Source of the DNA: a virus
Strand: one strand, 5' to 3'
IMG/VR virus record: IMGVR_UViG_3300042882_001042
Location: 1-35,535 of that record
Length of the DNA: 35,535 nt
Shown here: positions 1-35,535 of the stretch, piece by piece
Position numbering within the stretch: the first letter of the stretch is position 1
How the letters are laid out: each line of letters starts with the position of its first letter
Notes under the pieces: generated by a model
The model's input: only the letters and a program-made list of their open reading frames with translations
What the model was told of the DNA's origin: nothing
The model's database searches: none
Program-made: the position numbers and the translations under genes

Positions 1-16
1 ATTCCTTCCAAGAGTA
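1..16 (+). tRNA. possible 3' end of a tRNA cut by the window edge
   Basis: The first bases look like the 3' half of a T-arm (CCTTC) followed by seven acceptor bases, a discriminator A and CA, the same ending as the other tRNAs here. The 5' part is outside the window, so the identity cannot be given. Confidence 0.35.
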
Positions 17-124
17 CAAAAACCTTAAATGTGGTATCCGATACTGACAGCTCTTTAGGAGTGATGGGTGTGAAAGCGGGTTGAAAAGGGTACATCTCAA
101 ACCCACATTGATAGGTTTAAATAT

Positions 125-197
125 GGTGGCTATAGTGTAACGGTTAACACGATAGATTGTGGTTCTGTAAATGGGAGTTCGATTCTCCTTAGTCACC
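125..197 (+). tRNA. trnH: tRNA-His (GTG)
   Basis: The acceptor GTGGCTA pairs with TAGTCAC, and an extra G at 125 faces C197, the G-1:C73 pair that marks tRNA-His. The anticodon stem ATAGA/TCTGT closes the loop TTGTGGT, giving anticodon GTG. The T-arm is canonical (GGGAG TTCGATT CTCCT). Confidence 0.93.
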
Positions 198-213
198 CAA
201 ATAAAAAATTGTT

Positions 214-399
214 ATGGAAGAAAATACTGAAACATCGTTTAAGAATGAATTTTTTGAATCGTTCAAACCCACATATTACGAATATTGTAATAATTTAATT
301 AACCAACCGGAATGGGAAAGTGTAAAAAAACTTTTGGGGTTTGAAAAATGGGAAGATATTTTACCTCCTGAGAAGTATGATGAAAAAATGATTAAGTAA
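214..399 (+). CDS. hypothetical protein (61 aa)
   Basis: Small acidic protein of unknown function that starts 16 bases after tRNA-His. The ATG is preceded by an A/T-rich stretch with no Shine-Dalgarno sequence, as for the other genes here. The sequence is rich in aromatic and charged residues (for example YYEYCNN and EWESVKKLLGFEKWED), has no signal peptide or membrane segment, and is probably a small helical cytosolic protein. No family was recognised. The position inside a tRNA cluster fits an early accessory gene. Confidence 0.6.
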   Translation: MEENTETSFKNEFFESFKPTYYEYCNNLINQPEWESVKKLLGFEKWEDILPPEKYDEKMIK

Positions 400-446
400 A
401 ATTGTTATGAAAAAAGTATTAGACAATCTTTGAGGTCCACTAAACA

Positions 447-650
447 ATGGACTCAGAGATTATGAGTGTAAACACAAACAGAATGAAACTGAACAAGGCA
501 ACTTGTTCAAAAGATTACAGATTGATTTGGTTAAAGTTTGAATACCCACCTTATTGGGATGATGGTGTTCATTACAGAAAAGGACAATTTTCTCACAAAT
601 ACAGAGAACATAAAACTTGGAAGTACAACCGAAAAACTCAATGGAAGTAA
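447..650 (+). CDS. hypothetical basic protein (67 aa)
   Basis: Small, very basic, aromatic-rich protein with many Lys, Arg, Trp and Tyr (for example WLKFEYPPYWDD and EHKTWKYNRKTQWK), which could suit nucleic-acid binding, though no family is recognised. An alternative ATG at 462 has an equally A/T-rich upstream region and would remove five residues. It ends just before a hairpin-rich spacer. Confidence 0.5.
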   Translation: MDSEIMSVNTNRMKLNKATCSKDYRLIWLKFEYPPYWDDGVHYRKGQFSHKYREHKTWKYNRKTQWK

Positions 651-653
651 AAT

Positions 654-716
654 GTGTTGTTCCCGTGAGAGGGGAATGAAATAGTCGGGTGGGATTTATT
701 CATACTTGCACAACAC
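654..716 (+). ncRNA. structured spacer between genes, possible small RNA
   Basis: GTGTTGT (654-660) pairs perfectly with ACAACAC (710-716), and the interior holds a TTCCC/GGGAA hairpin. There is no reading frame. It could be a small RNA or a processing signal for the tRNA transcript. Confidence 0.35.
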
Positions 717-738
717 GAGGAGTTCTCAACCTCAAATT

Positions 739-855
739 GGTCAGTTGGCGGAATTGGTAGACGCTACTGTGGGACGACACCACTCTATAAAAACAGTGTA
801 AGTTTTTCAATAAAGGCCTTTGTTGAAAATGTAGGTTCAAATCCTACACTGACTA
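739..855 (+). tRNA. tRNA-Leu-like element with oversized anticodon loop and variable arm
   Basis: The acceptor GGTCAGT/ACTGACT, the D-arm GCG-GAATTGGTAGA-CGC and the T-arm GTAGG TTCAAAT CCTAC are good and of tRNA-Leu type. The anticodon stem ACTGT/ACAGT, however, encloses 22 bases (771-792) instead of 7, with an internal GTGG/CCAC hairpin. The variable arm is about 33 bases with a 7-bp stem (TTTTCAA/TTGAAAA). Removing 771-785 would leave the loop TATAAAA with a TAA anticodon. It may be a decayed tRNA, a tRNA with a tiny insertion, or a different RNA; a normal Leu(TAA) tRNA lies at 5414-5493. Confidence 0.6.
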
Positions 856-912
856 CAAGGATGTTCCACCCTTACCAAATAATAGGGATGACTGATGGAA
901 AGACATCAAATT

Positions 913-985
913 GTCTCCATAGTTCAACGGATAGAACATCAGGCTACGGACTTGAGGATGTGGGGTTCGAATCCTCTTGGGGACA
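913..985 (+). tRNA. trnR: tRNA-Arg (ACG)
   Basis: The acceptor GTCTCCA pairs with TGGGGAC. The anticodon stem TCAGG/CTTGA closes the loop CTACGGA, giving ACG. The T-loop is TTCGAAT and the discriminator is A. Confidence 0.93.
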
Positions 986-992
986 CAAAAAA

Positions 993-1049
993 ATCGCTGA
1001 TAGTAATATCGAAGGTGTGTAATGATATCAACATCGTAGGTTAAGCGAT
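993..1049 (+). ncRNA. hairpin-forming spacer RNA
   Basis: ATCGCT (993-998) pairs with AGCGAT (1044-1049), and an internal ATATC/GATAT stem is possible. It lies between tRNA-Arg and tRNA-Ser. No anticodon or T-loop is recognisable, so this is not a tRNA. Confidence 0.3.
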
Positions 1050-1061
1050 ATCCTACAAAAT

Positions 1062-1148
1062 GGAGAATAGTCTAATATTGGTTTGTAGTGGCATCCTGCT
1101 AAGATGTTCCGGGTAAAACCGGTGAGGGTTCGATTCCCTTGTTCTCCG
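1062..1148 (+). tRNA. trnS: tRNA-Ser (GCT)
   Basis: Class II tRNA. The acceptor GGAGAAT pairs with GTTCTCC; the stem GCATC/GATGT closes the loop CTGCTAA (anticodon GCT); the variable arm is TCCGGGTAAAACCGGT; the T-loop is TTCGATT; the discriminator is G, as usual for Ser. Confidence 0.93.
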
Positions 1149-1160
1149 CAAACAAAAATT

Positions 1161-1232
1161 CGGGATATAGTCTTGGGGTGAGACGCTTGGTTTGGGACCA
1201 AGAGGCGGCAGGTTCGACCCCTGCTATCCCGA
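1161..1232 (+). tRNA. trnP: tRNA-Pro (TGG)
   Basis: The acceptor CGGGATA pairs perfectly with TATCCCG, including the C1:G72 pair typical of tRNA-Pro. The stem CTTGG/CCAAG closes TTTGGGA, giving TGG. Confidence 0.95.
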
Positions 1233-1238
1233 CAAATG

Positions 1239-1288
1239 TGGCTCACAGAGTTTGATTATTAAGTTCAAATTAGTTATAATTTGAGCCA
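1239..1288 (+). ncRNA. hairpin spacer with alternative pairings
   Basis: CAAATTA (1266-1272) pairs with TAATTTG (1277-1283) around a GTTA loop, and TGGCTCA (1239-1245) can pair with TGAGCCA (1282-1288). A second TTTGAGC/GCTCAAA pairing with the bases just before tRNA-Lys competes with these. It may be a processing element. Confidence 0.35.
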
Positions 1289-1314
1289 AATAACAGAACA
1301 AAATGAGCTCAAAC

Positions 1315-1385
1315 GCCCTCTAGGCTTTAAAGTGAAGCACGATACTTTTAATATCGGGAAGAAGGAGCATTACCTTCAGGGGGTA
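1315..1385 (+). tRNA. trnK: tRNA-Lys (TTT), with unusual D- and T-loops
   Basis: The acceptor GCCCTCT pairs with AGGGGGT. The stem CGATA/TATCG closes CTTTTAA, giving anticodon TTT. The T-arm stem GAAGG/CCTTC is good, but its loop AGCATTA lacks the TTC motif, and the short D-loop TAAAGTG lacks GG. Both partners of the usual D-loop/T-loop contact are thus missing. The anticodon arm is convincing. Confidence 0.75.
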
Positions 1386-1419
1386 CAAAAAAAAATGTTT
1401 AACTAATAAATCAAAAGTC

Positions 1420-1926
1420 GTGAGTAAGTACGGAAAAACATTGGTTTTGGATTCAAGTTATATGCCAAGGTCTATCATAAACACTGAAAGAGCTTTTGTA
1501 ATAACTTATAAGGGTAACGCAAGTGTCGTTGCCGAACATCCGGAATCATTCAGTCTGATTAATCCTGAATTGGATATCAAAAAACCATCAATTATTAGGG
1601 TTTACAAATATGTGAATCAACCAATTCATAAAGTTCCTTTGAGCCGAGAAAATGTTTATCGTAGAGATAACTATGAGTGTGTTTATTGTGGTTGTGATAA
1701 TCGTAAGACATTAACATTAGACCACGTAATACCACAATCTAAAGGAGGTAAAGATGCGTGGGACAACTTGGTAACGGCTTGTAAAAAATGTAATAGTGAG
1801 AAGTCCAATTTAACATTAGAGGAATATGGGAAAGAAATACCTCAACCAAGACGACCACATTACTTGATGATGATAAAACAAGTTCATTATGTCCCAAAAG
1901 AGTGGGAAGATTATTTATTTTTCTAA
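1420..1926 (+). CDS. HNH endonuclease (McrA-type)
   Basis: 168-residue HNH nuclease. The zinc and catalytic core lies at about residues 86-130: CVYCGC, then TLDHVIPQSKGG carrying the catalytic His, then WDNLVTACKKCN with the second CxxC pair. The N-terminal segment (KTLVLDSSYMPRSI) matches the N-terminal extension seen in cellular and phage HNH proteins of the McrA group. The start is GTG, 35 bases after tRNA-Lys; the upstream ATG at 1395 is followed quickly by a stop. Its position in a tRNA cluster fits a free-standing homing endonuclease, but this family also includes non-homing nucleases. Confidence 0.88.
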   Translation: MSKYGKTLVLDSSYMPRSIINTERAFVITYKGNASVVAEHPESFSLINPELDIKKPSIIRVYKYVNQPIHKVPLSRENVYRRDNYECVYCGCDNRKTLTLDHVIPQSKGGKDAWDNLVTACKKCNSEKSNLTLEEYGKEIPQPRRPHYLMMIKQVHYVPKEWEDYLFF

Positions 1927-1938
1927 AAATTATAAATT

Positions 1939-2181
1939 ATGATACCAAAGAGTGAAATGGTTGAAGGGTGGTACAATGGTTTCTGTAGAAACAACCACGT
2001 CGCTTATTGGGATGGTGAAAAGTTCCAATATGTAAGATATAGTTTCAATTTTTATTTGGAAACCATCCAACATTTTGAGGATGTTAAAGAGAGTGGATTT
2101 GACGGATTTGTTCCGGTGGAAAAGATTGAAAGAATCTCTATTGAAAAACAATGGGAGATTAAAGATAAAATAGGATATTAA
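1939..2181 (+). CDS. hypothetical protein (80 aa)
   Basis: Small protein that follows the HNH gene after 12 bases, so it is probably co-transcribed with it. The N-terminus (MVEGWYNGFCRNNHVAYWDG) suggests a beta-sheet fold and the C-terminus is charged and helical. No motif, signal peptide or membrane segment is visible. The stop codon overlaps the 5' arm of the following terminator-like hairpin. Confidence 0.6.
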   Translation: MIPKSEMVEGWYNGFCRNNHVAYWDGEKFQYVRYSFNFYLETIQHFEDVKESGFDGFVPVEKIERISIEKQWEIKDKIGY

Positions 2182-2246
2182 ACACCCGCTACGTAACGAA
2201 AGCGCTACGACACGTACTATCTGGCAGGTCAGGTCGGGTGTTTTTT
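2181..2246 (+). terminator. terminator-like hairpin with large apical part
   Basis: AACACCCG (2181-2188) pairs with CGGGTGTT (2235-2242) and is followed by a run of six T. The 46-base interior can form a CGCT/AGCG helix, so it may be a small RNA ending in a terminator rather than a simple terminator. Confidence 0.5.
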
Positions 2247-2249
2247 AAT

Positions 2250-2342
2250 GGTCAGGTTGGATACAAGGTCGGTTCGAGTCCGATGGAAGGTCATGGATGA
2301 CGGGTAGCTCCCTGTAGAGAGGTTCGATTCCTCTCCTGACTA
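2250..2342 (+). tRNA. tRNA-like element, identity undefined
   Basis: The acceptor GGTCAGG pairs with CCTGACT, and the T-arm AGAGG TTCGATT CCTCT is canonical, with discriminator A then CA. The 60 bases between them give no normal anticodon arm. They hold a second T-arm-like hairpin, GTCGG TTCGAGT CCGAT (2268-2284), and an ACGGG/CCTGT stem. It is probably a rearranged or decayed tRNA, or a tRNA-like RNA. Confidence 0.5.
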
Positions 2343-2348
2343 CAAAAT

Positions 2349-2419
2349 ACATCGTTGGTGAAATGGTATCATTTTGAGTTCCAACCTCAAAGTTCAGGGT
2401 TCGAGTCCTTGGCGTTGTG
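2349..2419 (+). tRNA. trnW: tRNA-Trp (CCA)
   Basis: The stem TTGAG/CTCAA closes TTCCAAC, giving anticodon CCA. The T-arm is CAGGG TTCGAGT CCTTG. The acceptor ACATCGT/GCGTTGT has one T-T mismatch. The discriminator G is the bacterial Trp identity base. Confidence 0.85.
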
Positions 2420-2428
2420 CAAGAAGAC

Positions 2429-2480
2429 GGAGAGTGAGCCAAGGGTAATTCCGTTATGGTTATCCCTTGGGGGTCTCTCC
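2429..2480 (+). ncRNA. long hairpin between two tRNAs
   Basis: GGAGAG (2429-2434) pairs with CTCTCC (2475-2480), and inside it CCAAGGG (2439-2445) pairs with CCCTTGG (2464-2470). There is no T-tract, so it is more likely a structured or processing RNA than a terminator. Confidence 0.4.
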
Positions 2481-2490
2481 TGAAGAAATT

Positions 2491-2561
2491 GGGATAAAAG
2501 CACATAAGGATGTGCAAGCGTCAGACGACGCGAGGCCTGGGTTCGAATCCCAAATATTCCA
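2491..2561 (+). tRNA. tRNA-like RNA lacking a normal anticodon loop
   Basis: The acceptor GGGATAA/ATATTCC (6 of 7 pairs), the D-arm GCAC-ATAAGGAT-GTGC and the T-arm with TTCGAAT loop are in place, with discriminator A and CA. The anticodon arm is GCGTC/GACGC, five perfect pairs closing only four bases (AGAC). No seven-base loop with T33 can be drawn. It has tRNA shape but no evident decoding function. Confidence 0.55.
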
Positions 2562-2588
2562 CAAAAAGTTTACCAATACGGTGAATAC

Positions 2589-2603
2589 CGGCGATAATCG
2601 CCG
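2589..2603 (+). repeat. short perfect hairpin
   Basis: CGGCGA (2589-2594) and TCGCCG (2598-2603) form a 6-bp stem with a 3-base loop, in the spacer after the tRNA-like element. Function unknown. Confidence 0.4.
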
Positions 2604-2648
2604 TTATGTAAGAGAATATTAAATGACTGTAATCAAATACAATAAATT

Positions 2649-2900
2649 ATGGAGATAAAAGTTCCACAAAATTACACGGGAACAATTAAAAGACGATTAA
2701 CTACTAAGAAATTAGAAAAATATTATTTTATAATTGATTATTATGAAAATGGTAAATTAGTAAAAAGTACAAAAAACTACTACACCAAAAAACCATTAGA
2801 ACAAGAGTTTATTAAAACTCATAATATTCAAAGACCCGAGTTATGTTCACATATGGAATGGTCTAAAGAACCTGACGAAGTAATTTATGAATACAAATAA
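2649..2900 (+). CDS. hypothetical protein (83 aa)
   Basis: Basic protein of unknown function with a beta-rich N-terminus (MEIKVPQNYTGTIKRR) and a YYENGKLVKSTKNYY segment. It has no membrane segment or signal peptide. It starts after an A-rich leader with no Shine-Dalgarno sequence. Its TAA stop overlaps the 5' arm of the strong 17-bp stem of the following RNA, so the 3' end of its mRNA and that RNA may be transcribed together. Confidence 0.6.
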   Translation: MEIKVPQNYTGTIKRRLTTKKLEKYYFIIDYYENGKLVKSTKNYYTKKPLEQEFIKTHNIQRPELCSHMEWSKEPDEVIYEYK

Positions 2901-3101
2901 AAAAGTTTAACAACCGGGGTGTCCATACTCTAAAAAACTAATGGACTAGGCGTGTTGATAGGGGTGACCTCCCAACAGTAGCACCGTAGAAATACGGTAA
3001 AGGATAGATAAGGACTAGTACGCCGGTGAGGAACACGACCAATTCCGGAATTCCCATGTAGCCCGCTACGACCCAAGGGCGGGGTTGTTAAACTTTTTTT
3101 T
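2899..3101 (+). ncRNA. candidate structured ncRNA of about 200 nt closed by a 17-bp stem
   Basis: Bases 2899-2915 pair perfectly with 3083-3099 (17 bp), and the 3' arm runs into eight T, as in an intrinsic terminator. Inside are GTCCAT/ATGGAC (2921-2926/2941-2946), GGCGT/ACGCC (2949-2953/3020-3024), ACCGTA-GAAA-TACGGT (2983-2998, a GNRA tetraloop) and a 3' CCCGC/GCGGG element. No reading frame is evident. It does not match tmRNA, RNase P or SRP RNA as I know them. It occupies the place among tRNAs where T4 has its two stable RNAs of unknown function. Confidence 0.6.
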
Positions 3102-3117
3102 ATTTTTTACCAATTTA

Positions 3118-3148
3118 TTTGACTTTTACTGAAACTAGCATATACTTA
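3118..3148 (+). promoter_or_regulatory. probable host-type promoter before leader ORF
   Basis: TTTG (3118-3121), 19 bases, then TATACTTA (3141-3148). Spacing matches the Bacteroidota promoter exactly; the -7 element differs from TAnnTTTG at two positions. Confidence 0.45.
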
Positions 3149-3173
3149 TTAAAAAAACATAACAACACAACAA

Positions 3174-3248
3174 ATGCAAACTTTAAATACATTATTACTT
3201 ACGATAGGTGCCGAGGGTAGAGATACAACTTGGACGGAGATGGTATGA
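3174..3248 (+). CDS. putative leader peptide (24 aa)
   Basis: Short frame encoding MQTLNTLLLTIGAEGRDTTW and then TEMV. It starts at an ATG 25 bases after a promoter-like element with ideal spacing and ends inside one arm of an alternative RNA hairpin. The arrangement (promoter, tiny ORF, competing hairpins, T-run) is that of an attenuator leader peptide. It is too short for composition to prove coding, and no family is known. Confidence 0.4.
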   Translation: MQTLNTLLLTIGAEGRDTTWTEMV

Positions 3249-3312
3249 TGTATAGTTAAGTAATTAATAATATAATAAAATCCATCTCCAAAAGAGGTGG
3301 ATTTTTTTTTTT
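3236..3312 (+). promoter_or_regulatory. terminator with competing antiterminator arm
   Basis: AAATCCATCTC (3278-3288) pairs with GAGGTGGATTT (3294-3304), 11 bp with one G-T pair, followed by T-run 3302-3312: an intrinsic terminator. GGAGATGG (3236-3243), in the last codons of the leader ORF, is perfectly complementary to CCATCTCC (3282-3289), so the two hairpins exclude each other. Confidence 0.5.
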
Positions 3313-3320
3313 ACATTATG

Positions 3321-3351
3321 TTTGGTAGTTTGAAAAAAATGATTACCTTTG
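3321..3351 (+). promoter_or_regulatory. host-type promoter
   Basis: TTTG (3321-3324), 19 bases, TACCTTTG (3344-3351): a perfect Bacteroidota promoter. It sets the start of the next gene at 3369 rather than further upstream. Confidence 0.85.
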
Positions 3352-3368
3352 TCGAAACAAATTTAAAG

Positions 3369-3494
3369 ATGGAAGGACAAGAAACAAACGATACGACGTA
3401 TCAAAAATTAGAATTGGTTTATTCACCAATCTTAGGGTCAGAATACATTTTAGTTGATGTAGAAGAAACTGAAGAAGAAAAAAAAAAGAGTTAA
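3369..3494 (+). CDS. hypothetical acidic protein (41 aa)
   Basis: Tiny protein beginning MEGQETNDTTYQ and ending in an EETEEEKKKS tail. An in-frame upstream extension to 3297 is ruled out because it would run through the terminator T-run and the promoter at 3321-3351. Transcription should begin near 3358, about ten bases before this ATG. Its own consensus promoter supports it as a real early gene. Function unknown. Confidence 0.6.
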   Translation: MEGQETNDTTYQKLELVYSPILGSEYILVDVEETEEEKKKS

Positions 3495-3499
3495 AAGTT

Positions 3500-3527
3500 T
3501 TTTGGGATAAAATAAAGTATTACATTT
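3500..3527 (+). promoter_or_regulatory. possible promoter of the Glu-Ala-Asp tRNA group
   Basis: A TACATTTG -7 element (3520-3527) fits TAnnTTTG. The nearest TTTG (3500-3503) is only 16 bases upstream, shorter than the usual 19-21. tRNA-Glu starts 48 bases downstream. Confidence 0.4.
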
Positions 3528-3575
3528 GTACCATCAAACAGAAACAAGTTATTTGAAATATTGGTAATACAAAAT

Positions 3576-3647
3576 GGCCCTATCATCTATCGGTAAGGAT
3601 ATTTGGTTTTCATCCAAAAAAGTCGGGTTCGATTCCCGGTGGGGCTA
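3576..3647 (+). tRNA. trnE: tRNA-Glu (TTC)
   Basis: The acceptor GGCCCTA pairs with TGGGGCT. The stem TTTGG/CCAAA closes TTTTCAT, giving anticodon TTC. The T-arm is TCGGG TTCGATT CCCGG. Confidence 0.92.
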
Positions 3648-3652
3648 CAATT

Positions 3653-3724
3653 GGGGATATAGTATAACGGCCATTACAATGGTTTTGCAAATCATAAATT
3701 GGAGTTCGATTCTCCATATCTCCA
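3653..3724 (+). tRNA. trnA: tRNA-Ala (TGC)
   Basis: The acceptor GGGGATA pairs with TATCTCC and contains the G3:T70 wobble pair that is the alanine identity element. The stem ATGGT/ATCAT closes TTTGCAA, giving TGC. Reading the loop one base later would give GCA (Cys), but the stem then fails. Confidence 0.9.
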
Positions 3725-3732
3725 CAAAAAAC

Positions 3733-3818
3733 AGAAAGACAGAATATGGGAAGTCACTACCCGGGAAACACGGTTCTTTCTCCTTCAATTGTTATAGGAT
3801 TGTCACCTTTGAATTGAA
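3733..3818 (+). ncRNA. structured spacer RNA
   Basis: Two hairpins: AGAAAG (3733-3738) with CTTTCT (3776-3781), and TTCAATT (3784-3790) with AATTGAA (3812-3818). They lie between tRNA-Ala and tRNA-Asp, with no reading frame of interest. Confidence 0.3.
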
Positions 3819-3823
3819 ATTTT

Positions 3824-3895
3824 GGTCTATTCGTTCAACGGCTAGGATGCTACCCTGTCACGGTAGAGATGAGAGTTCGATTCTCTCATAGACCG
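3824..3895 (+). tRNA. trnD: tRNA-Asp (GTC)
   Basis: The acceptor GGTCTAT pairs perfectly with ATAGACC, with discriminator G as expected for Asp. The stem CTACC/GGTAG closes CTGTCAC, giving GTC. Confidence 0.94.
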
Positions 3896-3911
3896 CAATA
3901 AATAATACACA

Positions 3912-3982
3912 GCAGTCGGGAGGTAAGGTATCTCATCGGTCTCATAAGCCGACTTAATCAGGTTCAATTCCTGAGATTTGCA
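3912..3982 (+). tRNA. trnM: tRNA-Met-type (CAT) with imperfect acceptor
   Basis: The stem TCGGT/GCCGA closes CTCATAA, giving anticodon CAT. The D-arm GAG/CTC and T-arm TCAGG TTCAATT CCTGA are good. The acceptor pairs only as GCAGTC with GATTTGC, six pairs with one bulged T, which is unusual. It could be elongator Met or an Ile tRNA whose C34 is modified to lysidine. Confidence 0.75.
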
Positions 3983-3988
3983 ACAAAT

Positions 3989-4060
3989 TGCGGGATAGAG
4001 CAGAGGTAGCTCGGGAGGCTCATAACCTCTAGGTCGGAGGTTCGAATCCTTCTCCCGCTA
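3989..4060 (+). tRNA. trnfM: initiator-like tRNA-fMet (CAT)
   Basis: Acceptor TGCGGGA against TCCCGCT leaves position 1:72 as a T-T mismatch, the hallmark of bacterial initiator tRNAs (usually C-A). The anticodon arm GGAGG CTCATAA CCTCT and D-arm AGCAGAGGTAGCTCGG closely resemble tRNA-fMet. Confidence 0.85.
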
Positions 4061-4063
4061 CAA

Positions 4064-4134
4064 ATGTGTCTCGGTCCGCTCTGACGAAAGTCAACGACGA
4101 GGTCCCGGTAGACAGAACGCGTCTGGTTCTACCC
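4064..4134 (+). ncRNA. structured spacer RNA with GAAA tetraloop
   Basis: CTCG (4070-4073)/CGAG (4098-4101) encloses TGAC-GAAA-GTCA (4082-4093). A second hairpin AGAAC-GCGTCTG-GTTCT (4114-4130) follows, with a seven-base loop. No reading frame. Confidence 0.4.
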
Positions 4135-4140
4135 AAATAC

Positions 4141-4212
4141 GCGAGTATCGTATAATGGTTATTATCTTTGGCTTCCAACCAAATGATGTCGGTTCAATCC
4201 CGTCTACTCGCT
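4141..4212 (+). tRNA. trnG: tRNA-Gly (TCC)
   Basis: The acceptor GCGAGTA pairs perfectly with TACTCGC. The stem TTTGG/CCAAA closes CTTCCAA, giving TCC. The discriminator T is followed by an encoded CCA (4213-4215), unlike most tRNAs here. Confidence 0.94.
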
Positions 4213-4219
4213 CCATATT

Positions 4220-4291
4220 GCCTCCATAGTTCAAGGGATAGAATAAGACACTTCTAATGTTTTGATATAGGTTCGAGTCCTATTGGAGGTA
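4220..4291 (+). tRNA. trnR: tRNA-Arg (TCT)
   Basis: The acceptor GCCTCCA pairs with TGGAGGT. The stem AGACA/TGTTT closes CTTCTAA, giving TCT, which reads the AGA codons abundant in the genes of this window. Confidence 0.93.
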
Positions 4292-4307
4292 CAAATAAAA
4301 ATGTTAT

Positions 4308-4333
4308 ACTTGTTGTTTAGTTTTTTAACAAGT
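4308..4333 (+). terminator. hairpin after tRNA-Arg(TCT)
   Basis: ACTTGTT (4308-4314) pairs with AACAAGT (4327-4333), with T-rich bases in the loop. It may end the tRNA transcript or insulate the HNH gene that follows. Confidence 0.35.
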
Positions 4334-4339
4334 ATGTTA

Positions 4340-4347
4340 TATTTATA
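4340..4347 (+). promoter_or_regulatory. late-type box TATTTATA before HNH gene
   Basis: Exact TATTTATA, 16 bases before the ATG at 4364; the same box precedes virion genes further right. T4 homing endonuclease genes are also driven late. Confidence 0.6.
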
Positions 4348-4363
4348 ATATAAAGAAAGTATT

Positions 4364-5074
4364 ATGAGAATAGACATATTAGAAAAAAAAGAACAGATTA
4401 TAACAATGATTCAAAATAACGAATCAAAATCGTCAATATGTAAAGAATTAAATTGTCGACCATCTACTTTAGATAGTTATTTAAAAAAGTTAGGTATAGA
4501 TTATTCGGGAAATCAAGGATTAAAAGGCAAGAAAACTGATTCTAAACGAAGAAGTGCCTTAGATTACATTGAAAGTTGTGATAGTATTAATTCTCACAAA
4601 TTAAGGGTTAAATTAATTGAGGATGGGATTAAAGAACATAGATGTGAAAATTGTGGGTTAGATAAATGGTTAGAAAATAAAATATCATTAGAATTACATC
4701 ATATAGACGGAAATAGATTTAATAATCAATTAAATAATTTACAAATATTATGTCCAAATTGTCATTCGATTACCGATAATTATTCAGGTAGGAAAAATGT
4801 TAAAGAGATTATAATAAAAAAACCAAAAACAAAAAAATGTAATTGTGGTAATTTAATATCTGATAATTCTAAAAATTGTTTAGATTGTAAAATCAATAAT
4901 TCAAAAAAAGTTGAGAGACCTGAATATAATATTTTAATCAAAGAGATTGAAGAATTAGGTTATGTTGGTACAGGTAAAAAATATGGTGTATCAGACAATT
5001 CAATTCGTAAATGGATTAAATCATACAAAAAAATAAACGCCCCTATAGAGGAACAGGAGACTCGTTCGGTTTAG
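4364..5074 (+). CDS. HNH endonuclease, probable homing enzyme, running into tRNA-Leu
   Basis: 236 residues. The N-terminus (residues 1-60) looks like a helix-turn-helix (SSICKELNCRPSTLDSYLKKL). The HNH core lies at about 93-140: CENCG, LELHHIDGNRFNN and LQILCPNCHS, with two CxxC pairs and the catalytic HH. Around 158-175 is a second zinc ribbon (CNCG...CLDC), and the C-terminus carries another HTH (YGVSDNSIRKWIKSY). The last 11 codons lie inside tRNA-Leu(TAG), and the TAG stop (5072-5074) is that tRNA's anticodon. This placement, the late box and the domain layout fit a free-standing homing endonuclease targeting a tRNA gene. Confidence 0.88.
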   Translation: MRIDILEKKEQIITMIQNNESKSSICKELNCRPSTLDSYLKKLGIDYSGNQGLKGKKTDSKRRSALDYIESCDSINSHKLRVKLIEDGIKEHRCENCGLDKWLENKISLELHHIDGNRFNNQLNNLQILCPNCHSITDNYSGRKNVKEIIIKKPKTKKCNCGNLISDNSKNCLDCKINNSKKVERPEYNILIKEIEELGYVGTGKKYGVSDNSIRKWIKSYKKINAPIEEQETRSV

Positions 5075-5111
5075 GCCCGAAAGTTTGAAGGTGCAACTCC
5101 TTCTAGGGGTA
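5039..5111 (+). tRNA. trnL: tRNA-Leu (TAG), overlapping the HNH gene
   Basis: The acceptor GCCCCTA pairs with TAGGGGT. The stem TTCGG/CCGAA closes TTTAGGC, giving anticodon TAG at 5072-5074. The D-arm is GAG-GAACAGGAGA-CTC and the T-arm GAAGG TGCAACT CCTTC, where the loop lacks the usual second T. The first 36 bases are also the 3' end of the upstream HNH gene. Confidence 0.82.
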
Positions 5112-5117
5112 CAACAT

Positions 5118-5209
5118 ACATTATCATAACTCGGTGTGATACACCGCCCACTACCTCCTTAAACAACGTGGGAACTGCGGTTCTCCCAATGTGGCCGAAG
5201 TGATGATGT
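5118..5209 (+). ncRNA. candidate small RNA with multi-helix junction
   Basis: Bases 5118-5126 pair with 5201-5209 (9 bp, one G-T). Inside are CGGTGT-GAT-ACACCG (5132-5146), CCCAC/GTGGG (5147-5151/5168-5172) and GAAC-TGCG-GTTC (5172-5183). No canonical T-loop or anticodon loop is visible, so it is not scored as a tRNA. Confidence 0.5.
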
Positions 5210-5212
5210 TTT

Positions 5213-5310
5213 AAGAAACAGAGAAAAATCTGGACAGCGAAAGCAGGATAGACCTTGGACAGTTTCTTTTAGTAGTTTAAGAGACAGAGTTGACTTCTAC
5301 TTAAAAAAAA
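5213..5310 (+). ncRNA. second structured spacer RNA
   Basis: AAGAAAC (5213-5219) pairs with GTTTCTT (5262-5268) around a GC-GAAA-GC hairpin, then AGTAG (5271-5275) pairs with CTACT (5297-5301), followed by an A-run. Together with 5118-5209 this fills a 210-base gap with no protein gene. Confidence 0.35.
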
Positions 5311-5324
5311 ATACTCTGCGACAG

Positions 5325-5407
5325 GCTTCCGTCGCATAGAGGTTGATTGCACCTGATTTGTAATCAGGAACCGAAAGGTCACGTTGGTTCGAATCCAATC
5401 GGAAGCT
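5325..5407 (+). tRNA. trnT: tRNA-Thr (TGT) with a long variable arm
   Basis: The acceptor GCTTCCG pairs perfectly with CGGAAGC. The stem CCTGA/TCAGG closes TTTGTAA, giving TGT. Between the anticodon stem and the T-stem lie 14 bases, AACCGAAAGGTCAC, which form an ACC-GAAA-GGT hairpin. Ordinary tRNA-Thr is class I with a 4-5 base variable loop, so this is atypical. The T-arm GTTGG TTCGAAT CCAAT is canonical. Confidence 0.85.
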
Positions 5408-5413
5408 CAAAAT

Positions 5414-5493
5414 ATCCTCGTGGTGGAACTGGTATACACGACAGGCTTAAAACTTGTTGCTTAGGCATGTGAGTTCGACTCTCACCGGGGATA
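5414..5493 (+). tRNA. trnL: tRNA-Leu (TAA)
   Basis: The acceptor ATCCTCG pairs with CGGGGAT. The stem ACAGG/CTTGT closes CTTAAAA, giving TAA. The D-arm is GTGGTGGAACTGGTATACAC, the variable arm TGCTTAGGCA and the T-loop TTCGACT: a normal class II tRNA-Leu. Confidence 0.93.
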
Positions 5494-5495
5494 CA

Positions 5496-5601
5496 AAATA
5501 TTAAACATTAAAGAGACATTGCAGAAGTAAACCAGTGTGGCACACGTAAAATTGGACCCGTTGAAAATGTGAGGTGATAGACCACCAAATGTTTAATATT
5601 T
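5496..5601 (+). ncRNA. candidate small RNA closed by a 14-bp perfect stem
   Basis: Bases 5496-5509 (AAATATTAAACATT) and 5588-5601 (AATGTTTAATATTT) are perfect inverted repeats enclosing 78 bases. The interior holds GTGT-GGC-ACAC and GGTG/CACC hairpins. There is no coding frame and only a weak T-tract follows. Confidence 0.5.
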
Positions 5602-5662
5602 CTTTTAATTATAAAAAGTGTAAATTATCAATATGAAAAACCAAAATCCGAACTCCACGTAG

Positions 5663-5681
5663 TACTTGACTAGTTCAAGTA
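5663..5681 (+). promoter_or_regulatory. hairpin just upstream of a start codon
   Basis: TACTTGA (5663-5669) pairs with TCAAGTA (5675-5681), ending two bases before the ATG at 5684. A nine-codon ORF (5632-5661, MKNQNPNST) stops just before it, so translation of that ORF could open or bypass the hairpin. Confidence 0.45.
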
Positions 5682-5683
5682 TT

Positions 5684-5914
5684 ATGACTCAGAAATTGAG
5701 AATTTGGAGAGTAGTTCCCGTTAGAAACGGTGTTCAGGCTCCCACTTTTTTTGTGGAAACCACAGAAGAAGGACGTGAGAAGGCAGAGGAATCTGCGATT
5801 AAACAAGCAAGGTTAAAAACCGGCTTAGGAAAGTTCAAGGAATGGAACTTTAGATTGGAGAAACTCTCTGTGAGGGTGGATAAATTTGGTCGGTATGTTA
5901 AACACCACCAATAA
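5684..5914 (+). CDS. hypothetical protein (76 aa)
   Basis: Basic protein of unknown function: a beta-type start (MTQKLRIWRVVPVRNGVQAP), an Ala/Glu-rich helix (EEGREKAEESAIKQARLK), then a C-terminal FRLEKLSVRVDKFGRYV segment. The ATG at 5684 is preferred over an upstream TTG because the TTG lies inside the hairpin arm just before it. No membrane segment. It sits among tRNAs, directly before a pseudoknot-forming 3' region. Confidence 0.62.
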   Translation: MTQKLRIWRVVPVRNGVQAPTFFVETTEEGREKAEESAIKQARLKTGLGKFKEWNFRLEKLSVRVDKFGRYVKHHQ

Positions 5915-5933
5915 GGTTCAGTAAAAACCGCTG

Positions 5934-5962
5934 AGGGTTTTAAATTACTCAGTGTACTTTTT
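5934..5962 (+). promoter_or_regulatory. H-type pseudoknot
   Basis: Stem 1 is AAAACC (5934-5939)/GGTTTT (5946-5951). Stem 2 is CTGAG (5941-5945)/CTCAG (5958-5962). Loops are 1, 0 and 6 bases, the last A/T-rich. It lies 20 bases after a stop codon, between that gene and a tRNA. Confidence 0.45.
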
Positions 5963-6005
5963 AGGTTAAAGTCATGTAGGGTGTTTACACCAAAACCTAA
6001 TTTTT

Positions 6006-6080
6006 GTCCTTGTAGCTAAATTGGTGAAGGCGCTCGGCTCATAACCGAGAGATATGCAGGTTCGATGCCTGCCGAGGACA
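6006..6080 (+). tRNA. tRNA-Met or tRNA-Ile2 (CAT)
   Basis: The acceptor GTCCTTG pairs with CGAGGAC. The stem CTCGG/CCGAG closes CTCATAA, giving CAT. The T-arm GCAGG TTCGATG CCTGC is good. It is the third CAT tRNA here, so Met versus lysidine-modified Ile cannot be decided by eye. A T8 run follows. Confidence 0.88.
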
Positions 6081-6120
6081 CAATTTTTTTTGTATTTAAT
6101 TGATATTTTTTGAATTTGTT

Positions 6121-6148
6121 AACCCTCAATGAAAATTGGGGGTTTTTT
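6121..6148 (+). terminator. intrinsic terminator of the tRNA region
   Basis: AACCCTCAAT (6121-6130) pairs over 10 bp with ATTGGGGGTT (6135-6144) around a GAAA tetraloop and is followed by T. Confidence 0.85.
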
Positions 6149-6149
6149 A

Positions 6150-6180
6150 TTTGGTGGTATGAAAAAAAGTATTATCTTTG
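6150..6180 (+). promoter_or_regulatory. host-type promoter
   Basis: TTTG (6150-6153), 19 bases, TATCTTTG (6173-6180). It begins right after the terminator and fixes the downstream start at 6197. Confidence 0.9.
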
Positions 6181-6196
6181 TCAAAAATATAATATT

Positions 6197-6742
6197 ATGA
6201 AATTAAATTTAAATTCAATCAGTTCAAAACTGTACAGATGGTTCTACGGAACAAAAGAATTACCTAACAACTTATGTCCATATTTTTGGAAACTAGTGTT
6301 GGCTTGGTTAGTGTTAATCCCTTATTCATTAGTATGTCTTCCAGTGATACTTACAGAGATTTATGATAAGGAATATAAATACAATGATAATAGTACCGGA
6401 AAACGTATTGGACTTAGTGCTATAATTTACGGTATGATATTTTGTATTTTATGTATGATATCTGTTTTTGGGTTATTTTTTATCAAACCTGAAAAAGGTG
6501 GTTTATATGAATTTTTGGCCTTTTTTGGAGTGTTTGTATGGTTAGTTGCAATTGTGATAGGTGTAATTGAAGGTACAAAGGCCTTTAAAGAATGGAACTA
6601 TAGACGTAAGATAAAATACGATGAGTATGGTAGACGAATTTGGAATCAACCAAAAGAAGAAAAGACCTATTTGGTGGTAGAATTCGCCAAAGCAAAATAT
6701 AACAAATACTGTCCTAAAATTGATTGGATAGATAAAAAATAA
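6197..6742 (+). CDS. phage membrane protein, unknown function (181 aa)
   Basis: Predicted inner-membrane protein with three hydrophobic segments: about residues 30-52 (FWKLVLAWLVLIPYSLVCLP), 75-98 (IIYGMIFCILCMISVFGLFF) and 107-127 (LAFFGVFVWLVAIVIGVIEG). A basic cytosolic tail follows (KEWNYRRKIKYDEYGRRIW). The ATG at 6197 lies 17 bases after a consensus -7 element; an in-frame upstream extension would cover the terminator and promoter and is rejected. A strong host-type promoter suggests early expression and perhaps a role at the host envelope. No named family recognised. Confidence 0.75.
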   Translation: MKLNLNSISSKLYRWFYGTKELPNNLCPYFWKLVLAWLVLIPYSLVCLPVILTEIYDKEYKYNDNSTGKRIGLSAIIYGMIFCILCMISVFGLFFIKPEKGGLYEFLAFFGVFVWLVAIVIGVIEGTKAFKEWNYRRKIKYDEYGRRIWNQPKEEKTYLVVEFAKAKYNKYCPKIDWIDKK

Positions 6743-6747
6743 AAAAT

Positions 6748-7356
6748 ATGATAGATAATATTGACGTAGTAAAATCCTTATTGAATTTTTCCGAACCGGG
6801 AGACTTCTATATGTTGTATGTGTTCAAAAGGAAGAAAGACCAACCTGAAGGTGAGAGAGATAATCACCAATCAGTAAGAACAATTAAGACTTACTGCGTT
6901 GATAGTATTGAATATCTTGATAGACGATATGATGAGATTAAACAACTTTGTGAGATGTTTAAAGCTCGAGCATATATCCACGTACAAAAACAAAATCATA
7001 AAGATGTGTCTTTGGAAATGTTGTCATCATTAGCTCAAAGAATTAAAAACGGAGCTCAAAATCAAAAAGGATTATTTGATTCTGTTGTAGGTCAAATTAA
7101 AACTCAAGAAAAAAGATGGATTGTAGATATTGATACTAAGGATAAAAAATTCCTTAGAGATATTACTATGGATTTGATGTATATTTTACCTTTAGGGGAT
7201 AAAGTTGAAAAAGTAGTTCCAACTAAAAATGGGTATCATTTAATCACAAGTAAATTCAATGTTATGGAATTTAAAGACAAATACCCGGACGTTGACATCC
7301 AAAAAAAGAACCCAACCTTATTGTATTACCCTAACATATTAGATGATGGAAATTAA
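6748..7356 (+). CDS. hypothetical protein with VDID and TKNGYH motifs (202 aa)
   Basis: Starts 5 bases after the previous stop, so same operon. The N-terminal half is mixed alpha/beta. The C-terminal half has WIVDID (about residues 128-133) and PTKNGYHLITSKF (about 162-174). A DxD acidic pair followed by a Gly-x-His strand resembles in outline the active site of archaeo-eukaryotic primase-like nucleotidyl enzymes, but the rest is not recognisable and this is a motif-level resemblance only. No membrane segment. It overlaps the next gene by 14 bases. Confidence 0.65.
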   Translation: MIDNIDVVKSLLNFSEPGDFYMLYVFKRKKDQPEGERDNHQSVRTIKTYCVDSIEYLDRRYDEIKQLCEMFKARAYIHVQKQNHKDVSLEMLSSLAQRIKNGAQNQKGLFDSVVGQIKTQEKRWIVDIDTKDKKFLRDITMDLMYILPLGDKVEKVVPTKNGYHLITSKFNVMEFKDKYPDVDIQKKNPTLLYYPNILDDGN

Positions 7357-7687
7357 AGAACCTGATTTCTTCAAACAGAGGAAAACAAAAATTAAAAAAA
7401 TAGTTAAAGAGTATAAGACAGCAACTCGTCTTGAAATATTTGAAGGAGTTAGAGATAATTTTATCTTTGGATTCCTTGGAGCGATGTTGGTTGTATCTAT
7501 TGCAACAAGAACTGACATAGCGGTTTTCTTGGGATATCTCACATATTACTTCTTTATGGGTAAAATTGTGAACCGTCCAAAGTATGTTACGGACTTAGGT
7601 AAATTGATTGTTTTTCCAATACCATCGGCTCTTGGGGCGTTTACTGGTTATAAATTATCATATATTATACTACAAATGATAACGTAA
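7343..7687 (+). CDS. small membrane protein (114 aa)
   Basis: It overlaps the previous gene by 14 bases; two consecutive ATGs (7343, 7346) are possible starts. A basic amphipathic N-terminus (KQRKTKIKKIVKEYK) precedes hydrophobic segments at about residues 42-57 (FIFGFLGAMLVVSIAT), 60-74 (IAVFLGYLTYYFFMG) and 88-112 (LIVFPIPSALGAFTGYKLSY). Probably an inner-membrane protein with 2-3 passes. Function unknown; it forms an operon with 6197 and 6748. Confidence 0.65.
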   Translation: MMEIKEPDFFKQRKTKIKKIVKEYKTATRLEIFEGVRDNFIFGFLGAMLVVSIATRTDIAVFLGYLTYYFFMGKIVNRPKYVTDLGKLIVFPIPSALGAFTGYKLSYIILQMIT

Positions 7688-7690
7688 TGA

Positions 7691-7698
7691 TATTTATA
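7691..7698 (+). promoter_or_regulatory. late-type box TATTTATA
   Basis: Exact match, 19 bases before the ATG at 7718. Confidence 0.6.
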
Positions 7699-7717
7699 GT
7701 CAAACAAAATAGAAACT

Positions 7718-8185
7718 ATGTCAGAAACTAAAATTACAATGACCAAAGAACAACTCTTTAGGGCAATGAGATTGAGTGAGCAAGAAAATAAAAAAGAGGA
7801 AAATACTAGTATTAAAACTAATTCAGGGTTTAAAGGGATGGTTTCATCATTATTACATTCTCAAACTCAAGTACACATTTTTCATTTACAAACAAAATCA
7901 TACTCAGAACATAAAGCGTTACAAGGATATTACGAAGGTATCGACGCACTTGTGGATGGGATAATTGAAAGTTATCAAGGAAAATATGATGTTATTAAAC
8001 AATATGACTCATTTAAACCTGAAGAATATAAAAGTTCTGAACAAGTAATTAATTACTTCAAATCATTAGATGATATGATTGATAAAAACAGAAAAAGCGT
8101 TAAAGAATCATATATTCAAAACCAAATTGATACTGTCCAAGAATTAATATATTCAACACTGTATAAATTAAGATTTTTAAAATAA
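7718..8185 (+). CDS. Dps/ferritin-like four-helix protein (DUF5856-like)
   Basis: 155 residues, entirely helical in character. After a charged N-terminus comes a Dps-like helix: LHSQTQVHIFHLQTKSYSEH at about residues 47-66, then ALQGYYEGIDALVDGIIESY. The spacing of His and Asp/Glu residues (QVHIFHLQTKSYSEHKAL... GIDALVD) resembles a Dps or ferritin-like helix pair, as in phage proteins grouped in DUF5856. Whether iron or DNA is bound cannot be said. It has a late-type box, so it may be virion-associated or protect DNA late in infection. Confidence 0.7.
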   Translation: MSETKITMTKEQLFRAMRLSEQENKKEENTSIKTNSGFKGMVSSLLHSQTQVHIFHLQTKSYSEHKALQGYYEGIDALVDGIIESYQGKYDVIKQYDSFKPEEYKSSEQVINYFKSLDDMIDKNRKSVKESYIQNQIDTVQELIYSTLYKLRFLK

Positions 8186-8189
8186 AACA

Positions 8190-8221
8190 TTTGACATATT
8201 GGTATAATATTTGTATCTTTG
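8190..8221 (+). promoter_or_regulatory. host-type promoter of the lipoprotein gene
   Basis: TTTG (8190-8193), 20 bases, TATCTTTG (8214-8221), the best kind of Bacteroidota promoter match. Confidence 0.9.
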
Positions 8222-8257
8222 TAATCTAATTAATAATTAATATTTAAAACAAAAAAC

Positions 8258-8434
8258 ATGAAGAAAATTTTCGTATTATTGACTGTCTTGACATTAACAT
8301 TAGTGTCTTGTAAAAAAGAAACTAAATCTGAAACAACTACTGAAGTTGTTGATTCAACTGCCGTAGCTACTGATTCTGTTGCTATTGATTCTGTTGAAGT
8401 TGAAACAACAGAAGTTGTTGAAGAAAAAAAATAA
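8258..8434 (+). CDS. small lipoprotein (58 aa)
   Basis: Begins MKKIFVLLTVLTLTLVSC: a basic n-region, a hydrophobic core and a lipobox LVSC with the lipidated Cys at residue 18. The mature part is about 40 residues, acidic and Thr/Val/Ser-rich (KKETKSETTTEVV...), with repeated DSVA/DSVE units. It should be anchored to the cell envelope. It has its own consensus host-type promoter and an intrinsic terminator, hence a single-gene unit made early with host polymerase. By analogy with phage lipoproteins such as T5 Llp it could block superinfection, but that is inference only. Confidence 0.85.
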   Translation: MKKIFVLLTVLTLTLVSCKKETKSETTTEVVDSTAVATDSVAIDSVEVETTEVVEEKK

Positions 8435-8452
8435 TAACAGTTACTGAAAAAC

Positions 8453-8480
8453 AAAAAACCCATCATATGATGGGTTTTTT
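8453..8480. terminator. bidirectional terminator
   Basis: A 14-bp perfect inverted repeat, AAAAAACCCATCAT/ATGATGGGTTTTTT, between the convergent lipoprotein and M15 peptidase genes; T-tracts on both strands. Confidence 0.9.
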
Positions 8481-9149
8481 TTATTTTAATAATTCTTTAA
8501 TTCGGTCAATATCTTCTTTAAGACCAGCCATATCTAAAACATTAAACGTATTATATTCACCTTTACTATCTTTCCCTACAATTGACTTAGCCATATTACT
8601 GGCAATTGATGATAAGTAACCACCTTCTTTTGGTGGTGTTTCAGTTCCTGAGTCCTCTGTTGACGATGGAGATGATGACGATGATGATGATGCGGTATTT
8701 GACTTTTTAGATACATGAACATGGTTGTCATGGTCTTTCATACCAAATGTTAAAACAACTTTATCATTACCTGATTCTGCAACATTTTTAATATACCCTA
8801 ATTTAACTAATTCCCCAACTAATTTATCAGCATCGGCTCTATTTTTTAGACTAACGGCTTTTCCGTTAATCATTGCAATATCAACCGCATTTCCTGACTC
8901 ATGTCTTGTACCTGGTTTATGGCCTGAAACAGCTGTTGTGACATCTACTTTAAGATTTGCGTTTTTTGCAGCTGTTTGTACGTCTTGTAAAAGAGATACG
9001 TTAATATTATCATTTGAAGGTCTACTATTTCCAACGACTCCATCTTTAAAATCAACATTACTGTAGTTATCAACAGCTTCAGTTACTTTATTTTTTTTCA
9101 TATCAGAAATTATATCGTATAATCGAGTTATTTTTTTTAATTCATTCAT
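8481..9149 (-). CDS. M15-family peptidase (VanY-like), probable peptidoglycan hydrolase
   Basis: 222 residues. The central domain (about 40-147) has the zinc ligands of M15 peptidases: GTRHESGNAVDIA with H83 and D90, and HDNHVHVS with H143/H145. These enzymes cleave peptidoglycan stem-peptide bonds, so a role in cell-wall penetration or lysis is likely. A low-complexity Ser linker (147-165) leads to a C-terminal segment with a possible coiled coil (LKEDIDRIKELLK). There is no signal peptide. The start is preceded by TATTTATT three bases away, as for other late genes, which favours a virion-associated or late lysis protein. Confidence 0.85.
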   Translation of the reverse strand: MNELKKITRLYDIISDMKKNKVTEAVDNYSNVDFKDGVVGNSRPSNDNINVSLLQDVQTAAKNANLKVDVTTAVSGHKPGTRHESGNAVDIAMINGKAVSLKNRADADKLVGELVKLGYIKNVAESGNDKVVLTFGMKDHDNHVHVSKKSNTASSSSSSSPSSTEDSGTETPPKEGGYLSSIASNMAKSIVGKDSKGEYNTFNVLDMAGLKEDIDRIKELLK

Positions 9150-9152
9150 AAT

Positions 9153-9160
9153 AATAAATA
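9153..9160 (-). promoter_or_regulatory. late-type box TATTTATT
   Basis: On the minus strand, exactly 3 bases before the ATG at 9149. Confidence 0.65.
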
Positions 9161-9174
9161 CTTCAATATGGAAT

Positions 9175-9200
9175 AAAAAAAAATCCGACTAATTGTCGGA
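9175..9200 (-). terminator. intrinsic terminator of the minus-strand operon
   Basis: On the minus strand TCCGAC pairs with GTCGGA and is followed by nine T. The 5' arm lies in the last codons of the DUF2061 gene. Confidence 0.8.
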
Positions 9201-9596
9201 CTTCTTTGTGTATGTCAATCTTTTAACCTCAGGTGGAGTTGGTCTGTTAACACCTTCGTTTAATTGTACTCTATATTCAGGAGGAACAGTTGGGATAATT
9301 CTTGGTTTTGACACAGATGGAGAAGGTACTTTATTCCCATCTCTTGTGGTTTTTGTTTTATATCTTCTAACCGGATTAACTTTAACTAAACCATAACTTA
9401 TCCATCTATACCATATTCTTTCGTGAATGTAGTATTGAATTGGTTTGTAGAGTAATTCAATTACCCCAAAGGCGGCTCCAAATTCAATTTTACCTGTTAC
9501 GCCCCACATAATCAAAAATCCTATTAGAGTACTGATTATTCGATAACTTATTGTTTTTGCTAAATGTCGTTTAGCCGATACTTTAATTTGACTCAT
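9189..9596 (-). CDS. DUF2061 membrane protein (135 aa)
   Basis: The N-terminal 70 residues match the DUF2061 pattern: KRHLAKTISYRIISTLIGFL, then MWGVTGKIEFGAAFGVIELL, then KPIQYYIHERIWYRW, forming two hydrophobic helices. The C-terminal 65 residues are Pro/basic-rich and probably disordered in the cytosol (PSVSKPRIIPTVPPEYR). Members are small inner-membrane proteins of unknown function. It overlaps the upstream HAD gene by 14 bases, so they are co-translated. Confidence 0.8.
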   Translation of the reverse strand: MSQIKVSAKRHLAKTISYRIISTLIGFLIMWGVTGKIEFGAAFGVIELLYKPIQYYIHERIWYRWISYGLVKVNPVRRYKTKTTRDGNKVPSPSVSKPRIIPTVPPEYRVQLNEGVNRPTPPEVKRLTYTKKSDN

Positions 9597-9978
9597 ATGA
9601 ATTAATATTGTCCGGGATTGTAATATTTTTTAATCCCTCATCCCTTTTCAGGTTTATTCCAACTGCTCTTGGTATTTCCAAATTATCTGGGTCCAAATCA
9701 TTTAAGATTATTCGACTACCTCGACCACAATTCATTATAATTTGATTATGTTTTAAACCAATAACATTTAACTCATGTTCGGTTAATAGTCGATATGAAT
9801 CAGGACGGGCGGTTGTAACAATAATTACCGCACCGTTTGTAAATTGTTCATTTAGATAGTCAATTACATCTTGTATTGGTTCCGGAGGAGTTGAACTAAG
9901 TTCCGTAAATTTTCGATACTTTACTATTGTGCCATCAATATCGACAAAATAGGTAGGGTTTTTAATTACTTTACTCAT
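9583..9978 (-). CDS. HAD-like phosphatase (131 aa)
   Basis: HAD-fold hydrolase. Motif I is FVDIDGTI, with nucleophile D13 and acid/base D15; motif II is VTTARPDS (Thr); a late acidic motif is ILNDLDPDN. The compact size without a large cap domain suggests a small phosphorylated substrate such as a sugar or nucleotide; which one is unknown. It lies between the PspC and DUF2061 genes in a tightly packed minus-strand operon and overlaps the following gene by 14 bases. Confidence 0.8.
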   Translation of the reverse strand: MSKVIKNPTYFVDIDGTIVKYRKFTELSSTPPEPIQDVIDYLNEQFTNGAVIIVTTARPDSYRLLTEHELNVIGLKHNQIIMNCGRGSRIILNDLDPDNLEIPRAVGINLKRDEGLKNITIPDNINSYESN

Positions 9979-9979
9979 T

Positions 9980-10174
9980 TTAATATTTTGACTCTTTTGG
10001 CATAAAAATCCATAAAAGGAAGTATGTTAAAATAATTGGGAATGGTGTAAAAATTAATGCAAAAAATATTATTTTAACAAATACTTCATCAATATCAAAA
10101 TAATCTCCTAATCCACTGCAAACCCCTCCTAAATCTGAAGGAGTTTTTCTTTCTAATTTTTTCTTGTTACTCAT
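9980..10174 (-). CDS. PspC-domain membrane protein (64 aa)
   Basis: Almost exactly one PspC domain: LERKTPSDLGGVCSGLGDYF, then DIDEVFVKIIFFALIFTPFP and a second hydrophobic stretch ILTYFLLWIFMP. In bacteria PspC is a membrane-stress sensor that recruits phage-shock proteins. A stand-alone copy in a lytic-type phage could modulate the host response to membrane damage, which is inference. Its start overlaps the stop of the upstream HAD gene by 4 bases, so translation is coupled. Confidence 0.88.
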   Translation of the reverse strand: MSNKKKLERKTPSDLGGVCSGLGDYFDIDEVFVKIIFFALIFTPFPIILTYFLLWIFMPKESKY

Positions 10175-10740
10175 TTTAAATAATTTAATAATTGTTCTTT
10201 TATTCCGGATTGTTTGATTCCTTCATTTTCTCTTGGTGTTCTAACAAAATTAGTTAGTCCCCAGTTTCTTTTAAATCCATATCCATCGTCTTCACCTAAT
10301 GATAAATCATCAACACACACCCAATGTGTAATTTCAGGATGGTCAGTTAGATATTGTCTAACTTCTATACATCTTTGTTGTTCGTACATTGTTGACCTGA
10401 ACCATTCAAACTCATCAGGTTTATCACAACCTATGTATCGTTTGGTGAATGCGATTGGTTTTTTGATGATTCCTTCTGAAAGGTAATAATCACCAAGTTC
10501 TTCTAAAGTTCCATATAATCTCCAATCAGAGGAAACAACGATTTCTGCACCGGTTTCTTCCAATACCTGATTTAAGACCTTAACCGCCTTTTTATCGAAA
10601 TAATCAAAACGATATTTTGCTTCAACATCCGGGTCATTCATCACCAAAGATATATTGTCTTTTTTTCGTTTTTTTACACGACTTCCCCAATTATTCGCCA
10701 AACAGATAACACCATCGTTATCTAGGAATATTACTTTCAT
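10171..10740 (-). CDS. HAD-family hydrolase (189 aa)
   Basis: Motif I is FLDNDGVI (D6, D8), motif II is IVVSSDWRLYG (Ser/Thr), and the acidic motif near the C-terminus is VCVDDLSLGEDDG. This pattern resembles HAD domains associated with RNA-repair (Swiss-army-knife) proteins and small phage HAD phosphatases; the substrate is unknown. It overlaps the upstream small ORF by 23 bases and the downstream PspC gene by 4 bases, so all are one translationally coupled unit. Confidence 0.78.
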   Translation of the reverse strand: MKVIFLDNDGVICLANNWGSRVKKRKKDNISLVMNDPDVEAKYRFDYFDKKAVKVLNQVLEETGAEIVVSSDWRLYGTLEELGDYYLSEGIIKKPIAFTKRYIGCDKPDEFEWFRSTMYEQQRCIEVRQYLTDHPEITHWVCVDDLSLGEDDGYGFKRNWGLTNFVRTPRENEGIKQSGIKEQLLNYLK

Positions 10741-10897
10741 CTTCTAATTCTTTAAATATTTTTAACATTTCCGGGTCTGTCTCATTATAATATCTGATAT
10801 TCATATCATCCCAATTCTCTTTAATATCGTTTGGGTATAGACAACACCATCGCAAAAATACAAAAAATAATTTGATTCTTAATTTTAATTTTTTCAT
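10718..10897 (-). CDS. small ORF coupled to its neighbours (59 aa)
   Basis: A frame starting MKKLKLRIKLFFVFLRWCCL, basic then hydrophobic, followed by an acidic region (WDDMNIRYYNETDPEMLKIF). Its ATG overlaps the TGA of the upstream gene in an ATGA arrangement (10894-10897), and its 3' end overlaps the HAD start by 23 bases. This tight coupling on both sides argues it is real. The N-terminus could be a short membrane helix. Function unknown. Confidence 0.6.
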   Translation of the reverse strand: MKKLKLRIKLFFVFLRWCCLYPNDIKENWDDMNIRYYNETDPEMLKIFKELEDESNIPR

Positions 10898-11166
10898 AAT
10901 TTATATTCTTTATTTAATTGTTCAATAATATATTGAATACCTTTTTCAGTTAATTTATAACCATCAGGAAATTCACCATGACCGTCACTCACCCTAAATA
11001 AATGAATAGGGTTGACTAAACTTAAACCTTTTAGAACTTTGTGTTGGTGAATTATTTTTTTAGCACCTTCTCTTTTTTCATCATTGAAGATATCATACAA
11101 CCCCAATTCTTCATCAGATTTCATCATATCAATTATATGTTGTTTTTGTTCTTCTTTGTCCTTCAT
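10894..11166 (-). CDS. hypothetical protein (90 aa)
   Basis: Charged, helical protein (MKDKEEQKQHIIDMMKSDEE). The C-terminal half LRVSD-type segment and YKLTEKGIQYIIEQLNKEYK look like the end of a winged-helix fold, a weak hint of DNA binding. The ATG at 11166 is chosen because the longer in-frame start (TTG at 11190) lies within the promoter -7 element. It ends in an ATGA overlap with the next gene. Confidence 0.65.
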   Translation of the reverse strand: MKDKEEQKQHIIDMMKSDEELGLYDIFNDEKREGAKKIIHQHKVLKGLSLVNPIHLFRVSDGHGEFPDGYKLTEKGIQYIIEQLNKEYKL

Positions 11167-11187
11167 TTTCACGCGTATTTTATCTTG

Positions 11188-11195
11188 CAAATATA
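11188..11195 (-). promoter_or_regulatory. host-type -7 element
   Basis: TATATTTG on the minus strand, 21 bases before the ATG at 11166. The nearest TTTG upstream is 23 bases away, slightly too far. Confidence 0.55.
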
Positions 11196-11241
11196 AACAA
11201 AAAAATTGAATATATCCACAAAAATATAAAATATTTGTGTG

Positions 11242-12720
11242 TTAAAGAGCTGTTAGTTCTCCCCTAACAAAGTCCTCGAAGTTTGGACCTTTTTTGATGT
11301 AATATTTTGAACCTTCTTTGTCGTAAGCAATAATTCCTGCTAAAACCGCTGAATTAAATAATGCGGAAAAATGACCTCTAAAATCTGAAGATGGTCTAAA
11401 CATCTTAGTACCGGGAGTTGAATATAGAGTTTTTCCGTTCTCTTCTTTTTTCTCCAATTTTCCTGTATCAACTAAAAAATCTAATTTTGTAATTTTTTTA
11501 CCGGAGTTTATTGAATCAACCAATTGTTTGATTAAACCTTTATTTTGTTTGAATGTATAACCATAACTAGGTCTATTTGGTGACCATACTTTCTTAGGGT
11601 CTTTAAGTGTTAAAGCTCGGAATTTGTTATCATTTTTTAATCTTTTTAAATAGTAAAAATAAACGGAATTCATTATAGCTCTAAATCCATCCTCTTGTGT
11701 TTTACTTTTAAAAAATTCTGTACCAAACTTTAGTGAAACTGATTCACTTGACATATCAGTGTCTATATTTGTCCCAAAATCTTCCTCACCATCTAATTCA
11801 ATGTTCATATTAATAAAATCGTCATCAAATGACACTAAAATAAAAAGAAGATATCTATCGACTATTTCACCATTAACGACCAAGTCCATCATCACATTAT
11901 AATGATTCTCATCAAGGGTTCCTGGCCAACGAAATACAACAAAAACCGGTACATCTACTTTTAAATCTGTTGATACATCAAAAGACGCTGAAGTGTTATT
12001 ATCACCAAAAACATTATTTAATAAATCACTACCCTTTTTATTTTTTAAGTTTTCGTAATGGTTATTAATAGTTTGAATAATTTTAGGAGCACCTAAATTA
12101 AAAACCTCTTTTTCTCTTTTTGAGAACGGTTCATCTTTTGCATCGTACCATTCATCCTCACCTGATGGGGATTTATGAATAGCAATCTTATAAAATTTAT
12201 TTGATTGGTCGAATTTTTTAAGAATTATGTAATATAAACCTTGAATTCCACTGGTGTATCTATCGTAATGAGTTTTATCATTATCTGTGGTACACCATCT
12301 TGTTCCCGCACCATACTTACAAGAAGATTTGTGAGTTAAAGGTCGAACAATTAAAATGTTTGGGTCTTCATAAACTTTTTCAGTTTCAGTCTCATCAATT
12401 TTTTTTGATTGATTTTTGGATTTGTAGTCGGAAAGTTCAATTGATAAATCAGATAAATCCACATATTGATTAATATCTTTTTTCTCAAGATTCTTTGAGA
12501 ATTTATCGAACTTTTTTAATAGAGATATCACATCCTCAATTTCACTTTTGGCTGGCCAACTCAAGTTTTTTAAAAGAAAATCACCGTATTTGTAATTGGT
12601 TTTCTTAATAAAAGGGTCGTTCAAAATATAATCTAACTGTTCTTGACTATATGTTTTTGAATATTTCTTTTCTAAATCTTCTTTTCTACCCTCGATAAGT
12701 AAAATATTAACTAATTTCAT
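11242..12720 (-). CDS. phage protein of unknown function with YGAGTRWCTT motif (492 aa)
   Basis: Large protein with no recognised enzyme family. The N-terminus (MKLVNILLIEGRKEDLEKKY) has the LIEGR start also seen, in looser form, in other late proteins here. At residues 133-145 is SCKYGAGTRWCTT, a Cys/Trp motif that recurs, as I recall, in uncharacterised proteins of large phages. A run of beta-rich sequence follows (DVPVFVVFRWPGTLDENHY, LLFILVSFDDDF). The C-terminus is a small alpha/beta domain. A TATTTATT box lies 3 bases before ATG, so expression is probably late. It may be a virion or assembly protein; no function is assigned. Confidence 0.75.
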   Translation of the reverse strand: MKLVNILLIEGRKEDLEKKYSKTYSQEQLDYILNDPFIKKTNYKYGDFLLKNLSWPAKSEIEDVISLLKKFDKFSKNLEKKDINQYVDLSDLSIELSDYKSKNQSKKIDETETEKVYEDPNILIVRPLTHKSSCKYGAGTRWCTTDNDKTHYDRYTSGIQGLYYIILKKFDQSNKFYKIAIHKSPSGEDEWYDAKDEPFSKREKEVFNLGAPKIIQTINNHYENLKNKKGSDLLNNVFGDNNTSASFDVSTDLKVDVPVFVVFRWPGTLDENHYNVMMDLVVNGEIVDRYLLFILVSFDDDFINMNIELDGEEDFGTNIDTDMSSESVSLKFGTEFFKSKTQEDGFRAIMNSVYFYYLKRLKNDNKFRALTLKDPKKVWSPNRPSYGYTFKQNKGLIKQLVDSINSGKKITKLDFLVDTGKLEKKEENGKTLYSTPGTKMFRPSSDFRGHFSALFNSAVLAGIIAYDKEGSKYYIKKGPNFEDFVRGELTAL

Positions 12721-12723
12721 ATT

Positions 12724-12731
12724 AATAAATA
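12724..12731 (-). promoter_or_regulatory. late-type box TATTTATT
   Basis: Minus strand, exactly 3 bases before the ATG at 12720. Confidence 0.65.
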
Positions 12732-12744
12732 CTCCGAATTTCCC

Positions 12745-13161
12745 TTATTTTAGTAGGGATTCCTTAGTATCATTAATCGTTTTAATAACGGTGTAATAAT
12801 TACATTCAAAATCTCTACAAGTTTCAGGTCTAATATCATATACGGTACATTGTTTTTCGTCTGTATCGTAGAAAATACATGGTAATTTCTTATGGTCTAA
12901 TTTAAGTCTAAATGCAGGATATGATGATTCTAATTGCCAAGAAGGTTTGTCAGGGAATAGTTTTTTACCTTCTTCGTATTCTATAAAAATATCATTATAG
13001 TTAACCTTTTCCCCTAATTTTTCTGATAATTTTTCAATAAATTCGTGTGCGTCATCGTTTGCCCCCATAATCCAATCACGGTCTTCAACGGTACAACAAC
13101 TCCCATCATACCCTTCAATACCCCAACACTTATTACTACATACATTACAATCTGTTCCCAT
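12745..13161 (-). CDS. YkgJ-family cysteine-cluster protein (138 aa)
   Basis: Cys-rich metal-binding protein. Near the N-terminus CNVCSNKCWG and GSCC supply one set of Cys; the C-terminal part has PCIFYDTDEKQCTVYDIRP followed by ETCRDFEC, the YkgJ (CxxxCxxCC-type) signature for a zinc or iron-sulfur site. The family's biochemical role is unknown. It is transcribed on the minus strand just after the tmRNA terminator and before the 492-residue gene. An imperfect late box (TATTTAAT) lies upstream of the ATG. Confidence 0.82.
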   Translation of the reverse strand: MGTDCNVCSNKCWGIEGYDGSCCTVEDRDWIMGANDDAHEFIEKLSEKLGEKVNYNDIFIEYEEGKKLFPDKPSWQLESSYPAFRLKLDHKKLPCIFYDTDEKQCTVYDIRPETCRDFECNYYTVIKTINDTKESLLK

Positions 13162-13189
13162 AGTTTAATTATAATAAAAATTATTAAAT

Positions 13190-13218
13190 AAAAAAACCCA
13201 TCATTACAATGGGTTTTA
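13190..13218. terminator. terminator after tmRNA
   Basis: AAAACCCAT (13193-13201) pairs with ATGGGTTTT (13209-13217). On the minus strand the 3' arm runs into a T-tract, ending tmRNA transcription before the cysteine-cluster gene. Confidence 0.85.
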
Positions 13219-13221
13219 TTT

Positions 13222-13613
13222 TGGTGGAAGTGCGGAGACTCGAACTCCGGTGTTACTTGTATTACCTATTAAGGACTACACGTTTATTCAATTTTTCAAA
13301 ACTGACAAAATTCACAATTCCCTTATTTTTTAAGTGGTTCGGTTTACTGAGAACTAATCCTCCACTTGTACCTTTTCGGGTAGGTACCACACCTTTGTAA
13401 AGACTTCTGTTGCAAGGTTATATGTCCATCGACCCCGTGTTGTGTGTCCTGTTAGGCTACAGCAACTTCCTCAGTGCGGATAAATCCAACAGCTGAAAGT
13501 TTGTCTAAAACGTTTCCGTCTAAAAGTTTGTCATCCATAGATTTAAGTGATAGGAAACTTCTCACTACGTGCCCCGAATAACTATTACGAATAGTCAATT
13601 CCATGTCACTCCC
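13222..13613 (-). ncRNA. ssrA: phage-encoded tmRNA
   Basis: 392-nt transfer-messenger RNA on the minus strand. The 5' acceptor strand GGGAGTG (13613-13607) pairs with CACTTCC near the 3' end, followed by A and an encoded CCA. The T-arm is CGGAG TTCGAGT CTCCG, and the 5' GACATGGAATTGAC corresponds to the conserved D-like region of tmRNA. The tag frame ends GFIRTEEVAVA then TAA (stop at about nt 160); a resume codon around nt 70-80 would give a tag of about 27-31 residues, long but comparable to other phage tmRNAs. The remaining 200 nt hold pseudoknot-type repeats such as GGTACC...GGTAC. It has its own perfect host-type promoter and terminator. tmRNA rescues stalled ribosomes and marks products for Clp proteases. 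Confidence 0.9.
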
Positions 13614-13627
13614 ATATTTTAACACCA

Positions 13628-13658
13628 CAAAGGTAAACATAAATATTGAAATTCCAAA
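13628..13658 (-). promoter_or_regulatory. host-type promoter of the tmRNA
   Basis: On the minus strand TTTG (13658-13655), exactly 19 bases, TACCTTTG (13635-13628), about 15 bases before the mature 5' end. Confidence 0.9.
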
Positions 13659-13667
13659 CAAAAAAAG

Positions 13668-13675
13668 TATTTATT
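13668..13675 (+). promoter_or_regulatory. late-type box TATTTATT
   Basis: 14 bases before the ATG at 13690; it lies back to back with the tmRNA promoter on the other strand. Confidence 0.6.
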
Positions 13676-13689
13676 GTAAAATCATTTTA

Positions 13690-14826
13690 ATGAAAGTAAT
13701 AAAATTAACTGAATCTGAACTTAATCGTATCATTAAGAGAGTATTACAAACCGAACAAGAGTCTGAGGAAGAACCGGATAAAAATTTGGTTGTGGGTCTT
13801 AGAAACTTCTCTAAAGGTAGAATCAGTAAAGATGAGTTATATCGTCTTGATGATAGCATATATGATATTGATGTAAACGAACCTTTGGGACAATCAATTA
13901 TTACAATTCAATTTGAGGATGATAAAGAATTGTTTAAAGACTTGGATATTGATGAACAGGACATTTGGTTTATGGGAGCCCTTAAGTCATATAATGGGTA
14001 TGAATTTATGGAATCCTATCAAGTGGAACAGGATTTTAAAGACGGTTATGGGATATATTATGATTTAAATGATGAAAATGTAGAAACGCTTAAAGGTATT
14101 GCAACCACAATTTTACCAAATAAGGAATTTAATATTGAGGATGAAGAATACAAAACAGAGTTATCAAGAATGTTACTTGATTTGTTCTATGATGAAATGG
14201 ATTACATTTTTGGGGATTTTGCAGCTGAAAAAGACAGTGAAATGAATGCGGTTGCAAAAGAGGCGATAAAAGACGAATTTGAAAGACCATTGGAAGAAAA
14301 CGGTATTAACCTTAACTATGATATGGATGAAGTTGAGATTACCTTGGCAGATTTATATCTTGGAGCATTACAATTGAATATGTTTAATTCAGATGCCAAA
14401 GAAATTGTTACCGCAATAATGAAAAGGGCGTTAGGGGATAGTGTTGGGGGATGGTATGAAAGTAGTTATGAGTTTCAAGATGAAAGTAAATTTGATTCCA
14501 AATCATTCAATAATTACGTATCTCATCAATTTGAAAAAATATTAGAAAAATTGGATGAGAGAAGTGATGAAGAATATACTGTTCAAGATTTTGTTGAATT
14601 TAGAGACCGAGTTACATCAAAGTATAAATTAAAAACTTGGTATACTAATCCTAAAGATGATAATATTATTTTTCTAATTGACTCATTTGACGTTGGTAGT
14701 ATGTCTGTTAGATTAAATGTTAAAACTAAAGATAATGGGTTATTTAAACAACTTAGATTAGATGAAGAACAATTTAACAATTTTTTATATCAATATTCGT
14801 TAGATGATTATGAAAATATGAATTAA
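13690..14826 (+). CDS. acidic phage protein of unknown function (378 aa)
   Basis: The start at 13690 is chosen because it gives the typical N-terminus MKVIKLTESELNRIIKRVL and follows a late box; the longer in-frame extension would run into the tmRNA and its promoter. The protein is strongly acidic throughout (EQESEEEPDKN, DEMDYIFGDFAAEKDSEMN) and helical, with no membrane segment. LTESEL-type N-termini recur in late proteins here (for example GKLTESQINVL at 23873), perhaps a shared assembly or prohead-targeting peptide. Function unknown; late and possibly virion-associated. Confidence 0.7.
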   Translation: MKVIKLTESELNRIIKRVLQTEQESEEEPDKNLVVGLRNFSKGRISKDELYRLDDSIYDIDVNEPLGQSIITIQFEDDKELFKDLDIDEQDIWFMGALKSYNGYEFMESYQVEQDFKDGYGIYYDLNDENVETLKGIATTILPNKEFNIEDEEYKTELSRMLLDLFYDEMDYIFGDFAAEKDSEMNAVAKEAIKDEFERPLEENGINLNYDMDEVEITLADLYLGALQLNMFNSDAKEIVTAIMKRALGDSVGGWYESSYEFQDESKFDSKSFNNYVSHQFEKILEKLDERSDEEYTVQDFVEFRDRVTSKYKLKTWYTNPKDDNIIFLIDSFDVGSMSVRLNVKTKDNGLFKQLRLDEEQFNNFLYQYSLDDYENMN

Positions 14827-14839
14827 TTTATTATCTTTG
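14809..14839 (+). promoter_or_regulatory. host-type promoter giving a near-leaderless mRNA
   Basis: TATCTTTG (14832-14839) with TATG (one mismatch to TTTG) 19 bases upstream. The ATG begins only 4 bases after the element, so transcription would start at or next to the A of ATG. Confidence 0.6.
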
Positions 14840-14843
14840 TCCC

Positions 14844-15686
14844 ATGACAAACGATATATTATTATTAAAAGAAGTTCTTAGTGTTCCAACCGTAACTTAT
14901 CAAGAAGACCTTATGGTCGAGTTTTTACAGAATTGGTTGACCGAAAACAATATAGAACATTACGTTGATGAACACAAAAATGTTTATGCAACAAAAAAAG
15001 AACTCGAAACACTTCCTGAGGACTTTTATTTCCCTTGTGTTATTGCTCATACCGATACGGTCCATAGATTGGATACTATTATTGTTCATGAAGAACAATT
15101 ACCTAACTCTCAAGGTGAAATTAAAGATGCGTTAAAGGCTTATAACTTAAACGGATTACCAACCGGAATCGGTGGTGATGATAAGTGTGGTGTTTTTGCT
15201 TGTTTAAAATTACTTAAAGAAGTTCCAAACTTAAAAGCAGCATTTTTCGTATCTGAAGAAACAGGATGTCACGGTTCCAAAAAGGCTGACCCGGAATTCT
15301 TTACCAATGTGGGTTATGGAATTCAGTTTGACGCTCCTGAGAATTGGATGATTACTGAAAAATGTTTTAGTCAAGATTTATTTGATAGAGAGTCTGAATT
15401 CTTTGAGGTTTGTGACCAAGTATTAACTGAGGGTATGCATAACGAAGATATGCAATACATGGTTCATCCATATACTGATGTTTATGCCTTGAGAAGTAAA
15501 TTTAGTTTTTCTTGTATCAATTTTTCAATTGGGTACTACGATTATCATACACCAAACGAATATGTGGTAATTGAGGATGTATTCAAAGGAATTGAAATGG
15601 GTAGACAAATGATTGAAAAACTTGGAAACAAGTTACACTACAAAGAAGTCGTTGAGATTCCAAGATATAATCACAGATTCTTCTAA
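14844..15686 (+). CDS. M20/peptidase T-like zinc metallopeptidase (280 aa)
   Basis: Co-catalytic zinc aminopeptidase fold. Visible metal and catalytic residues: IAHTDTVH (H69, D71), GIGGDDKCG (bridging D112 or D113), VSEETGCHG (E138 general base, E139), FDAP (D163) and YHTPNEY (H235), the M20/M28 order. At 280 residues it is about 120 shorter than typical peptidase T or M20 enzymes, and the region between D163 and H235 is too short for the usual dimerisation (lid) domain. Likely substrate is short peptides, which suits a step after Clp proteolysis. Host-type promoter with almost no leader. An intrinsic terminator follows. Confidence 0.85.
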   Translation: MTNDILLLKEVLSVPTVTYQEDLMVEFLQNWLTENNIEHYVDEHKNVYATKKELETLPEDFYFPCVIAHTDTVHRLDTIIVHEEQLPNSQGEIKDALKAYNLNGLPTGIGGDDKCGVFACLKLLKEVPNLKAAFFVSEETGCHGSKKADPEFFTNVGYGIQFDAPENWMITEKCFSQDLFDRESEFFEVCDQVLTEGMHNEDMQYMVHPYTDVYALRSKFSFSCINFSIGYYDYHTPNEYVVIEDVFKGIEMGRQMIEKLGNKLHYKEVVEIPRYNHRFF

Positions 15687-15691
15687 AATAC

Positions 15692-15718
15692 AAAAGAGAC
15701 CAAATGGTCTCTTTTTTG
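15692..15718 (+). terminator. intrinsic terminator
   Basis: AAAAGAGACCA (15692-15702) and TGGTCTCTTTT form a strong stem with a 2-3 base loop and a T-run, directly after the peptidase gene. Confidence 0.9.
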
Positions 15719-15726
15719 TTTTAGGG

Positions 15727-15734
15727 TATTTATT
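15727..15734 (+). promoter_or_regulatory. late-type box TATTTATT
   Basis: Exactly 3 bases before the ATG at 15738. Confidence 0.65.
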
Positions 15735-15737
15735 AAT

Positions 15738-16079
15738 ATGAAAATATTAATTAACGAAAATAGGGTTGATAGTCTAATCAATAAGTGGTTGGAAGATGAA
15801 TATGGAGGGTTAAAACACAAAGTTTCTGTTGATTATCCTGACTTATATTATTTTATGAAAAATGGTGATGTTGTTATGGATTATTATGAAAAATACGGTA
15901 GACTCTGCGTTGACGATAATATTGTAGGTTTTATTATGAATATGTTTGGTAAATCATGGGGAGAGTCTAAAGATATAGTTGAAGAATGGTTCCAAAATTC
16001 ATATGATTTAGATGTTAATATTATAACAGAACCATTATCAACCACCAGGGTTATTTGGAAGTCATATTCCGATAATTAA
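15738..16079 (+). CDS. hypothetical protein (113 aa)
   Basis: Begins MKILINENRVDSLINKWLED, resembling the N-termini of other late proteins here (short hydrophobic strand, then a charged helix). The rest is aromatic and acidic (DYPDLYYFMKNGDVVMDYYE, MFGKSWGESKDIVEEWFQ), with no membrane segment. No family recognised. It is bounded by terminators on both sides and a late box three bases before the ATG, so it is an independent late unit. Confidence 0.7.
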   Translation: MKILINENRVDSLINKWLEDEYGGLKHKVSVDYPDLYYFMKNGDVVMDYYEKYGRLCVDDNIVGFIMNMFGKSWGESKDIVEEWFQNSYDLDVNIITEPLSTTRVIWKSYSDN

Positions 16080-16089
16080 CAACATAAAA

Positions 16090-16111
16090 AAAGGGGATTT
16101 TCATCCCCTTT
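16090..16111. terminator. bidirectional terminator
   Basis: AAAGGGGAT (16090-16098) pairs with ATCCCCTTT (16103-16111), between convergent genes, with A/T tracts on both sides. Confidence 0.85.
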
Positions 16112-16115
16112 CTTA

Positions 16116-18131
16116 TTATCTACCTTTTTTCTGAATTGTGATATCCTCACCCTTCATTTTGATTTGGTAGGATTTACCCTCAACCATTTTACCGGTTAAT
16201 ACTTCTTCGGATAACAAGTCCTCAATTTTGTCTTGAATTGCTCTCTTCAATGGTCTTGCTCCATATACTTCATCGTATCCAATTTTAGATAGGTATTTAA
16301 CAACCTCATCGTCATAAGTTACGGTATATTTCATCTCACCAAGACGAGTCATTAATTTCTTTAACTCAATCTCTGTAATTTTTTCAATATCTTCAGGAGA
16401 TAATGAATTGAAGACAATAGTGTCGTCAATACGGTTAATGAACTCCGGAGAGAAGAAATTCTTCATCTCTTTCATCAAGATTTCTTTCTTAGCTTCTTCA
16501 TCTGCGTAAGAGTTATTAGAGAATCCAATACCAGTACCAAAGTCTTGTAATTTCTTAACACCTAAATTAGATGTAAGGATAATCAAAGTATTCTTGAAGT
16601 TAATCTTTCTACCTAAACTATCGGTTACGTGTCCATCATCTAAGATTTGAAGTAATACCGTGAAAACATCTTTGTGAGCTTTCTCAACCTCATCAAATAA
16701 GATTACAGAATATGGTTTGTTTTTAACTTTCTCAGTTAATAAACCACCTTCTTCGTACCCAACATATCCCGGAGGTGCTCCAACTAATTTAGATATGGTG
16801 TGTTTTTCTTGGTATTCTGACATATCCACACGGATAAGTGAATCCTCAGTACCAAACATCTCTTTAGCCAATTGTTTTGCCAAGTGAGTTTTACCCACTC
16901 CGGTTGAACCTAAGAAGATAAATGAACCAATAGGTCTGTTAGGGTCTTTGATACCTAAACGGTTTCTCTTAATTGATTTTGCAATCTTGATAACTGCAGG
17001 GTCTTGACCAATAACTTTACCCATAATTGATTTATCTAAATTCATTAATGCTTTAGAATCGTCAGCGTCCATTTTATTCACAGGAATCTTAGTCATACTT
17101 GATACAACTTCATAAACGGTGTTAAGAGCGATTGTTTGTTTCTCTAAATCCATTTGTTTTGCAAACTTTTCTTTCTCGGACTCAAGTTTAACCAATAACT
17201 TTTTCTCCTTATCTCTAAGTTGTGCCGCTTGTTCGTAGTTTTGTTTTTTAACTACTTCCATTTTTTCAAGTTTAATCTCAGCCGCTTTCTTTTTCAATTC
17301 CTCAATAACTTCAGGAACTTTAATCTCGGTTTGCATACGAGCCCCAACCTCATCTAAGATGTCAAATGCTTTATCCGGGAACTCACGGTCAGTGATGTAA
17401 CGGTCCGCCAACTTAACACAAGTCTCAACAACTTCATCACTATACAACACCTTGTGGTATGATTCGTATTTATCACGAACATTTTTAAGGATTTCGATTG
17501 TCTCCGCAACTGTTGATGGTTCTACAACTACTTTTTGGAATCTACGTTCCAACGCTCCGTCTTTCTCAATGTTTTTACGGAACTCATCAAGAGTTGTTGC
17601 TCCAATACATTGAACCTCTCCACGAGCAAGTGCTGGTTTGAAGATGTTTGAACCATCCATTGAACCTGATGAATTACCTGAACCAACTAATGTGTGAATC
17701 TCATCGATAAACACGATGATGTTTGGATTAGCACTTAGTTCTTCGATAATTACTTTCATTCTTTCCTCGAATTGTCCACGATACTTTGTACCTGCAACAA
17801 CTGAAGTTAAGTCAAGGTTTACGATTCTTTTGTCCACTAAGTTTCTTGGACATTCTCCACTTACAATTTTCATGGCAAGACCCTCAACAAGTGCGGTTTT
17901 ACCACACCCGGGTTCACCTATGATAATAGGGTTATTCTTTTTTCTACGAGAAAGGATTTGTGCGATTCTCAAAATCTCGGCATCTCTACCAATTACAGGG
18001 TCTAATTTACCTGCCTCAGCTAGTTTGTTTAAATCTCTACTGAAATTGTCTAATACAGGAGTATTTGTGTCCATAGCTTGTTTTTGAGCTCTGTTACCTG
18101 ATTTGTCGTTTTCGTCCATTAAGTCGTTCAT
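16116..18131 (-). CDS. clpC: ClpC-like AAA+ unfoldase lacking the N-domain (671 aa)
   Basis: Hsp100 protein with two AAA+ domains. D1 has Walker A GEPGCGKT (72-79), pore loop KYRG (116-119) and Walker B FIDEIH (141-146). A short middle region has a UVR motif NYEQAAQLRDKEKKL (298-312), as in ClpC and not the long coiled coil of ClpB. D2 has Walker A GSTGVGKT (408-415), pore loop GYVG (455-458) and ILFDE (477-481). GIGF (534-537) sits where ClpA/ClpC/ClpX carry their ClpP-docking loop, so a ClpP partner, presumably the host's, is expected; no clpP is in the window. Cellular ClpC is about 820-850 residues; the N-terminal adaptor-binding domain is absent here. It is divergent from a double-UVR gene. 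Confidence 0.93.
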   Translation of the reverse strand: MNDLMDENDKSGNRAQKQAMDTNTPVLDNFSRDLNKLAEAGKLDPVIGRDAEILRIAQILSRRKKNNPIIIGEPGCGKTALVEGLAMKIVSGECPRNLVDKRIVNLDLTSVVAGTKYRGQFEERMKVIIEELSANPNIIVFIDEIHTLVGSGNSSGSMDGSNIFKPALARGEVQCIGATTLDEFRKNIEKDGALERRFQKVVVEPSTVAETIEILKNVRDKYESYHKVLYSDEVVETCVKLADRYITDREFPDKAFDILDEVGARMQTEIKVPEVIEELKKKAAEIKLEKMEVVKKQNYEQAAQLRDKEKKLLVKLESEKEKFAKQMDLEKQTIALNTVYEVVSSMTKIPVNKMDADDSKALMNLDKSIMGKVIGQDPAVIKIAKSIKRNRLGIKDPNRPIGSFIFLGSTGVGKTHLAKQLAKEMFGTEDSLIRVDMSEYQEKHTISKLVGAPPGYVGYEEGGLLTEKVKNKPYSVILFDEVEKAHKDVFTVLLQILDDGHVTDSLGRKINFKNTLIILTSNLGVKKLQDFGTGIGFSNNSYADEEAKKEILMKEMKNFFSPEFINRIDDTIVFNSLSPEDIEKITEIELKKLMTRLGEMKYTVTYDDEVVKYLSKIGYDEVYGARPLKRAIQDKIEDLLSEEVLTGKMVEGKSYQIKMKGEDITIQKKGR

Positions 18132-18303
18132 AGTTTTCTAATTTTATTTTACAAAGGTCCATCAAATTTTATTCTTATCCTAATTTTTCGACAAATTGTC
18201 AGTAAATTTTTTTTAACCTGACATATTGACATATTTATTCGAATGGTATATTATTTGAATAGTACAAAGGTATAAAAATAAATCTGAATAAAAAAATTAA
18301 ATT
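18132..18303. promoter_or_regulatory. divergent promoter region between clpC-like and UVR genes
   Basis: 172-base A/T-rich gap. On the minus strand GACCTTTG (one mismatch to TAnnTTTG) lies at about 18152-18159. On the plus strand there is a TATTTATT box (18232-18239) and a TTGACATATT element followed by TATTATTTG, an imperfect -7. CAAAGGTA (18264-18271) is a perfect minus-strand -7 element. Both genes are probably controlled from here. Confidence 0.5.
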
Positions 18304-18681
18304 ATGTTTGGAAACGAAAAAAACTTTAATGACATTTTAAGAGCGTTTGATGATATGTTCGCTCAGTTCGATTCCCGTTTAGGAGAATGGAAATCACAAA
18401 CTAAAGTATCTGAAGATGGTACTATGAAAGTTACTACTTATTATAGAAGTAATGAACCAAAGACACCTAAAGGTGCAAATGGTTTAAAACGACAACTTGA
18501 GTTGGCAATCGAAAATGAAGACTTTGAAAAGGCGGTTGAAATTAGAGACCAAATTAAAAAAATGGAACTTAATCAAGAAACCATTACGAAACTTGAAGAA
18601 GAATTGAAACAATCAATTAAAGAACACAACTTTGAAAGGTCGATTGAAATTCGTGACGAATTAAAGAAATTAAAGAAGTAA
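18304..18681 (+). CDS. double UVR-motif protein, candidate Clp adaptor (125 aa)
   Basis: The N-terminal 60 residues form an acidic/aromatic segment (NDILRAFDDMFAQFDSRLGEW). Two UVR motifs follow in tandem: LKRQLELAIENEDFEKAVEI (about 67-86, then RDQIKK) and LEEELKQSIKEHNFERSIEI (about 99-118, then RDELKK). UVR motifs dimerise UvrB with UvrC and occur in ClpC and in McsA, which binds ClpC/McsB. The McsA zinc-finger cysteines are absent here. Because the neighbouring ClpC-like protein carries a UVR motif and lacks its own adaptor domain, this protein may be its dedicated adaptor. That role is inferred. Confidence 0.8.
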   Translation: MFGNEKNFNDILRAFDDMFAQFDSRLGEWKSQTKVSEDGTMKVTTYYRSNEPKTPKGANGLKRQLELAIENEDFEKAVEIRDQIKKMELNQETITKLEEELKQSIKEHNFERSIEIRDELKKLKK

Positions 18682-18685
18682 AAAG

Positions 18686-18716
18686 AAACCCCGCCCAATA
18701 GGTGGGGTTTTATTTT
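18686..18716. terminator. bidirectional terminator
   Basis: AAACCCCGCC (18686-18695) pairs with GGTGGGGTTT (18701-18710), one G-T pair, then TATTTTT. It also covers the stop codon of the convergent sulfotransferase gene. Confidence 0.9.
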
Positions 18717-19387
18717 TCATATCCAAAAATATCGAAATCTTCTGAAAATAAATTTTGAATGATTAATTTATTTTGAGGTGTTTTGTGAGTTTCATAATTA
18801 ACCTTAATAGGGTTAGGATTAATTTGATATAAGGGGGACAAGGGCAAGTTGATTAAATCACTTAACGGTTTGATGTCTTTACTTAAATCCTCTAACTTAA
18901 AATGATAAAAATCACAATCTACATTTTTCCAACTACTTTGAGTGTAGTAAAATCGAATCCCTCCCCATGATTTTTTATTTTCAATAACATAGTTGATGTG
19001 ATGAGATGAATCACAATAAAAATCATCAATAAAATTTTCAGAATTTTTTGTTGAGTTTAAATGAAGTAAAAATTGGTCAAATGTGTATCCACTAATTGAA
19101 GCACTCGATTCAAAGTCAGGACGATTAAAAATTCTAATTTGATGGTAATATCCGGATATCATTCTATCATAAGGATTTCTAGTTACTTGTATAACTTTAT
19201 ATCCGTCAAGAGACTCAATATCATAGGCAACCATAATTTCATCTAATTTTAAATGAAGTTTTGGTGTGAGATATGTGTCATTTTGAGTGTCTTCAATAAA
19301 CCCATTATCATTTAAACTAACACGTAAGGAGTTAGAGGCGGTTTTTGGGGGATATAAAAATATTATTTTTTGTGTTTTAGATACCAT
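18710..19387 (-). CDS. sulfotransferase family protein (225 aa)
   Basis: PAPS-dependent sulfotransferase fold. The 5'-phosphosulfate loop is LYPPKTASNSLR (about residues 11-22) and the 3'-phosphate motif is RNPYDRMISGYYH (70-82), both well kept. The C-terminus DFDIFGYEK resembles the usual FGY end of Sulfotransfer_2 enzymes. No signal peptide or membrane anchor, so it acts in the cytosol. The ATG at 19387 gives MVSKTQKIIFLYPPK; a longer frame to 19423 is less likely because it lies inside the upstream gene. It overlaps the hydroxylase gene by 11 bases. The acceptor (protein, glycan or lipid) is unknown. Confidence 0.87.
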   Translation of the reverse strand: MVSKTQKIIFLYPPKTASNSLRVSLNDNGFIEDTQNDTYLTPKLHLKLDEIMVAYDIESLDGYKVIQVTRNPYDRMISGYYHQIRIFNRPDFESSASISGYTFDQFLLHLNSTKNSENFIDDFYCDSSHHINYVIENKKSWGGIRFYYTQSSWKNVDCDFYHFKLEDLSKDIKPLSDLINLPLSPLYQINPNPIKVNYETHKTPQNKLIIQNLFSEDFDIFGYEK

Positions 19388-19946
19388 ATGATTCAAATAA
19401 AGATTCTTCAATCCAATCAACAATTAAATGTATTCTATCGGTGTTTCCAAAATTATCAACGGAGTGTTTTTGTTTGTCGTTGTTAATTTCCCATAGTTCA
19501 CCTAATCTTAGATTTCTTTTATCATCACCTACAGTAAAAAAACAATCTTCATTTGTTTGAATTGGTATGTGAATTCTTCGACAAATAACTAAACTAAACC
19601 CTACAATATCAACATGAGGTCTAATGGATTCTCCCGCAGTTAACTTAACTAATATTGCTCTCATTATTCTACCATTTTCTCCGGTGTTGAGTTTAATAAT
19701 GTCTTCAATTTTGGTAATCTCTTCTTTGAATAAAGGATAATGAGTGGTTGGGATTATTTTTAAGTGATTAAAATTAAATGACTTATCAAAAATTATTGGG
19801 ATTGTTTTTGTGTGGATATGTTCAGTCCCATACCTTTTTTGTCTATCGGTAAATTCATCCCAATCCAAATTATTGTCGTTGATTATTTTTAAAATATTCT
19901 CGACATTGTAATCTCCGTGATTAATAAATGTTTCAGTTGCGTCCAT
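19377..19946 (-). CDS. aspartyl/asparaginyl beta-hydroxylase-like 2OG-Fe(II) oxygenase (189 aa)
   Basis: Cupin-fold oxygenase with the family signature: SIRPHVDIVGFSLV (H111, D113 iron ligands), RRIHIPIQTNEDCFFTVG, GELWEINNDKQKHSVDN (H161, third iron ligand) and NTDRIHLIVDW (R171, 2-oxoglutarate binding). It probably hydroxylates an Asp, Asn or related side chain using 2-oxoglutarate and oxygen. The ATG at 19946 is chosen because the longer frame would overlap the divergent gene and its promoter box. The downstream sulfotransferase start overlaps its stop, so the two are co-translated. Confidence 0.9.
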   Translation of the reverse strand: MDATETFINHGDYNVENILKIINDNNLDWDEFTDRQKRYGTEHIHTKTIPIIFDKSFNFNHLKIIPTTHYPLFKEEITKIEDIIKLNTGENGRIMRAILVKLTAGESIRPHVDIVGFSLVICRRIHIPIQTNEDCFFTVGDDKRNLRLGELWEINNDKQKHSVDNFGNTDRIHLIVDWIEESLFESYGI

Positions 19947-19951
19947 AGTTA

Positions 19952-19959
19952 TATTTATA
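19952..19959. promoter_or_regulatory. shared late-type box between divergent genes
   Basis: TATTTATA, 3 bases before the ATG at 19963 on the plus strand. Read on the minus strand it is TATAAATA, the T4 late consensus, 5 bases before the ATG at 19946. One box may serve both genes in a 16-base gap. Confidence 0.6.
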
Positions 19960-19962
19960 AGT

Positions 19963-20295
19963 ATGAGACCATTTGAAAATTTTTTAGTTAGCAGTGTTGG
20001 GTTACAACGCATAATTGAAATATACCTTAAGATAAGACAATATTTCCAATCAGAAGGGTGGAGTGAAAAGGATTTAGAAAATCCACCATATTACTCGGCC
20101 CAATTAATGACCCTTCATGAAAAATTTGGTGGTGAAATAAGAGATTTACTTCAACAGATGAAGGACTTAGGTTTTGAGGTAGAAAAAGAGGATTTTAATG
20201 AATACTTAAAACCTATTTTACAAAACATAAACGAACTAACACCACTAAGCGATGGGGATTACGAGAGAGGAAATCAAGGGGACGAAGATTATTAA
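19963..20295 (+). CDS. hypothetical protein (110 aa)
   Basis: Helical, charged protein (MRPFENFLVSSVGLQRIIEI, EGWSEKDLENPPYYSAQLM, EIRDLLQQMKDLGFEVEKED) ending in an acidic tail (SDGDYERGNQGDEDY). No membrane segment or motif. A late box lies three bases before the ATG. It overlaps the KTSC gene by 44 bases, an unusually long overlap for this window, so the acidic tail is encoded by DNA that also encodes the start of KTSC. Confidence 0.65.
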   Translation: MRPFENFLVSSVGLQRIIEIYLKIRQYFQSEGWSEKDLENPPYYSAQLMTLHEKFGGEIRDLLQQMKDLGFEVEKEDFNEYLKPILQNINELTPLSDGDYERGNQGDEDY

Positions 20296-20494
20296 TGAAA
20301 TAAAATCGTCAAACATTAAACGAACAGAATACGATACTGAAACAAAAAAACTTGTTGTTGAATTTAATAATGGATTCAAGTATGAGTATGATGAAGTTCC
20401 ACACCAAACCTACACAAAATTCAGAGCGGCAGAGTCTCAAGGAAAATATTTTGTAACTGACATATCAAAAGCCTACAAGTATAAGAAACTGTAG
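20252..20494 (+). CDS. KTSC-domain protein (80 aa)
   Basis: Small protein matching the KTSC domain: SSNIKRTEYDTETKKLVVEF, then NNGFKYEYDEVPHQTYTKF, then the conserved RAAESQGKYFVTDISKAY. The domain is named after the lysine tRNA synthetase C-terminal region-like families in which it is found and is common in phages; its role is unclear, with nucleic-acid binding suggested. Its 5' end overlaps the preceding gene by 44 bases in another frame. Confidence 0.82.
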   Translation: MGITREEIKGTKIINEIKSSNIKRTEYDTETKKLVVEFNNGFKYEYDEVPHQTYTKFRAAESQGKYFVTDISKAYKYKKL

Positions 20495-20502
20495 TATTTA
20501 TA
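20495..20502 (+). promoter_or_regulatory. late-type box TATTTATA
   Basis: Directly after the KTSC stop and exactly 3 bases before the ATG at 20506. Confidence 0.65.
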
Positions 20503-20505
20503 ATA

Positions 20506-21237
20506 ATGAGTAAATTACAACAAATACTTAATAGTTTCACTATTAAAGAAACACTTAACCCAAAAGTATGGGAAAATCCTACTGACCCTAAAAAGTCAAC
20601 TATGATTCCTAAAGTTAGAAAAGCTCTTGAGCGTATTGCTGAGGAATTTGTCAACTATTTGGGTGATGATGTATTTGTTGAAGATGTTGTCCTAACCGGT
20701 TCTCTTTCAAATTTTAATTGGTCAGAATTTTCTGATTTTGATTTACACATTATTGTTGACATGGACGAATACGGAGACGAGGATGAATTATACAAAGAGC
20801 TTTTTAATTTAAAAAAACAACTTTTTAACGACAAACATAATATTAAAATTTTTGGGTATGATGTTGAATTATATGCTCAAGATGCTGAAGAGCCACATAT
20901 TAGTTCGGGAGTTTATTCTGTGATGAATAACAAATGGATTAATGTTCCAAAGAAAATGAATTTAGAAATAGATAAAAAAGTTCTTGAGGATAAAATACAA
21001 AATTGGGTTGAAAAAATTGATACTGCCGTTGAAAATGGAGATGTCAAAGTTCTTGAATCACTTAAAGACAAATTAAAAAAATATCGTCAATCCGGATTGG
21101 ATGGTGATGGGGAATTATCCTATGAAAATTTAGTGTTTAAATATTTGAGAAGGTCCGAACATATTGAAAAATTATTTGATTCAATCAATAAAGGTACAGA
21201 CAAAGAACTCTCCGTTGAAAGAAAAATGGAGGATTAG
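20506..21237 (+). CDS. DNA polymerase beta-type nucleotidyltransferase (243 aa)
   Basis: The active-site motif of the Pol-beta NTase superfamily lies at about residues 63-84: LTGSLSNFNWSEFSDFDLHI, with the GS helix start and metal-binding D77 and D79. A third acidic strand, DVELYAQD, follows about 40 residues later, as expected. The C-terminal 80 residues are helical (EDKIQNWVEKIDTAVENGDV, YLRRSEHIEKLFDSI). Such phage NTases may add a nucleotide to RNA, protein or a small molecule; the substrate is unknown. Late box upstream. Confidence 0.8.
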   Translation: MSKLQQILNSFTIKETLNPKVWENPTDPKKSTMIPKVRKALERIAEEFVNYLGDDVFVEDVVLTGSLSNFNWSEFSDFDLHIIVDMDEYGDEDELYKELFNLKKQLFNDKHNIKIFGYDVELYAQDAEEPHISSGVYSVMNNKWINVPKKMNLEIDKKVLEDKIQNWVEKIDTAVENGDVKVLESLKDKLKKYRQSGLDGDGELSYENLVFKYLRRSEHIEKLFDSINKGTDKELSVERKMED

Positions 21238-21270
21238 TTGGTAAAATTTCAATAATTGTTAATAATCGTA

Positions 21271-21278
21271 TATTTATA
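21271..21278 (+). promoter_or_regulatory. late-type box TATTTATA
   Basis: 14 bases before the ATG at 21293. Confidence 0.6.
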
Positions 21279-21292
21279 AATAAAAAAATTTA

Positions 21293-22138
21293 ATGGCTTT
21301 AGTTACATATCTTATAGGTGCTTGTTCGGGCGGTCCCGCAATATTAGTTGATTTTAATAGTTCATCACTACCTGCGGTAAACGGAAACTATTATTTAACA
21401 TTCAACGGAGCGACTGACGATGGTTGTTACGATATTATTGATAATGCTGAGCCATCTACAGGTGTCGATACTGTGACAACTATATCTACGGATTACGGTG
21501 ATTGTGGGGCTTGTTTATCCGCAAATCCAACACCAACTCCAACACCTACTTTAACTCAAACACCAACAAATACTGCGACAAATACACCGACACCTTCAGT
21601 GACGGCAACAAATACGCCTACTGTTACTAGAACTCCAACAAATACACCAACTGTAACTACAACAAACACTCCAACAGTAACTACAACAAATACTTCAACT
21701 CCAACAAATACACCAACTGTAACTACAACAGTAACTACAACAAATACTTCAACTCCAACAAATACACCAACACCATCGGTAACTACGACAAAAACTAGTA
21801 CTCCGACAGTAACACCAACAAATACTTCAACTCCAAGAAATACACCGTCAGTAACTGCAACAAACACTCCAACAGTTACTAAGACACCAACAAATACGCC
21901 AACACCAACAAGTACACCAACACCGTCACCAAGTCCATATCCATTATCAGGTTATAGTGTGGATAATCAATACGCATACACAGTTGAAATATTAGGTAAT
22001 TTTAGTGGTGGGTCAATTACTATAGGAGGACCAGCAAATGGAGTTGCACCACACCCTATATTCACTGATGCAAATGGAGTACCATTCGCTCAGTTAAACG
22101 CAATTACGTTAGGTGGAGTTAACGGATTAAATAATTAA
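21293..22138 (+). CDS. Thr/Pro-repeat virion-type protein (281 aa)
   Basis: Three parts. The N-terminal domain (1-78) is a Cys-containing beta-type module ([39 protein letters not shown]). Residues about 79-218 are a low-complexity Thr/Pro/Asn/Ser linker built from TPTNTPT and TVTTTNT units. The C-terminal domain (220-281) is Gly-rich and beta-like ([18 protein letters not shown]). No signal peptide. The layout fits an extended surface spacer on the virion, such as a capsid decoration or fibre. It starts the plus-strand run leading to head genes. Confidence 0.75.
21530..21945 (+). repeat. degenerate tandem repeat coding TPTNTPT units
   Basis: About 415 bases of imperfect repeats of the type ACNCCAACAAATACNCC and GTAACTACAACA. 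The units vary and have no spacers, so this is coding repeat, not CRISPR. Such tracts change length by slippage or recombination. Confidence 0.85.
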
Positions 22139-22159
22139 AAACAAACAAATTAATATACA

Positions 22160-23491
22160 ATGGGAAATTTAAAACCAATTGGTAGTGAAAAGCTAACAGG
22201 GGACCAAAAATTAAAAAGAATTATGGAGATTGCTCGTTTTAACGAGGTAATTCCTAATCGTATAAACGAAACTGCGAAATCAGAATATTCTATTGGTCTT
22301 GCGGATGGTAATAAATATGAAATTGTTAAAGAGAGACAAGGTTATATCATTAAGAAAACTATCTCAGAATCTGAAACAGATTATATTGAGCCAATGAAAA
22401 ATAGAAAATACTATTCTTCGTATTCACAAGCATTCAAAAGATTAAACTTAGTTGCTGGTGAGTTAAATAGACTTAACGAGAATGAAGAAGGTTTGTCTCT
22501 ATATGGTGAACAAAAAAAATTCACATTAAAAACACCAAAACCAAAAATGGATATGCCGGTACCTGATGAAGTTCCTTCTGCACCACCAGCGGTTCCATCT
22601 CCGGAATTACCACCATCACCAATGGATATGGGTATGGAAGACACAGGTATGGAAGATACAGGTATGGATGACACAGGTATGGATGATATGGGTATGGATA
22701 CTGAAGTTGATGTTGATACTGAAGTTGATGTAGAGGATGAAGGAGGTTCTAACGAACAAGTAACTTTCAAAACAATTCAAAAGTTAACAGGTAAATTAAC
22801 TCAAAAAATTAGAACATTAGATTCTGAAGAAGGAATGACTTCTGAGAATATGAAATACGTTATCAATATGGTGTTGTCATCATTTGATTTGAATGAATTA
22901 ACTGAAGAAGATAGAGAAGATATTTTATCTAAATTTGAAGATGAAACTGAAGATTTAGGTGGAGACGATATGGATGGTGAAGACTTAACTGACGATACTG
23001 AAGTTGAAGATATTCAAGCTGACATGGACATCCCAATGGAAGGTGATATGGAAGAAGGATATGAATATGATGATGTTGACGAAGTTAATCCTGATGATAT
23101 TTTTGATGACGAAGAATTTGAAAAACATCGTAGACATTCAAAATTTAAGAGAAGACATTCTGACTTAGGAAATGGTGCTATCTTTGATAGTATTTTTGGA
23201 GAGTCTAAAGTAGATAAAGTATTATCAAAATACTTTGAAGTTTCTAAGAAAGAAATTGTTGAAAGTAGACAAAAAACCGCGGAGAAAAAAACAAGAACAA
23301 TTACGGAAGTTAGAAGAAAAATGAAATCAGTTGTTAAATTAACTGAAACTATCGAACAAGAATTAGCTTCTCAAAAATTTTTAGAAGAAAACTCAGGAGC
23401 AAAAATTGTTGGAAAAACTAACAAAAATAACTTAGTTTTTGAAAACAAAGGAAAAGAAATTAAAATCACACCTGAAGGATTATTAGTATGA
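22160..23491 (+). CDS. acidic structural/assembly protein with Met-Asp repeats (443 aa)
   Basis: The N-terminal 110 residues form a basic, alpha/beta region (GLADGNKYEIVKERQGYIIK). A Pro-rich stretch (PDEVPSAPPAVPSPELPP) leads to repeats MGMEDTGMEDTGMDDTGMDD at about 155-175 and a long acidic region. A His/Arg-rich KHRRHSKFKRRHS segment precedes a C-terminal helical domain with a coiled-coil tendency (TEVRRKMKSVVKLTETIEQE). Acid-rich, modular and upstream of terL, it is probably an internal head or assembly protein. No homologue named. Confidence 0.7.
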   Translation: MGNLKPIGSEKLTGDQKLKRIMEIARFNEVIPNRINETAKSEYSIGLADGNKYEIVKERQGYIIKKTISESETDYIEPMKNRKYYSSYSQAFKRLNLVAGELNRLNENEEGLSLYGEQKKFTLKTPKPKMDMPVPDEVPSAPPAVPSPELPPSPMDMGMEDTGMEDTGMDDTGMDDMGMDTEVDVDTEVDVEDEGGSNEQVTFKTIQKLTGKLTQKIRTLDSEEGMTSENMKYVINMVLSSFDLNELTEEDREDILSKFEDETEDLGGDDMDGEDLTDDTEVEDIQADMDIPMEGDMEEGYEYDDVDEVNPDDIFDDEEFEKHRRHSKFKRRHSDLGNGAIFDSIFGESKVDKVLSKYFEVSKKEIVESRQKTAEKKTRTITEVRRKMKSVVKLTETIEQELASQKFLEENSGAKIVGKTNKNNLVFENKGKEIKITPEGLLV

Positions 23492-23883
23492 GTTATTTGA
23501 TTTACGTAAACGGTTTAGGTCCTAACTATAAGGGTGATAACCTTTACGAATTCATATTCTCCGATAGTTTGGATGTGTGGGGTGAAGCGTGGGATAATCG
23601 TCCGTCTAACGGATACCCTCAACCACCTGATTTAAAATATATTAAAAAAGTAGGAGTTTTGAGAGATACTGATGTAAAATTGGAATTGATTCAAAACTCC
23701 GATTTTTTTTCAGTAATGGACGCAATGGACGACATAATTGCGTTAGCATGGGAAACAGAAGATGAAACTAACCAAAAAAGAATGGTTTTTAGATTTGGAG
23801 TTTCGGAACAAGAAATAAAAGACAAACTCTATGAAAGAGATTTGGTATTAGAATTTGAAAAGAAAGTAGTCTATGAAAGTTAA
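23488..23883 (+). CDS. hypothetical structural-cluster protein (131 aa)
   Basis: It starts with a 4-base ATGA overlap with the previous stop and overlaps the next gene by 11 bases, so it is co-translated. Mixed alpha/beta, acidic and aromatic (MSYLIYVNGLGPNYKGDNLY, LDVWGEAWDNRPSNGYPQPP), ending in a charged helix (EQEIKDKLYERDLVLEFEKK). The WGEAWD...YPQPP region looks like a compact beta fold. No membrane segment and no recognised family. Context suggests a virion or assembly role. Confidence 0.7.
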   Translation: MSYLIYVNGLGPNYKGDNLYEFIFSDSLDVWGEAWDNRPSNGYPQPPDLKYIKKVGVLRDTDVKLELIQNSDFFSVMDAMDDIIALAWETEDETNQKRMVFRFGVSEQEIKDKLYERDLVLEFEKKVVYES

Positions 23884-24661
23884 TATAAAAGCATTAGAAC
23901 TTATCGAAAAGGGGTTATCCTCTAAAACTGTTGGGAAATTAACAGAATCTCAAATCAATGTTTTACACAGTAAACTTGTTAATGAACAAGTTACTGAGGT
24001 ACCCGGTAAAAAAACATATAAAGTAGGGCCGGCAGGTGGTAAGGTAGGTAATTTGAATATTACACAAGACCCGAGCACTAAAGAAGTTATGGTTACTGCA
24101 ACCGAATCTGAAATCTCTGAAGATGATGATTTTGATTTAGATGCTGACCAAGCATATACAGGACAACAAGGTTCTCATGACGAATATCAAGCATCTGATG
24201 ATGGTATGGATGATGATACATCTCCTGAAAATCATGACAGCAAAATGATTGGTATGTCTGAAGAAAAAAAAGACAAACCAAACCCATGGGCTATTTGTCA
24301 CTCACAAGTTGGTCCTAAAAAATCAAGAAAATGGGAAAGATGCGTAAAAGCGGTAAAAAAACAGTTGGGTGAAGGAAAAAATGTTGTATCTTTGTTTCTT
24401 GAAAACGAAATTATGAGAATAGTAGAAAGAAATTTACCTCCAAGAATCACCAAAGGTGAACTTGTAAAGTATTTGACAGAGGCAGATACTGAGACCGCAC
24501 CAACAAGAACAAAACCAACAACTAAGCCTGGTACAAGACCAAGTCATCCGGGTAAGAATCCAAATCCGGGTGTTAATCCAGCACCAAAGGCGAATAGACC
24601 ATCACCTGAGGAGGCTAAAGACAAAATTATGGATGTAATCATGCAAATCTTAGAAAAATAA
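23873..24661 (+). CDS. hypothetical structural-cluster protein (262 aa)
   Basis: Modular protein. The N-terminus is MKVNIKALELIEKGLSSKTV followed by GKLTESQINVLHSKL. Then a Gly/beta segment (KKTYKVGPAGGKVGNLNITQ), an acidic linker (SEDDDFDLDADQAYTGQQGS) and a conserved-looking NPWAICHSQVGPKKSRKWER motif (about 138-157). Last come a helical part and a Pro/Lys-rich tail (TRTKPTTKPGTRPSHPGKNP) ending in a helix. It overlaps its upstream neighbour by 11 bases. Probably an internal head or core protein; function unknown. Confidence 0.7.
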   Translation: MKVNIKALELIEKGLSSKTVGKLTESQINVLHSKLVNEQVTEVPGKKTYKVGPAGGKVGNLNITQDPSTKEVMVTATESEISEDDDFDLDADQAYTGQQGSHDEYQASDDGMDDDTSPENHDSKMIGMSEEKKDKPNPWAICHSQVGPKKSRKWERCVKAVKKQLGEGKNVVSLFLENEIMRIVERNLPPRITKGELVKYLTEADTETAPTRTKPTTKPGTRPSHPGKNPNPGVNPAPKANRPSPEEAKDKIMDVIMQILEK

Positions 24662-24663
24662 TA

Positions 24664-25962
24664 ATGGCAAAGAAAATTAAAGAACAATTAGATTACGGGG
24701 ATAGACCTGAAAGAATGGACCCAAATTTGGAAAGAAAGCTTGCAAGTCCTGAAGGTTTATATGCACAGAATCCTGCGATGAAAAAGAAAGAGGGTGACGT
24801 TCAAAGATTAGTTAGTAATCGATTTCAAAAAGTTGCGGAAAAATTAAGTGATGTTACAGGTATCCAAAATTTAAGTTCTCAACAAACTCAAGGTATGATA
24901 TACCAAGAGATGATGAGAAAATTACCTAACATCATGAGAATTGAGGCGGCTCACAGAGATGAACTTGAAGAATTGGCAATTGAGGCCGCGTTGGAGGAAT
25001 CTGAAGTACCTGTTGATTGGTATAAAATTGAGGCTTATTTAAATAGAGAACCGATTGATACGTCTAACTTTAGAATGAAACCTGAAGAAGAGGATAATGA
25101 AGAGGAAAAAGATGAGGAAGAAGAAATGGAAATTCCATCTTTTGAAATTGAGGATTTAACTAAAGACGAAATTTTTGAATTAGAAAAACATAAGAGAAAT
25201 ATTATCAACGCTATTATTCAAGGTGCTGCGAAAAAAGGACATTATATTTTTCAAAAACCAGATATTAAAGCAAGACTTGATGAAATTGACCCATCTCTCT
25301 ATAGAGATTATTTAGGTATTATGGCAATCAATGATTTCTTATATTTCAGTATGGAACAAATGATTGAAATGATGAGTCAAACAGGTCAAGGAATTGCGGG
25401 AAAAGTTGAGTTAGATAATAATGATGAAGAGGGTGAAGAAGGTGAAGAAGGTGAAGAAACTCCGGATACAGTAATTAAAGCCTTTGGTCTAATATTTCCA
25501 ATCTTATGTCATGAAATAATCAAAGGATTAGAAGAAGCTAAAGGTAGACACGGATTACCTAAAGACCCTGAAATGGCTCAACGAGTTATGGGACAAACTG
25601 ATACATTAAGTAATGAACCAATGCAGTTGAGAATAGGCCCGGAAATCGTGGAAAGAATAAGGTTTGCATTACCTGATAAAATGTACGAACCTGAAAACAA
25701 AGGTTTGATAAACTGGTTTCATACTTTGTTATACCAAATTGAAGCCCAAGAGTTTTTAGAAATTATCGGAAACGCAATCTCTGAAGATTCTTCAAAAGTG
25801 GCGAAAGCGACCTCAAAATTTGATGAAATTATGAGAGAGGCAATCAAAATGAAAGAAGAGTTTGAAGATTACAAAGAAGAAGAAGGGATTGATTCTGATG
25901 AAGACGAAGATGACGGATTAGATGATTTCTTGGGTAGTTTAGGTATATCGAGACCTAAATAA
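24664..25962 (+). CDS. acidic structural-cluster protein preceding terminase (432 aa)
   Basis: Large, mostly helical protein with several acidic low-complexity runs (PEEEDNEEEKDEEEEMEIPS, NNDEEGEEGEEGEE) and an acidic C-terminus (EEEGIDSDEDEDDGLDDFLG). Between them are helical domains (IMAINDFLYFSMEQMIEMMS, NKGLINWFHTLLYQIEAQEF). It follows the previous stop after 2 bases and is followed by terL after 13. Its place is where a small terminase subunit or neck protein might lie, but neither is recognisable. No nuclease or ATPase motif seen. Confidence 0.7.
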   Translation: MAKKIKEQLDYGDRPERMDPNLERKLASPEGLYAQNPAMKKKEGDVQRLVSNRFQKVAEKLSDVTGIQNLSSQQTQGMIYQEMMRKLPNIMRIEAAHRDELEELAIEAALEESEVPVDWYKIEAYLNREPIDTSNFRMKPEEEDNEEEKDEEEEMEIPSFEIEDLTKDEIFELEKHKRNIINAIIQGAAKKGHYIFQKPDIKARLDEIDPSLYRDYLGIMAINDFLYFSMEQMIEMMSQTGQGIAGKVELDNNDEEGEEGEEGEETPDTVIKAFGLIFPILCHEIIKGLEEAKGRHGLPKDPEMAQRVMGQTDTLSNEPMQLRIGPEIVERIRFALPDKMYEPENKGLINWFHTLLYQIEAQEFLEIIGNAISEDSSKVAKATSKFDEIMREAIKMKEEFEDYKEEEGIDSDEDEDDGLDDFLGSLGISRPK

Positions 25963-25975
25963 CCAAAAATTACTT

Positions 25976-27736
25976 TTGAATAATAAAGAACAATTAATAA
26001 TTGAAGTAACGAAGTGCATGAGGAATACACCCTACGCACTTCGTACTTATTTACAGACATACGATAATACGGTATCAAAATATGTACCGTTAGATTTATT
26101 TCCCGACCAAGTTTCTTTAATTGAGGATTATGAAAATTACAATGAAAACATCGCCCTTAAGTATAGACAGGCAGGTGTTTCAACAGTAACTGCCGCTTGG
26201 GCGTCAAAACGACTTGTATTTGCCAAAAAAACTAAACCGGAAAAAATTCTAATCATTGCCAATAAATTGGATACATCCATGGAGATGGCAAACAAAGTTA
26301 GAGGTTTTACCGAACAATGGCCTAGTTGGGTTGGAGTTGGATTCTCAAATGAAAAAAACTCACAACGACATTTTAAATTAACAAATGGGTGTGAAGTTAA
26401 AGCCGTTGCAACATCTCGAGATGCGTTAAGGGGTTATACCCCAACCATTCTTATCTTTGATGAGGCGGCGTTTATTGAAGCGGACGGAGATTTTTGGTCG
26501 GCTTGTATGGCGTCCCTATCTACAGGGGGTAAAGTAATTGTGGTTTCAACCCCAAATGGTTATGATGCAATTTACTATGAGATTTACGACCAAGCTCTTC
26601 GTAATATGAATGATTTCAAAATTACGGAAATGTTTTGGCACCGTGACCCTCGATATACCAAAGATTTGTATATGGTTAAAACACCTGATTTAGTTCACTT
26701 TTTACTAAATCGTGAGGAATATAACCTCGATGAGGTAATTATTGATTTATCAATGCCTAATCCATTCGAAAGGGACCATTCAATTGTAACTAAATATATT
26801 GAAGATGGATACAAACCTTGTTCCTCATGGTTTGAGGCGATGGTTAAAAAATTAAAATACGATAGACGTAAGGTGGCTCAGGAGTTAGAATGTAACTTCT
26901 TAGGTTCAGGGGATAACGTATTTGATTCTGAATTAATGCAGGATATTGCCAAAAACCAAGTTAGAGAACCACAGGCAAAAATGATGGGTGGTGGATTATG
27001 GATTTGGAAAGAACCTGTAAATGGACACAAATATGTTATGGGTTGTGATGTATCTCGTGGAGATTCTGAGGATTTTTCAAGTATTGAAATTATTGATTTT
27101 GACACTAGAGAACAAGTATTGGAATATGTTGGAAAAATACCACCAGATGTATTGGCCGAAGTGGCGTACAAATGGGGTACAATGTATAATGCTTATTGTG
27201 TTGTGGATATCACAGGTGGTATGGGAGTTTCAACTGCAAGAAAAATGCAAGAAATGAACTATCAAGGTGGTTTATATGTTGATGGTGTGGATACAACTAA
27301 TAAATGGAAGTATGACCCAAAAATAAATGAAAAAATTCCGGGAATTAATTTTAACTCAAAAAGGGTTCAAATTATTGCGGCATTTGAAGAGTCAATGAGA
27401 CATAAGTTTAGAATTTATTCTAGTCGTCTTTATAATGAAATGAATACGTTTGTTTACATTAATGGACGACCTGACCATCAAAAAATGCATCACGATGACT
27501 GTATTATGAGTATTGCGATGGCAATATATGTTGCGGAAAAATCATTCCAATCATTGGAAAAAGTTACCAATCATACAAGGGCAATGTTAAATTCATGGTC
27601 AACAGCTGTTACTGAAAATAAAAACTCTTCAGAGTTCTTTAACCCAATGGTTCCTCAAATGGGTAGACAACACCCAATTAATCAAGGACCGACAAGAGAT
27701 GATTACCAAAAGTATGGGTGGTTATTTGGTGGGTAA
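25976..27736 (+). CDS. terL: terminase large subunit (T4 gp17-like)
   Basis: DNA-packaging ATPase-nuclease, 586 residues. ATPase: KYRQAGVSTVTAAW (62-75) is the Walker A region with the usual GK lysine replaced by Val; IFDEAAFIE (160-168) is Walker B with the catalytic Glu; VVSTPNG (189-195) is the coupling motif. Nuclease: MGCDVSRGD (D358), VVDITGGMG (D411) and HHDDCIMS (D507/D508) supply the RNase H-type metal site. The start is TTG at 25976; an ATG at residue 15 (26018) is an alternative. In T4 order it precedes the portal, as here, though genes 18 and 19 are not between them. Confidence 0.95.
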   Translation: MNNKEQLIIEVTKCMRNTPYALRTYLQTYDNTVSKYVPLDLFPDQVSLIEDYENYNENIALKYRQAGVSTVTAAWASKRLVFAKKTKPEKILIIANKLDTSMEMANKVRGFTEQWPSWVGVGFSNEKNSQRHFKLTNGCEVKAVATSRDALRGYTPTILIFDEAAFIEADGDFWSACMASLSTGGKVIVVSTPNGYDAIYYEIYDQALRNMNDFKITEMFWHRDPRYTKDLYMVKTPDLVHFLLNREEYNLDEVIIDLSMPNPFERDHSIVTKYIEDGYKPCSSWFEAMVKKLKYDRRKVAQELECNFLGSGDNVFDSELMQDIAKNQVREPQAKMMGGGLWIWKEPVNGHKYVMGCDVSRGDSEDFSSIEIIDFDTREQVLEYVGKIPPDVLAEVAYKWGTMYNAYCVVDITGGMGVSTARKMQEMNYQGGLYVDGVDTTNKWKYDPKINEKIPGINFNSKRVQIIAAFEESMRHKFRIYSSRLYNEMNTFVYINGRPDHQKMHHDDCIMSIAMAIYVAEKSFQSLEKVTNHTRAMLNSWSTAVTENKNSSEFFNPMVPQMGRQHPINQGPTRDDYQKYGWLFGG

Positions 27737-27739
27737 TAC

Positions 27740-27747
27740 TATTTATA
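27740..27747 (+). promoter_or_regulatory. late-type box TATTTATA before portal
   Basis: Immediately after the terL stop, 28 bases before the portal ATG. Confidence 0.6.
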
Positions 27748-27775
27748 TTACTGAGGAAACAAGTAAATTTATATC

Positions 27776-29635
27776 ATGAGTGAACAACAAAATAATATGA
27801 CGGTATGGCAGAGATTATCCCAAACATTTGGACCTAATTCTCTGTTGAATCAAGATTATCCAACTTTTAAGTTTGATAAGAAGGAATTATTACGTACCAA
27901 AAGTAAGGAAGAATACGAAAAAGAGAAGTTACAGGCACAACAAACCTATTACTTAACAAATCAATGGGCAAAAGTTGAGAATAACTTATATTCCCAAGCA
28001 ATCTATTACGAACCATCAAGGTTATCCGCACAATACGATTACGAGTCAATGGAGTATACTCCTGAGATTTCTGCTGCGTTAGATATCTATGCGGAAGAAT
28101 CAACAACAACAGATGAAGATGGTTTTATTCTACAAATTTATTCTGAATCAAAAAGAATAAAAGGGGTACTAGCCGATTTATTTAACAACTCACTTGATAT
28201 TAACACTAACTTACCAATGTGGACAAGAAACACTTGTAAGTATGGTGATAACTTTATTTATTTGAAATTAGACCCGGAGAAAGGTATTGTTGGAGTACAA
28301 CAATTACCGACAATTGAAATTGAACGTCATGAAGTAGGTGTTAGTGCAAAAATCTCTACGGATATTACTCATGAAATAGATAAAGATAAAAAGTCACTTC
28401 ATTTTACTTGGAAAAATAAAAACATGGAATTCCAATCATGGGAGATTGGTCACTTTAGATTATTAGGTGATGATAGAAAACTTCCTTACGGAACATCTAT
28501 GTTAGAAAAAGCAAGACGTATTTGGAAACAATTATTGTTATCAGAGGATGCAATGTTGATTTATCGTACATCAAGAGCTCCTGAGAGAAGAATGTTTAAA
28601 GTATTCGTAGGTAATATGAACGATGATGATGTTGAGGCTTATGTACAACGTGTTGCAAACAAATTCAAAAGAGAACAAGTAGTGGATAATAAAACAGGTA
28701 ACGTAGATATGAGGTTTAATCAAATGGCGGTTGACCAAGATTATTTCATTCCTGTTAGAGACCCATCAGCACCGGACCCTATTACAACATTACCGGGAGC
28801 AACAAACCTTTCTGAGATTGCGGATATTGAATACATCCAAAAGAAATTATTAACCGCTCTTCGTGTCCCTAAGGCGTTCTTAGGATTTGAAGAAGTAGTT
28901 GGGGATGGTAAAAATTTATCATTACAAGATATTCGTTTTGCAAGAACTATTAACAGAATCCAAAAAAGTATGATTGCGGAATTAAATAAAATTGCAATCG
29001 TTCATTTATTTTTACTTGGGTTTGAAGATGAGTTAGATAATTTCACATTAGGTTTATCGAATCCTTCAACACAGGCGGATTTATTAAAAATTGATGTTTG
29101 GAAAGAAAAAGTTTTATTATACAAAGATTTAGTTGCCGACCCAGGAAATGGTATTCAAGCAACATCATCAACATGGGCTAAAAAACATATATTTGGATGG
29201 TCAGATGAAGAAGTTCGTTTGGATTTACAACAACAAAGAATTGAAAGAGCTGTTGGTGAAGAACTTAAAGCAACTGCAACTGTTATAACTAAAACAGGAT
29301 TATTCGATAATATCGATAAACTTTATGGTAATACATCAGGTTCTACCGCGGCAGTATCGTCTGAAACATCAGAACCTACACCATCATTTGGTGGAGGTGG
29401 TTTTGAAACTGCTGATTTAGGTGGAGGTGAAGAACTACCACCGGCAGGTGAGGAAACGGCAGCTCCACCACCGGCGGGAGGTGAGGCTGAAATAACGCCA
29501 GAATCACGAATGAATAACTTAAATATGTTAGTTGAGAATAACCTAATTGACGGGGCTCGAATGATTAATTTAGGTCATGGTCAAGAATCTTTAGGAGAAA
29601 TTTCAAAAGAATTGGATAAGTTACTAAATTCCTAA
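27776..29635 (+). CDS. 20: portal vertex protein (T4 gp20-like)
   Basis: 619 residues, the dodecameric ring through which DNA is packaged. Identified by position between terL and prohead protease and by gp20-type segments: YTPEISAALDIYAEESTTTD (about 92-111), LPYGTSMLEKARRIWKQLLL followed by SEDAMLIYRTSRAPERRMFK (about 240-279), and LLTALRVPKAFLGFEE followed by LSLQDIRFARTINRIQKSM. The C-terminal 100 residues are Gly/Pro/Ala-rich (SFGGGGFETADLGGGEELPP) and end in a helix, an extension not expected for T4 gp20. Late box upstream. Confidence 0.93.
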   Translation: MSEQQNNMTVWQRLSQTFGPNSLLNQDYPTFKFDKKELLRTKSKEEYEKEKLQAQQTYYLTNQWAKVENNLYSQAIYYEPSRLSAQYDYESMEYTPEISAALDIYAEESTTTDEDGFILQIYSESKRIKGVLADLFNNSLDINTNLPMWTRNTCKYGDNFIYLKLDPEKGIVGVQQLPTIEIERHEVGVSAKISTDITHEIDKDKKSLHFTWKNKNMEFQSWEIGHFRLLGDDRKLPYGTSMLEKARRIWKQLLLSEDAMLIYRTSRAPERRMFKVFVGNMNDDDVEAYVQRVANKFKREQVVDNKTGNVDMRFNQMAVDQDYFIPVRDPSAPDPITTLPGATNLSEIADIEYIQKKLLTALRVPKAFLGFEEVVGDGKNLSLQDIRFARTINRIQKSMIAELNKIAIVHLFLLGFEDELDNFTLGLSNPSTQADLLKIDVWKEKVLLYKDLVADPGNGIQATSSTWAKKHIFGWSDEEVRLDLQQQRIERAVGEELKATATVITKTGLFDNIDKLYGNTSGSTAAVSSETSEPTPSFGGGGFETADLGGGEELPPAGEETAAPPPAGGEAEITPESRMNNLNMLVENNLIDGARMINLGHGQESLGEISKELDKLLNS

Positions 29636-29643
29636 TATTTATT
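29636..29643 (+). promoter_or_regulatory. late-type box TATTTATT
   Basis: Directly after the portal stop, 17 bases before the ATG at 29661. Confidence 0.55.
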
Positions 29644-29660
29644 TAATAAAATTAAGCGTA

Positions 29661-30359
29661 ATGACCTTCGGAAACCTAAAATCCATAATCGAAAAAAATC
29701 TACTTGAGTCATATAGTGACGAGAAAGATTTCAAAAAATCTTTAAGAGAGTTCAAACATAATGTTCTGAACAATAAATCTATGTCAAAGGCTTATGCTTT
29801 ATATGACCAATTAAGTACGCCTCAAGGTTTATCTGAACAGGACGCTAAAGAATTTTTAGAAGAAGGGATTAGTTTATTACATAAAATTTTACCAACAATA
29901 AAATCACCAAAAAGTCTATCAGAAACAATTAAAAATAATTATTCTGATTTAGATGTATTGGCATATTCAAACAAATTAAATTTACTTGAAAGAGTAAATG
30001 CTAAGAAAAACATTATTAAAGTTTTAACTACTAAAAAAGAAACGGTTAAAGAATCAATTAATATTCCAATTAAATCGATGGTTAGTATCGCCAACCAAAC
30101 ATTAAGAGGATATATTGAGAACTTAGATGAAAATTCTAAAAAAGAATTTTTCCAATTAATCTCTGAAGATACTAAGACTCTTGAAACTAAATTTGAAACT
30201 TTACGTGAGAATACAATCACAAAACTTAAAGGGATGTTAGATACTGAACAAGAGTTTGAAATGAAAACAAAAATTTCTGAAACTATTGATAGATTAAAAG
30301 ATGAAAAGTTCGACCAAATGAATTTTTTAAAACTTAAAAATTTAGAAGAATCTATTTAA
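29661..30359 (+). CDS. probable prohead core protein (232 aa)
   Basis: Wholly helical, charged protein (MTFGNLKSIIEKNLLESYSD, SLREFKHNVLNNKSMSKAYA, KLKGMLDTEQEFEMKTKISE) with coiled-coil tendency and no membrane segment. No sequence family is recognised. In T4 the short core genes 67 and 68 lie between portal gene 20 and protease gene 21; this gene sits in that place, so a scaffold/core role is inferred from order alone. An intrinsic terminator follows. Confidence 0.65.
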   Translation: MTFGNLKSIIEKNLLESYSDEKDFKKSLREFKHNVLNNKSMSKAYALYDQLSTPQGLSEQDAKEFLEEGISLLHKILPTIKSPKSLSETIKNNYSDLDVLAYSNKLNLLERVNAKKNIIKVLTTKKETVKESINIPIKSMVSIANQTLRGYIENLDENSKKEFFQLISEDTKTLETKFETLRENTITKLKGMLDTEQEFEMKTKISETIDRLKDEKFDQMNFLKLKNLEESI

Positions 30360-30385
30360 TTTAACATATTACATTATAAATCAAT

Positions 30386-30428
30386 AAGTGTTTTTGCAAT
30401 TCAAACGGTAAAAACACTTTTTTTTTTT
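30386..30428 (+). terminator. intrinsic terminator
   Basis: AAGTGTTTTT (30386-30395) pairs perfectly with AAAAACACTT (30410-30419) and is followed by about ten T. Confidence 0.92.
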
Positions 30429-30494
30429 GACATACACAATAATTTCAATTATATTTTTATTATAACCAATAAACATTTATAATGAAAAACATTA

Positions 30495-30935
30495 ATGAAA
30501 AAAGGAAAAAGTGTAAAATTAAATTTATACAATCCAATTAAATCGGTCTATGGTACCGTAGATTCAAAAAACTTAAAATCAGTTTACATAAACATCCAAT
30601 CATGGGTAACCCCAAAAGAAGAATACGATAATTGGAATCGAGTTGTTTCCAATTTAAGTCGAGAGATTAAACACTCTGTTTATAAGTCCATTAACACTGA
30701 TTTATTCCAAAATAAAAGTATTGTGGATTTAGACTTAAGAACCAGTGGAATATCTCACGGTAAAAAATCGTTTTTTAATTTAGAAATAAATCTATACACA
30801 ACAAACGAATTAGATTTTAAATCCATAGAAATTAAAGACTCCGTAAAAAATATAGTCCAATCCATTTATAATAATAACATCACAACAAACAAATATTTTG
30901 AATTTTCAACCACAAAAAAAGAGGTTATCTTGTAA
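30495..30935 (+). CDS. hypothetical protein in head cluster (146 aa)
   Basis: Basic, beta-rich protein (MKKGKSVKLNLYNPIKSVYG, KSVYINIQSWVTPKEEYDNW, SFFNLEINLYTTNELDFK). ATG at 30482 opens a different short frame, so 30495 is the start of this one. A CATTTATA sequence (one mismatch from the late box) lies 13 bases upstream. No family recognised. It occupies the slot between core protein and prohead protease. Confidence 0.65.
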   Translation: MKKGKSVKLNLYNPIKSVYGTVDSKNLKSVYINIQSWVTPKEEYDNWNRVVSNLSREIKHSVYKSINTDLFQNKSIVDLDLRTSGISHGKKSFFNLEINLYTTNELDFKSIEIKDSVKNIVQSIYNNNITTNKYFEFSTTKKEVIL

Positions 30936-30951
30936 AGTATCATAATTGATA

Positions 30952-30959
30952 TATTTATC
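30952..30959 (+). promoter_or_regulatory. late-type box TATTTATC before prohead protease
   Basis: One mismatch in the last base; 13 bases before the ATG at 30973. Confidence 0.5.
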
Positions 30960-30972
30960 TTAAAAAGAATTA

Positions 30973-31689
30973 ATGAAACAATTAAGAATATTAGAGGCAA
31001 CCGAAACCGGACACGGTATATTAGTTGAGGCTGACGCAGGTTGGGTTTCACCAAAAGACAAACATAATGAAAAGGTTTTAAGAGAGGCTAAAGAAATGGA
31101 TTATAGAAACCCATTTGAATTTTATGCCGTTTTACAAAAATATGATACACCTAACAGAAATGGTAGAACATACCCTGAAAGGATATTAAAAAGAGAGGCC
31201 GACAATTATAAAATTGCAATCGAAAAAGGATTATCAACATCAGAGTTAAATCACCCTGAATCATCTTTAATTGATTTAGACCGAGTATCTCATATCATTA
31301 CTGACGTATGGTGGGATAGAAACATATTAATGGGAAAACTTAAATTATTAACTTCTCCGGGATTTCATGAAAGAGGAATTGTTTCAACTAAAGGAGACCA
31401 AGCAGCAAATTTAATGAGACAAGGAGTTACTTTAGGTATTTCTTCTCGTGGGGTTGGTTCACTTAAAAAAGTTGGGGAAAGAAACGAAGTTCAAGATGAT
31501 TTTGAATTAATTTGTTTTGACTTAGTATCATCACCATCAACACCGGGAGCGTATTTGTTTACAAATGCTGACGATAGAGACAAGTATGAAGAAAATCTTG
31601 AAGAAGAAAAAAAATATAAACAAAAAGACGATTATGTTGAGAAGTCAGTTGACTTAATGAAAAAATTAAACGACTTTTTAGGAAAATAA
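30973..31689 (+). CDS. 21: prohead protease (T4 gp21-like)
   Basis: 238-residue serine protease of the herpesvirus-assemblin-like prohead group. The catalytic His lies in STSELNHPESS (H94) and the nucleophile in VTLGISSRGVG (S157 or S158); FELICFDLVSSPSTPGA follows, typical of the family. NRNGRTYPERIL near residues 61-72 is also a conserved hallmark. It degrades the scaffold core and trims head proteins after Glu during maturation. Position between core genes and scaffold/capsid genes matches T4. The charged C-terminus may be an autocleaved tail. Confidence 0.93.
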   Translation: MKQLRILEATETGHGILVEADAGWVSPKDKHNEKVLREAKEMDYRNPFEFYAVLQKYDTPNRNGRTYPERILKREADNYKIAIEKGLSTSELNHPESSLIDLDRVSHIITDVWWDRNILMGKLKLLTSPGFHERGIVSTKGDQAANLMRQGVTLGISSRGVGSLKKVGERNEVQDDFELICFDLVSSPSTPGAYLFTNADDRDKYEENLEEEKKYKQKDDYVEKSVDLMKKLNDFLGK

Positions 31690-31697
31690 AAAAACAC

Positions 31698-31907
31698 ATG
31701 GAAGAAAAGTATTTCGTAGCAAAAATTCAGTATGACTTACCTGACGATAAAACAGGTAAAATTAAAAAAATTAGAGAAGAAAAACTTGTAGAAGGGTATT
31801 CAGTAACAGATGTTGAAGCCAAAGTTACAAAAAAATATGAGGGGTTTGCACATGAGTGGAGAATTACCTCAGTCTCTGAAAGTAAAATTGATGAGGTTAT
31901 CCAATAA
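31698..31907 (+). CDS. DUF4494-like small protein (69 aa)
   Basis: Compact alpha/beta protein: YFVAKIQYDLPDDKTGKIKK, then REEKLVEGYSVTDVEAKVTK, ending EWRITSVSESKIDEVI. This strand-helix-strand pattern resembles DUF4494 proteins found in Bacteroidota and their phages; function unknown. It is 8 bases after the protease stop and ends before two terminators, so it belongs to the protease transcript. Confidence 0.72.
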   Translation: MEEKYFVAKIQYDLPDDKTGKIKKIREEKLVEGYSVTDVEAKVTKKYEGFAHEWRITSVSESKIDEVIQ

Positions 31908-31915
31908 CTAATTTT

Positions 31916-31949
31916 AAAAAAGTAGTCAAATTCGGCTACTTTTTTTTTG
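31916..31949 (+). terminator. intrinsic terminator, first of a tandem pair
   Basis: AAAAAAGTAG (31916-31925) pairs with CTACTTTTTT (31936-31945), then more T. Confidence 0.9.
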
Positions 31950-31958
31950 TACTTAAAT

Positions 31959-32001
31959 AAAGTTTATTTTGTCTAATAGTTAGATAAAATAAACTTTTTT
32001 T
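31959..32001 (+). terminator. intrinsic terminator, second of a tandem pair
   Basis: An 18-bp stem: AAAGTTTATTTTGTCTAA (31959-31976) with its complement at 31980-31997, one G-T pair and a 3-base loop, then a T-run. Tandem terminators insulate the scaffold gene. Confidence 0.9.
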
Positions 32002-32012
32002 GTTTTTGGTAA

Positions 32013-32020
32013 TATTTATA
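32013..32020 (+). promoter_or_regulatory. late-type box TATTTATA before scaffold
   Basis: Exact match just after the tandem terminators; scaffold ATG at 32043, with an 11-codon ORF (32021-32056) starting right at the box. Confidence 0.65.
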
Positions 32021-32042
32021 ATGAAAATAACAATAATTTTTC

Positions 32043-33656
32043 ATGCAAGAAAATAACAAATTAGTACAAGAGGCACTTATTCAAATGAAACAAGTTGAAG
32101 AAGCTATAGCCGAAAATGCAAAAGGAATACTTGCTTCAACTATGAAGGAAGAAATCAATCAGTTAGTAAAAGAATCTCTTTCTGAACAAGAAGAAGATGA
32201 GGTTGAATTAGATGTTGACATGGATGATGAAATGGACTCTGACGAAGAGGAAATGGATTTTGATATGGATACTGATAATGAAGATGAGGATGAAATGGAC
32301 ATGGATTTTGACATGGACATGGATTCTGACGAAAGTCCAATTGATTTAACAGGAGCTTCTGATGAAGAAATTCTTAGAGTATTTAAAGCTATGGGTGAAG
32401 AAGATGGAATTATCGTTCAAAAGGACGGTGAGGATATTCATTTAACTGATAACGATAATGACTCAGAATACATTGTTAAACTTGGTGAGTCTGAAGATGA
32501 AGATGAATTGTTAGACGAAGAGGATGACATGGAATTTGATTTTGAAGAATTAGGTGAAATGGATGACCAAACTACAGATGACGTACTTGATGCGATTTTT
32601 GCGGATGGTGATGCTGATGACATCGAATTAGACCAAGACGAAGAAGAAGTTATGTTTGAAATTGAATTTGAAGACGATGAAGAAGAAGAATTTATCGACG
32701 AAGAAGAAGATGATGACATGATGGACGAACAATACGACGACGAAGAGGACGAAGACGACGACATGATGGACGAACAATATGACGACGAAGAGGACTTAGA
32801 AGAATCTTACAACCAAAGAAGAACTGTTAGAGAATCAAAATCAACAATTAAACCTAAAGGTGTTGGAATTGGTAAGGGACCTAAATTTACTTACAAAGAT
32901 AAAGCCGATGGCGGATTCGATGAAAATAAAAAAGAAGGTCCAAAATCTGTAGGTACAGGTAAAGCTAAATTCGATTACAAGAAAGGTGCAAATATGGAAG
33001 GAAAATCCAAAGTTGTTAAGGCAGAAACAAAAGAAGGTGATTACGGAATGAATAAGGGTGAGAAATCTAAAACCATGAAAGGTAAAGAAGATTACACTAC
33101 TAAAAAAGGTGACACTTTAAAAAGAAAGGCTTTTGAAAAAGAAGAAACAAAAGAGGCTGCTAGAACATACGGAATGGGTTCCAAAGAAGGTAGAGGACTT
33201 AGAAAAGGGATTACTAATAACAGAAATTATGTTTACGGTAAAAATGGAGTAAAAGTAGAATCTACTCAAGAGGTAACTATGTTGAGAGAAAAAAATGAAG
33301 AATACAGAAAAGCGTTAAATGTTTTCAGAGAAAAACTTAACGAAGTTGCAATCTTCAATTCAAACTTGGCATATGCAACTAGATTGTTTACTGAACATTC
33401 GACTACTAAAAAAGAGAAAATTAATATCTTAAGAAGATTTGACGATGTTGAAACTTTAAAAGAATCTAAAAATCTTTATCAGTCAATCAAAGGTGAATTA
33501 TCTAAACCGGAAATTAAAAAATCAATTAGTGAATCAGTGGAGAACAAACTTCAAAAAACTGTATCTACAGGTTCATCGACTACTTTAATTGAATCAAAAA
33601 CTTACGAAAATCCGCAATTCATGAGAATGAAAGATTTGATGAGTAAATTAGGGTAA
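32043..33656 (+). CDS. 22: prohead core scaffolding protein (T4 gp22-like)
   Basis: 537 residues between protease and major capsid, the gp22 position. The N-terminal helix (NKLVQEALIQMKQVEEAIAE) is followed by a very acidic region to about 255 with repeated DMD/DEE units and a near-perfect duplication of DDDMMDEQYDDEED. A basic middle region carries repeats of the type GKGPKFTYKDKA/GTGKAKFDYKKGA. The C-terminus (about 410-537) is helical with the core-type segment FNSNLAYATRLFTEHSTTKK. A scaffold that is later proteolysed is expected. Charged low-complexity sequence prevents identification by motif alone. Confidence 0.83.
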   Translation: MQENNKLVQEALIQMKQVEEAIAENAKGILASTMKEEINQLVKESLSEQEEDEVELDVDMDDEMDSDEEEMDFDMDTDNEDEDEMDMDFDMDMDSDESPIDLTGASDEEILRVFKAMGEEDGIIVQKDGEDIHLTDNDNDSEYIVKLGESEDEDELLDEEDDMEFDFEELGEMDDQTTDDVLDAIFADGDADDIELDQDEEEVMFEIEFEDDEEEEFIDEEEDDDMMDEQYDDEEDEDDDMMDEQYDDEEDLEESYNQRRTVRESKSTIKPKGVGIGKGPKFTYKDKADGGFDENKKEGPKSVGTGKAKFDYKKGANMEGKSKVVKAETKEGDYGMNKGEKSKTMKGKEDYTTKKGDTLKRKAFEKEETKEAARTYGMGSKEGRGLRKGITNNRNYVYGKNGVKVESTQEVTMLREKNEEYRKALNVFREKLNEVAIFNSNLAYATRLFTEHSTTKKEKINILRRFDDVETLKESKNLYQSIKGELSKPEIKKSISESVENKLQKTVSTGSSTTLIESKTYENPQFMRMKDLMSKLG

Positions 33657-33698
33657 TCAAAAATAAATAAATAAAAATTAAAAACCAAATATTTTAAA

Positions 33699-35531
33699 AT
33701 GGGAGCATTATTAGAATCAGGATTAGTTGGTAACATCGGGTTAAAACACCTTAAAGTTATCAAAGAAGACACAATCAACAAATGGGACAAATTAGGATTC
33801 TTAGAGGGTCTTAAAGGTCACATGAGAGAAAACGTTGCACAATTATATGAAAACCAAGCATCGTATTTAATTAACGAAGCATCATCTACATCTGATACAG
33901 GTGCATTTGAAACAGTGGTTTTCCCAATTGTTAGAAGAGTATTCTCTAAATTATTATCTAACGACATCGTTTCTGTACAAGCTATGAACTTACCAATCGG
34001 TAAATTATTCTACTTCGTACCAAACATCCAATCGTATACTGAAGATTCAACATCTACTAATGGTATTCACCGTAAACCTTACGGAGCACCTGGGTATGAC
34101 AACGCAATTGACGGACCTGATGGACCAGGAAGTGGTTACGACTACAACAACACTAAAGACCTTTACGATAGATTCTATGAAGGTAACGAACCAGCTTTAG
34201 ACCCACCAGGTTTATATGACTATTCAAAAGGACAATTCTCTGCTGTTACTCATTTAAGTACTAATGGAACTAAAGTTGTTACTGTTGCTTGGGCTGGTGA
34301 TTCATTAGTACCTTCTTCGTATTCAACTAGTGACTATAGAAAAGTATTAATCGTTATGTCAGGTTTTGCATCTAATGGAGCGGGTAAATTAATCGGTCCT
34401 GATGGTCAACCAATGGACAATGAATCTTTCTTAGCTGATTTAACTATTAAAGGTGTTGGAACTAACTGGTATACATCTGCAAATACAACTAACCCTTACT
34501 TATTTAGAGTTGTTACTCAAAGATATGGTAAAGGTATTGTTGAGTACGGAAACAACAACTCTACATTATTATTCCCTGAAAGTAAAACAGGTGGTGGTCA
34601 ATATGACAACTTATGTGATGCTGAAGGAAAAATCTATTTAGAGGTTGATTTACAAGTACCAGTATGTATTACTTGTGGTGGTTCAATGGACGGTTACACA
34701 GGTTCAACATTCTCAAGTAACACAGAAAATAACAACGCATTCGTTGCTAGTTATAGAATCTACAAAAACTTAGAGTTTGAAGATAGAATTGGTGAGGTTT
34801 CTTTTGACTTAATGTCAGTAACTGTTTCTGTAACAGAAAGAAAATTAAGAGCACAATGGTCTCCTGAAATGGCACAAGACGTTGCTGCATTCCACAACAT
34901 CGATGCTGAAGCTGAATTAACAGCTTTATTATCTGAGCAAGTTGCGGCTGAAATCGACCGTGAAATCTTAAGAGATTTACGTAAAGGTGCAGCATGGAAC
35001 TTACGTTGGGATTACAATGGTTGGAAACGTTTAGGGTCTTCTGCAGTTCCTTACACTCAAAAAGACTGGAACCAAACGCTTATCACAGCGATTAACCAAA
35101 TCTCTGCTCAAATCCACAAATCTACATTAAGAGGTGGGGCTAACTGGATTGTAGTTTCTTCTGAAATCTCAGCTATCTTTGACGATTTAGAATACTTCCA
35201 CGTATCAAACGCTTCTCCTGAGCAAGACCAATACAACATGGGTATTGAAAGAGTTGGTACTCTTGCAGGACGTTACCAAGTTTACCGTGACCCTTACTTC
35301 CCACCAAACCAAGTGTTAATGGGACACAAAGGAACATCATTGTTAGACACAGGTTATATCTACGCACCATACGTACCATTACAATTAACTCCAACAATGT
35401 ATAACCCATTCAACTTTACACCTATCAAAGGTATTATGACACGTTACGCTAAGAAAATGGTTAATAACCGTTTCTACGGACGTATCACAGTTGATGGTGT
35501 TAGAACATTCGACTTAAGAGAATTGAGATAA
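33699..35531 (+). CDS. 23: major capsid protein (T4 gp23-like)
   Basis: 610 residues. The N-terminus MGALLESGLVGNIGLKHLKV is of gp23 type, and VVFPIVRRVFSKLLSNDIVS with SVQAMNLPIGKLFYFVPNIQ (about 73-112) are the best-kept gp23 segments, as are KLRAQWSPEMAQDVAAFHNI and AELTALLSEQVAAEIDREIL (about 381-424) and the C-terminal NRFYGRITVDG. A likely prohead-protease site is LINE|ASS after E60, close to the T4 gp23 cleavage at residue 65. No promoter box is evident just upstream; it is probably expressed with the scaffold gene. The stop lies 4 bases before the window end. Confidence 0.96.
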   Translation: MGALLESGLVGNIGLKHLKVIKEDTINKWDKLGFLEGLKGHMRENVAQLYENQASYLINEASSTSDTGAFETVVFPIVRRVFSKLLSNDIVSVQAMNLPIGKLFYFVPNIQSYTEDSTSTNGIHRKPYGAPGYDNAIDGPDGPGSGYDYNNTKDLYDRFYEGNEPALDPPGLYDYSKGQFSAVTHLSTNGTKVVTVAWAGDSLVPSSYSTSDYRKVLIVMSGFASNGAGKLIGPDGQPMDNESFLADLTIKGVGTNWYTSANTTNPYLFRVVTQRYGKGIVEYGNNNSTLLFPESKTGGGQYDNLCDAEGKIYLEVDLQVPVCITCGGSMDGYTGSTFSSNTENNNAFVASYRIYKNLEFEDRIGEVSFDLMSVTVSVTERKLRAQWSPEMAQDVAAFHNIDAEAELTALLSEQVAAEIDREILRDLRKGAAWNLRWDYNGWKRLGSSAVPYTQKDWNQTLITAINQISAQIHKSTLRGGANWIVVSSEISAIFDDLEYFHVSNASPEQDQYNMGIERVGTLAGRYQVYRDPYFPPNQVLMGHKGTSLLDTGYIYAPYVPLQLTPTMYNPFNFTPIKGIMTRYAKKMVNNRFYGRITVDGVRTFDLRELR

Positions 35532-35535
35532 TCAA

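Follow-up and report, generated by a model that had tools for sequence, protein, structure and literature searches.

A ClpC without N-domain and its divergent double-UVR neighbour: very likely a co-regulated proteostasis module of a phage

The window, i. e. the whole stretch of DNA that was analysed, is a virus record of 35,535 bases that encodes a T4-type portal, terminase, head protease and major head protein. The best portal matches come from the Flavobacterium phages immuto (36%). Moraphages, described in 2025, are large aquatic Bacteroidota phages with hosts in the Flavobacteriia, in which ClpA is a core gene accompanied by HSP20, DnaK and DnaJ (PMC12619734). The window phage may be related to these, the basis being a fit of gene content and size only. 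The locus under study consists of two divergent genes flanked by terminator-like stems:

16087..16114, minus strand: intrinsic terminator-like stem 3' of clpC, overlapped by a plus-strand stem
16116..18131, minus strand: clpC-like gene, 671 aa, without N-domain (a natural delta-N ClpC)
18304..18681, plus strand: gene for a double-UVR protein, 125 aa, the proposed trans adaptor/activator of ClpC
18685..18711, plus strand: intrinsic terminator-like stem 3' of the UVR gene

Since terminator-like stems end both genes, clpC and the UVR gene represent a closed unit with one common intergenic region, in which the two start codons lie 172 bp apart. Adjoining this module, two genes overlap each other, one sulfotransferase-like and the other resembling aspartyl/asparaginyl beta-hydroxylase genes (window 18710-20012). 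Further afield, the window encodes a protein with an extended low-complexity repeat rich in TPT, which may be a surface or fibre protein (21293-22138), and a HAD domain of the Swiss Army Knife RNA-repair type (10171-10740), the latter in a phage that also carries 16 tRNA genes in this window.

From residue 11 onward, the clpC product aligns collinearly with residues 147-800 of S. aureus ClpC (E 6e-222). Its matches to the Pfam families AAA_2, AAA_lid_9, ClpB_D2-small and AAA lie far over the cut-offs, and both AAA+ domains possess Walker motifs and pore loops, while the M-domain gives a weak Pfam UVR match (18.3 bits vs a cut-off of 21.5). The following elements are of particular relevance:

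17895..17918, minus strand: D1 Walker A, GEPGCGKT, residues 72-79 of ClpC
17127..17321, minus strand: M-domain with UVR motif, about residues 271-335
16521..16532, minus strand: GIGF loop, residues 534-537, the expected ClpP-docking loop

The preliminary description of this DNA had listed both ATPases, pore loops, a UVR motif and the GIGF loop, all of which are borne out. It had also claimed that the N-domain is missing, and this holds true: no Clp_N match exists in any frame of the whole window, and a hidden upstream N-domain is precluded because the stop-to-stop frame of clpC opens just 2 codons ahead of the ATG. Likewise, none of 12 related phage contigs of 107-326 kb contains a Clp_N match. 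Among the Hsp100 class 1 unfoldases, the window protein is ClpC-derived and N-domain-less, and not a full ClpC. Within its M-domain, Y299, E300, R306 and D307 are the counterparts of S. aureus ClpC F436, E437, R443 and D444. These positions are retained in 92 of 92 related phage ClpCs (with Y or F at 299), in all of which the G and F of the [IV]GF loop are invariant as well.

Loss of the N-domain may be general in phage ClpCs. Three megaphage records of 484-642 kb, LR745206 (L185 4884-6986), LR756502 (L186 4923-7043) and LR756508 (L187 5019-6989), encode ClpCs of 657-707 aa without N-domain, with neither a UVR gene nor the operator discussed below close by; two of the three have ClpP elsewhere in the record. 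ClpC of LR756501 retains an N-domain-like start. ClpC matches also occur in many 'Listeria/Staphylococcus/Bacteriophage sp.' records that carry no annotation and resemble host DNA more than phage DNA, e. g. OR846854, OR844998 and MT837238, the last of which carries a full ClpC including the N-domain adjoining an Hsp90-like gene.

The neighbour of clpC had been regarded as little more than two UVR motifs. The two UVR stretches are indeed present (52.2 bits, E 4e-14), and their tips retain the pattern F-E-x5-RD (F74/E75 with R81/D82 and F110/E111 with R117/D118), but the protein features a conserved N-terminal region of 55 residues as well. Within residues 1-55, G39 is invariant and W29 and D38 are nearly so, and this part was modelled, at low confidence, as a helix and a beta-hairpin. 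In both structure models, the UVR part forms one long shared helix (residues 74-106) with the tips at opposite ends (pLDDT 61-63), and the protein is partly disordered, again at low confidence. Two regions can thus be delimited:

18325..18444, plus strand: conserved N-terminal region, helix 8-20 and beta-hairpin at about 29-47 (low-confidence model)
18475..18675, plus strand: two UVR hairpins, residues 58-90 and 91-124, with tips F74 and F110

The UVR motifs of this protein also match UvrB, UvrC and McsA, and the best PDB relative of its family profile is McsA (E 7e-7). On the strength of this resemblance, the UVR protein could be pictured as a chance neighbour of clpC that acts in DNA repair, like UvrB or UvrC, or in kinase activation of the McsB type. 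This is extremely improbable in view of a McsA family score of 40.8 bits against a cut-off of 210, of the complete linkage and the exchange with chaperones detailed below, and of a sequence with zero cysteines, hence without the zinc fingers of McsA. In addition, the 125-aa protein is matched by UVR only, with helicase or nuclease domains of UvrB/UvrC being absent. A search of 84,980 bacterial genomes for an ortholog revealed, among the matches listed, only partial UVR-type ones and none in Bacteroidota.

Protein searches of viral contigs provided at least 80 ClpC loci and 35 UVR loci. Among the matches listed, a UVR gene is located within 600 bp of clpC, always divergently, in 72 of 113 ClpC loci. 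When only the UVR alignment served as query in a second scan, 80 loci were obtained, 75 of which possess a divergent clpC while the other five end before that position. All testable UVR loci (75/75) therefore pair with clpC, and none with Hsp20. Chance adjacency of the two genes is ruled out by this linkage together with the common operator.

At 20 loci without a UVR gene, among the matches listed, the same divergent position is occupied by an Hsp20 gene, one of which was confirmed by Pfam HSP20 (49 bits). UVR protein and Hsp20 co-occur in no locus and are mutually exclusive in 34 larger contigs, each searched whole. In a single case, L076 (G022:C1:25513-27294), a full-length DnaK gene holds the partner position next to the same palindrome, and neither UVR protein nor Hsp20 was found on that contig. 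Mapped onto the ClpC tree, these arrangements correspond to about 7 switches between UVR and Hsp20, at least four of which are forced by well-supported branches, and a single Hsp20 clade is rejected (p-AU 6e-5). The site hence accommodates at least two exchangeable partners, the UVR protein and Hsp20, and probably DnaK as a third. A common origin of the N-terminal regions of UVR protein and Hsp20, which appear colinear by eye, is not claimed (hhalign P 0.025, probability 1%). About 20 related ClpC loci, most of them in a separate part of the ClpC tree, have neither UVR nor Hsp20; ClpC can therefore work alone in these cases, or its partner is located elsewhere.

The intergenic region between clpC and its partner harbors the palindrome TGACA-N3-TGTCA, usually in two copies. 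In the window, this region contains the following elements:

18147..18180, minus strand: candidate clpC promoter region, TTTG ... CCTTTGTAAAA
18189..18201, no strand assigned: palindrome copy 1, CGACAAATTGTCA, 1 mismatch to TGACA-N3-TGTCA
18219..18231, no strand assigned: palindrome copy 2, TGACATATTGACA, 1 mismatch, 30 bp from copy 1
18244..18258, plus strand: candidate UVR-gene promoter, -24/-12 (sigma54)-like, TGGTATATTATTTGA

Counted with at most one mismatch in the 260 bp upstream of clpC, the palindrome occurs at 50 of 51 UVR loci, 17 of 19 Hsp20 loci and 1 of 20 others, the latter being the DnaK locus, against a background of 21 in 2,961 random windows. It is also found in 75/75 loci of the UVR query, many of which are the same contigs as in the first set. 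Exact copies are concentrated at the module: 16 large contigs contain 15 such sites, 12 of them at the clpC locus. The spacings between copies cluster at 20-22, 29-32 and 38-43 bp, i. e. about 2, 3 and 4 helical turns, with a phasing resultant of 0.76, or of 0.59 (P about 0.006) when each spacing is counted once. Whole-window counts at two mismatches are at chance level, so that the case for the palindromes of the window rests on cross-locus conservation. Since the operator persists whichever partner is present, the role of regulator does not fall to the partner; the regulator may be supplied by the host or by another phage gene.

A -24/-12-like element, roughly GG[CT]A[CT]-N5-TTG[AC], is present in 47 of 69 partner promoters vs 1.7% of shuffles; its -12 part is mostly TTGA, not TTGC, and overlaps a sigma70-like match in the clade of the window. 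In the window itself, TGGTATATTATTTGA overlaps an 11/12 sigma70-like match (TTGACA at 18226, TATTAT at 18254), which renders the promoter class of the UVR gene ambiguous. On the clpC side, the TTTG elements resemble those of the Bacteroidota promoter consensus. A search of contigs for a phage-encoded sigma54 activator yielded a match only to the AAA domain of ClpC itself, and a literature search on heat-shock palindromes returned no match. In Flavobacteriia, the sigma54 regulon is enriched in hsp20, groEL, dnaK and Clp ATPase genes according to a 2025 study (PMC12316311). A tie between the module and the host heat-shock regulon is thus an attractive possibility.

Taken together, clpC and its partner very likely form a co-regulated phage proteostasis module. 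UVR protein, Hsp20 and DnaK could be stress holdases, that is, co-regulated chaperones whose clients are passed to ClpC without specific docking. Such a scheme, which we consider not probable though deserving of weight, would draw on the common operator to explain co-occurrence without contact, and neither Hsp20 nor DnaK is known to dock on a ClpC M-domain. It would also agree with the failure to find partner-specific ClpC residues: none tracks the partner type convincingly, in a comparison of ~670 columns against ~7 switches that has little power, and M-domain conservation is equal with UVR, Hsp20 or no partner. What it hardly explains is that a protein with a C-terminal half made up of two UVR motifs, as found in the M-domain of ClpC itself, stands beside ClpC in every testable case.

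The peptidase that ClpC would serve is probably also of phage origin. ClpP is encoded by all of the 12 largest related contigs and by 11 of 28 further, mostly shorter ones, in which absence from fragments proves nothing, giving 23 of 40 in total. The catalytic triad Ser97-His122-Asp171 is intact in 15 of 15 phage ClpPs examined, and the full ClpP fold region is present. These proteins share 37-40% identity with E. coli ClpP (a reference sequence checked by its triad positions) and match ClpPs in the PDB with E-values down to 2e-47. In the nearest relative of the window phage, a genome of 309 kb (G001) that encodes a 97% identical ClpC and shows collinearity along the whole window, clpP is located at about 245.2 kb, ~3.7 kb past the point that matches the left end of the window. 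Because of this collinearity, the window phage very probably has its own clpP as well, beyond the left edge of the window. A phage ClpS was not found. As a head-maturation protease, the phage ClpP is an unlikely candidate, given the T4-type enzyme at window 30973-31689.

These data bear on the earlier proposal that the module recruits the ClpP of the host and directs it. Although the GIGF loop of ClpC is present and a host ClpP likely exists, the proposal is probably wrong and must be rated very unlikely, with triad-intact ClpP encoded by related phages and, in G001, so close to the window edge. The other part of that proposal, a phage system that is self-contained and has an accessory protein of its own, is likely, as linkage is complete in the testable loci, the intergenic operator is common to both genes, and neither the contact residues of the M-domain nor the ClpP-docking loop vary.

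Two features distinguish the phage ClpPs. Their IGF-loop pocket is altered (Y60 to T or N, mostly Y62 to H, M92 to T and F112 to S), and they carry ~30 extra N-terminal residues (L138 9178-9921; L116-L123, L190-L195). The altered pocket may, judged from these substitutions, create a private ClpC-ClpP interface, or it may weaken the pairing. Hsp20 and DnaK are classical disaggregation partners, and the phage ClpC could accordingly act as a stand-alone disaggregase akin to ClpL or ClpG, assisted by partner chaperones and unrelated to ClpP. In line with this, phage clpP lies tens of kb from clpC, the pocket is changed as described, and S. aureus ClpC lacking its N-domain is similar to the ring dimers of ClpL (PMC12583610). 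Such a function is nevertheless improbable, considering the invariant G and F of the ClpP loop (92/92) and the ClpP genes on 12/12 of the largest contigs.

A clue to the role of the partner comes from the S. aureus enzyme, whose M-domain tip residues F436, R443 and D444 hold the inactive head-to-head state (PMC5699869). Upon removal of its N-domain, S. aureus ClpC forms head-to-head ring dimers, and rods with ClpP, and does not degrade substrate; if the M-domain contact is broken in addition, a highly active protease results (PMC12583610). As a natural delta-N ClpC that retains those residues, the phage protein should need a factor that opens the M-domain contacts. Control through UVR motifs or the M-domain, independent of the N-domain, is not without precedent: ClpF is a UVR-containing adaptor, UVR proteins were trapped on plastid ClpC1 (PMC8889267), and ClpS acts on Mtb ClpC1 via the M-domain without use of the N-domain (PMC6274998).

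Our favoured, albeit tentative, reading is therefore that the UVR protein serves as an adaptor or activator of ClpC by docking on its M-domain. The N-domain-less unfoldase would feed the phage's own ClpP through its predicted docking loop, and the divergent gene under the same palindrome pair would provide the substrate-handling partner. With its two tips, the UVR protein would resemble the M-domain of ClpC twice over; bound there, it could supply in trans the activation and the substrate capture that the missing N-domain would give in cis. Its N-terminal helix and hairpin, as drawn from a low-confidence model, would be the likely client- or effector-binding part. In sister phages, Hsp20 or DnaK would do the substrate handling instead. 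Speaking against this reading are the roughly 20 ClpC loci that lack a partner, the equal M-domain conservation whatever the partner, the changed IGF-loop pocket of phage ClpP and the low confidence of the UVR protein models.

The same M-domain mimicry could conceivably work in the opposite direction. As an anti-adaptor, the UVR protein would cap the M-domains and, up to its own degradation, keep ClpC inactive or protect phage proteins. M-domain contacts in ClpC are inhibitory (PMC5699869), so that a mimic could stabilise them, and the UVR protein is small and, in the models, partly disordered. This seems rather unlikely, as delta-N ClpC should be off unaided (PMC12583610) and the chaperones that take the place of the UVR protein, Hsp20 or DnaK, promote client handling instead of blocking it. 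Contact-free holdases thus rank first among the rivals of the adaptor reading, followed by the anti-adaptor and then the stand-alone disaggregase. One might go further and see in the module a new AAA+ protease design, in which the cis adaptor-docking domain is lost for good, trans partners (a bivalent UVR activator that mimics the M-domain, Hsp20 or DnaK) are swapped again and again at one site, the wiring follows host heat shock and ClpP is contributed by the phage. We regard this broader proposal as possible but doubtful.

Several ingredients of the system are already known, namely phage ClpP, ClpA and ClpS, reported for jumbo phages by Iyer et al. 2021 (PMC7824862), a phage adaptor-like protein for host ClpC, and chaperone-bearing Bacteroidota phages. 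No literature was found on the UVR partner, its swap with Hsp20 or DnaK, the missing N-domain or the common operator; the available parts of PMC7824862 and PMC12619734 contain no mention of a UVR protein, partner exchange, a missing N-domain or the operator that we could find, and the term UVR is absent from the moraphage paper PMC12619734. The module offers a natural counterpart of the engineered delta-N ClpC, along with a protein seemingly made for breaking M-domain contacts, so that two or three small genes suffice to test directly how ClpC is switched on without an N-domain. That UVR protein, Hsp20 and DnaK have repeatedly replaced one another under a single operator provides an evolutionary argument for equivalent jobs for ClpC. 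The module suggests, moreover, that Bacteroidota phages of large size come equipped with a complete, stress-wired protein quality control and do not only borrow that of the host.

Among known systems, the Firmicutes ClpCs of S. aureus and B. subtilis come closest to the phage unfoldase, with the same succession of D1, M-domain/UVR, D2 and [IV]GF loop and ~50% identity over the shared part. Unlike these enzymes, which operate with MecA or McsA/B, the phage ClpC is phage-encoded, lacks the N-domain and has no MecA, its partner being a UVR-only protein or Hsp20/DnaK. The phage UVR protein shares the UVR motif with McsA, the activator of protein-arginine kinase, but differs from it by the absence of zinc fingers, by two UVR motifs in place of one and by a score far under the family cut-off. 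A further likeness, again in the UVR motif, exists to plastid ClpF and the UVR2-4/EXECUTER proteins, which are UVR-containing adaptors or interactors of a ClpC (PMC8889267); these, however, are plant proteins with other domains, and the ClpC there possesses its N-domain. Finally, Gp53 of phage SPO1 is an adaptor-like protein that engages B. subtilis ClpC and stimulates its ATPase (PMC6873191). Whereas Gp53 targets the host ClpC via N-domain and linker, the ClpC concerned here is the phage's own and has no N-domain.
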